NCBI GenBank assembly: GCA_020832495.1
Contig: JAFIEP010000022.1
Location: forward strand, 1-49,510
Length of the DNA: 49,510 nt
Direction of reading: 5' to 3'
Source of the DNA: Acidimicrobiia bacterium
Lineage (GTDB): Bacteria; Actinomycetota; Acidimicrobiia; Acidimicrobiales; Acidimicrobilacustridaceae
The notes beneath the pieces are model-generated. The model did no database searches, was not told the origin of the DNA, and was given only the letters and a program-made list of their open reading frames with translations. Shown here piece by piece: positions 1 through 49,510 of the stretch; the first letter of the stretch is position 1, and every line of letters starts with the position of its first letter. The translations under genes and the position numbers were made by a program.

Positions 1-548
1 CCGTTGGTCCCGCCGGACCACTCCTCGACCATCCAGTCGTTGTACGCCGTGACACACAGCGACGCGAGTTCTCGGTCGGAGGCCTCGAGGAAGGTCTGTC
101 CGCAGAAGCGAGGGAACGTCGGGAACGACAGCGAGGCCTCCACCCAGTTGACGTCCATGTCCTCGAGGCGAGCCGTCTGGTCGTAGCACCCGGGACGCAT
201 CTCGTCGTAGGTGATCGGCGTGAGGGTCACCTCGTCGACGGGGTAGCCGGCCGCGGCAATGATGCGGCGGTGCGGCATGATGAGGTCCTCGTACACCCAG
301 AAGTCGGCCTCGTTCCCGTCGTCGGCGAGGTCGAACGTGTACGTGGTGCCGTTGAAGGCCAGGTTCTTGACTCGCTTGCGCTCGACCCTCGGTCCGACGT
401 CGCTGTAGCGAGCGGGCAGGCGATCGGTCCACACGTTCGGCGGCTCGATGACGTGGTCGTCGACGCTCACGATCTTCGGGAGCTCACGATCGATCCACCC
501 CTCGTGTCGTGTCGTGGTGTCACGCTGATCGGCAACGGTGTCGGTCAC
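1..548 (-). CDS. Amidohydrolase-2 family protein, N-terminal part (runs off the left edge)
   Basis: Reading leftward from a GTG at 548 there is an open frame of at least 182 codons that leaves the window, so the C-terminus is missing. An ideal Shine-Dalgarno (AGGAGGA, about 554-560) lies just upstream. Near residue 28 is SVDDHVIEPPNVW, the N-terminal metal-site signature of TIM-barrel metal-dependent hydrolases of the COG2159 group. Members of this group hydrolyse or decarboxylate many substrates, and some sit in actinobacterial steroid or lipid clusters, so the substrate cannot be named. The gene is divergent from the acyl-CoA dehydrogenase gene at 707; three palindromic operators lie between the two. 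Confidence 0.8.
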   Translation of the reverse strand, partial: MTDTVADQRDTTTRHEGWIDRELPKIVSVDDHVIEPPNVWTDRLPARYSDVGPRVERKRVKNLAFNGTTYTFDLADDGNEADFWVYEDLIMPHRRIIAAAGYPVDEVTLTPITYDEMRPGCYDQTARLEDMDVNWVEASLSFPTFPRFCGQTFLEASDRELASLCVTAYNDWMVEEWSGGTN

Positions 549-593
549 CTGGGTCCTCCTGCTGATCAGCCCCGCCACACGCGAGGTCGATTC

Positions 594-608
594 CTGACCA
601 TCCGTCAG
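594..608. promoter_or_regulatory. TGACG-type palindromic operator, site 1 (degenerate)
   Basis: CTGACCATCCGTCAG, a weaker match to the palindrome repeated at 625, 683, 5373 and 5989. It is centred 31 bp (about three helical turns) from site 2. The shape (7-bp arms, 3-bp or smaller centre) suits a TetR-family dimer; the regulator is not identified. Confidence 0.5.
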
Positions 609-624
609 AATCCTAGTCAGTAAT

Positions 625-639
625 CTGACGGAACGTCAG
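625..639. promoter_or_regulatory. TGACG-type palindromic operator, site 2
   Basis: CTGACGGAACGTCAG is a perfect inverted repeat around a 3-bp centre, between the divergent amidohydrolase and acyl-CoA dehydrogenase genes. It shares its arms with sites 3 to 5. Confidence 0.7.
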
Positions 640-682
640 GTTCGGCCGAGTCGAAGCTGCGGTGAGCGGCCTTGCCCCGAAT

Positions 683-697
683 CTGACGATGCGTCAG
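683..697. promoter_or_regulatory. TGACG-type palindromic operator, site 3
   Basis: CTGACGATGCGTCAG is a perfect inverted repeat. It overlaps the presumed -10 hexamer CAGACT (695-700) of the acyl-CoA dehydrogenase gene that starts at 707, a typical repressor position. Confidence 0.7.
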
Positions 698-706
698 ACT
701 CGCCGG

Positions 707-1891
707 GTGGAGCTGCGCTGGAACGACACCGAGCGGGACTTCCGCGACGAGTGCCGGTCGTGGTTGTCCGACCACGTGCCGTCCCGACCCCTCCCTTCGG
801 GCGACACGGCGGAGGGCTTCGCCGCGCACCTCGAGTGGGAGCAGCAACTGTTCGAGGCTCGTTGGGCAGTGGTGTCGTGGCCCGAGCGCTACGGGGGTCG
901 CGACGCCTCGCTGTGGGAGTGGCTGATCTTCGAGGAGGAGTACTACCGGGCCGGGGCGCCACAGCGTGTCACCCAGAACGGCATCTTCCTCCTGGCCCCG
1001 ACCTTGTTCGAGTTCGGCACACCCGAGCAACAGAATCGGTTTCTTCCCCGTATGGCAGCGGCCGAGGACCTCTGGTGTCAGGGTTGGAGCGAACCGGAAG
1101 CCGGCAGCGACCTTGCCGGCATCCGCAGCCGGGCGGTGCGCGACGAGGAGGCCGGCGGCTGGCGACTGAGCGGACAGAAGACCTGGACCACCCGTGGCGC
1201 GTTCTGCACCCACCTGTTCGGGTTGTTCCGCACCGACCCCGAAGCCGAACGACACAAGGGGCTCACCTACTTCATGGTGCCCCTCGATGCCGAGGGCGTC
1301 ACCGTGCGGGGCTTCGGGCGGCTCGACGGCGACGAGGGGTTTGCCGAGGTGTTCTTCGACGGCGCCTTCGTGGGCGACGACATGGTCCTCGGAGAAGTCG
1401 ACCGGGGGTGGAGCGTGGCCATGGCCACGACCTCGTCCGAGCGGGGGCTGACCCTGCGGGCGCCCGGGCGCTTCACGGCTTCGGCGTCGCGGCTGGTCGA
1501 CCTGGCCAGATCGCGGGACGGGCTGGGCGACGGTTCGACCGAGCGGTCGCCGGTCCTCGCCGACGAGGTCACCCGAGCGTGGATGGACGCCCAGGCCTAC
1601 CGGCTCTACACGCTGGCCGACGTCACCGACATCGTCGAGGGGCGACCCCCCGGCGCTCGATCGAGCCTCAACAAGCTGTGGTGGTCGGAACTCGACGTGC
1701 ACATCGGCCGGACGGCACTCGACCTGCTCGGCGAGCGAGCAGAGTTGGTGGAAGGCGCGGAGGAGGCCGTGGCGGGCGGGGCGTGGATGAAGGCGTACCA
1801 GTTCGCCCTCTCCGGCCCGATCTACGCCGGGACGAACGAGATCCAGCGCAACATCGTGGCCGAGCGCGTGCTCGGTCTGCCGAGGCGATGA
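707..1891 (+). CDS. Acyl-CoA dehydrogenase (FadE family), first of a pair
   Basis: This 394-residue flavoprotein is predicted to introduce a 2,3 double bond in an acyl-CoA. It has the usual middle-domain motif WSEPEAGSDLAG, which contacts FAD and substrate, and the C-terminal YAGTNEIQRNIVAERVLG helix of a full-length subunit. I chose GTG 707 (protein beginning VELRWNDTERDF) because family members start there and because a -10-like CAGACT lies exactly six bases upstream. Earlier in-frame starts (GTG 662, ATG 689) would put the operator palindrome inside the gene. It overlaps the next acyl-CoA dehydrogenase by ATGA, so the two are translationally coupled and probably form a heteromeric FadE enzyme like those of mycobacterial sterol degradation (inference). 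Confidence 0.88.
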   Translation: MELRWNDTERDFRDECRSWLSDHVPSRPLPSGDTAEGFAAHLEWEQQLFEARWAVVSWPERYGGRDASLWEWLIFEEEYYRAGAPQRVTQNGIFLLAPTLFEFGTPEQQNRFLPRMAAAEDLWCQGWSEPEAGSDLAGIRSRAVRDEEAGGWRLSGQKTWTTRGAFCTHLFGLFRTDPEAERHKGLTYFMVPLDAEGVTVRGFGRLDGDEGFAEVFFDGAFVGDDMVLGEVDRGWSVAMATTSSERGLTLRAPGRFTASASRLVDLARSRDGLGDGSTERSPVLADEVTRAWMDAQAYRLYTLADVTDIVEGRPPGARSSLNKLWWSELDVHIGRTALDLLGERAELVEGAEEAVAGGAWMKAYQFALSGPIYAGTNEIQRNIVAERVLGLPRR

Positions 1892-3012
1892 CGATGCGCT
1901 TCGCTCTCTCCGATGACGGGCTCGGCTTCGCTGACGCCGTGCGCGATGCCCTCGGGAGCGTCGCACCTCCGGCGCATGTCCGGCGCTGGTGGGATGCGGC
2001 CGAGACGTCACTCGTCACGCCGCCGTTCACCGGCGACGGCCCTTGGCAGGCGCTGGTCGACATGGGAGTGGTGAGCGCCTGTCTTCCTGGCGACGTCGGT
2101 GGCGCCGGTCTGCGCTTCGTGGAGATGGTCGGGGTGTGCGAGGAGCTCGGGGCGGCAGCGTTGCCCGAGCCGGTGGTGGCCACCGCCGTGGTGGCTGCTC
2201 CGCTACTGGCTGATCTGGCGCAGATCGTTGACGGCGTGGGCGAAGCCTCGCCCGAGGTCGTCGAGGCGCTCGAGCAGGCACTGGACGATGTCGTTGCGGG
2301 CGCTGCGGCCGTCGCCGTGGCACCACAGGACGACACGCTCGTCGAGTGTGCCGACGCCGGGTGGCTGCTCGTGGAGGCCGACGGTGGGCTCCACCTCGTT
2401 GACGGCCGCTCGCTGCCAGCAAACGCCCTGGTGCCGCAGCGCAGCGTCGACGGCGCCCGCCGCGTCGCCCGCTTGGACCGAGCACACCTCGATCTCTCCG
2501 CCGCCACGCAGCTGTGCGGCACCGGCGAGGCAGCCACCGCCTGGGTTGCCGCCCGGCGCCGAGCGGAGGTGGCCTGTGCGGCCCAGCTCGTGGGTCTGGG
2601 CCGCCCGATGCTGGCGCTCACCGTCGACTACGTCAACCAACGCCGGCAGTTCGGTGTACCCGTTGGGTCGTTCCAGGCGGTGAAGCACCAGTTGGCCGAT
2701 GCTGCGTTACACCTCGAGTTCGCCGTACCGCCGGTGCGCTTCGCTGCTGCGGTGCTCTCCGGCGTCGAGGGAACCGAGGACGCCGAGTGGGGCCCGCTCG
2801 GTGAGCCGCAGGTGGCGGTGTCGACGGCGAAGGCGGCGGCCTCCGACGCCGCCGAGCAGGTGGCAGCTGCGGCCCTGCAGTGCCACGGGGCCATCGGCTA
2901 CACGGTCGAGCACGACCTGCACCTGTACATGAAGCGCACGTGGGCACTGGCCCGGAGCCACGGCGACGCCGCCACGCACCGCAGCATCGTTGCGACGCAC
3001 CTCCTGCGATGA
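1888..3012 (+). CDS. Acyl-CoA dehydrogenase-like second subunit (FadE family)
   Basis: The 374-residue product starts at ATG 1888, overlapping the stop of the previous gene by four bases. It is a divergent acyl-CoA dehydrogenase: the family fold is clear (RRQFGVPVGSFQAVKHQLAD in the middle, CHGAIGYTVEHDLHLYMKR near residue 330), but the C-terminus lacks the AGTNEIQR segment of the partner. Such unequal pairs are known in actinobacteria as alpha2beta2 acyl-CoA dehydrogenases acting on steroid side chains or rings. Substrate is not known. Confidence 0.85.
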   Translation: MTMRFALSDDGLGFADAVRDALGSVAPPAHVRRWWDAAETSLVTPPFTGDGPWQALVDMGVVSACLPGDVGGAGLRFVEMVGVCEELGAAALPEPVVATAVVAAPLLADLAQIVDGVGEASPEVVEALEQALDDVVAGAAAVAVAPQDDTLVECADAGWLLVEADGGLHLVDGRSLPANALVPQRSVDGARRVARLDRAHLDLSAATQLCGTGEAATAWVAARRRAEVACAAQLVGLGRPMLALTVDYVNQRRQFGVPVGSFQAVKHQLADAALHLEFAVPPVRFAAAVLSGVEGTEDAEWGPLGEPQVAVSTAKAAASDAAEQVAAAALQCHGAIGYTVEHDLHLYMKRTWALARSHGDAATHRSIVATHLLR

Positions 3013-3099
3013 CCCACCTCCGTGCAGCCCTGGCGAGCCACGCCGGTCGTCAGCAGCGGGCGTCGCCTACCCCGGCGCCCTCGCTCCAGCCGCCGTCCG

Positions 3100-3151
3100 T
3101 TTTCCTGCGTACGGTCGCGAGGCCTGGACCCGCGATACGTACGCAAGATCC
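3100..3151 (+). repeat. Intergenic palindromic repeat, copy 1
   Basis: About 52 bp beginning TTTTCCTGCGTACG and ending ACGTACGCAAGATCC, an imperfect inverted repeat (TGCGTACG against CGTACGCA). Near-identical units occur at 3171, 7016 (inverted) and, degraded, 10066. It lies between the acyl-CoA dehydrogenase pair and the thiolase. Confidence 0.75.
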
Positions 3152-3170
3152 TCGTGGTCGCCACCGCCCG

Positions 3171-3222
3171 CTTTCCTGCGTACGTTCGCCAGGCCAGGGC
3201 CCGCCGAACGCACGCAAGATCC
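3171..3222 (+). repeat. Intergenic palindromic repeat, copy 2
   Basis: Same unit as copy 1, in the same orientation, 71 bp downstream (CTTTCCTGCGTACGTTCG to ACGCACGCAAGATCC). The arms carry compensating and non-compensating differences. Together with copy 1 it fills most of the 247-bp gap before the thiolase. Confidence 0.75.
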
Positions 3223-3259
3223 GCCTGATCGCCCCTGCCACCCTGAGGAGAGCCAGTCA

Positions 3260-4426
3260 ATGAGCGAGGCCTACATCGTCGATGCCGTGCGAACGCCGGT
3301 CGGCCGCCGCAACGGCGGGTTGGCCGCCGTGCATCCCGCTGATCTCGGTGCCCACAGCATCGCGGCGCTCGTGGACCGCACGGGCATCGACCCCGCGGCG
3401 GTGGACGATGTCGTGTTCGGTTGCGTGGACACCATCGGTCCGCAAGCGGGCGACATCGCGCGTACCGCGTGGTTGGCCGCCGGCTTGCCCGACAGCGTGC
3501 CGGGCACCACGGTCGACCGCCAGTGCGGCTCGTCGCAGCAGGCGGTCCACTTCGCCGCTCAGGGTGTCATGAGCGGCACCCAGGATCTCGTGGTGGCGGG
3601 CGGGGTGCAGAACATGAGCCAGGTGCCTATCTCCTCGGCCATGCTGGCCGCCCAGCCGCCGGTGACCCCGATCGCCTTCGAGGACCCGTTCCGGACCAGC
3701 GAGGGCTGGTTGGCCCGCTACGGCGACCAGGAGATCAACCAGTTTCGCTCGGCCGACATGATCGCCGAACGCTGGGACTGCTCCCGGGACGAGATGGAGG
3801 CGTTCGCCCTCGAGAGCCACGCCCGGGCGGTGCGGGCCATCGACGAGGGTCGCTTCGAGCATCAGATCGTGCCTCTGGGCGAGGCGTCCGTCGACGAGGG
3901 CCCGAGGCGCGAGCCGGACCTCGACAAGATGCGCAGTCTCCAACCACTCATCGAGGGTGGTCGGGTCACCGCAGCGATGGCCAGCCAGATCTCCGACGCC
4001 TCCGCCGCGCTGCTGGTGGCCTCCGAGCAGGCGGTCAAGGACCACGGGCTCACGCCCCGAGCGCGGATCCATCACCTGTCGGTGCGGGGTGACGACCCCG
4101 TGTGGATGCTGACCGCCCCCATTCCCGCCACCCGCCATGCCCTCGAGCGGACCGGGATGTCGCTCGATGACATCGACCTGGTGGAGATCAACGAGGCGTT
4201 CGCCTCGGTCGTGCTGGCCTGGATCAAGGACCTGCACGCCGACCCGACAAAGGTCAACGTCAACGGCGGCGCAATCGCGCTCGGTCATCCCCTGGGCGCC
4301 ACCGGTGCCCGGCTCATGACCACACTGCTCGACGAACTCGACCGGACCGGTGGGCGCTACGGGCTGCAGACGATGTGCGAGGGCGGCGGGCAGGCCAACG
4401 TGACCATCATCGAGCGCCTGGGCTGA
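3260..4426 (+). CDS. Thiolase, FadA6-like acetyl-CoA acyltransferase
   Basis: The 388-residue enzyme would cleave a 3-ketoacyl-CoA with CoA. The nucleophile Cys is in DRQCGSSQQAVHF (about residue 90), the His in NGGAIALGHPLGATGA and the second Cys in MCEGGGQANVTI. From memory the protein follows mycobacterial FadA6 (Rv3556c) closely along its length, including GGVQNMSQVPISSAM and RYGDQEINQFR; FadA6 belongs to steroid C/D-ring (HIP) degradation. ATG 3260 has a TGAGGAG ribosome site at 3244-3250. It follows the FadE pair, as FadA6 does in mycobacteria, which supports a ring-degradation role (inference). Confidence 0.88.
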   Translation: MSEAYIVDAVRTPVGRRNGGLAAVHPADLGAHSIAALVDRTGIDPAAVDDVVFGCVDTIGPQAGDIARTAWLAAGLPDSVPGTTVDRQCGSSQQAVHFAAQGVMSGTQDLVVAGGVQNMSQVPISSAMLAAQPPVTPIAFEDPFRTSEGWLARYGDQEINQFRSADMIAERWDCSRDEMEAFALESHARAVRAIDEGRFEHQIVPLGEASVDEGPRREPDLDKMRSLQPLIEGGRVTAAMASQISDASAALLVASEQAVKDHGLTPRARIHHLSVRGDDPVWMLTAPIPATRHALERTGMSLDDIDLVEINEAFASVVLAWIKDLHADPTKVNVNGGAIALGHPLGATGARLMTTLLDELDRTGGRYGLQTMCEGGGQANVTIIERLG

Positions 4427-4475
4427 GCGAGCGGATTGGCGTTCGCGAACGGCTGCGGCGCTCAACCATCACTGC

Positions 4476-5339
4476 TCAGCTCATGGCGGCGACGAACTCG
4501 ACGAGCGGGGCGTACTCATCGAGCGTGTTCAGCACCTCCGCCTCGCCAGCAGAGGGCAGACGCACCACGCACTCGGTGACGCCGATCTCGGCGAAGTGCT
4601 CGAGCTTGCCCGGTGTGGGTACCGACCCGAACGGCACGATGCCGAACGTCGACGGATCCCGCCCGGCGGCGGCCAGTTCCTCGTGGAGCACCGGGATCGA
4701 ACGGCTGAGTCCGGCGCCCCCGATCGGGATCCAGCCGTCGGCCCACTCGACGAGGTGCGACCGCAGCTTCGGTCCGTCACCGCCGCCGAGCAAGACGGGC
4801 AAGTGCGGACGCGTCGCGTTCGTGAGGGGCTTCGGCCACGACCAGCTCGGCGAGAACGACACGTGCGCTCCGGCGTAGGCGGCCTCGTCCTCGGTCCACA
4901 GCGCCCGCATCGCAGCCACACTCTCGGCCACCACGCCGCGACGCTCCGACATGGCCACGCCGTGGTGCTCGAGTTCGTCCTCGTTCCACCCGAAGCCTAC
5001 GCCCACCTCGAGTCGACCGCCGCTGAGCAGGTCGAGCGACGCCAGTGCCTTGGCGGTGACGATGGGCTCGCGCTGCGCCGGCAACAGGATGCCGGTGCCG
5101 ACCCGGAGCCGGCTGGTGACCGTGGCCGCCGCGGTCAGGGCCACGATCGGGTCGAGCGTGCGCCGGTATTCCTCGGGGAGCTCACCGCCACCCACAGGTG
5201 GGGGAGTGCGACGAGAGACCGGAATGTGGGTGTGCTCGGGGAGCCACAGCGAGTGGAACCCCCGGTCCTCCACCGCTCGGGCCAGCGTGGCCATGTCGAT
5301 GCTGCGGTCGGTGGCGAAGATGGTGACACCCAGGTGCAT
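4476..5339 (-). CDS. LLM-class F420-dependent oxidoreductase
   Basis: The 287-residue protein begins MHLGVTIFATDRSID and has the luciferase-like TIM-barrel features LWLPEHTHIP, RLRVGTGILLPAQREPI, LDLLSGGRLEVGVGFGWNEDE and LLGGGDGPKL. The actinobacterial subgroup with these motifs binds coenzyme F420; its substrates are mostly unknown. The gene converges on the thiolase. A TAGGGT hexamer lies six bases before the ATG, so the transcript is probably leaderless, and operator site 4 lies just upstream of it. Confidence 0.85.
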   Translation of the reverse strand: MHLGVTIFATDRSIDMATLARAVEDRGFHSLWLPEHTHIPVSRRTPPPVGGGELPEEYRRTLDPIVALTAAATVTSRLRVGTGILLPAQREPIVTAKALASLDLLSGGRLEVGVGFGWNEDELEHHGVAMSERRGVVAESVAAMRALWTEDEAAYAGAHVSFSPSWSWPKPLTNATRPHLPVLLGGGDGPKLRSHLVEWADGWIPIGGAGLSRSIPVLHEELAAAGRDPSTFGIVPFGSVPTPGKLEHFAEIGVTECVVRLPSAGEAEVLNTLDEYAPLVEFVAAMS

Positions 5340-5345
5340 GGTCGG

Positions 5346-5351
5346 ACCCTA
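5346..5351 (-). promoter_or_regulatory. -10 element of a leaderless promoter for the LLM gene
   Basis: TAGGGT on the minus strand followed by six bases and then the ATG at 5339. Confidence 0.6.
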
Positions 5352-5372
5352 CCGCCGGCGTCGGAGCCGTTC

Positions 5373-5387
5373 TTGACGACCCGTCAG
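5373..5387. promoter_or_regulatory. TGACG-type palindromic operator, site 4
   Basis: TTGACGACCCGTCAG, embedded in a segment (CCGTTCTTGACGACCCGTCA and the following GATT) that is repeated exactly at site 5. It covers the expected -35 region of the leaderless LLM promoter and also lies upstream of the divergent lipoprotein gene. Confidence 0.7.
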
Positions 5388-5459
5388 ATTGGGGCCGCGT
5401 CGCAGGATGTGGGACCTTCGACCCTTCACGATGTCGATGTCGGGGGAGAGTCTCGGTTC

Positions 5460-5936
5460 ATGCGACGACTCCTGTTCATCTGTTCGCTGTCGGCCCTTCT
5501 CGTCGGGGCAGGTGCCTGTGGTGGCGACGATGCCGACACCGATGCCGCTGACGAGGTCACCACGACGACGGTGGGGACGGACACCACCCTCGATGGCGAG
5601 CGTGATGACGCCGTTGAGGACGCCGCCCCCGACGAGGATGCGGCGCGTGCGGTGGTCGACGCCTTCATGGACGCCCGCGTGGAGAGTGCTGGTGACGCCG
5701 AAGAGTTCCTGACGCCGATCTCGAACGAGCAGTTCACCGACGACCTGGCGCTCTACGACGTGGCCTCGTACGAGATCGCCGCCGTCGAGGGTGCTGACGC
5801 CAACTCCTTCGAGGTGACTGTCGACGTCGTCGACGAGAACGGTGACGAGCGCACCGAGACACTCTTCGTCGGACCCGGTGAGACGATCGCCGGCGACCAG
5901 GAGGCCTATGTGATCCGTGGCGTCGCGCTGAGCTGA
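5460..5936 (+). CDS. Small secreted lipoprotein of unknown function
   Basis: The 158-residue product starts MRRLLFICSLSALLVG, a short basic and hydrophobic signal, with a lipobox-like AGAC ending at Cys20. A low-complexity Asp/Thr/Glu linker follows (about residues 21-60), then a compact acidic domain of about 95 residues with alternating beta-type sequence (VASYEIAAVEG, SFEVTVDVVDENGDERTETLFV). The domain resembles NTF2-like or nuclear-transport-type lipoprotein domains only loosely, so I do not assign it. A GGGGGAGAG ribosome site precedes ATG 5460. Confidence 0.8.
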   Translation: MRRLLFICSLSALLVGAGACGGDDADTDAADEVTTTTVGTDTTLDGERDDAVEDAAPDEDAARAVVDAFMDARVESAGDAEEFLTPISNEQFTDDLALYDVASYEIAAVEGADANSFEVTVDVVDENGDERTETLFVGPGETIAGDQEAYVIRGVALS

Positions 5937-5988
5937 GCGCGTAGGCGCCTCTTCGGTTGCCGGCATGACTGGTGACGGGCCGCCGTTC

Positions 5989-6003
5989 TTGACGACCCGT
6001 CAG
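5989..6003. promoter_or_regulatory. TGACG-type palindromic operator, site 5
   Basis: TTGACGACCCGTCAG, identical to site 4 with identical flanks, 43 bp upstream of the SDR start. A CATGAT hexamer at 6009-6014 could be the -10. Confidence 0.7.
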
Positions 6004-6045
6004 ATTCATGAGGCATGATCGTGCCAGTCGATCGAGGAGCACACC

Positions 6046-6957
6046 ATGGCAGGCATCTGCGAAGGACGGGTCGTCATCGTCACGGGAGCGGGGCGAGGGC
6101 TGGGCCGCGCCCACGCACTGGCGTTCGCCGCCGAGGGCGCCAAGGTCGTGGTGAACGACCTCGGTGCGTCACGTGAAGGAGAGGGAACCTCCGACGAGCC
6201 GGCCCACCAAGTGGTCGAGGAGATCCGCACCAGCGGTGGCGAGGCCGTGGCCCACGGCGCCGACGTGGCCGACTGGGAGCAGGCTGCCGACCTGGTGAAC
6301 AGCTCGCTGGAAGCCTTCGGACGGCTCGACGTGCTGGTCAACAACGCCGGCTTCCTGCGTGATCGCATGCTGGCCACCATGAGCGAGCAGGAGTGGGACG
6401 CCGTGATGCGGGTGCATCTCAAGGGGCACTTCGCTCCCACCCGTCATGCCATCGAGCACTGGCGAACCGCCGCCAAGGCCGGCGAGGCAGTCGACGCCCG
6501 GATCATCAACACGTCGTCGGGTGCGGGCCTGCTGGGCAGCGTCGGGCAGGGCAACTACTCCGCCGCCAAGGCAGGTATCGCCACGTTGACGCTGGTGGAG
6601 GCCGCCGAGTTCGGCCGCTACGGGGTGACGGCCAACGCCATCGCGCCAGCGGCGCGCACGCGCATGACCGAGGAAGTGTTCGCCGCCACCATGGCCGCAC
6701 CGGGAGAGGGTGAGTTCGACGCCATGGATCCGGCCAACGTGTCGCCGCTGGTGGTCTGGCTGGGGAGCGCCCAGTCGGCGGGGGTGACGGGACGCATGTT
6801 CGAGGTGGAGGGGGGCTCCATCTCGGTGGCCGACGGTTGGCAGCACGGTCCCGCCGAGGACCTCGGCCGCCGATGGGTGCCGTCAGAGGTGGGGCCTGCG
6901 GTGGTTCGCCTCCTCGAGGAGGCACCCGCTGCGGCCCCCGTCTACGGCGCCGGCTGA
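6046..6957 (+). CDS. Short-chain dehydrogenase/reductase, 3-hydroxyacyl-CoA dehydrogenase type
   Basis: The 303-residue protein has the NAD(P) motif TGAGRGLGRAHALAFAAEGA (residues 12-31), VNNAG near residue 100 and the catalytic pair in QGNYSAAKAG. The GRAHALAF start and NDLG after strand 2 are typical of SDRs related to the dehydrogenase unit of peroxisomal multifunctional enzyme 2, which oxidise (3R)-hydroxyacyl-CoA. It is about 50 residues longer than a minimal SDR, with a C-terminal tail after the GG(S)I segment. A GAGGAG ribosome site precedes ATG 6046. Operator site 5 places it in the same regulon as the FadE pair. Confidence 0.85.
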   Translation: MAGICEGRVVIVTGAGRGLGRAHALAFAAEGAKVVVNDLGASREGEGTSDEPAHQVVEEIRTSGGEAVAHGADVADWEQAADLVNSSLEAFGRLDVLVNNAGFLRDRMLATMSEQEWDAVMRVHLKGHFAPTRHAIEHWRTAAKAGEAVDARIINTSSGAGLLGSVGQGNYSAAKAGIATLTLVEAAEFGRYGVTANAIAPAARTRMTEEVFAATMAAPGEGEFDAMDPANVSPLVVWLGSAQSAGVTGRMFEVEGGSISVADGWQHGPAEDLGRRWVPSEVGPAVVRLLEEAPAAAPVYGAG

Positions 6958-7015
6958 GCTGGGCTCGAGCGGGGTTGCGCCGCTGGCGCCATCCCGGCCG
7001 CCGGCAGCGGTCGCC

Positions 7016-7070
7016 AGGATCTTGCGTACGTCTCGCGGGTCCTGACCTCGCGAACGTACGCACGAAAACC
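7016..7070 (-). repeat. Intergenic palindromic repeat, copy 3 (inverted)
   Basis: Read on the minus strand it runs GGTTTTCGTGCGTACGTTCG to GACGTACGCAAGATCC, the best-preserved palindrome of the family. It sits between convergent genes (SDR end 6957, SLH protein end 7093), where a hairpin could also end transcription. Confidence 0.75.
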
Positions 7071-7092
7071 GGGGGTCCCGTGGTGGCTGAGG

Positions 7093-9840
7093 TCAGCGGT
7101 TGCGTTGGTCGGTGCGGTTGAGGAAGGCGGCCATGGCTTGGCGGCTGACGGGGTCGCCGGGTAGGTAGAGGGGTGCACTGCCGGGTTGTGGGGTGCCGGT
7201 GGAGATGCCTTGTTGGCCCATCCATTGGATTGCGTCGTAGAAGGGGTTCGCAGGGCTGACGTCGGCGAACACGGGGGGTGCGTCGGTCGGTTCGGGTTCG
7301 TCGGCTGCTCGCCAGATGAATGCAGCCATGGCTTGGCGGCTGACGGGGTCGACGGGTTCGAACAGTGCGGTGCCGTCGGGTTGTGGGGTGCCGGTGGAGA
7401 TGCCTTGTTGGCCCATCCATTGGATGGCGTCGTAGAACGGGTTGGTGGGCCCGACGTCGGCGAACACGGGGGGTGCGTCATCGGGTTGGGGTTCGTCGGC
7501 GGCTCGCCACAGGAAGGCGGCCATGGCTTGGCGTTCGATCGATTGGGCGGGGCGGAAGGTGCCGTCGGGGAACCCTTGGGTGATGCCGCGGGCCGACAGC
7601 CACGAGATGTCGAAGCAGAACGGGTTCGAGTCGTTGACGTCGGTGAACGGCGCCGGCCCACAGCTCACCTCGAGACGTGCCAATCCGAAGCTGCTGTAGA
7701 GCGAGACCATCCACAGGTCGTTGTCCGCCCCGGCGATGATCTCACCGGCGCCGAGGTTCGGTAGCCCACCTGTGCCGGGGGTGCGCGGGCGGAGGAACCC
7801 GTTTGCTCCCTCGGTGTCGAGGCGGGTCACCCAGGAGAGCATCCCCTCTTCCATGAAGGTGTGGGTGAGCCACATGTTCCCGCCCGGACCGCGGGCGATG
7901 CCCCTCGGCGAGCCCATCGGTTGGATGACGCTGAGGCTGTTGGTGGTTCCGTCCACCTCGACCCACCCGGCGTCCTGCCCTCGGGAGGTGGTGCTGAACC
8001 ACATGTCGCCGTTCGCACCGAGCGTCAAGGCGTTGACCCGGAACGGGTGGGCCTGGCGTTGCATCTCGTCGTCTGCGGTGATGCGTCCGATCGAGGAGCC
8101 GCCCCCGTCGAGGTGTTCGGAGAACCAGACGTCGCCGTGTCGGCCGCGGGCGAGGAGCGCAGGGGTCTCGAGGTCGTCGATGGACAAGAAGTCGAAGGTG
8201 CCGTCGACGCCGACGCGCCCGATGGTGGCCTCGCCGGCGTTGGCGAACCACAGTCGTCCGTCGGGTGCGGCCACGATGGCGGTGGGGGAGGAGATGCCGG
8301 GATCGGTGAAGTAGCCGGTGTCACCGTCGACGGCGAGCCGCCCGATGCGATCGTTGATCGAGTCGGTGAACCAAAGGTGGCCGTCCGGTCCGGTGGTCAG
8401 CGAGTCAGCGGACTCGACGTGCACCAGTTCCGGGGTGCCGTTGGAGTCGAGGCGCCCGATGGCCCCGGATCTGGCGTTGACCCACCACAGCGCTCCGTCG
8501 GGGCCGATCGTGAGCGAGCGAGGCGCCGATATCGTGCCGTGGACGGTTCGTTCGCCGTCGAGGGCAACCTCGACGATCGACGAGCCCGAGGTGATCCACA
8601 GTGACGTGCCGTCGAGGGTGGCGAAACCGGTCGAACGGGTAGGCGCACGTGAGATCTCCGGTGTGAGCGTCATGGTTTCGTCGATGCTGAACACCTCGTA
8701 GGGATTGGTGTGCAGCCAGGACCACACGGTGCCGTCGGCCATGGGCACCAGCGAGTTGCTGAGGTTGGTCCACGACGACGAGCTCGTCAGGTTGGGCCAG
8801 ACGTAGGGGAGCGGAGCGGTGCGGTGCACGTGGCCGTCGCTGTCGATTCGCACGATCCACACGTTGTCGTCGTCGGGGTCGACGTCGTAGAACCACAGGT
8901 CGCCCTCATCGCTCACGGCGAGGCTCGTGGGGCCGACGATGGATTCGTCGTCGACGAACTCGACGCCATCGAGGTTGGCGTGGCCCAGGCTCGGCTGGCC
9001 GTTGGGGTCGTCGACGGGTCGTACCGTGAACCAGATGCCACCGTCGAGGTCGGCGGCCAACCCTGGGAGGGGCCTGGTCTCCATCGGTAGGGGTTGATCG
9101 GTGACGACGAGGCCGGCGCTCACGTGGCGGAGGTTCCAGACGCCGTCGATCTCCACGGCACTCCACACGGCGCCGTCGGAGGCCGCTCGGAGCCACGTCA
9201 CCGCGATGTCGGTCGTCGTCACCGTGCCCGCGCCATCGATCCTGACCAGCGTCGATTGGGGCAGTGTCGGTCCTGTCCGCAACCACAACCCGTCGTCAGG
9301 GGCGGGTTCCAGGTCGATGAAGAAGTCGGTCGCCGAGTCGATGACCACCTGGTTCGTCCCGTCGGGCGACAGCCGTCCGACCTGGTTTTGCCCGATCCTC
9401 CGCTCCGAGTACCAGACCGAACTGTCGCCGGTCGCCACCATCTCTCTGATGTCGCGCAGCGACGAGCCGCCCGAGTCGGTGAACACCGTTGGCGCGCCGC
9501 CGGGAGCGATGCGGACGACACCGTCTCTGGCCGAGCCGAACCACAGCACGCCATTGTCGGCCACTGTGGGCGCAACAGGCCCGCTGATGTCACCCCGGTA
9601 GGCCGTGACGTCGACCTCGCCGGCGATGTCCGGGACTGCCTCGTCAGCCGCTGCGACGGATGAGTTGCCCGCCAGGACCACGGCGAGGAGCGCCAAGGCG
9701 AGCACGGTGGCCAGCGTTCGACGGCCCCGTCGCCGACCAGCGACTCGTGGTCGAGGGTGCCTCGTCGTGGTCGTGCCGTTGCTCCCGCGGGTCCGCGGTC
9801 GACGGGGGCCTGCCGGGTGGTTGCGCACCGTACAGGTCAT
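7093..9840 (-). CDS. Large secreted beta-propeller protein with C-terminal S-layer homology repeats
   Basis: The 915-residue product starts at ATG 9840 behind TAGGAG. A basic N-region is followed by a hydrophobic signal (about residues 42-58) with cleavage near VAAA-DEA. Residues about 70-725 hold around twelve blades with motifs of the form (L/V/M)W(F/Y/L)...IGRL...DG, as in virginiamycin B lyase-like/NHL propellers, probably two propellers. Residues 727-915 hold three SLH repeats (FTDVNDSNPFCFDISWL, then two copies of FADV.P.NPFYDAIQWMGQQG), which tether proteins to the cell wall. Real Vgb lyase activity is not implied. The SLH part uses only CAA for glutamine, unlike the propeller part. 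Confidence 0.88.
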   Translation of the reverse strand: MTCTVRNHPAGPRRPRTRGSNGTTTTRHPRPRVAGRRRGRRTLATVLALALLAVVLAGNSSVAAADEAVPDIAGEVDVTAYRGDISGPVAPTVADNGVLWFGSARDGVVRIAPGGAPTVFTDSGGSSLRDIREMVATGDSSVWYSERRIGQNQVGRLSPDGTNQVVIDSATDFFIDLEPAPDDGLWLRTGPTLPQSTLVRIDGAGTVTTTDIAVTWLRAASDGAVWSAVEIDGVWNLRHVSAGLVVTDQPLPMETRPLPGLAADLDGGIWFTVRPVDDPNGQPSLGHANLDGVEFVDDESIVGPTSLAVSDEGDLWFYDVDPDDDNVWIVRIDSDGHVHRTAPLPYVWPNLTSSSSWTNLSNSLVPMADGTVWSWLHTNPYEVFSIDETMTLTPEISRAPTRSTGFATLDGTSLWITSGSSIVEVALDGERTVHGTISAPRSLTIGPDGALWWVNARSGAIGRLDSNGTPELVHVESADSLTTGPDGHLWFTDSINDRIGRLAVDGDTGYFTDPGISSPTAIVAAPDGRLWFANAGEATIGRVGVDGTFDFLSIDDLETPALLARGRHGDVWFSEHLDGGGSSIGRITADDEMQRQAHPFRVNALTLGANGDMWFSTTSRGQDAGWVEVDGTTNSLSVIQPMGSPRGIARGPGGNMWLTHTFMEEGMLSWVTRLDTEGANGFLRPRTPGTGGLPNLGAGEIIAGADNDLWMVSLYSSFGLARLEVSCGPAPFTDVNDSNPFCFDISWLSARGITQGFPDGTFRPAQSIERQAMAAFLWRAADEPQPDDAPPVFADVGPTNPFYDAIQWMGQQGISTGTPQPDGTALFEPVDPVSRQAMAAFIWRAADEPEPTDAPPVFADVSPANPFYDAIQWMGQQGISTGTPQPGSAPLYLPGDPVSRQAMAAFLNRTDQRNR
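7188..7530 (-). repeat. Tandem DNA duplication encoding SLH repeats 2 and 3
   Basis: The segments starting near 7190 and near 7388 are nearly identical over more than 100 bp (both contain GGAGATGCCTTGTTGGCCCA), giving a period of about 198 bp. This is a recent internal duplication or a conversion event within the SLH region. Confidence 0.8.
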
Positions 9841-10192
9841 GTCACGCTCCTATGGACCACGCGGCCCCTGCGGGCCGTGGCGACCTCGGAGGGGGGATGG
9901 TCACACGTCTGGCCGCACGGCCGCCCCGGCGACGCCGACGCCCGGACGAGGAGCGACGCGGCACCGCGCAGCAACCATCTCCTACGACATTCATTCTATG
10001 CCGGCTGACCGGGTTGGTGTGCCGTGCCGATGGAGCCGGTTCGCGGCGACCCACCACGAGCGGAACCATGCGTGGGTTCGCGAGGCCACGGCCTGCGGGT
10101 CGCACGCAAGATTGACGCGGGGTATCGACGAGCGGTGTGGGTCCGGGGCCGACGGAGGGCTGGGCCAGCGCCGAACGTCGGCGCCCGAGGCG
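9841..10192. other. 350-bp intergenic region upstream of the SLH protein gene
   Basis: No convincing gene. On the minus strand there is a -10-like TAGAAT at 9993-9998, about 150 bases before ATG 9840. A GC-rich hairpin (CCACGCGGCCC / GGGCCGTGG, about 9857-9881) lies immediately before the ribosome site and could tune translation. The part nearer the thiolase holds palindromic repeat copy 4. Confidence 0.45.
10066..10113 (+). repeat. Intergenic palindromic repeat, copy 4 (degenerate)
   Basis: ATGCGTGGGTTCGCGAGGCC ... GCGGGTCGCACGCAAGATTG aligns along its length with copies 1 to 3 but has lost several pairs. It lies downstream of the thiolase gene. Confidence 0.6.
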
Positions 10193-11410
10193 TCAGTTCA
10201 GGCGCTCGATGACCATGGCCATGCCCTGGCCGCCGCCGACGCACATGGTCTCGAGGCCGAAGGTCTTGTCGGCTTCGGTCAGCCCGTGGATGAGCGTGGT
10301 CATGATGCGGGCACCGGTCATGCCGAAGGGGTGACCCACCGCAATGGCGCCGCCGTTCACGTTCAGCTTGTCGTAGTCGATGCCGAGGTGGCGGGCCGAG
10401 GGGATGACCTGGGCGGCGAAGGCCTCGTTGATCTCAACCAGGTCGATGTCGTCGATGGTCATGCCGGCCCGACGCAGCGCCTGGCGGCTGGCCTCGACCG
10501 GCCCCATGCCCATGATCTCGGGGTTGAGGCCGCTCACGCCGCTCGACACGACGCGGGCGAGGGGGGTGAGACCGAGGGCCTTGGCCTTGGTGTCGCTCAT
10601 GACGACCACCGCAGCGGCGCCGTCGTTGAGTGGGCAGGCGTTGCCGGCGGTGATGCGGCCGTCGGGGCGGAAGACCGGGCCCAGCTGCGACAGCTTCTCG
10701 ACCGTGGTGCCGGGGCGGATGCCGTCGTCACGCGTCACGGTCACGGGGTTGCCCTCGGCGTCGGTGGTCTCGACGGGGGTGATCTCCATCTCCCAGAAGC
10801 CGTTCTCGAGCCCGGCGCTGGCCCGCTGCTGGCTGAGCGCAGCGAACTCGTCCATGTCCTCGCGGCTCACGTTCTCGAACTCGGCCACGTTCTCGGCGGT
10901 CTCGCCCATGGCGATGTAGACGTCGGGCAGGCCTTCGGGCGGGCTCCACGGGCCCTTGCCGCCCTCACCGCGCTGGGCGGTGCGGGCCTCGGCGTCGGCG
11001 AACACCGGGTTGTGGGGGCCATCGTCGGCCATACCGTTCCCGAAGCGGCTGGTGGTCTCCACGCCGGCGGCGAGGAACACGTCGCCCTCACCGGCCTTGA
11101 TGGCATGCGCCGCCATGCGGATCGCCTGCAGCGACGAGGAGCAGTAGCGGTTGACGGTGACGCCTGGGACCTCGTCGAGCCCGGCGAGCACGGCGGCCAC
11201 GCGGGAGATGTTGTAGCCGGCTTCACCGGCGGGCTGGCCGCAACCGAGGATCAGGTCCTCGATCTCGGTGCGGTCGAGGGCCGGGACCTTGTCGAGCACG
11301 GTGCGCACGATGTGGGCGGTGAGATCGTCGGGACGGCAGTTGGCCAGCGAACCCTTGAAGGCCCGGCCGATGGGCGTACGGGCGGTGGCGACGATCACTG
11401 CTTCGGTCAT
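10193..11410 (-). CDS. Thiolase, FadA3-like acetyl-CoA C-acyltransferase
   Basis: The 405-residue enzyme begins MTEAVIVATARTPIGRAFKG at ATG 11410 behind GGGAGA. The nucleophile Cys is in NRYCSSSLQAIRMA (about residue 90), the His in NGGAIAVGHPFGMTGAR and the second Cys in MCVGGGQGMAMV. By memory of sequence it follows mycobacterial FadA3 (Rv1074c) rather than FadA6, so it is not a copy of the thiolase at 3260. It would cleave 3-ketoacyl-CoA in beta-oxidation. The gene diverges from an LLM gene, with a KstR-like palindrome between them. Confidence 0.9.
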   Translation of the reverse strand: MTEAVIVATARTPIGRAFKGSLANCRPDDLTAHIVRTVLDKVPALDRTEIEDLILGCGQPAGEAGYNISRVAAVLAGLDEVPGVTVNRYCSSSLQAIRMAAHAIKAGEGDVFLAAGVETTSRFGNGMADDGPHNPVFADAEARTAQRGEGGKGPWSPPEGLPDVYIAMGETAENVAEFENVSREDMDEFAALSQQRASAGLENGFWEMEITPVETTDAEGNPVTVTRDDGIRPGTTVEKLSQLGPVFRPDGRITAGNACPLNDGAAAVVVMSDTKAKALGLTPLARVVSSGVSGLNPEIMGMGPVEASRQALRRAGMTIDDIDLVEINEAFAAQVIPSARHLGIDYDKLNVNGGAIAVGHPFGMTGARIMTTLIHGLTEADKTFGLETMCVGGGQGMAMVIERLN

Positions 11411-11518
11411 GACGTTCTCCCTGCGACTCGGGTGGTTCCCCCGGAACGGACCCCTCCTGTCTAGTCGGAGGGTCCTGCGCCGGTCACACTGAGATCGTCG
11501 ACACGCCTGTGCCAGACT

Positions 11519-11530
11519 AGAACGTGTTCT
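11519..11530. promoter_or_regulatory. KstR-like operator
   Basis: AGAACGTGTTCT within CTAGAACGTGTTCTCG. It matches the published mycobacterial KstR consensus TnnAACnnGTTnnA at all but the last position. It lies between the divergent thiolase (10193-11410) and LLM (11583) genes. Confidence 0.65.
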
Positions 11531-11582
11531 CGTGGGGGGCAGTGGACACCCGACCCCATTGACGTCGTTCCAGGAGGTCGCC

Positions 11583-12596
11583 GTGGCCCTGAGCATCATT
11601 CGTTTCGACATGCGCTGTCCCGACATGGCGCCCGAGCAGGCGGCACAGCAGTACGCCGCCGCGCTCGACATGGCCCGATGGGCCGACCAGGTCGGCTTCG
11701 ACATGGTCGTGCTGTCGGAGCACCACAGTGCCCCCGACGGCTTCCTGCCCTCACCGCTGGTGATGGCCGCCGCGGTCGCCGGGTGCACCGAGCGCATCCC
11801 GCTCAACGTGGCGGCGCTGTTGGTGCCGCTGCACGACCCGATCCGCTTGGCCGAGGACATTGCCGTGCTCGACCTGATCTCGGGCGGGCGGATCTCCCTG
11901 GTGGCCGGCCTCGGCTACCGGCCGGTCGAGTACGAGTTGTTCGACCGGACGTGGTCCCAGCGCGGCAAGCGCATGGATGAGTGTCTCGAGGTGCTGTTGG
12001 CCGCCTGGTCGGGCGAGCCGTTCGAGTACCGGGGCACGACGGTCACGGTGACGCCCCGTCCGCTGCAACAGCCCCATCCACTCATCATGATCGGCGGGTC
12101 GGGTCCGGCGGCGGCGAAGCGGGCGGCGCGGTTCGACCTCGGGTTCTTCCCCCCGGTGGGCGACGAGTCGTTGGCTCAGCTCTACCGCGACGAGTGCGAG
12201 CGCCTGGGGCGCCCGCCGGGCCTGGTGCTGCTGCCGTCGGGGCCGGGGACCCTGGTGTGCGCCGAGGATCCCGACGCGGCCTGGGCGACCATCGGCCCGT
12301 ACCTGCTCCACGATGCCGTCACCTACGCCTCGTGGCAGACCCCCGACATCCGCAGCCACGTGAAGGCCGACGCCACCACGGTCGACGAACTGCGTGCCGA
12401 GGGCGTGTACCAGATCCTCACCCCCGAGGAGTGCGTGACGCTGGCCGGCGAACTGGGTCCCTTCGGGGCGCTCACCCATCATCCGCTGTGCGGGGGCATC
12501 CCTCCGGAGCTGGCCTGGCCCCACCTCGAGCTCTTCGCCGACAAGGTCCTGCCAGCTCTCGCCGACGCCACGGGCGGAGGCGACGGTGGCACCTGA
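11583..12596 (+). CDS. LLM-class F420-dependent oxidoreductase
   Basis: GTG 11583 follows an excellent ribosome site (AGGAGGT, about 11571-11577), giving a 337-residue protein beginning MALSIIRFDMRCPDM. LLM features are VVLSEHHSAPDGFLPSPL, RIPLNVAALLVPLHDPI, LDLISGGRISLVAGLGYRP and MIGGSGPAAAKRAARFDLG. Cofactor F420 or flavin is inferred from family. It begins a row with the isochorismatase-fold gene, whose start overlaps its end by 11 bases, and is probably controlled by the KstR-like site upstream. Confidence 0.85.
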   Translation: MALSIIRFDMRCPDMAPEQAAQQYAAALDMARWADQVGFDMVVLSEHHSAPDGFLPSPLVMAAAVAGCTERIPLNVAALLVPLHDPIRLAEDIAVLDLISGGRISLVAGLGYRPVEYELFDRTWSQRGKRMDECLEVLLAAWSGEPFEYRGTTVTVTPRPLQQPHPLIMIGGSGPAAAKRAARFDLGFFPPVGDESLAQLYRDECERLGRPPGLVLLPSGPGTLVCAEDPDAAWATIGPYLLHDAVTYASWQTPDIRSHVKADATTVDELRAEGVYQILTPEECVTLAGELGPFGALTHHPLCGGIPPELAWPHLELFADKVLPALADATGGGDGGT

Positions 12597-13203
12597 GCTG
12601 GCGGCCTTGGTCGACCCGGCACACACGGCGCTGGTCACCCAGGAGTGCCAGAAGGGCGTCATCGGTCCCGATGGCCCGCTCGCAGAGCTGGTTGCCGCCG
12701 CGGCGGCCACGGTGGTGCCGAACGCTGCCCGGTTGGCCGCTGCGGCGCGGGTAGCCGGCGTGCCGGTGGTGCACTGTGTGGCCGAACGCCGCGCCGACGG
12801 CCTGGGCTCGAACGCCAACGCCCGGCTGTTCGGGGCGATGCGCAAGGCGGGCGTGCAGCTCGAACCGGGATCGCAGGCCACCGAGGTGGTGGACGAGATC
12901 GGCGTGGCGCCCACCGACGTCGTGCGTACCCGACTGCACGGTCTCGGGCCGATGGGTGGCACCGACCTCGACCCCGTGCTGCGCAACCTGGGCGTGCGCA
13001 CCATCGTCGGTGTCGGCGTGTCGCTGAACGTCGGGATGCTCAGCTTCTGTCTCGACGCCGTGAACCTGGGCTACACGTTCGTGATGCCCCGCGACGCGGT
13101 GGCCGGTGTGCCGGCGGCCTACGGCGAGGCGGTGCTGGACAACACGCTGGCTCTGTTGGCCACGCTTCCGACGACCGACGAGGTGCTGGCCTGCTGGTCG
13201 TGA
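12586..13203 (+). CDS. Isochorismatase-fold protein lacking the catalytic triad
   Basis: The 205-residue protein has the length and fold pattern of cysteine hydrolases (nicotinamidase/isochorismatase family) and starts at GTG 12586 behind GGAGG. The family triad Asp-Lys-Cys is not kept: by motif alignment the Asp is Glu20 (TQECQKG), the Lys is an Arg (VVRTRLHG) and the Cys in the GVxxNxC segment is Gly150 (GVSLNVGMLSFCLDA). Cys155 is one helical turn further on. The protein is either a non-hydrolytic member or uses a different mechanism. It is coupled to the LLM gene, so may act with it. Confidence 0.75.
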   Translation: MAPELAALVDPAHTALVTQECQKGVIGPDGPLAELVAAAAATVVPNAARLAAAARVAGVPVVHCVAERRADGLGSNANARLFGAMRKAGVQLEPGSQATEVVDEIGVAPTDVVRTRLHGLGPMGGTDLDPVLRNLGVRTIVGVGVSLNVGMLSFCLDAVNLGYTFVMPRDAVAGVPAAYGEAVLDNTLALLATLPTTDEVLACWS

Positions 13204-13247
13204 TCGGTGCGCTGCCGACCAACGTCGTGCCGTCGCGAACGTCGCCG

Positions 13248-13775
13248 TCAGGGCTGGCTGCGGTCGGGTATGCCTTCGGCGTCGAGCACCCACCAGGCGC
13301 CGCCCACGCCTTGGCCCTCGGTGTCGCCGGGACCGTCGGCGACGTAGGTGTACACCGGGAGGCCACCCACCGACACCTGCTCGGTGCCGTCGGGTCGCGC
13401 GAAGGTACTGATCTCCGCGGTCACCGAGTCGGGCCACTCGCTGTACTCGGCCCCGAGTGGAGGCCACAGGTCGGCGCACTCGTCGACACACGCGCTGTCG
13501 CCCTCGTCGTCGGCGTCGAAGATGTAGAGCACCTGCTCGTCGGCGGTGGCCAACACCTCGCCCATGTCGGTGTCGAGCACCACGACCTCGGTCGCAGCTG
13601 CTGCGTCGGCATCGTCGCTTCCGTCGTCGGACTCGTCGAGCACGGGCTCGTTGACCTCGTCTGCGGTGGTGGCCTCGTCGTCGACGGCACCGTCGGCGCC
13701 GTCGTCGGACCCGCAGCCGGCGATGGTGAGCGCCGCGGCCGCCAGGACTGGGACGATGAGCTGTCGTGCACGCAT
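13248..13775 (-). CDS. Secreted lipoprotein, COG4315-type repeat family
   Basis: The 175-residue product has a signal with lipobox LTIAGC (Cys21) and an Asp/Glu-rich linker to about residue 60. Its folded domain carries two of the paired motifs of the COG4315 lipoprotein family: LYIFDADDEGDSACVDECADLWPPL and, after a gap, LPVYTYVADGPGDTEGQGVGGAWWVL. Function in the family is not established. It converges on the isochorismatase-fold gene and is divergent from the TetR gene. Confidence 0.85.
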   Translation of the reverse strand: MRARQLIVPVLAAAALTIAGCGSDDGADGAVDDEATTADEVNEPVLDESDDGSDDADAAAATEVVVLDTDMGEVLATADEQVLYIFDADDEGDSACVDECADLWPPLGAEYSEWPDSVTAEISTFARPDGTEQVSVGGLPVYTYVADGPGDTEGQGVGGAWWVLDAEGIPDRSQP

Positions 13776-13905
13776 GATGAGCCTCCCCGGTTCGGTGACC
13801 CGCCATCATTGCACGGCCTGTCCGCACGCAGCGGGCACGCTCGGCGGACGCGGGTGCCGGACACCAGCGCACCCTGCTCTCGTTGGGCCTCAACTACGCT
13901 CCGAT

Positions 13906-14592
13906 GTGGTGAGCAGCAGCGCGGACACGACCACCGACGACGACGAGCTCCGGGCCGCCGACGGCCGGGTGCCGGGTCGGCGCGGCCTCGCCACCCGCCA
14001 GCGGCTCCTCGACCAGACGGCCGAGATGCTGCGCAGCGGGTCGTACCGCGACCTCAAGGTCGTGGACATCGCCCGAGGTGCGGGCACGTCGCCGGCCACG
14101 TTCTACCAGTACTTCCCCGACGTGGAAGCGGCCGTGTTGGCCCTCGCCCAGGAGATGTCGCTCGAAGGTGCCGAGTTGTCCGGCCACGTGCGGGACCGCC
14201 CGTGGAAGGGTCGCGCCGGCTACGCCACGTCGCTCGAGTTGGTCGACGCCGTGCTCGAGTTCTGGGAACGGAACCGGGCCGTGCTGCGGGTGGTGGACCT
14301 GGCCACCGAGGAAGGCGACATGCGGTTCCGTCAGATCCGCACGCGCCTGTTGAACGAGCTCACCGTGGCGCTCAGTGAAGTGGTGGTGAAGGTGCGCAGC
14401 GAGAAGCGGTCCGTGGCCGACGATACCGACCCCATGGCCGTCGCCGGTGTGCTGGTGTCCATGCTGGCCCATGTCGCCGCCCACCGGTGGGGCTTCGAGT
14501 TCTGGGGCATCCGCACCGGCGACACGCGCACGGCCATGGGCCGGATCGTGTTCACCACCATCACCGGCCAGAAGCCACCCGTGGAGCGTTGA
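13906..14592 (+). CDS. TetR-family transcriptional regulator
   Basis: The 228-residue protein has an N-terminal TetR DNA-binding domain (residues about 25-70: RGLATRQRLLDQTAEML, then VVDIARGAGTSPATFYQYFPD) and an all-helical ligand domain. A TACGCT hexamer lies five bases before GTG 13906 (eight before GTG 13909), so the transcript is probably leaderless. It does not look like KstR or KstR2 as I remember them. It is the only TetR protein in the window and therefore a candidate for the TGACG-type or KstR-like palindromes, but nothing in the sequence proves either. Confidence 0.85.
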   Translation: MVSSSADTTTDDDELRAADGRVPGRRGLATRQRLLDQTAEMLRSGSYRDLKVVDIARGAGTSPATFYQYFPDVEAAVLALAQEMSLEGAELSGHVRDRPWKGRAGYATSLELVDAVLEFWERNRAVLRVVDLATEEGDMRFRQIRTRLLNELTVALSEVVVKVRSEKRSVADDTDPMAVAGVLVSMLAHVAAHRWGFEFWGIRTGDTRTAMGRIVFTTITGQKPPVER

Positions 14593-14683
14593 GTCACCTG
14601 GCGCCTTCCCCAGGGGAACCCCCACGCCACAATGGGGGCCGGTCTGGATAGGCACGGTGGCGGGTAGCGGGGATGGTGGCGTC

Positions 14684-15970
14684 ATGTCCACATCTCCTGT
14701 CTCCTTCACCGTCGAGGTCGCCACCTCCACTGGCTCCGCAGCAGCCGGTTCGCCGTCTGGGCCGCCATCTGGGTCGCCGGCCGACCGGTCCGGGTCTGCA
14801 GCGGGCGATGGCCGTGCGGGCCATGAACGTGGCGCCGACACCGGCGACCAGTCCCTCGTGGACGAACTGGTCGATGCCACTCCCGAGCGCCGAGACCGCA
14901 CGGTGGACGCGCTGCGGGCGCTGGCCATCGTGGTGGTGGTGCTGTGGCACTGGGTGTTCTCCATCACCCACGTCGAGGACGGCCAGTTGGTCATGCCCAA
15001 CCCCATCGGGGAGGTGCCCGGTCTGTGGGCCGCCACCTGGGTGCTGCAGGTCATGCCCATCTTCTTCATCGTCGGCGGGTTCGCCAACCTGGCGGCGTGG
15101 GACGCGTCTCATCGCCGCGGCGAGGGAGATCTGGTCTTCCTCCGGTCGCGCACCGAGCGACTGCTGCGACCCGCGGCGGTGCTCGTCGCCGTGTGGGCCG
15201 CCCTCGAAGCGCTGCGTCTGATCTTCGTTCCCTCGGTCCCGTCGGTGCTCGAGTGGGGGATGGTCGTGTTCATCCCGCTGTGGTTCCTGGGCACCTACCT
15301 CGGGGTCGTCCTGTTGGTGCCGCTGACCGCCCGGGCCCACCGCCGCTTCGGGCTGGCCGCCGCCGCCTCGATGTTGGCCGTGGTGGCGGCCTGCGATGCC
15401 CTTCGGCTCGGAGCGGGCATCGAAGGCCCGGGGCTCGCCGGGGTGTCGCTCATCGGCGTCGTCGGGTCGATCGGCGTGTGGTTGTTCGCCCACCAACTGG
15501 GCTACCTCTGGCGGGACCGCGGCCTCTCGGTCAGGGTCGGCGCCGCCGTGGCTGCTACCGCTGTGGCTGCCCTTTCGCTGCTGAGCGTCGTCGGGCCCTA
15601 CCCGACGTCGATGGTCACCGTTCGGGGCGGCGACTCCAACCTGTTCCCCACCACGATCGCCGTGGCGGCGCTGGCGCTCGTGCAGGTCGGGCTGATCGGT
15701 GTGTGCCACCGCCCGTTGTCGGCGTTCCTGGAGCGGCGGCGTGCGTGGAAGGCGGTGGTCATGACCAACGCCGTGGCCATGACTGTGTTCTGCTGGCACA
15801 TGACGGCGTTGGTGGCCGCCATCGGCCTGTGGCATCTCGGCGGTGGCACCCTGGGCGACGAGCCGACCACCTCGTGGTGGTCCACCCGGCCGCTGTGGAT
15901 CGTGCTGCCGGGCCTGTTGCTGGCGCCGCTGGTGGCCCTCTTCTGGCGGTTCGAACGCTCCAGTTCCTGA
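14684..15970 (+). CDS. Membrane acyltransferase 3 family protein
   Basis: The 428-residue protein starts at ATG 14684 with a long low-complexity Ser/Gly/Pro cytoplasmic tail (about 65 residues). It then has RDRTVDALRALAIVVVVLWH, the acyltransferase-3 signature with the catalytic-type His, and about ten hydrophobic segments (for example FIVGGFANLAAW, VLVAVWAALEALRLIFV, GLLLAPLVALFW). Family members acetylate or acylate sugars and lipids from the membrane. No clear ribosome site is seen. Neighbours do not point to a substrate. Confidence 0.8.
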   Translation: MSTSPVSFTVEVATSTGSAAAGSPSGPPSGSPADRSGSAAGDGRAGHERGADTGDQSLVDELVDATPERRDRTVDALRALAIVVVVLWHWVFSITHVEDGQLVMPNPIGEVPGLWAATWVLQVMPIFFIVGGFANLAAWDASHRRGEGDLVFLRSRTERLLRPAAVLVAVWAALEALRLIFVPSVPSVLEWGMVVFIPLWFLGTYLGVVLLVPLTARAHRRFGLAAAASMLAVVAACDALRLGAGIEGPGLAGVSLIGVVGSIGVWLFAHQLGYLWRDRGLSVRVGAAVAATAVAALSLLSVVGPYPTSMVTVRGGDSNLFPTTIAVAALALVQVGLIGVCHRPLSAFLERRRAWKAVVMTNAVAMTVFCWHMTALVAAIGLWHLGGGTLGDEPTTSWWSTRPLWIVLPGLLLAPLVALFWRFERSSS

Positions 15971-16034
15971 CGACGGTCCCGCCCGAGCGCCGCCGCCGGG
16001 CGTCGGTCCGTCCGTCGAGCGGTGGGAAGCTGCT

Positions 16035-16046
16035 AGAACACGTTCT
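16035..16046. promoter_or_regulatory. KstR-like operator
   Basis: AGAACACGTTCT within CTAGAACACGTTCTCA, the same palindrome as at 11519 with the two centre bases swapped. It lies 75 bp upstream of the LLM-SDR-SDR-PIG-L row. Confidence 0.65.
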
Positions 16047-16120
16047 CACCAGGGGGATCCGTCGAGCGGGTGGTGCCCGCCACTCCGGGACCCTCGTGCG
16101 ACCGCCGAGGGGAGGCCGCC

Positions 16121-17071
16121 ATGGCAGCCGTCGTGCCCGAAGGCCGAGCCGTGTGGGGGGTGCAGCTCCCCGTCCAGGCACAGTCCACTCGTTTCGCCGA
16201 GCCGTGGGAGGCCGACGGCACCCCCGAGGACCTGGCGGCTGTGGTGCGAGCCGCCGAGCAGGCTGGTGCGTGGTACGTGGCGGTGTGCGACCACCTGGCG
16301 GTGCCCGAGGACCTGGTGCCGACCATGGGTGCCACCTGGTGGCACACGGTGGCCACCCTGGGCTGGGTGGCAGCGATGACCGAGCGGGTGCGGCTGCTGT
16401 CCCATGTCGCCGTGCCCGCCTACCGCCATCCGCTCGAGTCGGCCAAGGCCTACGGCACCCTCGACCACCTCTCGGACGGGCGGGTGGTGGTTGGAGTGGG
16501 CGCCGGCCACGTCGAAGGCGAGTTCGCCGCGCTGGGCGTGCCGATGGCGGCGCGGGGTCGGGCGCTCGACGAGGTCATCGACGCCGTGCGCGGTGTCTGG
16601 AGTGACGCCCCGGCCACCGGATGGTGGGACGGTCCCGGCGGGCGGCTGGCGGTGGCGCCGGCCCCGAGACAGCCCGGTGGTCCGCCGGTGTGGATCGGCG
16701 GGTCGTCGCCGGCGGCGTTGCGCCGGGTGGTGGCCCGCGGCGACGGGTGGTTGCCCCAGGGGCCGCCCCCGCAGGGCATGGCCCGAGCCGTGGCGGAGTT
16801 GACCGAGCAGATGGCCGAGCACCGCCCCGGCGAACGTCTCGACGTGGGCATCAACGCCCCGGCCATGTACGTGGGCGATGCCCCGTTCCCGCTGGGTCCT
16901 CACGACCGTGCGGGGAGCCCGGACGAACTGGCCGAGCGGTTGCGGCGCATCGTCGCCGTCGGTGCCGACCACGTCGCCGTCCGGTTGCGTTCCCGGTCGG
17001 CGAAGGAACTGTGTGAGCAACTCGACCGATTCGGCCGCGACGTGTGGCCGCTGGTGGAAGGAGACCGATGA
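16121..17071 (+). CDS. LLM-class F420-dependent oxidoreductase
   Basis: ATG 16121 follows GGGGAGG, giving 316 residues beginning MAAVVPEGRAVWGVQLPVQA. LLM features are WYVAVCDHLAVPEDL, TERVRLLSHVAVPAYRHPLE, YGTLDHLSDGRVVVGVGAGH and VWIGGSSPAALRRV. It is the third LLM protein in the window and belongs to a different subgroup from the one at 11583. Its stop overlaps the start of the following SDR (ATGA), so the two are co-translated. A KstR-like site lies upstream. Confidence 0.85.
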   Translation: MAAVVPEGRAVWGVQLPVQAQSTRFAEPWEADGTPEDLAAVVRAAEQAGAWYVAVCDHLAVPEDLVPTMGATWWHTVATLGWVAAMTERVRLLSHVAVPAYRHPLESAKAYGTLDHLSDGRVVVGVGAGHVEGEFAALGVPMAARGRALDEVIDAVRGVWSDAPATGWWDGPGGRLAVAPAPRQPGGPPVWIGGSSPAALRRVVARGDGWLPQGPPPQGMARAVAELTEQMAEHRPGERLDVGINAPAMYVGDAPFPLGPHDRAGSPDELAERLRRIVAVGADHVAVRLRSRSAKELCEQLDRFGRDVWPLVEGDR

Positions 17072-17907
17072 TGTCGACCGACAACCCGACCGGCGGCGCA
17101 CCCGGCAGCGCATCGATGAACGGCACTCTGCTCGAGGGCAAGGTGATTCTCGTCTCGGGCCTCGGGGACAACCTGGGCCGGGCCATTGCCCTGGCGGCGG
17201 CGGCTCACGGAGCCGACCTGGTGGTGTCCGCTCGACGGGCCCGTCGGCTCGAAGCGGTGGCCGACGAGGTGCGCGCCCTGGGGCGGCAGGCGTGGACGGT
17301 GACCTGCGACGTGACCAGCGCCGAGGCCTGCGCGCAGCTCGCCGGCTACATCACCGATGAAGTCGGCCGCCTCGACGGACTGGTCAACAACGCGTTCACC
17401 GAGGGCGACTGGTCCCGCTTCGCCGACGCTGATCTCGACGGTGCCTGGCGGGCACCGTTCGAGGTGAACTTCTGGGGGTCGTTGCGCGTCACCCAGGCGT
17501 TGCTCCCACTCCTGGGCGACGCCGGCGACGCCCGGGTGGTGATGGTCAACACCATGGCCACCCAGCGCATCCAGGAGCGCTTCGGTTCCTACGCCGCCTC
17601 CAAAGGGGCGTTGGCCACGGTCACCCGCACCTTGGCCGTTGAGTTGGGTGGGCAGGGGATCAGGGTGAACGGGGTGCACCCGGGCTACATCTACGGCGAC
17701 GCCGTCGAGTGGTACGTCGGTCACCTGGCCGAACGCGACGGGGTGAGCTTCGACGACAAGTACGCCGAGCTGGCGTCGGAGACCGCACTGGGCTACCTGC
17801 CGCCGGCAGCGGAAGTGGCCGACGCCGTGCTGTTCTTCCTGTCACCGCTGGCCCGCTGTATCACCGGCCAGAGCCTCGGTGTGAACGCCGGCCACCACCT
17901 CACCTGA
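17068..17907 (+). CDS. Short-chain dehydrogenase/reductase
   Basis: Of two adjacent start codons, ATG 17068 overlaps the previous stop; GAAGGAG precedes it. The 279-residue protein has a variant nucleotide motif (VSGLGDNLGRAIAL), NNAF in place of the usual NNAG, and the catalytic YAASK (about residue 175). The variant glycine motif resembles enoyl-reductase-like and steroid-related SDRs, but a substrate cannot be given. It is in the presumed KstR-like regulated row. Confidence 0.82.
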   Translation: MMSTDNPTGGAPGSASMNGTLLEGKVILVSGLGDNLGRAIALAAAAHGADLVVSARRARRLEAVADEVRALGRQAWTVTCDVTSAEACAQLAGYITDEVGRLDGLVNNAFTEGDWSRFADADLDGAWRAPFEVNFWGSLRVTQALLPLLGDAGDARVVMVNTMATQRIQERFGSYAASKGALATVTRTLAVELGGQGIRVNGVHPGYIYGDAVEWYVGHLAERDGVSFDDKYAELASETALGYLPPAAEVADAVLFFLSPLARCITGQSLGVNAGHHLT

Positions 17908-17969
17908 GCACGCGCGCTTGAGCACGACGCCCGTGCCGGACCCACCCCTCCACGACACAGGAGCAGCAC

Positions 17970-18740
17970 ATGAGTGAACGACCGGTGGCCGGCGAACAAC
18001 TGGTGGCCATGGTGACCGGAGGGGCGTCAGGCATTGGTCGGGCCTGCGCCGAACGCCTGGCCGCCGACGGCCACCTGGTGGTGGTCACCGACCTCGACGG
18101 CGACCGCGCCGCCGGGGTCGCCGCCGCGTTGACCGACGCCGGGTCGGTCGCCGAAGCGGAACCGCTCGACGTGGCCGACGCCGCCGCGGTGGCGGCCTGC
18201 GTCGAAGGTCTGCTCGCCCGCCACGGCCGGCTGGACGCAGCGGTGAACAGCGCGGGCACGCCCGGCACCTACGCCGCGTTGGCCGACCAGACGATGGCCG
18301 ACTGGGAGCGCACGGTGGCGGTGAACCTCACCGGCACGTTCGCCTGCCTGCGCGCCCAGGTGCCGGCGATGGTGGCCGCCGGGCGAGGAGCGGTGGTGAA
18401 CATCTCCTCGGCGGCGGGGCTCATGGGGTTCGCCCACCTGCCCGCCTATGTGGCCTCGAAACACGGGGTGGTCGGGCTGACCAAGTCGGTGGCGCTCGAG
18501 GTGGCCGCCGCCGGCGTCCGGGTGAACGCCGTCTGCCCGGGCACCATCCGCACCCCGATGCTCGAAGGGTTCGCCGGCGGGGACGACGCCGCCCTCGAGG
18601 CCATGGGCCGCCAGACGCCCATGCGGCGCCTCGGCACTCCCGAGGAAGTGGCCGACGCCGTGGCCTGGTTGTGCAGCGACGGTGCTCGCTTCGTGACCGG
18701 CCAGGCGCTCGGCGTCGACGGCGGGGTGCTGGCCACCTGA
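17970..18740 (+). CDS. Short-chain dehydrogenase/reductase (classical)
   Basis: A 256-residue classical SDR: TGGASGIGRACAERLAADGH at the N-terminus, the Asp after strand 2 (VVTDLDG) that favours NAD over NADP, NSAG, VVNISSAAG, YVASKHGVVG and the C-terminal GQALGVDGG. An AGGAGC ribosome site precedes ATG 17970. It follows the previous SDR by 62 bp in the same direction. Substrate unknown; oxidation of a hydroxyl group on a lipid or steroid intermediate is the likely type of reaction given its neighbours. Confidence 0.85.
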   Translation: MSERPVAGEQLVAMVTGGASGIGRACAERLAADGHLVVVTDLDGDRAAGVAAALTDAGSVAEAEPLDVADAAAVAACVEGLLARHGRLDAAVNSAGTPGTYAALADQTMADWERTVAVNLTGTFACLRAQVPAMVAAGRGAVVNISSAAGLMGFAHLPAYVASKHGVVGLTKSVALEVAAAGVRVNAVCPGTIRTPMLEGFAGGDDAALEAMGRQTPMRRLGTPEEVADAVAWLCSDGARFVTGQALGVDGGVLAT

Positions 18741-18759
18741 GGGTGCGAGACTGCTCTTC

Positions 18760-19512
18760 ATGGCAACGACCCCCAAATCGCTGTCCGACTTCGAGCCCAT
18801 GCCCTCGGACTGGCAGAAGGCGCTGGCCGTGGTGGCCCACCCCGACGATCTCGAGTACGGGGTGGCGGGCGCCATTGCGGCGTGGACGGCGCAGGGCAAA
18901 GAAGTGGTGCAGCTGCTCGCCACCCGCGGTGAAGCCGGCATCGACCACTTGCCGCCCGAGGAAGCCGGGCCGCTGCGCGAGGCAGAGCAGCGTGCCGGCG
19001 CCGGCGAGGTGGGCGTCGAGGTCGTCGAGTTCCTCGACCACCCCGACGGCATGCTCACCGACAGCCTGGACCTGCGGCGAGATCTGGCTGCGGGCATCCG
19101 GCGGCACCGGCCCGAGATGGTGCTCACCATCAACTACCACGAGCGCTGGCCGGGCGGGACCGGGTGGAACTTCGCCGACCATCGGGTGCTGGGGCGCTGC
19201 CTGCTCGACGCCGTGGCCGACGCCGGCAACCGTTGGGTGCATCCCGAACTGGCCGAGCAGGGCCTCGAGCCGTGGAGCGGCGTGCGCTGGGTGGGCGTGG
19301 GCGGTTCGCCCCTGGCCACCCACGCTCTGGACGTCACCGACGTCATCGACGCGGCGGTGGCCTCGCTCGAGGCGCACGCCGACTACCTCTCGGCGCTCGG
19401 ACCGGAGCACCCCATGGCCGACGCCCGTGGCTTCCTCACCGGCCAGGCCGAGGCCGTGGGCGCCCGTTTCGGTGGCGGCCTGGCCGTGGCCTTCGAGCTG
19501 ATCACGTTCTGA
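18760..19512 (+). CDS. PIG-L/LmbE family deacetylase
   Basis: The 250-residue zinc enzyme has the family signature VVAHPDDLEYG (about residues 24-34: His and Asp ligands plus catalytic Asp), REAEQ, and the third ligand region NFADHRVLGRCLLDAV (about residue 143). Relatives deacetylate GlcNAc-type substrates, including MshB and Mca of mycothiol metabolism; this one is shorter than MshB and is not clearly either. A -10-like GAGACT lies seven bases before ATG 18760, so the gene may be transcribed on its own. Confidence 0.82.
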   Translation: MATTPKSLSDFEPMPSDWQKALAVVAHPDDLEYGVAGAIAAWTAQGKEVVQLLATRGEAGIDHLPPEEAGPLREAEQRAGAGEVGVEVVEFLDHPDGMLTDSLDLRRDLAAGIRRHRPEMVLTINYHERWPGGTGWNFADHRVLGRCLLDAVADAGNRWVHPELAEQGLEPWSGVRWVGVGGSPLATHALDVTDVIDAAVASLEAHADYLSALGPEHPMADARGFLTGQAEAVGARFGGGLAVAFELITF

Positions 19513-19647
19513 GCGCGGGCGGCGAAGCCGAAGCTGCTGCAGGTACTGCCGAGTCAGACAACGTTTGCCCTGTGGCCTACCGGCACCTATGTAGTGCCTC
19601 CTGAACCTCGTTCTCGGCTTCACCCCGGAGCAACTCAGGGCAGGGAC

Positions 19648-19692
19648 GCAGGTTACCTTGCCAGCTGGTGTTGAGCAGGTTATCCTTGCTTC
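19648..19692 (+). promoter_or_regulatory. Promoter with overlapping direct repeats, toxin-antitoxin module A
   Basis: TTGCCA (19658-19663), a 17-bp spacer and TATCCT (19681-19686) form a good promoter; the GTG follows after six bases. GCAGGTTACCTTGC (19648-19661) and GCAGGTTATCCTTGC (19675-19689) form a direct repeat over the -35 and -10, the expected place for autorepression. Confidence 0.65.
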
Positions 19693-19958
19693 GTGGAGTC
19701 GGAACTCATCATCCTTCCGACCGCCTACCGCCATGACTGCACCGAAGACCAGATTCACCACGCCTTGGCCACTGTGATCGACGTCTTTTTGAGGACCAAG
19801 GCGATATCCCGCTGACCATTGTCACCGGGTCAACCAGCGCCGACGACGACACCATCCTGGAGATCGGATTCGAGGTCTCCGACACCGGAAACGTCGTCGT
19901 CTACCACGCCATGCCCGCCAGACCGAGATACCTCGACCCCGACACGATGAACGAGTAG
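19693..19958 (+). pseudogene. HAMPARP-motif toxin-like gene, module A, frameshifted
   Basis: GTG 19693 opens a frame that stops at 19815. The rest of the protein continues in another frame to TAG 19956-19958. Adding one T to the run of five at 19786-19790 joins them into about 88 residues: a His-containing helix region (YRHDCTEDQIHHAL), then VFFEDQGDIPLTIVTGS and a C-terminal VVVYHAMPARPRYL. The same domain order and the same HAMPARP motif occur in the intact gene at 21529. Size, motif pattern and the position before a small DNA-binding gene suggest a BrnT-like toxin, but the family is not recognised with confidence. The break could be real, a sequencing error, or slippage on the T run. Confidence 0.65.
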
Positions 19959-19965
19959 TAGGCCG

Positions 19966-20247
19966 ATGCCACGATCCACCGCCGATATCATCCGCCACGC
20001 CGAGGAGCTCGCCGACCGGGTCGAGTCGGACGAGGTCACTCTCGCACGGGCGTCACCCGACGTCACCCGCGCCTACAAGAAGCTGCTGACGGCCGTGATC
20101 GAACGGGGCAAGGCCGAAGAGCACATCACTCGAGCCGTCACCGAGCTGCGTGAAGCGGGCGGCTCCTGGAACCTGATCGGACCCGCACTCGGGGTCTCAC
20201 GCCAGTCGGCCCGGGAAAAGTACGCGCTCCCCGACGACAACAGCTGA
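19966..20247 (+). CDS. Small helix-turn-helix protein, antitoxin-like, module A
   Basis: A 93-residue protein that starts 8 bp after the frameshifted toxin-like gene. It has an N-terminal helical region with Arg/Glu repeats (about residues 1-60) and a C-terminal helix-turn-helix, SWNLIGPALGVSRQSAREKY (about residues 69-88). The same arrangement is seen in the protein at 21269 (SWSEIGAMLGVSKQAAQRKY), although the N-terminal halves differ. Likely role: DNA-binding partner and repressor of the module; this is inference from context. Confidence 0.7.
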   Translation: MPRSTADIIRHAEELADRVESDEVTLARASPDVTRAYKKLLTAVIERGKAEEHITRAVTELREAGGSWNLIGPALGVSRQSAREKYALPDDNS

Positions 20248-20332
20248 CCTCGCTGCCATCGGGGGTGTCCCCAACCACACGAGTGGCCAAGGGCGAAGCA
20301 CTGCCCCCGATCGCCGGCTCGGTACGCGTCGG

Positions 20333-20773
20333 CTACCCCGACGGCGACCATCTGGTGCCGTTCGAGGCTGTGAGGGAATGGATACCGATGGACTCCCGGT
20401 GGCACACCTCGAGCAGGTGGGGGTCAGAGGTGGCGAGTTGCGACCCGAGGTTCCGAGTGACTTCCGCGGCAATGCAATCAGCCAAGCTGACAGCGCAACG
20501 CGTGCGGTGGTAGTGCCGTGCCCGGAGCAATCCAGCGGCAGCCGCGGTCCTCTCGTCGAGATCCAAGGGGTTGAGCAGGTCGAGCTGCGCGAGGTCGAGC
20601 GCAGCGTCTTCGTCGTCGGCTCCGACGACGCGGATCAGGTGGTCGAGCACTTCGGCTACCCCGATCACCGTGAGGGCTGTTGGCTCCTGGGCTCCGAGCA
20701 GTGAGCCAACTTCAGGTGCCGCGGTCTCGCCCTTGAGGAAGGCGAGCACCGCGTAGGCGTCGAGGACGATCAC
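20333..20773 (-). CDS. PIN-domain toxin (VapC-like), module B
   Basis: A 146-residue PIN protein. The four acidic positions of the RNase site can be placed: Asp5 (VLDAYAVLAFLKGE), a Glu in VAEVLDHL (about residue 41), an Asp in SLADCIAAEVT (about residue 98) and an Asp in LATSDPHLLEV (about residue 116). VapC toxins cut tRNA or rRNA. It overlaps the upstream AbrB-type antitoxin gene by four bases. Its 3' end converges on module A. Complete and probably functional. Confidence 0.85.
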   Translation of the reverse strand: MIVLDAYAVLAFLKGETAAPEVGSLLGAQEPTALTVIGVAEVLDHLIRVVGADDEDAALDLAQLDLLNPLDLDERTAAAAGLLRARHYHRTRCAVSLADCIAAEVTRNLGSQLATSDPHLLEVCHRESIGIHSLTASNGTRWSPSG

Positions 20774-21018
20774 CGATGCTGCTCGCGGGCGGCGTCGGCC
20801 CTGCGGGCTCGTTGACGAACTCGCTCGGTGTCCGGGCCGCGTCCGCGGTACTTGCCTTCGAGCTCGCCGACGGGGTCTTCTGCCAGCGGCCGCATGACGA
20901 CGCGGTCACCGAGGTCGACGACGACGACGCGGCGTGTCTTCCAACGGGCCCGCGTCTCGGCTGGGATGGAGACCTGTCCGTTGCGTGAGATCGTCATCTG
21001 GTGACTAGCTGCTGTCAT
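20770..21018 (-). CDS. AbrB/MazE-type antitoxin (VapB-like), module B
   Basis: An 82-residue protein if started at ATG 21018 (MTAASHQMTISRNGQVSIPA); an ATG at 21036 would add six residues. The swapped-hairpin AbrB domain is seen in MTISRNGQVSIPAETRARW and VVVVDLGDRVVMRPL, followed by a charged tail (about residues 50-82) that would bind the PIN toxin. I prefer 21018 because TACAAT lies exactly six bases upstream, as at other leaderless genes here. Confidence 0.82.
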   Translation of the reverse strand: MTAASHQMTISRNGQVSIPAETRARWKTRRVVVVDLGDRVVMRPLAEDPVGELEGKYRGRGPDTERVRQRARRADAAREQHR

Positions 21019-21024
21019 AGGCGC

Positions 21025-21030
21025 ATTGTA
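21025..21030 (-). promoter_or_regulatory. -10 element for the module B antitoxin-toxin operon
   Basis: TACAAT on the minus strand, six bases before ATG 21018. Two TTGTAT elements on the plus strand (21026 and about 21047) form a direct repeat that could be an autoregulatory site. Confidence 0.55.
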
Positions 21031-21268
21031 TGTCATCTCCTATTTGTTGTATAGGCCGACAACGGGGCGAATCGATGCCAACGAGCGCAACCGGTGATCG
21101 ACTACACGTACACCGACGAACCCGATGGCTCCTTGCCAGGACAGCGAACCTCCGGCCCGACTGCCCCAGAACGCCGGGAGGGGGTGACCCGGTGGCCCTC
21201 TATGAAGGTGGCTGGAGGCACGGAGGGTTGCGCTCATTGCTTGCCCGCGTTTGGAACGGCAGGAAACC

Positions 21269-21532
21269 TCAGGCTGACGCGTCCGCGCGGTACTTGCGTT
21301 GTGCTGCCTGCTTGGAGACGCCGAGCATGGCACCGATCTCAGACCACGACTTGTGGGCGGCGCGGGCGGCTCTGACGGATTCCGCGAGTTCGGCATCCAA
21401 GTGTTCGCGCTGCTGAGCGAGCTCGGCGATCTGGCGGAGCGCGTCGGTGTCGGCCTGGTGGAGGTCCTCAGGGTCCACAGTCTCTGCCCATGCCTCGAGT
21501 GCGGCGGCTCGTTCTGCGCGGCTCTTGCTCAT
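21269..21532 (-). CDS. Small helix-turn-helix protein, antitoxin-like, module C
   Basis: An 87-residue protein from ATG 21532 (ATG 21544 would add four residues). It begins MSKSRAERAAALEAW, has a long charged helix (about residues 20-60) and ends with a helix-turn-helix, SWSEIGAMLGVSKQAAQRKY. It overlaps the stop of the HAMPARP-motif gene by ATGA and is therefore translationally coupled to it. Paralogous in arrangement to the gene at 19966. A repressor/antitoxin role is inferred. Confidence 0.75.
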   Translation of the reverse strand: MSKSRAERAAALEAWAETVDPEDLHQADTDALRQIAELAQQREHLDAELAESVRAARAAHKSWSEIGAMLGVSKQAAQRKYRADASA

Positions 21533-21768
21533 GGCGTCCACCATCCCTTCAGGAACTTGGGTCGTGCCGGCATCGCGTGGATCACGGCCGTCCCCTCTTC
21601 GTCGGTGACCACACCAACCTCGAGAGGCTCCGCCGTTGTCGCTGGACCGATGAACATTGTGACGGGCGGATCGTCGGTCTCGAACGCTCGCCAGTGATTG
21701 CGCAGTTCGTGCAGCATGTTGTCCTCGGTGACACCGTGCTTGCGGGCGCTCGCCTCGACGTCCACCAC
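21529..21768 (-). CDS. HAMPARP-motif toxin-like protein, module C (intact)
   Basis: From GTG 21768 (a second GTG at 21765) the protein is 79 residues; the open frame extends further upstream but the extra residues are unlike the homologue in module A. It holds ARKHGVTEDNMLHELRNHW, then VTMFIGPATTAEPLEVGVV and VIHAMPARPKFLKGW. The helix-then-beta-sheet order and size recall BrnT/RelE-like toxins, but no named family was recognised. A start codon without a clear ribosome site leaves the N-terminus uncertain. Translationally coupled to the helix-turn-helix gene after it. Confidence 0.7.
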   Translation of the reverse strand: MVDVEASARKHGVTEDNMLHELRNHWRAFETDDPPVTMFIGPATTAEPLEVGVVTDEEGTAVIHAMPARPKFLKGWWTP

Positions 21769-21842
21769 CTGTGGAAGGTATCGAGAACACACCCGATCGT
21801 CAACACATGCTGACGCCCGGCGCGAGTGCCCCAAACGCCGGG

Positions 21843-22251
21843 TCAGCGGTCGGGATGAGCCACGTCGACCACGGCAAGGCCATCGATTCCGGAGAAGTCA
21901 TCTGGGTTGCAGGTGTGGATCGGTAGTTCGCTCGCCACACAGACCGCCGCGATCATCGCGTCGTAGGCGCGTGCTGATGACGTCCGGCCTGCTTGTCGGA
22001 GCGACGCCGCCACCTGACCGAAGCTCCGCGCCGCAGCTGCGTCGAAGGGCAGCGGATCGAAGTCGGCTTCGGCCTGTTGGAGGTGTGCTTGACGAGCGGC
22101 TCGTTCCTCGTCGGTCGAGGCGACCAGTGGGCCGACCGACGAGCTCGGCGAGGGTGATCGTCGTGATGAGCGGCTCGGCTGGCAAGGACTCGACGTCGTC
22201 GATCCGACCCAGGAGGATCAGGGTGTTGGTGTCGAGGACCCCTTGCGCCAT
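21843..22251 (-). pseudogene. PIN-domain toxin (VapC-like), module D, frameshifted
   Basis: ATG 22251 opens MAQGVLDTNTLILLGRIDD with the first PIN Asp, and the second acidic residue follows in TLAELV. Near 22136-22146 the frame is lost; the remainder (TDEERAARQAHLQQAE, SARAYDAMIAAVCVASELP and HTCNPDDFSGIDGL) continues in another frame to the stop at 21843. Removing one base at GAGCTCGTCGG restores one protein of about 135 residues. The antitoxin before it is intact, so loss of the toxin is biologically tolerable; a sequencing error is the alternative. Confidence 0.7.
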
Positions 22252-22252
22252 C

Positions 22253-22489
22253 TCAGATCGCCGGGTCGACGACGTCGTCGATGTCGCGTCGAAGGGCTGC
22301 GGGGTCGACACTCGGGAGCTTTGCCCAGCGTCGGCGCAGCTCGGCGAGGGGAGCAGGCGGTCGAGGGAGCGCCATGAGCTGTGCTGCGGGCTTTCCAGAC
22401 CGAGTGATCGTCAGTCGCTCGCCACGCTGGGCTCGCTCCACGACCTCACCCCCGTGGTTCCGGAGATCTCGGATCGAGATGTTCGCCAT
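22253..22489 (-). CDS. Phd/YefM-type antitoxin, module D
   Basis: A 78-residue prevent-host-death family protein: MANISIRDLRNHGGEVVERA with the usual start, then GERLTITRSGKPAAQLM (DNA-binding dimer part, residues 1-40) and a C-terminal toxin-binding tail. It ends one base before the PIN gene start. PIN toxins paired with Phd-type antitoxins are common in actinobacteria. Confidence 0.85.
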   Translation of the reverse strand: MANISIRDLRNHGGEVVERAQRGERLTITRSGKPAAQLMALPRPPAPLAELRRRWAKLPSVDPAALRRDIDDVVDPAI

Positions 22490-22620
22490 GGCACAAGCGC
22501 ATCACGCGTGATACTAGGGAACCGCAACGGGTCCACCCATCAGCTACCTCTGGGCGGCGGCGCAACACGTCGCGAAATCAGCTCCGGCGATTCATCGGTT
22601 GGTGCGTACTGTCGTGACCG

Positions 22621-23307
22621 ATGAGCTGGTACGAGGGAATGTCGGAGCGGTACGACGAGTGGTCAGCGCACATGACCGCCGATGTCCCGTTCTACGCGGG
22701 CCTCGCCGGCGAGACCGATGGAACCCTGGTGGAGCTCGCAGTGGGAGACGGTCGAGTTGCCATCGCAGTAGCGCAGGCAACTGGCCGTCGTGTCATCGGT
22801 ATCGATTCGTCCCCCTCGATGATCGACCGCGCGCGGCGCAGTGCCGACGCAGCGGGGGTCGAACTCGACCTACGACTCGGCGACATGCGCGAACTCGAGC
22901 TCGACGAGCCGGCAGGACTGATCTACTGCCCGTTTCGCGCGCTGCTCCACCTGTCGACATGGGCAGATCGACGCAACGTGTTCGAGCGGGTCGCGAGATC
23001 GCTGCGACCCGGTGGCAGGTTTGCGTGGAACGTGTTCGCCTTCGATCACCACGTTGCCGTCGCCAATGACGGAGCACACCTGGACGACCGCGTCCCTCAC
23101 AGATTGCACTACGACGTGCCCGACAATCGCATCGACATCATCCTCGACGACGGTGGAACGAGCTCGCTGTGGTGGGCAACGAAGAACGAATGGCTCGGCC
23201 TCATCGACGTTGCAGGACTCGAACTCGAAGCGCTCTACGGCGACTTCGACCGAACACCACTGTGTCCGACGAGCGGCGAGTACGTCTTCGTGACCACAAC
23301 GCGCTGA
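22621..23307 (+). CDS. SAM-dependent methyltransferase (class I)
   Basis: A 228-residue protein with motif I LVELAVGDGRVAIAVAQ (about residues 36-52; VGDGR replaces the usual GxGxG), an acidic motif II VIGIDSSPSMI, LRLGDMREL and RALLHLSTWADR, then a beta-rich C-terminus. Substrate is unknown. A TACTGT hexamer ends eight bases before ATG 22621, so the 5' leader is very short. It flanks the toxin-antitoxin island and probably belongs to the host chromosome. Confidence 0.82.
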   Translation: MSWYEGMSERYDEWSAHMTADVPFYAGLAGETDGTLVELAVGDGRVAIAVAQATGRRVIGIDSSPSMIDRARRSADAAGVELDLRLGDMRELELDEPAGLIYCPFRALLHLSTWADRRNVFERVARSLRPGGRFAWNVFAFDHHVAVANDGAHLDDRVPHRLHYDVPDNRIDIILDDGGTSSLWWATKNEWLGLIDVAGLELEALYGDFDRTPLCPTSGEYVFVTTTR

Positions 23308-23357
23308 CGACCCGTCACCTCCACCCCGATCGATCGCCACCTCAGCAGCCGGGACGC

Positions 23358-24080
23358 TCAGGAGGGGTCGCCTTCGTTCCGGTAGGGCTCTTCGAGGGTG
23401 TCGCCCGGCACGACCTCCCAGCGGACCGCCGAGATTCCGGGTTCGAGACTGAGCCGGCTCACCGCCTGTTCGAGACGCTCGTCGGGCCGGCCCTCCACCA
23501 GGATCTCGGCGTTGACCGTCACTCGATCTGCGTCGAGATCGGCGGAGTCGAGTGCCTTCAGCCGGTACCCGGACAGGGACTGCAGCAGCAGTGCCCGCAC
23601 GTGGGCCTCTTGGGCGTGCCGACACACGGCGCGGAAGCGGTAGGTCGTCTCGACCTCGGTGTCGTCGACGGGGAGCCGGTCGATCTTCCGGGCGACCGGG
23701 CGCAGGAACAGGTTGGCCGCCGCCACGATCACCGCGCCCGTGGCGGCAATGAGGTACTCGCCGGCGCCGGCCAGGGTGCCCACGGCGGCGGCACACCACA
23801 ACGTTGCCGCCGTGTTGATGCCACGCACGTTGAGGCCGTCGCGCAGGATCACCCCGGCACCGAGGAAGCCCACGCCGGAGACGACCTGCGCAGCCACGCG
23901 GGTCGGGCTCTGGTCGTCGTCCCAGATGACCGACAACAGGACGAACAGCGTGGCGCCGGTGGCCACCAGCGCATTGGTGCGCAGCCCGGCGCCGCGCTGG
24001 CGCCACTGCCGCTCAAGGCCGATGACCGCGCCGCAGAGCAGACCCGTGCCGACGCGTGCGAGGACCTCCAACTCACCCAT
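23358..24080 (-). CDS. mgtC: MgtC/SapB family membrane protein
   Basis: A 240-residue protein with an N-terminal MgtC domain of four to five membrane segments: LLCGAVIGLERQWRQRGAGLRTNALVA, VVSGVGFLGAGVI and LNVRGINTAATLWCAAAVGTLAGAG are hallmark segments. A C-terminal ACT-like soluble domain follows (about residues 150-240). MgtC proteins help growth in low Mg2+ and, in pathogens, inhibit the ATP synthase. A GGAGGG ribosome site precedes ATG 24080. It lies 117 bp after mgtE in the same direction, so the Mg2+ riboswitch upstream of mgtE probably governs both. Confidence 0.88.
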   Translation of the reverse strand: MGELEVLARVGTGLLCGAVIGLERQWRQRGAGLRTNALVATGATLFVLLSVIWDDDQSPTRVAAQVVSGVGFLGAGVILRDGLNVRGINTAATLWCAAAVGTLAGAGEYLIAATGAVIVAAANLFLRPVARKIDRLPVDDTEVETTYRFRAVCRHAQEAHVRALLLQSLSGYRLKALDSADLDADRVTVNAEILVEGRPDERLEQAVSRLSLEPGISAVRWEVVPGDTLEEPYRNEGDPS

Positions 24081-24101
24081 GTGATCCCTCCAGTGGTGGG
24101 A

Positions 24102-24186
24102 TCCCCTCGGATTCGATCCTAGGGGACTCGAGTTCAGCGGAATGCCGGGTCGGTGGCCCGGGTCGCCGGCAGGCGACGGCCCGGGC
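24102..24186 (-). promoter_or_regulatory. Two hairpins between mgtE and mgtC
   Basis: 24156-24186 forms a strong GC hairpin (GCCCGGGTCGCC / GGCGACGGCCCGGGC) without a T tract. 24102-24126 forms TCCCCTcGGAT / ATCCtAGGGGA just before the mgtC ribosome site. They may reduce read-through or translation; no mechanism is proven. Confidence 0.4.
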
Positions 24187-24197
24187 AGGACACGACC

Positions 24198-25567
24198 TCA
24201 GGTCAACTGCAGGACCCACGCGGCCATGCCGAAGTAGACGAACAGGCCGGTGAAGTCCTTGATGGTGGTGATGAACGGGTCGGCACCCGGTGCATGGTCG
24301 AGGCCGAGCTTCACCATGGCCCAGGGCATGGCGAACCCCAGGAAGCAGGCCAGGTTCACCGACGTGAACAGGGCCACCCCCACGGCGATGCCGAGCTGGG
24401 GGATGTCGTTCGGCACTCCCTGCCAGAGGTAGGCGATCGTGCCGCCCAGGACGCCGATGAGCGTCCCCATGACCAGCCCGACGCGCGCCTCACGCTTGAG
24501 GTGCATGCCGATGCGGTTGATGTCGATGTGGCCGAGGGCCAGGCCGCGGGCGAAGATCGTCGTGGACTGCGTCCCGACGTTGCCGCCCATGTCCATGACC
24601 AGTGGCACGAAGATGGCCAGCGCCACCACGGCGGCCGGGTGTCCTCGAAGCTCTCGATGAGCCCGCCGACGGCCAAGCCGCCGGCCAGGGTGACGAGGAG
24701 GAAGGACAGCCGGACGCGCACTGGGTAGCGGATCGACCCGGAGGTGAGGCGCTCGCTGCGAATGACCTCCAGCGAGTGACCCGGATCGGCGATGCCCGCC
24801 TTGCCGAACATGGTGGCGGTGGTGTCGCTGTCGAGCGCGTCCATGGCGTCGTCGACAGTGACGGCGCCGATCAGCCGCCGCTCGGAGTCCACCACCGGCA
24901 GCGACTCGAGGTCACGTCGCTGTAGCCGGCGGGCCGCATCGGCAGCGCTGTCGGTGGCCTGGACGTACTCGTTCGTGGCCTCTGCCAAGAGAGCGACGTT
25001 CGCGTGCTCGTCGGCGCGCAGCAGGTCGGCCAGGCGGACCAGACCTTCGTAGCGGCGGCCCTCGTCGACCACGAAAACCGTCGAGAGATGCTCCGAACGA
25101 GCATCCGACCGGCGCACGGCGTCGAGGGCCTCACCGGCGTTCGCCGACCGTCGCACGGCGACGTAGGTGGGCGACAACATCCGGCCCACGGTGCCCGGGG
25201 CGTAGTTGAGCATGGTGCCGACCGACGACTGGGTGGCCGGATCGAGTTGGGTGACCAGTCGCTTGGCCACCTTGGCCGGCAACTCGTCGAGCAGGTGCAC
25301 CCGATCGTCGGCATCGAGTCGTTCGACGATGTCGATGGATTCGCTGGTGCCGAGTGCCTCGACCAGCGCACCCTGCTCGTCGCGGTCCAGCAGTTCGAAC
25401 ACGTACAGGGCGGTGGTCTTGTCGAGCAGCCGGAAGACGATGGCCTGGACCGGAGCTGCGAGGTAGGGGAGCTGCTCGGCGAGCTGCTCGGGGGAGCTGG
25501 CGGTGACCTCGTGCTTGATGTCGGCGAGGTCGTTGTCGCGCAGGCGGGTGCTGATGTCAGTGAGCAT
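24198..25567 (-). pseudogene. mgtE: MgtE-type magnesium channel/transporter, frameshifted
   Basis: ATG 25567 opens an MgtE protein: N domain (superhelical repeats, residues 1-130), two CBS domains (about residues 130-255, including LSTVFVVDEGRRYEGLV and LESLPVVDSERRLIGAVTVDDAMD) and the first membrane helix ending GGLIESFEDT. The frame is then lost near 24634-24641. The membrane domain continues in another frame (VVALAIFVPLVMDMGGNVGTQ ... VLQLT) to the stop at 24198. One inserted base restores about 455 residues, the usual MgtE length. As written the channel is broken; an assembly error in the CCCGG stretch is equally possible. Confidence 0.85.
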
Positions 25568-25570
25568 GAT

Positions 25571-25600
25571 GGGGAGGAGCCTCCTCGTGAGGGCCTCCCC
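25571..25600 (-). promoter_or_regulatory. Hairpin sequestering the mgtE ribosome-binding site
   Basis: On the minus strand GGGGAGG (25600-25594) can pair with CCTCCCC (25577-25571), placing the mgtE Shine-Dalgarno GAGGAGG (25586-25580) in the loop or in an inner GAGG/CCTC stem. The 5' arm begins five bases after the leader-peptide stop codon, so ribosomes on the leader would control folding. Confidence 0.5.
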
Positions 25601-25604
25601 GAGC

Positions 25605-25748
25605 TCATGGGGACATGAGGCGCGCCGGCAAGAGGGCGCGACACCACGGCCATGCGGGGAGGCGATGAAGAATGAACGGTTCGTGTCGTCGGGGACGGGG
25701 CCCGCTGGTCGTGGCCCCGGTGGGACTCGGGGGTTGGTCGTCGTTCAT
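25605..25748 (-). CDS. Acidic/proline-rich leader peptide upstream of mgtE
   Basis: A 47-residue frame from ATG 25748 with a near-perfect ribosome site (AAGGAGGTGAGGCAG directly before it), ending 37 bases before mgtE. It begins MNDDQPPSP, an acidic stretch followed by prolines. In E. coli the MgtL leader (MEPDPTPLP) uses the same kind of sequence to destabilise ribosomes at low Mg2+ and switch on mgtA. The likeness of sequence and gene context is clear; that this peptide works the same way is inference. It lies between the riboswitch terminator and the mgtE start. Confidence 0.6.
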   Translation of the reverse strand: MNDDQPPSPTGATTSGPRPRRHEPFILHRLPAWPWCRALLPARLMSP

Positions 25749-25812
25749 CTGCCTCACCTCCTTCATGGCGGCACTGTGGCGGCACTGTGGTGTCAGGGTC
25801 GTCGGCACGCGG

Positions 25813-25843
25813 AAAACCCCTTGCGCAGGTGACGCGCAAGGGG
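25813..25843 (-). terminator. Intrinsic terminator of the Mg2+ riboswitch
   Basis: Minus-strand CCCCTTGCGC - GTCACCT - GCGCAAGGGG followed by TTTT: a perfect 10-bp stem with a 7-base loop. It follows the M-box aptamer and precedes the leader peptide, as expected for Mg2+-dependent termination. Confidence 0.85.
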
Positions 25844-25854
25844 CCGATCTGGGG

Positions 25855-26035
25855 GAGCGGCGCCGCTCACGGTCCCCTACGTCGAGCTTCGGCACTGGGG
25901 CATCTATGCCGCCGGAGCGGCCCGCTCACATTGGATCAAGCCTTGGTTCGGCCAGAACTGTTGACCCGTTGGCGTCTCTCGACGTTTCTGGGCAGTGAGC
26001 CTGTCGATGGTCCCAGGAGCCTCACCTAACGGGTC
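25855..26035 (-). ncRNA. M-box (ykoK) magnesium riboswitch
   Basis: The minus strand from about 26035 carries the diagnostic M-box segments in order: GTTAGGTGAGGCTCCT (26030-26015), CTGCCCAGAAACGTCGAGAG with ACGCCAACGGGTCAACAG next, and later CAGTGCCGAAGCTC. These match the conserved core of the RF00380 aptamer. It binds Mg2+ and, with the terminator downstream, shuts off mgtE and probably mgtC when Mg2+ is sufficient. Outer boundaries are approximate. Confidence 0.9.
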
Positions 26036-26182
26036 CCGGTATCGATGACCGGAGCAGTATGCCGCCGGTTTGGGCGCATGGCAACCACTTCGTCGGATCC
26101 GCCGGCGTACGACAACCTCGTGCGGCAATCCGTGGGGCAAGGTCGTGCCGCAATCGGTTCGCGCCTGCGACGGTCCTCGCCG

Positions 26183-26188
26183 TACCAT
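26183..26188 (+). promoter_or_regulatory. -10 element of a leaderless promoter, hisI
   Basis: TACCAT followed by six bases and ATG 26195. Confidence 0.6.
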
Positions 26189-26194
26189 GCACCC

Positions 26195-26584
26195 ATGCCG
26201 GTCGCCACACCCATCGCCGTGTCCGCAGAACAGCTCGACACGGTCCGCTACGACGCCAACGGCCTCGTGCCGGCCATCGTGCAGGAGGAAGGCACCGGCC
26301 AGGTGCTGATGATGGCCTGGATGAACGCCGAGAGCCTGCAGATGACCCTCGCCGAGGGTCGCACCGTCTTCTGGAGCCGGTCACGCCAGGAACTGTGGCG
26401 CAAGGGCGACACGTCGGGCGATCGCCAGTTCGTGCGCAGCGCCTACTACGACTGCGACGGCGACACCCTGTTGTTCGTGGTCGAGCAGGAAGGGCGCGGG
26501 GCCTGCCACACCGGCGAACGGTCGTGCTTCTTCCGTGCCTTCGGTCCCGACGACGCCGACCGGCCCGCCGACGAAACCAGCTGA
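26195..26584 (+). CDS. hisI: Phosphoribosyl-AMP cyclohydrolase
   Basis: The 129-residue HisI opens the adenine ring of PR-AMP in histidine synthesis. The metal-site segments are present: [15 protein letters not shown] (Asp-Cys-Asp) and the two later Cys in [11 protein letters not shown], plus [10 protein letters not shown] and [18 protein letters not shown]. It is a stand-alone HisI without the HisE domain. ATG 26195 is chosen because TACCAT lies six bases upstream; a longer open frame to 26045 would run through the promoter. trpE follows after 9 bp. Confidence 0.92.
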
Positions 26585-26593
26585 GCGGACGGC

Positions 26594-28135
26594 GTGCAGC
26601 CCACTCGCGACAATTTCGTTGCGCTCGCCCGCGAGCACACCGTGGTGCCCGTGTGGCGCGAGTTGGTGGCCGACCTGATCACTCCCGTGGCGGCGTTCGC
26701 CCGCCTGTGTCCGGGAGATGAAGCCGGCTTCCTACTGGAATCCGTCGAGCACGCCGAGCGGTGGGGTCGCTGGTCCTTCATCGGACGTCGACCAATGGCC
26801 ACGCTCACCGCCCGCGGCCTGCAGGTGTCGGTCACCGGCGACGCCGGGGTCGACCTGCCCACCGACGAAGGCATCCTGGCCGCCACCGAGGCGTTGCTGG
26901 CCCACCACCGTGCACCGGCCATCCCCGAGCTCCCACCGTTGCACTCCGGGCTGGTCGGTTACCTGGGCTACGACGTGGTGCGCGAGGTGGAGCGACTGCC
27001 GTCGGTGCCCGACGACGACGTGGGACACCCCGACGCCGTGCTGTCACTGCTGGGCGAGTTGGCCGCCTTCGACCACTTCCGCCAGCGGGTGGTGCTGGTG
27101 TGCAACGCCTGGTGTCCCGAGGGCGCCGACCGGGCCACGCTGCACGCCGCCTACGACGACGCCTGCGCACGACTCGACGCCCTGGCCGCCGATGGGGCCC
27201 GCCCGCTCGACGAGCCACTCGTCGAGCCACCGTCGGCCGACGACCCGCTGCCCGAGGTGGCGCGCTCGATGAGCGCCGAGTCCTACCAGGGGGCGGTCGA
27301 GGTGGCCCGCGAGCACATCCTGGCCGGCGACATCTTCCAGGTGGTGCTGGCCCAACGGTTCTCGTTCGACCTCGAGGCCGAGCCCTTCGACTTCTACCGG
27401 GTGCTCCGCCAGGTGAACCCCAGCCCCTACATGTACTTCGTCCGCACCCCCGAGGTGACCCTGGCCGGCTCGTCGCCCGAACCGCTGGTGACGCTGCACG
27501 ACGGACAGGTGGTGTCCCGGCCCATCGCCGGCACGCGCAAACGCGGCCGCACCGACGAGCACGACCGTCGTCTGGCCGCTGAGCTGATCGAGCACCCCAA
27601 GGAGCGGGCCGAGCACGTGATGCTCGTCGACCTCGCCCGCAACGACGTGGGTCGAGTCGTGCGGTACGGCACCGAGCAGGTCGACGAGATGATGACGCTC
27701 GAGCGCTACAGCCACGTCATGCACATGACCTCGCAGGTGTCGGGCGAACTGGCCGAGGGGAAGTCGGCCATCGACGTCCTGCGGGCCACGATGCCGGCGG
27801 GCACGGTCTCGGGTGCCCCGAAGGTGCGGGCCATGGAGATCATCGACGACCTCGAACCCATCAAGCGGGGTCCCTACGCCGGGGTCGTGGGCTACCTCGA
27901 CCTCGCCGGCGACCTCGACACCGCCATTGCCATCCGCACCCTGGTGGTGGGGCCGGACGGGCGGGCGTCGGTGCAGGCGGGGGCGGGCGTGGTGGTGGAC
28001 AGCGTGCCTGCCGACGAGGACCTCGAGTGCCACAACAAGGCTCGGGCGCTCCTCGCCGCGGTGGCCGGTGCTCGGCGGATGACCGCAGCCCGCTCCGCGC
28101 ACCGGGCGACCGCCCCGGTAGTGTCGGAGCCGTGA
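26594..28135 (+). CDS. trpE: Anthranilate synthase component I
   Basis: The 513-residue TrpE makes anthranilate from chorismate with ammonia from TrpG. It shows the feedback-binding LLES near residue 41, GDIFQVVLAQRFSFD, NPSPYMYFVRT, IAGTRKRGRTDEHD, LVDLARNDVGRV and GTVSGAPKVRAMEIIDDLE in the chorismate-binding domain, so it should be tryptophan-sensitive. GTG 26594 follows the hisI stop by 9 bp. Its end overlaps the ygfZ start (GTGA). No trpG lies in the window, so the amidotransferase is elsewhere. Confidence 0.93.
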   Translation: MQPTRDNFVALAREHTVVPVWRELVADLITPVAAFARLCPGDEAGFLLESVEHAERWGRWSFIGRRPMATLTARGLQVSVTGDAGVDLPTDEGILAATEALLAHHRAPAIPELPPLHSGLVGYLGYDVVREVERLPSVPDDDVGHPDAVLSLLGELAAFDHFRQRVVLVCNAWCPEGADRATLHAAYDDACARLDALAADGARPLDEPLVEPPSADDPLPEVARSMSAESYQGAVEVAREHILAGDIFQVVLAQRFSFDLEAEPFDFYRVLRQVNPSPYMYFVRTPEVTLAGSSPEPLVTLHDGQVVSRPIAGTRKRGRTDEHDRRLAAELIEHPKERAEHVMLVDLARNDVGRVVRYGTEQVDEMMTLERYSHVMHMTSQVSGELAEGKSAIDVLRATMPAGTVSGAPKVRAMEIIDDLEPIKRGPYAGVVGYLDLAGDLDTAIAIRTLVVGPDGRASVQAGAGVVVDSVPADEDLECHNKARALLAAVAGARRMTAARSAHRATAPVVSEP

Positions 28136-29073
28136 CGCTCACCGAACAAGAGCAACTGCGCGCCGGCGGCTGGTTCCCTGTGCACCGTGACGTGGTCCGC
28201 ATCGAAGGTCCCGACGCGGCGACGTTCCTCCAAGGTCAGCTGAGCGCCGATGTGGCCGGCATCGAACCGGGCGACGCCGCCTGGTCGTTGTTGTTGAGCC
28301 CCCAGGGCAAGGTCGACGCCTGGCTGCGACTCACCCGCTGGGACCACGACGTGTACCTCGCCGACTGCGACGTCGGGTTCGGGGGACTGATCGACGCTCG
28401 CCTGCAGCGCTTCAAGCTGCGGACCAAAGCCGACATCGGCGTGGAGTCCGACCAGTGGTCGTTCTGGGGAGTGCGCGGGCCGGTCGAGGTGCACGTGGAG
28501 CACGATGCCGGTGCGCCGGTCTTGGCGGTGCCCGTGTGGTGGCCCGGGATGGTGGGCTACGACCTGCTGGCGCCGGCGGGCACCGACGTGCACATCGGCG
28601 TCCCCCAGGTGACGGCTGAGGCCGCCGAGGCGGTACGCATCGAGTGTGGCGTGCCTGCCATGGGCGCAGAGCTGACCGACCGGACCATCCCCGCCGAGAT
28701 GGGGCAGTGGTTCATCGATGCCTCGGTGAGCTTCACCAAAGGCTGTTACACCGGCCAGGAACTCGTGGCCCGCATCGACAGCCGGGGAGGCAACGTACCG
28801 CGCCGGCTGCGTGGCGTGGTGTTCGACGATGTCACCGACGTCGACCCGGCCGAAGTGGTGGGTGCGACGGTGACCGTCGACGGTGACGACGTGGGCGAGG
28901 TGACGTCGTGTGCGATTTCCGACGCCCTGGGGACGATGGTGGGGCTCGCCGTGGTGGCACGGGCCGTGCAATCACCGGCGACCGCGTCGGTGCACACCGC
29001 CGACGGCGAGCTCGAGGCACAGGTCCGCGAGCTCCCGTTGCTCGGCGCAGCGCCGGGTGACGAGGACACCTGA
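28132..29073 (+). CDS. ygfZ: Folate-binding YgfZ/GcvT-like Fe-S assembly protein
   Basis: The 313-residue protein has the YgfZ signature KGCYTGQEL (about residues 204-212) and an N-terminal GcvT-like fold (PDAATFLQGQLSADV, SPQGKVDAWLRL). YgfZ uses folate to support repair or maturation of certain [4Fe-4S] enzymes. GTG 28132 overlaps the trpE stop. TAGTGT seven bases upstream may give it its own promoter. Its place among trp genes is not explained by function. Confidence 0.85.
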   Translation: MTLTEQEQLRAGGWFPVHRDVVRIEGPDAATFLQGQLSADVAGIEPGDAAWSLLLSPQGKVDAWLRLTRWDHDVYLADCDVGFGGLIDARLQRFKLRTKADIGVESDQWSFWGVRGPVEVHVEHDAGAPVLAVPVWWPGMVGYDLLAPAGTDVHIGVPQVTAEAAEAVRIECGVPAMGAELTDRTIPAEMGQWFIDASVSFTKGCYTGQELVARIDSRGGNVPRRLRGVVFDDVTDVDPAEVVGATVTVDGDDVGEVTSCAISDALGTMVGLAVVARAVQSPATASVHTADGELEAQVRELPLLGAAPGDEDT

Positions 29074-29104
29074 GCCCCATCGAGGACGCCGACGTGCGCG
29101 TCCC

Positions 29105-29110
29105 TAGGCT
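29105..29110 (+). promoter_or_regulatory. -10 element of a leaderless promoter, J-protein gene
   Basis: TAGGCT followed by six bases and GTG 29117. Confidence 0.6.
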
Positions 29111-29116
29111 GGAGGC

Positions 29117-29632
29117 GTGACCCACTACGAGGTGCTCGGCGTGGCATCGGATGCCTCGGCAGCGCAGATCCGCCAGGCCTACCTGCGCCTGGCCCGTCGC
29201 TTCCACCCCGATGTGCGTGCTGACACCGTGGCGCAGGACGAGATGCGTCGCATCAACGACGCCTGGGCGGTACTTGGCGACCAGCGTCGGCGATCCGACT
29301 ACGACCACACGCTGCAGCGCGAGCGAGAAGCGGCGTGGCAGCCCGGCACGCCGACACCGGACTGGGTGCCCTACGACCAGGGCGAGGACCCGGACGACCC
29401 CGCAGCGGAGTTCGACGTGGCCTACGGCGACGGCTCACCAATGCCCAGGAGCCTGCAGTTGGGCCCGGCGGCGTTGCTCGCCGGCGCACTGGTGGCTGGT
29501 GGCACGGGGTTCCTCCTCGACTTCGCCCCGTTGCAGGCCCTGGCGCTCGTGCTGGTGGTGCTGGGGCTGCTGGGCTTCGTGTCGGTGCCGATCTTCGCCG
29601 CCATCCGGACCCACCTGCACACCAGGGAGTGA
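29117..29632 (+). CDS. Membrane-anchored J-domain protein
   Basis: A 171-residue protein with an N-terminal J domain (residues 1-65: HYEVLGVASDASAAQIRQAY, HPD at about residues 31-33, RRRSDYDHTL), which stimulates DnaK ATPase. It has an acidic Pro-rich linker and two C-terminal membrane helices (LLAGALVAGGTGFLLDF and ALVLVVLGLLGFVSVPIFAAI). It lacks the Gly/Phe and zinc regions of DnaJ, so it is a specialised co-chaperone recruiting Hsp70 to the membrane. Client unknown. Confidence 0.85.
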   Translation: MTHYEVLGVASDASAAQIRQAYLRLARRFHPDVRADTVAQDEMRRINDAWAVLGDQRRRSDYDHTLQREREAAWQPGTPTPDWVPYDQGEDPDDPAAEFDVAYGDGSPMPRSLQLGPAALLAGALVAGGTGFLLDFAPLQALALVLVVLGLLGFVSVPIFAAIRTHLHTRE

Positions 29633-29682
29633 ACTCTGGAGCTCGCCACAGGATGCGTGCGGGCGGCTCCGTATGCCAGCCC

Positions 29683-29688
29683 TAGAGT
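29683..29688 (+). promoter_or_regulatory. -10 element of a leaderless promoter for the 29695 gene and trpC
   Basis: TAGAGT followed by six bases and ATG 29695. Confidence 0.6.
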
Positions 29689-29694
29689 GGCGCC

Positions 29695-30006
29695 ATGTCC
29701 AAAACCTCTGTGTTCGTGAAGTTGGTGGCCAAGCCCGGCGAGCGCGATGCCCTCGTCGCTGCGCTGTCGGCCATGATGCCCGTCGTCGACGACGAGGAGG
29801 GCACGGTCATCTACTCGTTCCACCACGACGCCGCCGACCCCGACACGGTGTGGGCCTTCGAGCTCTACGCTGACGACGAGGCCTTCGCCACCCACTCCGG
29901 TGGAGAGGTCCTGGCCGGGCTGATGGGCGACGTCATCGGCATGATCGCCGAGCCCCCGATCCTGGCGGTGGCCGAACCGGTGCACGCCAAGGGCTTCGAG
30001 GTGTGA
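29695..30006 (+). CDS. ABM-fold (antibiotic biosynthesis monooxygenase-type) small protein
   Basis: A 103-residue dimeric alpha/beta-barrel protein of the YgiN/quinol-monooxygenase type: VFVKLVAKPGERDALVAAL, then EEGTVIYSFHHDAADPDTVWAFELYADDEAF (shown here only as landmarks at residues about 35-65). Enzymes of this fold oxidise quinols or aromatics without cofactor, but many are of unknown role. Its stop overlaps the trpC start (GTGA), so trpC depends on its translation; a metabolic link to tryptophan is possible but unproven. Confidence 0.8.
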   Translation: MSKTSVFVKLVAKPGERDALVAALSAMMPVVDDEEGTVIYSFHHDAADPDTVWAFELYADDEAFATHSGGEVLAGLMGDVIGMIAEPPILAVAEPVHAKGFEV

Positions 30007-30821
30007 GCACCTACCTCGACCGCATCCTGGCTGCTCATCGGGCCATGGCGGCGGCGGACCGACGTGACCTCGACGAGTTGGCGGCACGCGCAGCGGCTGC
30101 GCCGCCGACCCGTGGCTTTCGCGCCGGGCTCGTGGCGCGCCCCACGGGGGAGATGGCGGTCATTGCCGAGGTGAAGCGGCGGTCACCGTCGAAGGGCGCA
30201 CTGGCGCCGGGCCTCGACCCGGCGGTGCTCGCGCGCAGCTACGCCAGCGGCGGGGCTGCGTGCCTGTCGGTCCTCACCGACGAGGAGTTCTTCGGTGGCT
30301 CGGCCGACGACCTGCGAGCTGCCCGCACCGCCTGCTCGTTGCCGGTACTGCGTAAGGACTTCACCGTCGGACGCGGCGACGTGTGCGACGCCCGCATCAT
30401 GGGGGCCGACGCCGTGCTGCTCATCGTCGCCGCGCTCGACCCTGGAGAGTTGTCCTCGCTGGCCTCCCTGGCCCGTGATCTGTCGCTGGACGTGCTCGTC
30501 GAGGTACACGACGAGGCCGAGTTGGCCGTGGCTCTCGACATCGAGGCGGACCTCGTCGGGGTGAACCAGCGCGACCTGGTGACCTTCGAGGTGGACACCG
30601 AGCGGGCCGAGCGGATGGCCGCAGCCATTCCCGCGGGCGTGGTGTCGGTGGCCGAGTCCGGCATCGGCGGGCCCGCCGACGTGGTCCGACTGGCCGACGC
30701 TGGGTACGACGCCGTGCTGGTCGGGGAGTCCCTGGTCCGCTCGTCCGACCCGGCCGCCGCAGTGGCCGAGCTGCGGAACCCGGCGGTGCCCTCGGGGGCA
30801 GACGGCGACGCTGCCCGGTAG
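30003..30821 (+). CDS. trpC: Indole-3-glycerol phosphate synthase
   Basis: The 272-residue TIM barrel closes CdRP to indole-glycerol phosphate. Catalytic landmarks are all present: VKRRSPSKGALAPG, LSVLTDEEFFGG, LRKDFTVG, VGVNQRDL, VAESGIGG and VLVGESLVRS. GTG 30003 overlaps the previous stop by four bases. It is a stand-alone TrpC, not fused to TrpF. Confidence 0.93.
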   Translation: MSTYLDRILAAHRAMAAADRRDLDELAARAAAAPPTRGFRAGLVARPTGEMAVIAEVKRRSPSKGALAPGLDPAVLARSYASGGAACLSVLTDEEFFGGSADDLRAARTACSLPVLRKDFTVGRGDVCDARIMGADAVLLIVAALDPGELSSLASLARDLSLDVLVEVHDEAELAVALDIEADLVGVNQRDLVTFEVDTERAERMAAAIPAGVVSVAESGIGGPADVVRLADAGYDAVLVGESLVRSSDPAAAVAELRNPAVPSGADGDAAR

Positions 30822-30824
30822 GTT
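30819..30824 (+). promoter_or_regulatory. -10 element of a leaderless promoter, aldo/keto reductase
   Basis: TAGGTT (its TAG is the trpC stop codon) followed by six bases and ATG 30831. Confidence 0.6.
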
Positions 30825-30830
30825 CGTGGC

Positions 30831-31835
30831 ATGGAACATCGTCTGCTCGGCCGCTCGGGCCTGAAGGTCTCCGAGATCGCCTACGGCAACTGGATCACCC
30901 ACGGATCACAGGTGGAGGACGACGCCGCCCACGCCTGCGTGCAGCGCGCCCTCGAGCTGGGGATCACCACCTTCGACACGGCCGACGTGTACGCCGGCAC
31001 CAAGGCCGAGGAGGTCCTCGGTCGAGCGCTGGTCGGCCAGCGCCGGGAAGGCCTCGAGATCGCCACCAAGGTCTACTGGCCGACGGGGGCAGGACCCAAC
31101 GACCGTGGTCTGTCCCGCAAACACATCTTCGAGTCGATCGACGGCTCGCTGCGCCGGCTGCGCACCGACTACGTCGATCTCTACCAGGCCCATCGCTTCG
31201 ACCACGAGACGCCGCTCGAGGAGACGATGGTGGCCTTCGCCGACCTGGTACGCCAGGGGAAGGTGCACTACGTCGGCGTCTCGGAGTGGACGGCCGAGCA
31301 GATCCGAGCGGGTGCCGAGTTGGCAGCCGAACTGCGGATCCCGTTCGTCTCCAACCAGCCGCAGTACTCGATGCTGTGGCGGGTCATCGAGGGCGAGGTA
31401 GTGCCCACCTGCGAGGAGCTGGGGTTGGCGCAGATCGTCTGGTCGCCGATGGCCCAGGGGATCCTCACCGGCAAGTACCTCCCGGGCGCTCCGGTACCGG
31501 AGGACTCCCGGGCCGCCGACCCGGCCGGCGGCGCCGAGTTCGTGCGCGTCTGGTTGCGCGACAAGGTGCTCGAGGCGGTGGCCTCCCTGCGACCGGTGGC
31601 CGAAGAGGCCGGGCTGTCGATGGCCACCTTGGCGGTGGCGTGGGTGTTGCAGCGCCCGAATGTGGCCGCGGCCATCGTCGGTGCCTCCCGACCCGAGCAA
31701 CTCGACGACACGGTGGCGGCGTCGGGCGTCCGACTCGACGACGAAGTGCTCGCCGCCGTGGATGCCGCGCTGGGCGATGTGGTGGTCGACGATCCCTCGA
31801 TGACCGAGCGTCAGAGTCCACCGCAGCGGCCGTGA
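30831..31835 (+). CDS. Aldo/keto reductase (K+ channel beta-subunit-like)
   Basis: A 334-residue NADPH-dependent reductase. The tetrad is visible: Asp and Tyr in FDTADVYAG, Lys in IATKVYW and His in YQAHRFD. NADP-binding parts are IVWSPMAQGILTGKY and AAIVGASRPEQLDD. The closest group is the YghZ/Kv-beta-like branch that reduces aldehydes. It starts 10 bp after trpC but has its own leaderless promoter signature. Confidence 0.87.
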   Translation: MEHRLLGRSGLKVSEIAYGNWITHGSQVEDDAAHACVQRALELGITTFDTADVYAGTKAEEVLGRALVGQRREGLEIATKVYWPTGAGPNDRGLSRKHIFESIDGSLRRLRTDYVDLYQAHRFDHETPLEETMVAFADLVRQGKVHYVGVSEWTAEQIRAGAELAAELRIPFVSNQPQYSMLWRVIEGEVVPTCEELGLAQIVWSPMAQGILTGKYLPGAPVPEDSRAADPAGGAEFVRVWLRDKVLEAVASLRPVAEEAGLSMATLAVAWVLQRPNVAAAIVGASRPEQLDDTVAASGVRLDDEVLAAVDAALGDVVVDDPSMTERQSPPQRP

Positions 31836-31911
31836 TCTGACCTGGCTACGATTGTGTGACCGCGATCGACCGCTCTCGGAGGTGGTCGCTGAGCACGGAG
31901 GGTCCAGGCAC

Positions 31912-32280
31912 ATGTCGAGGTGGAGCATGTACAAGGGTGCCCAGCGAGACGCCACACGTATCCGCACCCTCGATGACGGGGAGTCTGCCGGCTACATGCC
32001 GCGTCAGCCTGACGCCGACGCACAGACCGCCGCCGTCGAGCGGCTGACGCTCGTGTTCGAAGCCGTGTGGGAGTTGGCCTCGGAGAAGCTCGGCCTGACC
32101 GACGACGACCTAGCCGCCAAGGTGGCCGAGATCGACGCCCGCAGCGGGGCGCGTGACGGCCGACGCGCCCCGTCCGAGCCGCGGAAGTGCCCGTCGTGCG
32201 ACGCCGCGGTGGCGGCTGCGGCGGACCGCTGTCAGTTCTGCGGTGCCGACGTCCCCTCGTCGGACCCCTTCGCGATCTGA
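31912..32280 (+). CDS. Zinc-ribbon protein of unknown function
   Basis: A 122-residue protein; ATG 31912 is chosen for the GGAGGG at 31898-31903, although TACGAT at 31847-31852 shows transcription begins further up. An N-terminal basic part, a helical middle (VERLTLVFEAVWELASEKLGL with LTDDDLAAKVAEID) and a C-terminal zinc ribbon (CPSCDAA ... CQFCGAD). Such small proteins are common before or near core genes in this group of actinobacteria; function not recognised. Confidence 0.7.
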   Translation: MSRWSMYKGAQRDATRIRTLDDGESAGYMPRQPDADAQTAAVERLTLVFEAVWELASEKLGLTDDDLAAKVAEIDARSGARDGRRAPSEPRKCPSCDAAVAAAADRCQFCGADVPSSDPFAI

Positions 32281-32362
32281 CGACCCGGCGGGGACCGAAC
32301 GGCCTCGGCGTGGATCGAATGCGCTCGTGCGGAAATGCCGCGGCGCGTCGGCCGGTGGGCGG

Positions 32363-32368
32363 TAGCGT
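32363..32368 (+). promoter_or_regulatory. -10 element of a leaderless promoter, trpF
   Basis: TAGCGT followed by six bases and ATG 32375. Confidence 0.6.
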
Positions 32369-32374
32369 GCGGTC

Positions 32375-33139
32375 ATGTTCGTGAAGATCTGTGGCATCAC
32401 GAACGAGTCGGACGGCTTGATGGCCGTGGCCATGGGAGCCGATGCCATCGGCTTCATTTTCGCGCCCTCCGATCGCCAGATTGCGCCGCCGCTGGCCCGC
32501 GACATCGTGCGCCGCCTGCCGCCGGAGATCCTCACCGTGGGGGTCTTCCGCGACGAGGCCCCGCAACGGGTCGTCGAACTGGTCAACCAGGTCGGTCTGC
32601 GAGCTGCGCAGTTGCACGGACACGAGTCGCCCGGCGAGGTGAAGTGGGTACGCCAGCGGGTGCCGTACGTCATCAAGGCGTTGGCGGCCGACGACCGTAT
32701 GGTCGATCGGGCCGACGAGTACGTGGCCGACGCCCTGCTGCTCGACTCGTCCAGTCCGGGATCGGGCGAGGTGTTCGACTGGTCGCTGGCCGACCGGGTC
32801 CCCCGCGAGGCGCACATCATCCTGGCCGGCGGTCTCGACCCGTCGAACGTGGCCGAGGCCATCGAGCGCGTGTCGCCGTGGGGCGTGGATGTGGCCAGCG
32901 GTGTCGAGTCGTCGCCGGGCCACAAGGACGTCCTGCTCACGCGCCGGTTCTGCAACGCCGCCAAGGCGTTCGAGGACGACCACGAGGTCCCTCTCGAGGA
33001 GTTGCCGGTGGCCGAGTTGCGATCGCTCGACCCCGGTGACTATCCCGATGCGCCTGGCCTGTACGACTGGGACCTCGATCCCGAGGCGGTGCCGTCCTCG
33101 GGCGGCGACGAGTTGGCCGACGACCTCGCCTACGAGTGA
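32375..33139 (+). CDS. trpF: Phosphoribosylanthranilate isomerase with acidic C-terminal extension
   Basis: Residues 1-205 are a complete TrpF barrel: VKICGITNESDGL with the catalytic Cys7, FIFAPSDRQI, VGVFRDEAP, AAQLHGHES, LLLDSSSPGSGEVFDW with the catalytic Asp, LAGGLDPSNV and GVDVASGVESSPGHKD. The protein is 254 residues, about 50 longer than usual; the tail is acidic and proline-poor (EDDHEVPLEELPVAEL, SSGGDELADDLAYE) and of unknown purpose. Confidence 0.92.
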   Translation: MFVKICGITNESDGLMAVAMGADAIGFIFAPSDRQIAPPLARDIVRRLPPEILTVGVFRDEAPQRVVELVNQVGLRAAQLHGHESPGEVKWVRQRVPYVIKALAADDRMVDRADEYVADALLLDSSSPGSGEVFDWSLADRVPREAHIILAGGLDPSNVAEAIERVSPWGVDVASGVESSPGHKDVLLTRRFCNAAKAFEDDHEVPLEELPVAELRSLDPGDYPDAPGLYDWDLDPEAVPSSGGDELADDLAYE

Positions 33140-33148
33140 GCGGCCCGC

Positions 33149-34258
33149 CTACATCCGGCCGCGGGTGTCCACCGTCCAACGGTCGACAACGGCGCCGTTG
33201 CGCACCACGAGCACCTCGTCGGTGAGGTTCACCACCGGGCAGACGTGATTGGGGATGACCGCCACCTGGGTGCCCACCGGCGGACGGGTCGTGCCGTCCG
33301 GCAGGGCGACCTGCCCGTGGTGGTCGTGCACCGTGGTCAGGTGAGCCCCACCGAGCGCGGGCACGACCCCGTGCCCGGCAACGTAGGCGGCTTTGTCCTT
33401 GGCCAAGGCCTTGGCTCCGGCGTCGAGCACGACGTGGCCTGGTTGTGCCGTACTCACCACGGTGGCGGCCACCACCAGCGCGTGCTGGTCGGGCGCCACC
33501 GAGCCCAGGTGGGCCTGGTGCCGGTCGCCATAGAGGTAGGTGCCGGGACGTTGCTCGGTGACCGGTGGGCGGGCCGAGGCGAGTGCGGTCGGTGTCGACC
33601 CGGCCGAACGCACCGGGCACTCCACGCCCGCAGCTGTCAGAGCAGCGCGAGCGGTGTCGAGCGCACGCACCTCGTCGTCGGCGGCGCCGGCGACGGCGTC
33701 CGGCCCGGCGTAACTATGTCCTCCGTGGGTGAACACCCCGGCGACGGTCAACCCAGCATCCTGCGCTGCTCGGGCGATGTCGCCCGCCTCGCCGGGAGCC
33801 ACACCGGTTCGGCCCTCGCCGCAGTCCACTTCGACCAGCACCGTCGGTCGGCGTCGGGGGTCGGTGGCGGCCACCAATGCGGCGACGCCCTCGCCGGAGT
33901 CCACGCCGACGGTCAGCGGTCCCTGGTCGAGCAGGTGCCGGAGCCGAGCGGCTTTCGGTCCGGTGGCCAGCACCGGATAGGCCACGAAGATGTCGTCGAT
34001 GGAGGAGTTGCGAAGCACGGCTGCCTCACCCAGCGTGGCCACCGTCACCCCCTGCGCGCCAGCCTCGAGGACCCGGCGGGCCACGGCCACCGACTTGCAC
34101 GTCTTGGTGTGCGGGCGCAACGCCACTCCGGCGGCGTCCATGGCGGCCTGCATCCGGGCGATGTTGGCGTCGAGTCGATCGAGGTCCACCACCACGCACG
34201 GGGTGTCCAGCCCTGATGGCAGGTCGAACGCAGTGAGACGCTGGTCGAGGTCGGCCAC
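33149..34258 (-). CDS. PLP-dependent D-threonine aldolase/D-serine dehydratase-like protein
   Basis: A 369-residue fold-III PLP enzyme. The PLP lysine is in [14 protein letters not shown] (about residue 50). The C-terminal metal site of the DSD1/DTA family is seen as NHVCPVVNL (His-x-Cys). Other landmarks are [22 protein letters not shown] and [10 protein letters not shown]. These enzymes cleave D-threonine-type amino acids or dehydrate D-serine. GTG 34258 has CATGCT six bases upstream; longer frames upstream overlap the trpB promoter. It lies head-on between trpF and trpB and is not part of their transcription. Confidence 0.82.
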
Positions 34259-34347
34259 CCTGCCAGCATGGCAGAGGGCGGCGCTCGACGGGGTCGCCGT
34301 GGCGCCTTCTCCGGCTTTCCGGCTGCGTCTCGCAGGCCCCCTGCCGG

Positions 34348-34353
34348 TACCCT
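34348..34353 (+). promoter_or_regulatory. -10 element of a leaderless promoter, trpBA
   Basis: TACCCT followed by six bases and ATG 34360. Confidence 0.6.
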
Positions 34354-34359
34354 GCTCCC

Positions 34360-35514
34360 ATGTCGCTGCCCGCACCATCACCCGGCGGTCGCTTCGGGGA
34401 TTTCGGTGGCCAGTTCGTGCCCGAAACCCTGGTGCCCGCCTGTCAGGAACTCGATCGAGCCTTCCGGGTGGCCTGGGCCGATCCTGAGTTCCGCGGTGAG
34501 CTCGACGGCCTCCTGGCCGACTACGCCGGCCGACCCAGCCCGCTCACCGAGTGCCACCGTCTGTCGGAGGAACTCGGCGTACGGATCCTGGCCAAGCGCG
34601 AAGACCTCAACCACACCGGCAGCCACAAGATCAACAACGTGTTGGGCCAGGCGCTCCTTGCCCGACGCATGGGGAAGTCCCGCCTGGTGGCCGAGACCGG
34701 GGCCGGTCAGCACGGCGTGGCCACGGCCACGGCCGCGGCGCTGTTGGGCATGGAGTGCGTGGTGTACATGGGTGAGGTCGACATCGAGCGACAGGCGCTC
34801 AACGTGTTCCGCATGCAACTGTTGGGCGCCGAGGTGCGCAGTGCGCAGTCGGGGAGCCGTACGTTGAAGGATGCCATCAACGAGGCCATGCGCGACTGGG
34901 TGGCGTCGGTGGAGACCACTCACTACTGCCTGGGCTCGGTGATGGGTCCTCACCCGTACCCGTGGATGGTGCGCGAGCTGCACACCGTCATCGGGATCGA
35001 GGCCCGCGCCCAGTGCGATGAGGTGCTCGGCGGGCCGCCCGACGTGGTGACTGCCTGTGTCGGCGGCGGATCGAACGCCATCGGGATCTTCTCGGGGTTC
35101 GTGGACACCGACGCCGAGTTGGTCGGGGTCGAGCCAGCCGGGGGTGCGGCGGTGGGCCGGGGCGTGCCCGGGGTGGTGCACGGTTCTGCGTCCTATCTGT
35201 TGCAGGACGAGTGGGGTCAGGTCACCGAGGCCCACTCCGTCTCCGCCGGCTTGGACTACCCGGGTGTGGGTCCCGAACACGCCCACCTGGCGGACCTGGG
35301 CCGGGCCCGCTACGAGAACGTCGAGGACGCCGAGGTCATCGAGGCCTTCACCTTGATGAGCCGCACCGAGGGGATCATCCCTGCGCTCGAGCCGGCGCAC
35401 GCCTTGGCCTGGGTGGCCCGGGACCGTGCGCTGCTGGCCGGCAGAACCGTGCTGTTCAACCTGTCAGGTCGAGGGGACAAGGACGTCGCCCAGATGATGG
35501 AGGTGCTCGGGTGA
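34360..35514 (+). CDS. trpB: Tryptophan synthase beta chain
   Basis: The 384-residue PLP enzyme joins indole and serine. The PLP lysine is in [15 protein letters not shown], the catalytic Glu in [16 protein letters not shown], the phosphate loop is GGGSNAIG and the C-terminal Ser-binding segment is NLSGRGDKD. It belongs to the usual TrpB1 class that works with TrpA. Overlaps trpA by GTGA. Confidence 0.95.
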
Positions 35515-36293
35515 GCGTCGGGGCCCTCGAGCAGACGCTGCGCCACCAGCGAAGCGCCGGACGCAAGCTGTTGGTCCCCTACGTGACTGGCGGCCTGGGC
35601 GACGACTGGTTGGACACCGTCCGTGCCCTGGCCGACGCCGGTGCCGACGCCATCGAGGTCGGCATCCCCTTCTCGGACCCCGTGATGGACGGCCCGGTCA
35701 TCCAGGCCGCCTCCGAAGCGGCGTTGGCCAAGGGCGCCACCCCGCACTCGATCACCGACGCCTTGCGGAGGGCCGACGTCGGCGTGCCCGTGGTGGTCAT
35801 GACCTACTACAACATCGCCTTCCACGCCGGTCTGGATCGCTTCGCCCACACTCTGCAGTCCTCGCAGGTGGCAGCCGCCATTCTCCCGGACCTGCCCCTC
35901 GAGGAAGCCGGACCGTGGACGGCCGCCGCCGACCGCCACGACGTCGAGACCGTCCTCCTCGCCGCGCCGACCGCCCCCGACGAACGACTGCCGCTCATCT
36001 GCGAGCGCGCCCGTGGCTTCGTCTACGCCGTCGGCCTGTTGGGCGTCACCGGCGAACGAACGGAGTTGGCTCGCAGCTCGCTGGTCATCGCCGAGCGGTG
36101 CAAGGCAGTGACCGACAAACCGGTGCTGGTCGGTGTCGGCGTGTCCGACGCTGCGCAGGCGGTCGAGGTGTGCAGCGTGGCCGACGGCGTGGTCATCGGG
36201 TCCGCTGTGGTGCGTCGCATGCTCGATGGTGAGGGTCCCGCCGGCGTGGCCGCGTTCGTGGCCTCGGTGCGCGCTGCGCTCGACGCAGGTTGA
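35511..36293 (+). CDS. trpA: Tryptophan synthase alpha chain
   Basis: The 260-residue TIM barrel releases indole from indole-glycerol phosphate. The catalytic Glu and Asp are in [18 protein letters not shown] (about residues 45-62); [14 protein letters not shown] and GLLGVTGER follow. GTG 35511 overlaps the trpB stop, giving coupled synthesis of the two chains. Confidence 0.95.
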
Positions 36294-36296
36294 ACC

Positions 36297-37046
36297 TCAG
36301 GAGGCGCGAGCGCCCTCGTGCCGTTCCTCCCACAGTTGGAGGGCGTAGCGGTAGAGCTCGGCGTCGAGGGCGGTGTCGGCCTCGATCTGCCGGCGGAGCC
36401 CGTCGCTGATGTCGAGTTCGAGCGGCGCCTGGTGGCGGTGTATCAGCGGGGTCGACCGATCGAGGCCGGTGTCGGCGCAGTACACGTCGAGGAAGTCGTC
36501 GAAGCGCTCCTGGACGCCCACGAGGTCCGTTCGCCGCAGGTTGGCCTTGGCCACCTCGAGGCGACCGGTGTCCACGTCGATGGTGCGCAGGAAGCTCCAG
36601 GGCTGATCCTCGACGGTGAGGGAGTAGATCCGCGTCTGGTGGTTGAGGATGCCTGAGCGGTGGTCCAGGGTGTCGGCGTAGATCTGCTCCGCGGTCCATC
36701 CCCGACGCTGCGGACCGTTTGCTCGCATCTGCAGGTAGGAGATCGTCCGCGCCACCGGCTCGCGCAGCAGCGTCACCGTGTAGAGCGGGCGATCCAACAT
36801 CCGGGCACACAGCTCGGCCGCCACGTAGGGAAAGTGCCCGATGTAGGCGCGCACCGTGTCGCGGCGTTCCTGGGGGAGCGTCAGCAGGCGGGCCAGGCTC
36901 AGGTAGGCCTGGCCGGCATCGGGATCGATGCCGTCGGCGCCTTCGGGGTACACCTCGCCGAGCGCCAGCTGTGCGCGGGTGAACGAGCGCAGCGTCCCGC
37001 CGGCGGTCTTCTGGATGTGGACGAAGAAGATGGGTCGGTCGATCAT
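36297..37046 (-). CDS. Sulfotransferase-like protein
   Basis: A 249-residue protein starting MIDRPIFFVHIQKTAGGTLR, the 5'-phosphosulfate loop of the sulfotransferase-2 family, with the 3'-phosphate part in TLLREPVARTISYLQM (about residues 93-108). It would move sulfate from PAPS to a carbohydrate or lipid. It ends four bases from the trpA stop on the other strand, so transcripts converge. Confidence 0.8.
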   Translation of the reverse strand: MIDRPIFFVHIQKTAGGTLRSFTRAQLALGEVYPEGADGIDPDAGQAYLSLARLLTLPQERRDTVRAYIGHFPYVAAELCARMLDRPLYTVTLLREPVARTISYLQMRANGPQRRGWTAEQIYADTLDHRSGILNHQTRIYSLTVEDQPWSFLRTIDVDTGRLEVAKANLRRTDLVGVQERFDDFLDVYCADTGLDRSTPLIHRHQAPLELDISDGLRRQIEADTALDAELYRYALQLWEERHEGARAS

Positions 37047-37050
37047 TCGC

Positions 37051-37098
37051 GTGGGTTCAGATGACGTGTGGGTTCAGATGGGAGCGGATCCAGATGGC
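37051..37098 (+). repeat. Short degenerate tandem repeat
   Basis: GTGGGTTCAGATG occurs at 37051-37063 and 37068-37080, with a weaker GGATCCAGATGGC at 37086-37098 (period about 17 bp), just upstream of the sulfotransferase gene. Confidence 0.4.
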
Positions 37099-37154
37099 GT
37101 GCGGGTTCCGGCGGTCGGACCGAGGTCTGCTCGGCGCATGGACGACGGTCCCCG

Positions 37155-37160
37155 TACGCT
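37155..37160 (+). promoter_or_regulatory. -10 element of a leaderless promoter, DUF501-like region gene
   Basis: TACGCT followed by six bases and GTG 37167. Confidence 0.55.
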
Positions 37161-37166
37161 GGGGAC

Positions 37167-37733
37167 GTGGTCCACCCTAAGCGCTTGACGTCGTTCCCTC
37201 GGCAACGGGTGGTGCAGCGCGAGCTGGTGCGCGGGGTGGCCTCGGAGGTCGACCTGCTCGAGCATCTCGGTGAGCCGACATCTGAGTCCTCCCTGGCCGA
37301 CGACGAACGGCGGTTCTTCTGGGATCTGGAGTGGCCCTGTGGGTTGGTGACCTGCCTCGAGTACGGCCAGATCACGCAACAACTCGCAGTGCGCCTCGAT
37401 TGTCCCGAGGTGGACCATGCCTTCCGACACCTCGGCGTGGAGGTTCAGGACCTGTGGCTGTTGCAGAACGAGGAGCCGGAGGTGTTCGCCGCCGTTGCCG
37501 AGGAACCCGATCGCTCGTGGGCACTGTGGCGCAGCGACGGCCACGGTCGCATCTGTGTGGCCTCCGGCCTGACCCACCGCGACGCCCACTGCTGGCAGCG
37601 CTCACTCGACGAGCGGGAACCCGATGCCGGATGGTCGGTTGACGAGGTGGCCCGGTTCCCCGACGTGGCGCCGTTGCCGTCCCGACCGGGGGTGGACCTC
37701 AGAGATCCGTCCAGCCCTCGAGCTGCGCAATGA
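37167..37733 (+). CDS. Hypothetical protein of 188 residues
   Basis: No family was recognised. The product is acidic and tryptophan-rich, without signal or membrane segments. Landmarks are LADDERRFFWDLEWPCGLVT, VDHAFRHLGVEVQDLWLLQN, DRSWALWRSDGHGRICVASG and HCWQRSLDERE. GTG 37167 is supported by TACGCT six bases upstream. The last 35 bases overlap the 3' end of the acyl-CoA dehydrogenase gene on the other strand. Confidence 0.7.
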   Translation: MVHPKRLTSFPRQRVVQRELVRGVASEVDLLEHLGEPTSESSLADDERRFFWDLEWPCGLVTCLEYGQITQQLAVRLDCPEVDHAFRHLGVEVQDLWLLQNEEPEVFAAVAEEPDRSWALWRSDGHGRICVASGLTHRDAHCWQRSLDEREPDAGWSVDEVARFPDVAPLPSRPGVDLRDPSSPRAAQ

Positions 37734-38874
37734 TCCGCAGCATCACCTCGTCGGCGCCGCCACCGATTGACAACAACCGGCTGTCGCGGAAGTACCGGGC
37801 GGTCCACGTCTCCTCCATGTAGCCGATGCCGCCGTGGAATTGCATGCAGGTGTCGGCCATCCGCCGTTGGAGGCGGCCGGTGGCCAGTTTGGCCACCGAC
37901 GCCATCTTGGTGACGGTCATCCGATCAGCGCCCTCCACCACCGCCCGTGCGCACGATCGGGTGTAGGCGCGCACCATCTCGAGCTCCGCGGACAACTCGG
38001 CCAGCGTGTAGCGGATGTAGTCGTTGGCCAGCAGCGGCGCCCCGAACGCCTGGCGCTGGCGCAGATAGGTGGCGGTGCGGTCCAGGGCCTGTTCCAACGC
38101 GCCGACGGCCATGTAGGCAGCGATGAGGCGCTCGTTCTGGAACTGGGCCATCTGTTGGGGGAACCCTCGCCCGATCTCGCCGATCGTGTGGTCGACCGGC
38201 ACGCGGGCGTCAACGAACGACAGTTCCGCCGTGTCCGACGACCGTTGGCCGAGCTTGTCCAGCTTGCGGCTGACCGAACACCCTTCGGTGGCAGTGGGCA
38301 CCACGATCTGGGTCATGCCCCGATGGCCACCCTCGTCCGAGGTGCGAGCCAGGAGACACAGCCAGTCGGCTTGGATCCCGTTGGTGATGTAGAGCTTCGT
38401 GCCGTTGATGACCCACTCGTCGCCGTCGCGCTCGGCTCGTGTGCGGATGGAGGCCACGTCGCTGCCGGCGTCCGGTTCGGTGACGGCGATGGCCGCCACC
38501 ATCTCGCCGGCGATGGCCGGCACCAGGTAGCGCTCCCGCAGTTCGTCGGAACCGAACGTGGCCAAGGCCGGGGTGGCCATGTCGGTCTGCACGCTGATGG
38601 CCATGGCCACACCACCCGTGGCGGCCCGCCCGATTTCCTCGCCCATGACCAGCGTGAAGACGTGGTCGGCGCCCTGGCCGCCCCATCGGGGGTCGTACTC
38701 GAGGCCGAGGATCCCGAGCTGTCCCAGCTTGGGGAACAGCTCGTGGGCAGGGAACATCCCCTGGCGTTCCCACTCGTCCGCGTGGGGGTCGATGTCCTTG
38801 TCGACCACCGAGCGGCAGGTCTGTCGGAAGAGCTGGTGCTCGTCGGTGAACAGCGATCCTGTGTAGGGCGACAT
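37699..38874 (-). CDS. Acyl-CoA dehydrogenase (AtuD-like)
   Basis: A 391-residue acyl-CoA dehydrogenase: AVTEPDAGSDVASIRTRA (FAD/substrate region, about residue 130), RQRQAFGAPLLANDYIRYTLAE and the C-terminal FHGGIGYMEETWTARYFRDS (about residue 350). It begins 12 bp after the AtuA gene and ends the operon. In Pseudomonas, AtuD is the citronellyl-CoA dehydrogenase of acyclic terpene breakdown; by context this is its counterpart, or an equivalent for another branched acyl-CoA. Confidence 0.85.
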   Translation of the reverse strand: MSPYTGSLFTDEHQLFRQTCRSVVDKDIDPHADEWERQGMFPAHELFPKLGQLGILGLEYDPRWGGQGADHVFTLVMGEEIGRAATGGVAMAISVQTDMATPALATFGSDELRERYLVPAIAGEMVAAIAVTEPDAGSDVASIRTRAERDGDEWVINGTKLYITNGIQADWLCLLARTSDEGGHRGMTQIVVPTATEGCSVSRKLDKLGQRSSDTAELSFVDARVPVDHTIGEIGRGFPQQMAQFQNERLIAAYMAVGALEQALDRTATYLRQRQAFGAPLLANDYIRYTLAELSAELEMVRAYTRSCARAVVEGADRMTVTKMASVAKLATGRLQRRMADTCMQFHGGIGYMEETWTARYFRDSRLLSIGGGADEVMLRIIAQLEGWTDL

Positions 38875-38886
38875 GGAGGCCTCGCT

Positions 38887-40848
38887 TCAGGGAGTCGGCT
38901 CGTCGAGCAGCGGGATGGGAACCTCGACGTGGCGGGCACGGAGGAACTCGCCGAGGCCCTTGGCCTGCGGATCGATGCGGGTGCTGGCGGCCACACCTCG
39001 GCCCAGCAGCCCGTGCACCACGAAGTTGAGCGCCCGCAGGTTGGGCAGTTCCACCCTGGTGATGTCGAGGTCCTGCGCTTCACTGCCGAGCAGCGCGCGG
39101 AACCGGTCCTCGGTGAGATACCAGCTCAGCCAGTCGAAGCCGTCGTCGGTGCGCGCCCACATCCCGACGTTGGCGTTGCCCCCCTTGTCGCCCGAGCGGG
39201 CGCCGGCCACCAGACCGAGCGGTGCCGTGCGGTGGGCCACCTGGTCCCACCACAACCCGTCCCCGGCGGCGCCCGACCCGCCGGCGATACGCAGCCGTCC
39301 GAGGTCCTCGAGCAAGGTGGAGATGGTCTCGGGGTGGGTGGAGGCGGTGGCCGGAGCGGTCTTGGGCACGTCTCGTCCCGACGACGTCTCCGACGTCGGC
39401 ACCCGACGGGGCGTGCGTTGGGCCAGCGCCGGTGGCTTGGTGGGTGGTGGTGGCACGGCGATGCGATCGTTGCCCACAACCACCTCGCAGTCGGGGACGT
39501 CGGCAGGCACCAGCACCGGCCAGTAGATGCCGAAGGCGCGTGCGTCGCCGGGCGGGGTGGTGGTGAACATGCCCGGGTAGGAGGCCAGGACCATCTCCAC
39601 CACCTTCGACGAGAACGCCCGCCCGACCCGTGCGCGGTCGTGGTCGGTGACGCTCACCCGCAGCTCGGCCAAGGCCTCGGCGTTGGTCTGCGGGTCGGGG
39701 CGGTCGTGGCGGATCAGCTGCACGTCCACCTGTTCGAAGCTGTCACGCCCCTCGGGGAACTGATCGAACAGCGTCCGCTCCGCCAGGGCGGCCTTGGCCT
39801 CGATGTCGAGACCGGTGAGCACGAACGTCATGGTGTTGCGCCACCCGCCCGAGGAGTTCACCGAGACCTTCACCTGCTCGGGTCCGGGCATGCCCCGCAC
39901 GCTGTGGATCCGTACCCGGTCCTCGCCGTCGGGCTCGAGGCGGATCGAGTTCAGGCGGACCGTGGCGTCGGGGTTGAGGTAGTCGACCCCCTGGACCTCG
40001 TACAGGAGCTGAGCGGTGACCGTGCCGACGGTCACCGCACCACCGGTGCCGGGGTGTTTGGTGATCACGCTCGAGCCGTCGGCGTGGATCTCGGCGATGG
40101 GGAAGCCCGGGCGCTCGAGGCCGGGGATCTCCTCGAAGAAGGCATAGTTGCCGCCCGTGCACTGGGTGCCGCACTCGATGACGTGGCCGGCCACCACGGC
40201 AGCGGCCAGCTCGTCCCAGTCGGTACGGGCCCAGCCGTGGTGCCACGCAGCGGGACCGACCACCAGCGCAGCATCGGTCACCCGACCGGTGATCACCACG
40301 TCGGCACCTGCGACCAGCGCTTCACGGATGGGCCATCCCCCGAGATAGGCGTTGGCCGCAATGGCCTCGACGCCCAGGTCGGCCAGCGACTCCCCGGTGT
40401 CGGCGTTCACCAGTTCGAGGCCGTCGGCCACGAGCTGGTCGAGGCGGTCGGTGAGGTCGTCGCCCTCCACCCAGGCCACTGTGAGGTCGAGCCCGTGCGA
40501 GTCGGCGATCTCCTGCACCTGAGCGGCACAGCCTGCGGGGTTCAACCCGCCGGCGTTGGAGACGACCTTGATGCTGCGCTCGGCGCAGGTGGCCAGCACG
40601 TCGTTCATCTGCTGGACGAAGGTGCCGGCGTAGCCACCGGCGGGATTGCGGACGCGGTCCTTGGCCAGGATGAGCATGGTGAGCTCGGCCAGCCAGTCAC
40701 CGGTGAGCACGTCGATGGGGCCGCCGTTCACCATCTCGTGCGCGGCGCTCAGTCGGTCACCGTAGAAGCCGGAGCAGTTGGCCACCCGCAGTGGACGGTT
40801 CGATGTCGCTGCGGTGGTGCCAGTGGGACTGGGGGAAGCGTCGGTCAC
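38887..40848 (-). CDS. atuA: Acyclic terpene utilisation AtuA family protein (DUF1446)
   Basis: The 653-residue protein starts at GTG 40848 behind GAGGAG and overlaps the biotin carboxylase stop. The N-terminal DUF1446 domain (residues about 20-450) shows CSGFYGDRLSAAHEMV, LTGDWLAELTMLILAK, VVSNAGGLNPAGCAAQ, VITGRVTDAALVVGPAAW and GTQCTGGNY. The C-terminal AtuA-like domain (about 540-653) shows ARSGDKGGNANVGMWAR. AtuA is needed for growth on citronellol or geraniol in Pseudomonas; its reaction is unsettled. A Pro/Thr/Ser linker joins the domains. Confidence 0.88.
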   Translation of the reverse strand: MTDASPSPTGTTAATSNRPLRVANCSGFYGDRLSAAHEMVNGGPIDVLTGDWLAELTMLILAKDRVRNPAGGYAGTFVQQMNDVLATCAERSIKVVSNAGGLNPAGCAAQVQEIADSHGLDLTVAWVEGDDLTDRLDQLVADGLELVNADTGESLADLGVEAIAANAYLGGWPIREALVAGADVVITGRVTDAALVVGPAAWHHGWARTDWDELAAAVVAGHVIECGTQCTGGNYAFFEEIPGLERPGFPIAEIHADGSSVITKHPGTGGAVTVGTVTAQLLYEVQGVDYLNPDATVRLNSIRLEPDGEDRVRIHSVRGMPGPEQVKVSVNSSGGWRNTMTFVLTGLDIEAKAALAERTLFDQFPEGRDSFEQVDVQLIRHDRPDPQTNAEALAELRVSVTDHDRARVGRAFSSKVVEMVLASYPGMFTTTPPGDARAFGIYWPVLVPADVPDCEVVVGNDRIAVPPPPTKPPALAQRTPRRVPTSETSSGRDVPKTAPATASTHPETISTLLEDLGRLRIAGGSGAAGDGLWWDQVAHRTAPLGLVAGARSGDKGGNANVGMWARTDDGFDWLSWYLTEDRFRALLGSEAQDLDITRVELPNLRALNFVVHGLLGRGVAASTRIDPQAKGLGEFLRARHVEVPIPLLDEPTP

Positions 40849-42983
40849 GTGGTCTCCTCGAGTCGGACGAGTAATTGGCCGGCAGCCACGGCGTCGTCGG
40901 GTCCGACGAGCACCTCGGCGACGCGGCCACTGGTCAGAGCGGTGATGCGGTGTTCCACCTTCATGGCCTCGAGGACGACGAGTGTCGTGCCGGGCACCAC
41001 CTCGTCGCCCACAGCGACCCCGACCGAGGTCACCCGGCCCGGGAGCGGTGCCACCGGTTCGCCGACGGCGGACCGGTGGTCGTGGGCATCGTCGGCCGAG
41101 GTCACGGCCCACAGGTGGGTCGCCCCCGATGCGGAGGCCACCCATCGCTCGGCCTGCCAGCGGAAGATCGACACGGTGCGCACGGTGGGCGGGCCGCCCG
41201 CCGGGGCCGTCTCGAGCTGCCAGCGCTCGAAGGGGTCCGAGAGTGCCTCGGCAGGGCGATCCCAGGCGCCGCCCGAGCGAGTGTCGGCCAACGGCCGGAG
41301 CGCGGCGGTGAGCTCGCCGGCGGGGCCGTCGTCGACCTGCACGGTGGCGTCCCACCGTCCGTCGTCGGTGGGATGGAGGGTCACCGTGGCCGGCCGGTCG
41401 CCGCAGGTGAAGCCGACCTCGGCGGGCGGGCGGGGCACGTTCGACCACCGCGGTGCGGCGAAGGACCAGTGGGGGTCGCCGACTCGGGCGGCGTGGACGT
41501 CGGCCAGCGCGGCGGCGAGCAGGTGGCGCACCACGTCCTCGGCGGGCGGCGAACCCGCCCGACAGAGTGCAGCCACGTCGTGGTCGTCCAGCCACGCCGT
41601 GGTCACCGCACCGCGGCCGAAGTCCTCGTGCTCGAGCACGCCGACCAGCAGTTCCCGGTCGGTGGTCGGACCGGCCATCCGCAGGCTGCGCAGGGCCCGG
41701 GCCAGTCGCAGTCGCGCTTCGTGCCGATCGGGGGCGTGCACGATGAGCTTGGCCAACAGGGGGTCGAACCGCGTGGTCACCTCGCTGCCTGCCGCCACCC
41801 CGCTGTCGATGCGCACCCCGGGCAGGGACGTGTCGATCGCATGGATCAGCCCGGGGCTGGGCAGCCAGTCGGCCGCGGGGTCCTCGGCCACCAGGCGGAC
41901 CTCGATGGCGTGCCCTGACGGCGTTGGCTGGGGACACACCTGCTCGAGGGGGACGCCCTGGGCCACGAGCAGCTGGCAACGCACCAGGTCCAGCCCCCAC
42001 ACCAGTTCGGTGACCGGGTGCTCCACCTGCAGGCGGGTGTTCATCTCGCAGAAGGCGAAACCGTCGGCCACCACGTCGCCGGCGTCATCGACGGGCACGA
42101 GGAACTCGACGGTGCCGACGCCCTCGTAGTCCATGGCCTCCCCGAGGCGAACCGAGGCGGCGCCCAGTGCTCGACGGAGCGGTTCGTCGACCGCCGGGCA
42201 CGGCGACTCCTCCACCAGCTTCTGATGGCGTCGCTGCACCGAGCAGTCCCGTTCGCCGAGATGCACGACGTTGCCGCGGCCGTCACCGAGGATCTGTACC
42301 TCGACGTGGCGGGTGGCGGGCAGATAGCGCTCGGCGAACACCGTCGGATCCCCGAAGCTGGCCTCGGCTTCCCGCCGAGCCGAGGCCACTGCCTCGGCCA
42401 GGTCGTCGTGGCTCGACACCACGCGCATGCCTCGCCCCCCGCCGCCCGAGACGGCCTTCACCAACAGCGGTGGGGTGACCCCGGCGGCGTCGAGGGCGGC
42501 GCGCCCGCCGGCGGGGTCGTCGCCCTCGAGGGCACAGCCGGCCAGGACCGGGACGCCCGCAGCTGCGGCGGCTGCCTTGGCCGTCTGCTTGTCGGCCATG
42601 GTGCGCATGGCGCTCGGGGAGGGCCCGATCCACCGGAGCCCGGCGTCGATGACGGCAGCGGCAGCGTCGGCTCGTTCGGAGAGGAAGCCGTAGCCGGGGT
42701 GCACGGCGTCCGCGCCGAGGTGGCGGGCGGCCTCGATCAGGGCATCGACGTCGAGGTAGGCGGCCGACCCGGTCCCGGGGAGCACCACGGCGACGTCGGC
42801 CTCGGCGAGGTACGGCGCCTCTCGGTCTTCGGGCGCGGCCACCGCTGCGGTCTGCAGGCCCATCGAGCGGGCGGTGCGGGCGATGCGCGCCGCGATCTCC
42901 CCGCGGTTGGCCACCAGCAGACAGCCGATCGGGGTCGGCGGTCCGCTCGCTGCGGTGGTGTGGTGGTCAGAAGCGGAAGACAC
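40845..42983 (-). CDS. Acyl-CoA carboxylase alpha subunit (biotin carboxylase plus BCCP)
   Basis: About 712 residues from GTG 42983. Biotin carboxylase domain at residues about 20-460: LLVANRGEIAARIART, VHPGYGFLSE, VKAVSGGGGRGMRVV, ERDCSVQRRHQKLVEE and EMNTRLQVEHPVTE. The C-terminal biotin domain has VLEAMKVEH with the biotinyl lysine. By context it serves a geranyl-CoA or methylcrotonyl-CoA-type carboxylase. It overlaps both neighbours by a few bases, so the operon is tightly coupled. The start codon is not certain. Confidence 0.88.
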   Translation of the reverse strand: MSSASDHHTTAASGPPTPIGCLLVANRGEIAARIARTARSMGLQTAAVAAPEDREAPYLAEADVAVVLPGTGSAAYLDVDALIEAARHLGADAVHPGYGFLSERADAAAAVIDAGLRWIGPSPSAMRTMADKQTAKAAAAAAGVPVLAGCALEGDDPAGGRAALDAAGVTPPLLVKAVSGGGGRGMRVVSSHDDLAEAVASARREAEASFGDPTVFAERYLPATRHVEVQILGDGRGNVVHLGERDCSVQRRHQKLVEESPCPAVDEPLRRALGAASVRLGEAMDYEGVGTVEFLVPVDDAGDVVADGFAFCEMNTRLQVEHPVTELVWGLDLVRCQLLVAQGVPLEQVCPQPTPSGHAIEVRLVAEDPAADWLPSPGLIHAIDTSLPGVRIDSGVAAGSEVTTRFDPLLAKLIVHAPDRHEARLRLARALRSLRMAGPTTDRELLVGVLEHEDFGRGAVTTAWLDDHDVAALCRAGSPPAEDVVRHLLAAALADVHAARVGDPHWSFAAPRWSNVPRPPAEVGFTCGDRPATVTLHPTDDGRWDATVQVDDGPAGELTAALRPLADTRSGGAWDRPAEALSDPFERWQLETAPAGGPPTVRTVSIFRWQAERWVASASGATHLWAVTSADDAHDHRSAVGEPVAPLPGRVTSVGVAVGDEVVPGTTLVVLEAMKVEHRITALTSGRVAEVLVGPDDAVAAGQLLVRLEETT

Positions 42984-44568
42984 CGAACCCCCCGGAGGCT
43001 CCTTCGATCGGAGCGGAGTGGACGGCCGACAGGGCCATGCCGAGCACCGTCCGGGAGTCACGTGGATCGATGATGCCGTCGTCCCACAGCCGACCGGTGG
43101 CGAACCGGGCGGTCGACTCGGTCTCGATCTGGCCGGTCACTGCCTCCTGCATGGCGCGGTCGGCAGCTTCGTCGAACGGCCGGCCGGCTCGCTCGGCCGC
43201 CGCTCGCTGCACCAGCGAGAGCACGCCGGCGAGCTGTGTGGGGCCCATGACCGCGATGCGGTGGTTCGGCCAGGTGAAGACGAACCGTGGGTCGTAGGCC
43301 CGTCCGGCCATGGCGTAGTTGCCCGCACCGTAGGAGGCGCCCACCATCAGGGTGAGGTGGGGCACCGTCGAGTTGGACACGGCGTTGATCAGGAGCGAGC
43401 CGTGCTTGACGATGCCACCCTGCTCGGCGGCCGTGCCCACCATGAACCCGGTGATGTGTTGCACGAAAAGGATGGGCACGCTGCGGCGATTGCACAGCTG
43501 GATGAAGTGAGCGCCCTTGCGGGCCTCGTCGGAGAACAGGATCCCGTTGTTGGCGATGACCCCGAGGGGGTAGCCGCACAGTTCGGTGAAGCCGCAGACC
43601 AGCTGGGGCCCGTAGCGGGGCTTGAACTCGTCGAGGGCGGAGTCGTCCACGATGCGCCACAGCACCTCGCGGATCTCGAGCGGCTGGCGGACATCGGTGG
43701 GGGCCAGCGCCACCAGTTCCTCGGGATCGAGCAGCGGCGATCGGCCAGCCCCGGTGGGCTCGCCCCCGCGCTTTCTCCAGCCCAGTCGTCGGATGCAGCG
43801 TCGGGCCAGGCGCAGGGCGTGCTCCTCGTCGTCGGCCAGGTGGTCGGCCAGCCCCGACGTCGTGGCGTGCATCTCCGCGCCGCCGAGCGCCTCCTCGTCG
43901 GCGTCCTCGTCGATGGCCATCTTCACCAGCGGAGGGCCGCCGAGGAAGACCTGTGCGGCGTCGCGCACCAGGATGGTCTCGTCGCTCATCCCCGGCACGT
44001 AGGCACCGCCGGCGGTGGACGAACCGAAGACGACGGTGACGGTGGGGACCCCCGCCGCCGAGAGGCGGGTCAGGTTGCGGAAGGTGGCGCCCCCGGGCAG
44101 GAAGACGTCGGCCTGACGGGGAAGGTCGGCCCCGCCCGATTCGGTCAGGTTCACGAGCGGCAGGCGGTTGGTGGCGGCGATCTCCTGGGCCCGCAGGGCC
44201 TTGGCGATGGTGGTGGGCGACGACGTGCCACCACGTACGGTGGGGTCGTTGGCCGACACGATGCACTCGACGCCTTCGATCTGCACCAGGGCGGTGACGA
44301 TGCCGCCGCCGAGGGGGTCGTCGGTACCCCATCCGGCGAGCGGGGACAGCTCGAGGACCGGCGAGTGGGGATCGACCAGTCGCTCGATGCGCTGGCGGAC
44401 ACCCATCCGCCCTCGTGCTTCGTGGCGGCGGACGTAACGTTCGCCGCCGCCGGCCACCACCTGGGCAAGGTCGGCGTCGATCTCTGCCAGCGCCGCCAAG
44501 GTGGCCTGGCGGTTGGCGGCATGCTCGGCGTCAGCGGCGTCGACGCTGGTGGGTGGTGCCCCCGGCAT
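42967..44568 (-). CDS. Acyl-CoA carboxylase beta subunit (carboxyltransferase)
   Basis: The 533-residue carboxyltransferase has the N half (GRMGVRQRIERLVDPHS, VSANDPTVRGGT, LTESGGADLPRQADVF, VVFGSSTAGGAYVPGMSD) and the C half (GVIANNGILFSDEARKGAHF, PILFVQHITGFMVG, GASYGAGNYAMAGRAYDPRF). These are typical of methylcrotonyl-/geranyl-CoA carboxylase beta chains rather than propionyl-CoA carboxylase. A TAGGGT seven bases before ATG 44568, overlapping the previous stop, may be its own promoter. Confidence 0.9.
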   Translation of the reverse strand: MPGAPPTSVDAADAEHAANRQATLAALAEIDADLAQVVAGGGERYVRRHEARGRMGVRQRIERLVDPHSPVLELSPLAGWGTDDPLGGGIVTALVQIEGVECIVSANDPTVRGGTSSPTTIAKALRAQEIAATNRLPLVNLTESGGADLPRQADVFLPGGATFRNLTRLSAAGVPTVTVVFGSSTAGGAYVPGMSDETILVRDAAQVFLGGPPLVKMAIDEDADEEALGGAEMHATTSGLADHLADDEEHALRLARRCIRRLGWRKRGGEPTGAGRSPLLDPEELVALAPTDVRQPLEIREVLWRIVDDSALDEFKPRYGPQLVCGFTELCGYPLGVIANNGILFSDEARKGAHFIQLCNRRSVPILFVQHITGFMVGTAAEQGGIVKHGSLLINAVSNSTVPHLTLMVGASYGAGNYAMAGRAYDPRFVFTWPNHRIAVMGPTQLAGVLSLVQRAAAERAGRPFDEAADRAMQEAVTGQIETESTARFATGRLWDDGIIDPRDSRTVLGMALSAVHSAPIEGASGGFGVFRF

Positions 44569-44578
44569 CTGCGGGACC

Positions 44579-45403
44579 CTACCGGGACTCGATGGTGGTG
44601 GCCATGCGATCGAGCTCCGCGGTGGCGTGTGCCCCGTCGGGGTCCGCCACGGCGACGATCACCAGCGTGCGCTCCACCATGGTGGTGGCCACCTCGAGCG
44701 GATCGCCGGCGGCCGTGAGGCCGGACCGACGCCACCCGGCACCCGGTGCCAGGGTCACGGGCACGGCCTCGCCGAGCGTGGAGCGGTGCAGCGGGGCCAG
44801 GTCCAACGAGGTGGCCCTGATGGGATCCAGCTCCCCCTCGCCCGGATCGAGTGATGTGCCGGCGACGGGGATGGCGGCCACGAAGACATAGCGGCCGGAC
44901 TCCTCGTCGATGTCGACCCAGATGGTGGCCCGAGCCGACTCACCCGGCCCGAGTCTGGCGGCGTCGTGGGTGCGCCACAGGTTCTGGGGCACCTCGAGGC
45001 GAAGCGGGTGGCCGGCGCTCTCGAGGACACGCCAGCCGTCGTCGATCGGCGTCTGCTCGCCCTGGCCGCCGAGGTCGGCCACCGACAGCACCGACGTGCT
45101 CGTGTCGCCTCGGTCGAACAGGAACACCTGGGCAGCCAGCATGGCCAGAGCGAAGCCAGCCACGATCATCAGTGCGATGCTCACCACCCGCCAGCGACCG
45201 GGCTCGTCGTCGGGTTCGTAGACGCGGCGCGGTGCTGGCTGGGACATGGCCAGTTGCGTCGGACCGGCGCGGTTGGTGGCGGCATCGGGTCCCGTGGGGT
45301 CGGCGTCCCCGGCTGGATCGTCGCCGAAGCCGCACGCGTGGCACCAGTCCCAGTGCGGTTCGACGACGGCGTCGCAACGCGGGCAGTGGGGTTCGGAGGC
45401 CAC
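44579..45403 (-). CDS. Zinc-ribbon membrane protein of unknown function
   Basis: A 274-residue protein. GTG 45403 (TACCGT six bases upstream) opens with a zinc ribbon (CPRCDAVVEPHWDWCHACG, residues 6-24), a disordered acidic stretch, one membrane helix (VSIALMIVAGFALAMLAAQVF, about residues 80-100) and an extracytoplasmic beta-rich domain of about 160 residues. No family was recognised. It ends 10 bp before the carboxyltransferase gene but may only be a neighbour. Confidence 0.72.
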   Translation of the reverse strand: MASEPHCPRCDAVVEPHWDWCHACGFGDDPAGDADPTGPDAATNRAGPTQLAMSQPAPRRVYEPDDEPGRWRVVSIALMIVAGFALAMLAAQVFLFDRGDTSTSVLSVADLGGQGEQTPIDDGWRVLESAGHPLRLEVPQNLWRTHDAARLGPGESARATIWVDIDEESGRYVFVAAIPVAGTSLDPGEGELDPIRATSLDLAPLHRSTLGEAVPVTLAPGAGWRRSGLTAAGDPLEVATTMVERTLVIVAVADPDGAHATAELDRMATTIESR

Positions 45404-45409
45404 GGCGTG

Positions 45410-45415
45410 ACGGTA
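45410..45415 (-). promoter_or_regulatory. -10 element of a leaderless promoter, zinc-ribbon membrane protein
   Basis: Minus-strand TACCGT followed by six bases and GTG 45403. The remainder of the gap to the HU gene holds nothing else I can support. Confidence 0.6.
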
Positions 45416-45597
45416 GTGGTCGCCTGGGGTGGAGCCCGACCACCCCCCGATCCGTTGCCCGGTGCGGTGTCGATCCCCGAGGATCCACCTTTTCTGCGCT
45501 GTCATTGGTCATGCTGTGGCTTGGGTGGTCCACGAAGCGGACACTCGGATCTGGCCGGGCACCTGCCACCCATCCGGCCCGAGGAGGAGTAGGAACG

Positions 45598-45894
45598 ATG
45601 AACAAGAGTGAGCTGGTCGAAGCAATCGTCGGGCGTACCGGCGTGTCCAAGGCCGACACCGAGAAGGTCCTCAAGGGTTTCGAGGAGGTCGTGCAGCAGG
45701 TCGTGGCCAAGGGTGGCGACAAGCTGACCTTGACCGGGTTCCTCTCGGTCGAGCAGGTGAAGCGCAAGGCCCGCACCGGGCGCAACCCGCAGACCGGCGA
45801 GGCCATCAAGGTCCCCGCCAGCAAGGCCGTGAAGATCACCCCGGGTGCCACCCTCAAGGACGTGGCCAAGGGCAACCGCAAGGCACCGAAGTAG
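45598..45894 (+). CDS. hup: HU-family DNA-binding protein
   Basis: A 98-residue HU: MNKSELVEAIVGRTGVSKAD, LTGFLSVEQVKRKARTGRNP and the C-terminal IKVPASKAVKITPGATLKD, with the Arg-rich arm that enters the minor groove. Five to eight extra residues (NRKAPK) make a short basic tail, not the long Lys/Ala tail of mycobacterial HU. A strong GAGGAGGAG ribosome site precedes ATG 45598. Confidence 0.95.
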   Translation: MNKSELVEAIVGRTGVSKADTEKVLKGFEEVVQQVVAKGGDKLTLTGFLSVEQVKRKARTGRNPQTGEAIKVPASKAVKITPGATLKDVAKGNRKAPK

Positions 45895-45968
45895 TCCCGC
45901 TCTCCAGCGGTTCAACTGCACTGAACGCGTACGGGGAGCGAGCCGTCAGGCCGCTCCCCGTGTCGCGG

Positions 45969-45974
45969 TAGCGT
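45969..45974 (+). promoter_or_regulatory. -10 element of a leaderless promoter, bcp-fabZ
   Basis: TAGCGT followed by six bases and ATG 45981, the same hexamer and spacing as at trpF. Confidence 0.6.
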
Positions 45975-45980
45975 GCGGAG

Positions 45981-46448
45981 ATGACCACTCCACGACTCCA
46001 GGCGGGCGACCGTGCTCCGGCGTTCGCCCTCAGCGATCAGCACGGCGACAAGCTGCGGCTGTCCTCGTTCAAGGGTCGGCCCGTCCTGGTGTTCTTCTAC
46101 CCGAAGGCGCTCACGTCGGGCTGCACCACCCAGGCCTGTGGGCTGCGGGACGTCCTCGGCGACATCGGCGACTGTGCCGTGGTCGGGATCAGCCCCGACG
46201 AGCCGGACCGGCAGGCGGCCTTCGACGAGAAACACGGGTTGGGCTTCCCGCTGCTGGCGGACACCGACCATGCGGTGGCCGAGGCCTACGGTGCCTGGGG
46301 CGAGAAGAACATGTACGGCAACAAGTACTTCGGGGTCATCCGCTCGGCGTTCCTCGTCGACGCCAAGGGCAAGATCGCACACGCCTGGTACAAGATCAGC
46401 CCGAAGGACACTCCGAAGAAGTTGTTGGCCGCGCTGGGCGACTCGTGA
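45981..46448 (+). CDS. bcp: Thioredoxin-dependent peroxiredoxin (BCP type)
   Basis: A 155-residue peroxiredoxin that reduces peroxides with thioredoxin. The peroxidatic Cys is in TSGCTTQACGLRD (about residue 46) with the resolving Cys five residues on, as in E. coli BCP. YPKALTSGC and GISPDEPDRQAAF support the assignment. It overlaps fabZ by GTGA. Confidence 0.92.
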   Translation: MTTPRLQAGDRAPAFALSDQHGDKLRLSSFKGRPVLVFFYPKALTSGCTTQACGLRDVLGDIGDCAVVGISPDEPDRQAAFDEKHGLGFPLLADTDHAVAEAYGAWGEKNMYGNKYFGVIRSAFLVDAKGKIAHAWYKISPKDTPKKLLAALGDS

Positions 46449-46894
46449 GCGAGGTGCCCGAACCCCTCGCCGTGCTGCCACACCGGCCGCCGTTCCTGTT
46501 CCTCGACGAGGTGGTGGACCTCCGGCCCGGTGACAGCGCCGTCGGGCGGTGGCGCCTGACCGGTGAGGAAGCGTTCTTCGCCGGTCACTTCCCGGGACGA
46601 CCGACCGTGCCGGGTGTGTTGTTGGTTGAGGCCATGGCCCAGCTCGGCGCGTACGCCGTGCTGGCCTCGGGTGAGCACGAGGGCAAGCTGCCGCTGTTCG
46701 GAGGGGTCGACAAGGTGCGCTTCCGGCGGCAGGTGGTGCCGGGTGACGTGGTGGAGTTGAGCGTCACCCTGGGTCGCCGATCGGCGCGGGCGGGCAAGGG
46801 CAGCGGTCGAGCCACGGTCGACGGCAACGTGGCCGCTGAGGCCGACCTCCTGTTCGTGCTGGTGGACGCCGCCGGCGATCCGTCGACAGCCTGA
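46445..46894 (+). CDS. fabZ: 3-hydroxyacyl-ACP dehydratase (FabZ-like)
   Basis: A 149-residue hot-dog protein. LPHRPPFLFLDEV is the FabZ start and GHFPGRPTVPGVLLVEAMAQ carries the catalytic His and Glu. It dehydrates 3-hydroxyacyl-ACP in fatty acid synthesis, in keeping with the fab genes on the other strand. Its TGA is inside an 8-bp tandem repeat. Confidence 0.88.
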   Translation: MSEVPEPLAVLPHRPPFLFLDEVVDLRPGDSAVGRWRLTGEEAFFAGHFPGRPTVPGVLLVEAMAQLGAYAVLASGEHEGKLPLFGGVDKVRFRRQVVPGDVVELSVTLGRRSARAGKGSGRATVDGNVAAEADLLFVLVDAAGDPSTA

Positions 46895-46922
46895 CCGGCT
46901 GACCGGCTGACCGGCTGACCGG
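46891..46922. repeat. 8-bp tandem repeat (CTGACCGG x4)
   Basis: Four perfect units at the junction between the convergent fabZ and fabF genes. The first unit holds the fabZ stop codon; because the unit is 8 bp, TGA occurs in all three plus-strand frames. Confidence 0.8.
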
Positions 46923-46970
46923 GGACCCGGCCGACCGGGGGCCGTCCGGTCGTCACCGGGAGGTCGAGTG

Positions 46971-48149
46971 CTACTCGGCGGGAGCCAGCACGATCGAGCC
47001 GTTGTGGCCGCCGAAGCCGAAGCTGTTGGACAGCGTCGGGCCGGGCGTCCACGGCCGCGGGTCACCGTGCACCACGTCGAGCGCCGGCAGGTCGGGGTCG
47101 GGCTCGCTGTAGCCGGCGGTGGGCGGGATGATGCCGTGGCGCATGCTGAGCACGCAGGCCACCGCCTCGAGGGCGCCGGCTGCGCCGAGGGCGTGGCCGA
47201 GCACGCCCTTGTTGGCGGTGACCGGCGGTGCGGCATCCGCTCCACCGAACAACTCGGCCAGGGCGTGGGCCTCGGCCGCGTCGTTGAGCGGCGTGGAGGT
47301 GCCGTGGGCGTTCACGTGCACCACGTCGCCGGCTGACAGGCCGGCATCGGTGAGGGCCTGGGTCATGCAACGGAGGGCACCGGCGCCGTTCGGTGCCGGT
47401 GCGGTGATGTGGTGGGCGTCGGCCGAGCTGGCACCGCCGAGGACCTCGGCCAGCACGGTGGCCCCGCGCTCGTGGGCCTGTTCCCACTCCTCGAGTACCA
47501 GTACCGCCGCACCCTCGGCCATCATGAAGCCGTCGCGCCGGGCGTCGAAGGGCATCGACACCCCCGAGGTGGACAGCGCCGTCATGTTGATGAAGCCCTG
47601 GATCCCGACGGGGGTCAACGCTGCTTCGCTCGAGCCGGCCAGCACGGCATCGCAGCGACCGTCGGCGATGAGGCGGGCGCCGTAGGCGATGGACTGGGTG
47701 CCCGCCGCGCAGGCGGTCACGATGGTCTCGCACGGCCCCTGCCAGCCGTGGCGCATCGAGACCGCAGCAGCACCGGCGTTGGACATCATCATGGGGACCA
47801 GGAACGGGGACACGCGTCGCGGACCCTTGGTGTGGAACGTCATGATCTGGTCCTCGAGGGTGTGGAGACCCCCCACACCCGTGCCGATGATGACGCCGCG
47901 TCGCTCGGGCGTGGCCGCCAGTTCGCCCGCGTCGGCCAGCGCCTCTGCGGCACAGGCCAAGGCGAACTGGGCGAAGCGGTCGACACGCCGGGCCTCCTTG
48001 GGGTTGTCGAACCACGGGAGGGGATCGAAGTCCTCCACGTGGCGCAGCCCCTCGGGCGCCGGTCCCAGGAGTCCGTTCCACAGCGCCTCGGCACCGATCC
48101 CGCACGTCGAGACCGCGCCGAGGCCGGTGACGGCGACCCGGCGGCGCAT
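46971..48149 (-). CDS. fabF: 3-oxoacyl-ACP synthase II
   Basis: The 392-residue condensing enzyme has the Cys-His-His triad: VTACAAGTQSIAYGA, VNAHGTSTPLND and NKGVLGHALGAAGALEA, and the C-terminal NSFGFGGHNG. It extends acyl-ACP with malonyl-ACP. Its ATG is at 48149, sharing one base with the acpP stop. Confidence 0.93.
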   Translation of the reverse strand: MRRRVAVTGLGAVSTCGIGAEALWNGLLGPAPEGLRHVEDFDPLPWFDNPKEARRVDRFAQFALACAAEALADAGELAATPERRGVIIGTGVGGLHTLEDQIMTFHTKGPRRVSPFLVPMMMSNAGAAAVSMRHGWQGPCETIVTACAAGTQSIAYGARLIADGRCDAVLAGSSEAALTPVGIQGFINMTALSTSGVSMPFDARRDGFMMAEGAAVLVLEEWEQAHERGATVLAEVLGGASSADAHHITAPAPNGAGALRCMTQALTDAGLSAGDVVHVNAHGTSTPLNDAAEAHALAELFGGADAAPPVTANKGVLGHALGAAGALEAVACVLSMRHGIIPPTAGYSEPDPDLPALDVVHGDPRPWTPGPTLSNSFGFGGHNGSIVLAPAE

Positions 48150-48385
48150 CAGCGCTTGGCGTCGACGAGGGCGATGGCCTGCGCCACGGTGGTGACGTCG
48201 GCCAGTTCTTCCTCCTCGACGGTGATGTCGAACTCCTCCTCGAGCGCCATGACCAGCTCGACGAGGTCGAGGCTGTCGGCCTCGAGGTCGTCGGCGAAGC
48301 TGGCCTCGGCCACGATGCGGTCGGCGTCGATGGCCAGCATCTCGGCGGCGATGGTGCGGAATCGGTCGAAGGTGTCGGTGCTCAT
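48149..48385 (-). CDS. acpP: Acyl carrier protein
   Basis: A 78-residue acidic helical protein with the phosphopantetheine serine in LEADSLDLVELVMALEEEF (about residue 38). ATG 48385 follows CGAGGAGC. It lies between fabG and fabF as in the usual fab operon. Confidence 0.93.
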   Translation of the reverse strand: MSTDTFDRFRTIAAEMLAIDADRIVAEASFADDLEADSLDLVELVMALEEEFDITVEEEELADVTTVAQAIALVDAKR

Positions 48386-48461
48386 GGTGCTCCTCGATGG
48401 TTCAGTTGCTTCGATTGATGGGTTGTCCGGTGTGGCAGGGGGGAACGGCGGTGCGTGGCCC

Positions 48462-49178
48462 TCAGAATGCTCCCATGCCGAGACCTCCGTCCACCGGCAG
48501 GACGGCCCCGGTGACGAAGGCGGCATCGTCGGAGGCCAGGAAGGCGACAGCGGCCGCCACCTCTTCGGGCTGGCCGATACGACCGAGGGGAACGGCGCCG
48601 GCCATGGCAGTGACGGTGTCGTCGCCCAGTGCAGCCAGCATGTCGGTGGCGACCGGGCCGGGTGCCACCACGTTGGTGGTGATCGAGCGTGAGCCCAGTT
48701 CGCGAGCCAGGGAGCGGGCGAAGCCGACCAGGCCGGCCTTGGCGGCGGCGTAGTTGGCCTGGCCGGCCTGGCCGGTGGCGCCCACCACCGACGAGATCAC
48801 CACGATCCGTCCCCACCGGGCGCGGATCATGCGACGGGCTGCTCGACGGGCAACGCGGAACGTGCCGGCGAGGTTGGTGTCGAGCACCGTCGTGAAGTCG
48901 TCGTCGCTCATCCGCACGAGTAACTGGTCCTTGGTGATGCCGGCGTTGGCCACCAGCACCTCGACGTTGCCGATCTCCGACTCGATGTGGTCGAAGGCCT
49001 CGGCCACCGACGCCTCCGACGTGACGTCACAGCGCACCCAGGCCACGTCCTCGTCGAGGTCGTCGGGCCGTTCACCCCGACCGCAGGCCACCACTCGGTG
49101 GCCGTCGTCACGCAGTCGTCGAGCGGTGGCCAGGCCGATGCCCCGACCCCCTCCGGTCACCAAGGCGATTCGGTTCAT
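48462..49178 (-). CDS. fabG: 3-oxoacyl-ACP reductase
   Basis: A 238-residue SDR with [36 protein letters not shown] (the FabG-type NAGITxDxLLxRM), [20 protein letters not shown] and PVDGGLGM at the end. It reduces 3-oxoacyl-ACP with NADPH. ATG 49178 overlaps the fabH stop by ATGA. A 76-bp gap to acpP holds only its ribosome site. Confidence 0.93.
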
Positions 49179-49510
49179 GGTTGCTCCTGTCCGTCCCAGC
49201 GCACCACGGCGCTGGCCCAACTCATGCCGGCCCCGAACCCGACGAGCAGTACCTTGTCGCCGGTGGTCAACCGGCCGGCGTCGGCCGCCTCTGCCAGCGC
49301 CATGGGGATCGAGGCGGCCGAGGTGTTTGCGGTGTGGCCCCCCGTCCCCACCCCGCGGGGCAGGCCGCCCCCCCCGCGAACGGCGGCCGCGTGGGTGAGG
49401 GGGCGGTTTGGCTGGGGGGGGGCCCGCACCCGGGGCAGCGGGGCCGCGCCCCTCCGCCGCAGCGGCCACCCGACCTAGGGGGCGACGGCGGTGATCTTCG
49501 CCGACGGCGC
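49175..49510 (-). CDS. fabH: 3-oxoacyl-ACP synthase III, C-terminal part only, in poor sequence
   Basis: The last 50 or so residues are clear: [20 protein letters not shown], then [20 protein letters not shown] and the stop at 49175. Upstream of about 49345 the reading frame breaks up in runs of C and G. A damaged counterpart of the PHQAN(R)RIIDAAAVR segment can still be guessed near 49400-49440, but it does not translate. The gene starts the fabH-fabG-acpP-fabF operon and initiates fatty acid synthesis from acetyl-CoA or branched primers. Confidence 0.8.

Follow-up and report, generated by a model that had tools for sequence, protein, structure and literature searches.

The window, by which we mean the whole 49,510-nucleotide stretch of DNA that was analysed, carries on its minus strand an mgtE Mg2+ transporter gene with a leader in front of it and an mgtC-family gene behind it. 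The features of this region are as follows.

26056..26084, minus strand: promoter-like site (TTGCCA, 17 nt, CATACT) directly 5' of the M-box, from a consensus scan (9/12; shuffles, mean 0.0), which is no proof of function
25867..26040, minus strand: M-box Mg2+ riboswitch aptamer (RF00380), scoring 103.7 bits where the gathering score is 44
25813..25843, minus strand: intrinsic terminator with a 10-bp stem, a 7-nt loop and TTTT, from sequence and fold
25753..25763, minus strand: extended Shine-Dalgarno (SD) sequence of the leader uORF, AAGGAGGTGAG, with 10 of 10 matches to AAGGAGGTGA
25605..25748, minus strand: leader uORF of 47 codons with an ATG start, MNDDQPPSPTGATTSG..., matched by similar uORFs in 14 further mgtE leaders of the comparable set
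25715..25732, minus strand: small hairpin within the uORF (CCCCG/CGGGG), at about codons 6-11, from a stem count in which the controls are also in excess
25571..25600, minus strand: hairpin around the mgtE SD (AGGAGG at 25585-25580), weak
24198..25567, minus strand: mgtE Mg2+ transporter gene, divided in two by a frame difference near 24636
23358..24080, minus strand: mgtC-family gene (PF02308), 3' of mgtE

The original prediction placed an M-box in front of mgtE, and a covariance search agrees, matching RF00380 over its full length (model 1-169, E 4.2e-22, 26040-25867 on the minus strand). The 10-bp terminator with a T tract that was said to follow it is likewise present: its GC-rich stem, CCCCTTGCGC/GCGCAAGGGG (25843-25817), leads into TTTT at 25816-25813, and the fold of −23.6 kcal/mol (z −3.62) is equalled by 1 of 200 shuffles. 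A strict scan for terminators, which requires 5 or more T in 8, reports none in the window leader because the T tract is just four long. The coordinates of the predicted 47-codon frame also hold, with the ATG at 25748, the stop at 25605 and 37 nt between the stop and the mgtE ATG at 25567. Its ribosome site, which had been described as ideal, was scored against the SD consensus AAGGAGGTGA, and the perfect match is equalled by 0 of 100 shuffles. The peptide begins MNDDQPPSPTGATTSGPRPRRHEPF..., so that within MNDDQPPSP there are acidic residues at Asp3 and Asp4 and prolines at Pro6, Pro7 and Pro9; a Pfam search with the 47-residue peptide gave no match.

In this assembly mgtE is divided between two frames, with PF03448 and PF00571 (MgtE_N and CBS) found in 25567-24356 and PF01769 (MgtE) in 24629-24198. 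The mgtE of a related contig, L022, is a single frame of 453 residues, and when the two genes are compared at the DNA level (73% identity) a one-base gap falls at the frame difference (24620-24660), which represents either an assembly error or a broken gene. A second MgtE-like match, with 35% identity, lies elsewhere in the same genome. By eye, an ORF resembling the mgtC-family gene also lies 3' of mgtE in L023, and beyond mgtC in the window (20770-22489) there are small ORFs resembling antitoxin-toxin pairs, with prevent-host-death-like and PIN-like frames.

Relatives were collected by their RF00380 matches. M-boxes are sparse close to the window, occurring in 2 of 61 relatives and in 19 of 397 genomes sampled from its order; the corresponding counts are 34/396 in a sample of the phylum, 38/150 in the Nocardiopsis family, 3/40 in the genus of that family (2 above the cut-off), 9/35 in family f75, 5/21 in family f104 and 14/66 in the class of f75 and f104, the loci of those two families included. 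A scan of the contigs of one genome added 3 loci, and a plasmid search with the leader returned one partial match, from Enterococcus, covering 20% of the query. Within the order sample, mgtE of this type stands behind an M-box in the window and in L001 (genome G049; contig L022), whose MgtE is 67% identical to that of the window. At the other 17 loci, one Nramp-like protein family lies behind the M-box in at least 14, as judged by eye. Nramp-related genes behind M-boxes are known, chiefly from Clostridia and Deltaproteobacteria according to the excerpted text of PMC4072509. As a separate observation, 16 of these 17 loci (L005-L016 and L018-L021, not L017) have an MgtE_N/CBS-like stretch upstream of the M-box, which is thus placed between two genes.

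Does the leader uORF recur in front of other mgtE genes? To count as comparable, a leader had to precede an MgtE sharing 36% identity or more with the MgtE of the window, L022 or L023. Seventeen leaders qualify: the window, L001, L023 (Nocardiopsis metallicus), L107, L092 and 12 of f75 and f104, with two f75 loci that run off their contigs (L115 and L116) left out. The conservation check proposed with the original prediction came out in its favour, as 15 of the 17 leaders have a uORF in this position with a strong SD and an acidic/Pro start: an SD similar to AAGGAGGTGAG is followed a few bases on by a start codon, and Asp or Glu occurs at residues 2-6 in all 15 uORFs, the identical 15 that an automatic choice selects. 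By eye, L051 and L118 have no such uORF, the automatic rule offering a weak one in L051. Fourteen of the 17 leaders match the SD consensus at 9 or 10 of its 10 positions, L110 at 8, and L051 and L118 at 7, and a terminator-like hairpin precedes the uORF position in 14 of the 17 under a loose rule without shuffle control. The 15 uORFs vary in length from 18 to 57 codons, and the gap from their stop to the next start ranges from −4 to 95 nt, being 31-95 nt in 14 of them; the exception is L050, where the uORF stop and the assumed mgtE start, an ATG in frame with mgtE, overlap, and in L121 the gap runs to a short ORF lying between uORF and mgtE. The peptides begin, for example, MNDDQPPSPTG (window), LHADQPPPARG (L001, CTG start), MPGREPDSTSGDSEPGH (L023), MPDRPSTPVDDEPGH (L092), VPEDGERPSRQR (L050), LDPSPTHPARRRVAVVVP (L052, CTG start) and VDPVPQPKAG (L119); further M-box uORF starts are MPDRPSTPVDDEP and LSADRGSPH. 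Between the window and L001, 31 codons give pS 0.38 and pN 0.39, that is, no protein-level constraint, and the DQPP that they share is encoded by identical DNA, so that conservation of RNA and of peptide are indistinguishable there. At a further 17 loci the M-box is followed by a more distantly related MgtE-like match (25-34% identity); just three of these loci (L068, L082 and L084) have a uORF on the by-eye list, and 0 of the 3 carry Asp or Glu at residues 2-6.

Similar uORFs follow M-boxes in front of other genes. Those of f89, which are likely mycobacteria, begin MSPGDSPYP... and MSSSDSPGRS..., and those of the Nocardiopsis family MDSDSPGRS... with relatives of it. In f83 the uORFs begin MDSEPG (L026) and MESDPG (L031 and L037), so that residues 2 and 4 swap Asp and Glu and remain acidic. 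We note that GTR or GMR stands immediately before the stop in many Nocardiopsis-family uORFs (L054-L058, L061, L062, L075, L077, L078, L081, L083, L085-L087, L089 and L091). The weakest group is that of the Nramp-type loci of the window's order, in which all 15 candidate uORFs chosen by eye are CTG-started (L005-L007, L009, L010 and L012-L021). They share L-x-[AT]-[DE] in 15 of 15, with synonymous changes and a constant position; their SDs reach at best 8 of 10 matches and are mostly no better than shuffles, and the automatic rule selects 1 of the 15. Among 22 CTG frames, three (L007, L017 and L096) have no in-frame ATG, GTG or TTG upstream before a stop is reached; several others have an in-frame upstream start, often a GTG within the SD.

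The counts that follow depend on how the uORFs were chosen. Seventy-nine were picked by eye on SD position and distance, and the three of f83 were added later, with their N-termini already seen, for a total of 82; L031 and L037 were also selected automatically, and L026, whose SD is poor, was not. Eleven loci that were cut, duplicate, too short or below the cut-off (L046, L059, L070, L094, L103, L104, L108, L109, L115, L116 and L117) were left out of the SD-match, uORF-listing and automatic-choice analyses, the SD-match analysis also excluding loci with fewer than 200 bases left, and L003, L004, L022 and L024 lie outside the uORF set. The automatic choice, applied to 104 loci, found a uORF in 80, with 14 loci having neither an automatic nor a by-eye uORF. 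The two choices agree at 62 of 69 shared loci, and by group at 15/15 mgtE leaders, 12/13 f89, 34/36 Nocardiopsis family, 2/3 f83 and 1/15 Nramp-type; ten by-eye uORFs missed by the automatic rule are all CTG-started and from the window's order.

Asp or Glu occurs at residues 2-6 in 75 of 82 uORFs, and together with Pro at 2-10 in 60; by group, the acidic residue is found in 15/15 mgtE leaders, 15/15 Nramp-type, 13/13 f89, 29/36 Nocardiopsis-family and 3/3 f83 uORFs, the seven Nocardiopsis-family uORFs that have none including L068, L082 and L084. Of 37 dissimilar representatives, 33 have the acidic residue and 26 have Pro as well, whereas the figures for 285 background N-termini are 119 and 49 (Fisher p 1.9e-8 for the acidic residue and 8.8e-11 for acidic residue plus Pro), the background being the ATG ORFs of at least 150 residues in the same loci, a mechanical set of which some are spurious. 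Other reading frames of the first 79 uORFs have Asp or Glu at 2-6 in 17/79 and 5/79. Similarly, the automatic choice gives 63 of 80 with Asp or Glu and 50 with Pro as well, rising to 44/51 and 36/51 where the SD match is at least 7, compared with 23/51 and 10/51 when strong-SD starts are taken from the opposite strand. Of the 37 representatives, 18 have at least two acidic residues at positions 2-10, which leaves about half of them without a classical destabilising run.

Constraint falls mainly on the first residues. For codons 2-9 the four groups tested give pN/pS ratios of 0.48, 0.69, 0.79 and 0.78, lower than the 0.83-1.26 of other frames; codons 10-17, aligned from the start, show no constraint (0.92-1.11). 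Column shuffles reached a ratio as low in 8/600, 111/600, 9/200 and 3/600 cases, the 111/600 obtained with the Nramp-type loci of the window's order not being significant. Purifying selection across whole uORFs was rejected: the window/L001 pair is neutral, and 26 sister pairs have a ratio of 0.75 (pS 0.21, pN 0.16). The hairpin within the uORF is kept as an observation only: stems of at least 5 occur within 38 of 81 uORFs compared with 12.1 ± 2.7 in shuffles (0 of 300 with as many), but control stretches are also stem-rich (40/82 vs 19.0 at −45, 24/82 vs 16.8 at +48 and 23/82 vs 15.9 at +84), one group drives the count, and the corresponding z test is weak (mean z 0.61 vs 0.47 at −60).

On the established ground of aptamer, terminator, SD and uORF, and of a uORF with an acidic/Pro start that recurs in comparable leaders, we propose that the leader combines an M-box OFF-switch with a uORF whose N-terminus gives a second Mg2+ reading on the same mRNA, a proposal to which we assign a probability of roughly 0.45. 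The M-box, acting through the intrinsic terminator, would control transcription of mgtE, and transcripts that pass the terminator would carry the strongly initiated uORF. We infer that this uORF is translated in the organism of the window and that its start, acidic and then proline-containing, may destabilise elongating ribosomes at low Mg2+ as those of MgtL and MgtQ do. Early ribosome drop-off would then raise mgtE expression, possibly by freeing the mgtE SD or by reducing Rho termination. The combination of strong initiation, N-terminal constraint and a site between an Mg2+ riboswitch and a transporter gene suits a ribosome destabiliser more closely than it does a small protein or spurious frame.

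How might drop-off be relayed to mgtE? The original prediction envisaged the two sensors acting in series through a hairpin that masks the mgtE SD. That hairpin is present (25600-25571, −20.4 kcal/mol), and its computed stability appears no greater than its composition predicts (z −1.12; 28 of 200 shuffles equally good). The serial coupling has fared less well, given the range of gaps from uORF stop to next start and a predicted accessibility of the window mgtE SD that does not rise, being 0.50 without a ribosome, 0.50 with one early in the uORF, 0.50 with one midway and 0.41 with one at the stop. When 14 leaders (L050 left out) were folded with a ribosome at the stop, SD accessibility went up in L111, L112 and L120, clearly down in L110 and changed little in the others. 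As a general third layer the hairpin was therefore rejected, gap lengths being variable and ribosome-position folding having no consistent effect.

A serious competitor, which we hold to be possible though not the likelier account, is that the uORF serves as a coupling or Rho-shielding element: its translation would open the mgtE start or exclude Rho, and the acidic start would merely tune the speed of the ribosome. This is close to what has been proposed for the mycobacterial pe20 leader, and the excerpted text of PMC12810186 describes the M. tuberculosis M-box uORF2 under a translational platform with Rho termination. In its favour are the overlap of uORF stop and mgtE-frame ATG in L050 and the scarcity, in the other groups, of terminator-like hairpins ahead of the uORF (2/15, 5/13 and 7/36, by the loose rule). 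However, in 14 of 15 leaders the gap, at 31-95 nt, is unsuited to simple coupling, and such an element leaves the recurring acidity at residues 2-6 (75 of 82) unexplained.

That the uORF instead encodes a small protein acting in trans, for example on the transporter, we regard as improbable. Such a role has been suggested for Rv1805A, which has an M-box-free homologue, Rv0115A (excerpts of PMC12810186), the uORF of M. abscessus mgtE has been called a VcgB homologue (excerpts of PMC4974804), and the common GTR or GMR ends of the Nocardiopsis-family uORFs would suit a protein; yet codons 10-17 are unconstrained, the 47 residues encoded in the window lack a Pfam match and uORF lengths in the mgtE leaders vary from 18 to 57 codons. 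Still more remote is the reading that mgtE has an ordinary transcriptional M-box and that the frame downstream of it arose by chance, for which the near-equal pN and pS of window and L001 speak, but against which stand the recurrence of SD, start position and acidic start in 15 of 17 leaders and in further groups, and the mycobacterial uORFs of this kind described as ribosome-bound or translated in the excerpted texts of PMC12810186 and PMC4974804.

Returning to the destabilising uORF, it may be asked whether actinobacterial M-box leaders are broadly dual Mg2+ sensors, with an aptamer acting on transcription or initiation and an old, fast-diverging acidic/Pro peptide, often CTG- or GTG-started, that reads Mg2+ a second time; mycobacterial uORF2 would then be one branch of this arrangement rather than a small protein confined to one genus. 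We consider this generalisation rather unlikely, and less likely than we had previously judged it, since the automatic rule recovers the CTG-started uORFs of the window's order at 1 of 15 loci. CTG starts, if real, would represent non-canonical initiation of a kind unusual among bacteria. The counterparts found here suggest an RNA-based and a ribosome-based Mg2+ sensor stacked on one mRNA. Among the matches listed in a search of one literature collection, we recognised none that links M-box uORFs with ribosome destabilisation or reports them outside mycobacteria, and the term 'ribosome destabilization' is absent from PMC12810186.

MgtL was the precedent named in the original prediction, but it is not the only one; as far as the excerpts of the papers cited go, the mycobacterial M-box uORFs (PMC12810186, PMC4974804) and Salmonella MgtQ (PMC8092293) are nearer. 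The B. subtilis ykoK M-box resembles the window in aptamer family, intrinsic terminator and mgtE-type gene, and differs in that no leader peptide is described in the excerpted text (PMC12810186). E. coli MgtL is a short leader with an acidic/Pro stretch (EPDP) at its very start, in front of an Mg2+ transporter gene, which causes ribosome drop-off at low Mg2+; in contrast to the window, it works with a Rho-dependent terminator, and no M-box is named in that excerpt (PMC11282234). Salmonella MgtQ has a strong SD, AGGAGG, two acidic residues, Asp2 and Glu5, that are needed for MgtB (mgtB release), and an RBS-occluding stem-loop before an Mg2+ transporter gene. It is, however, intergenic and 8 codons long, with alternative stem-loops that have been tested (excerpts of PMC8092293), whereas the window has no predicted ribosome-dependent switch.

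Finally, the M. abscessus mgtE leader (MAB_2717c) brings M-box, uORF and mgtE together as the window does, and its uORF is ribosome-protected in ribosome profiling; the excerpted text names it a VcgB homologue and states no acidic/Pro or Mg2+-sensing role (PMC4974804). The mycobacterial uORF2/Rv1805A family is similar in being a short, strong-SD ORF after an M-box with its N-terminus most conserved, and a conserved Pro7 is stressed in the excerpts of PMC12810186; the window peptide too has Pro at 7. The window has Asp3, Asp4 and Pro7 but not the Asp5 of the f89 peptides, which are few residues on which to base homology. Unlike the mycobacterial uORF2, described as a translational platform with Rho and no intrinsic terminator (PMC12810186, in excerpt), the window uORF belongs to another lineage and stands behind an intrinsic terminator. 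In M. tuberculosis pe20/rv1535 the M-box uORF is translated, and its peptide is called mycobacteria-specific and of unclear role in the same excerpts (PMC12810186); acidic/Pro counterparts in actinobacteria other than mycobacteria would give that question a concrete and testable answer.
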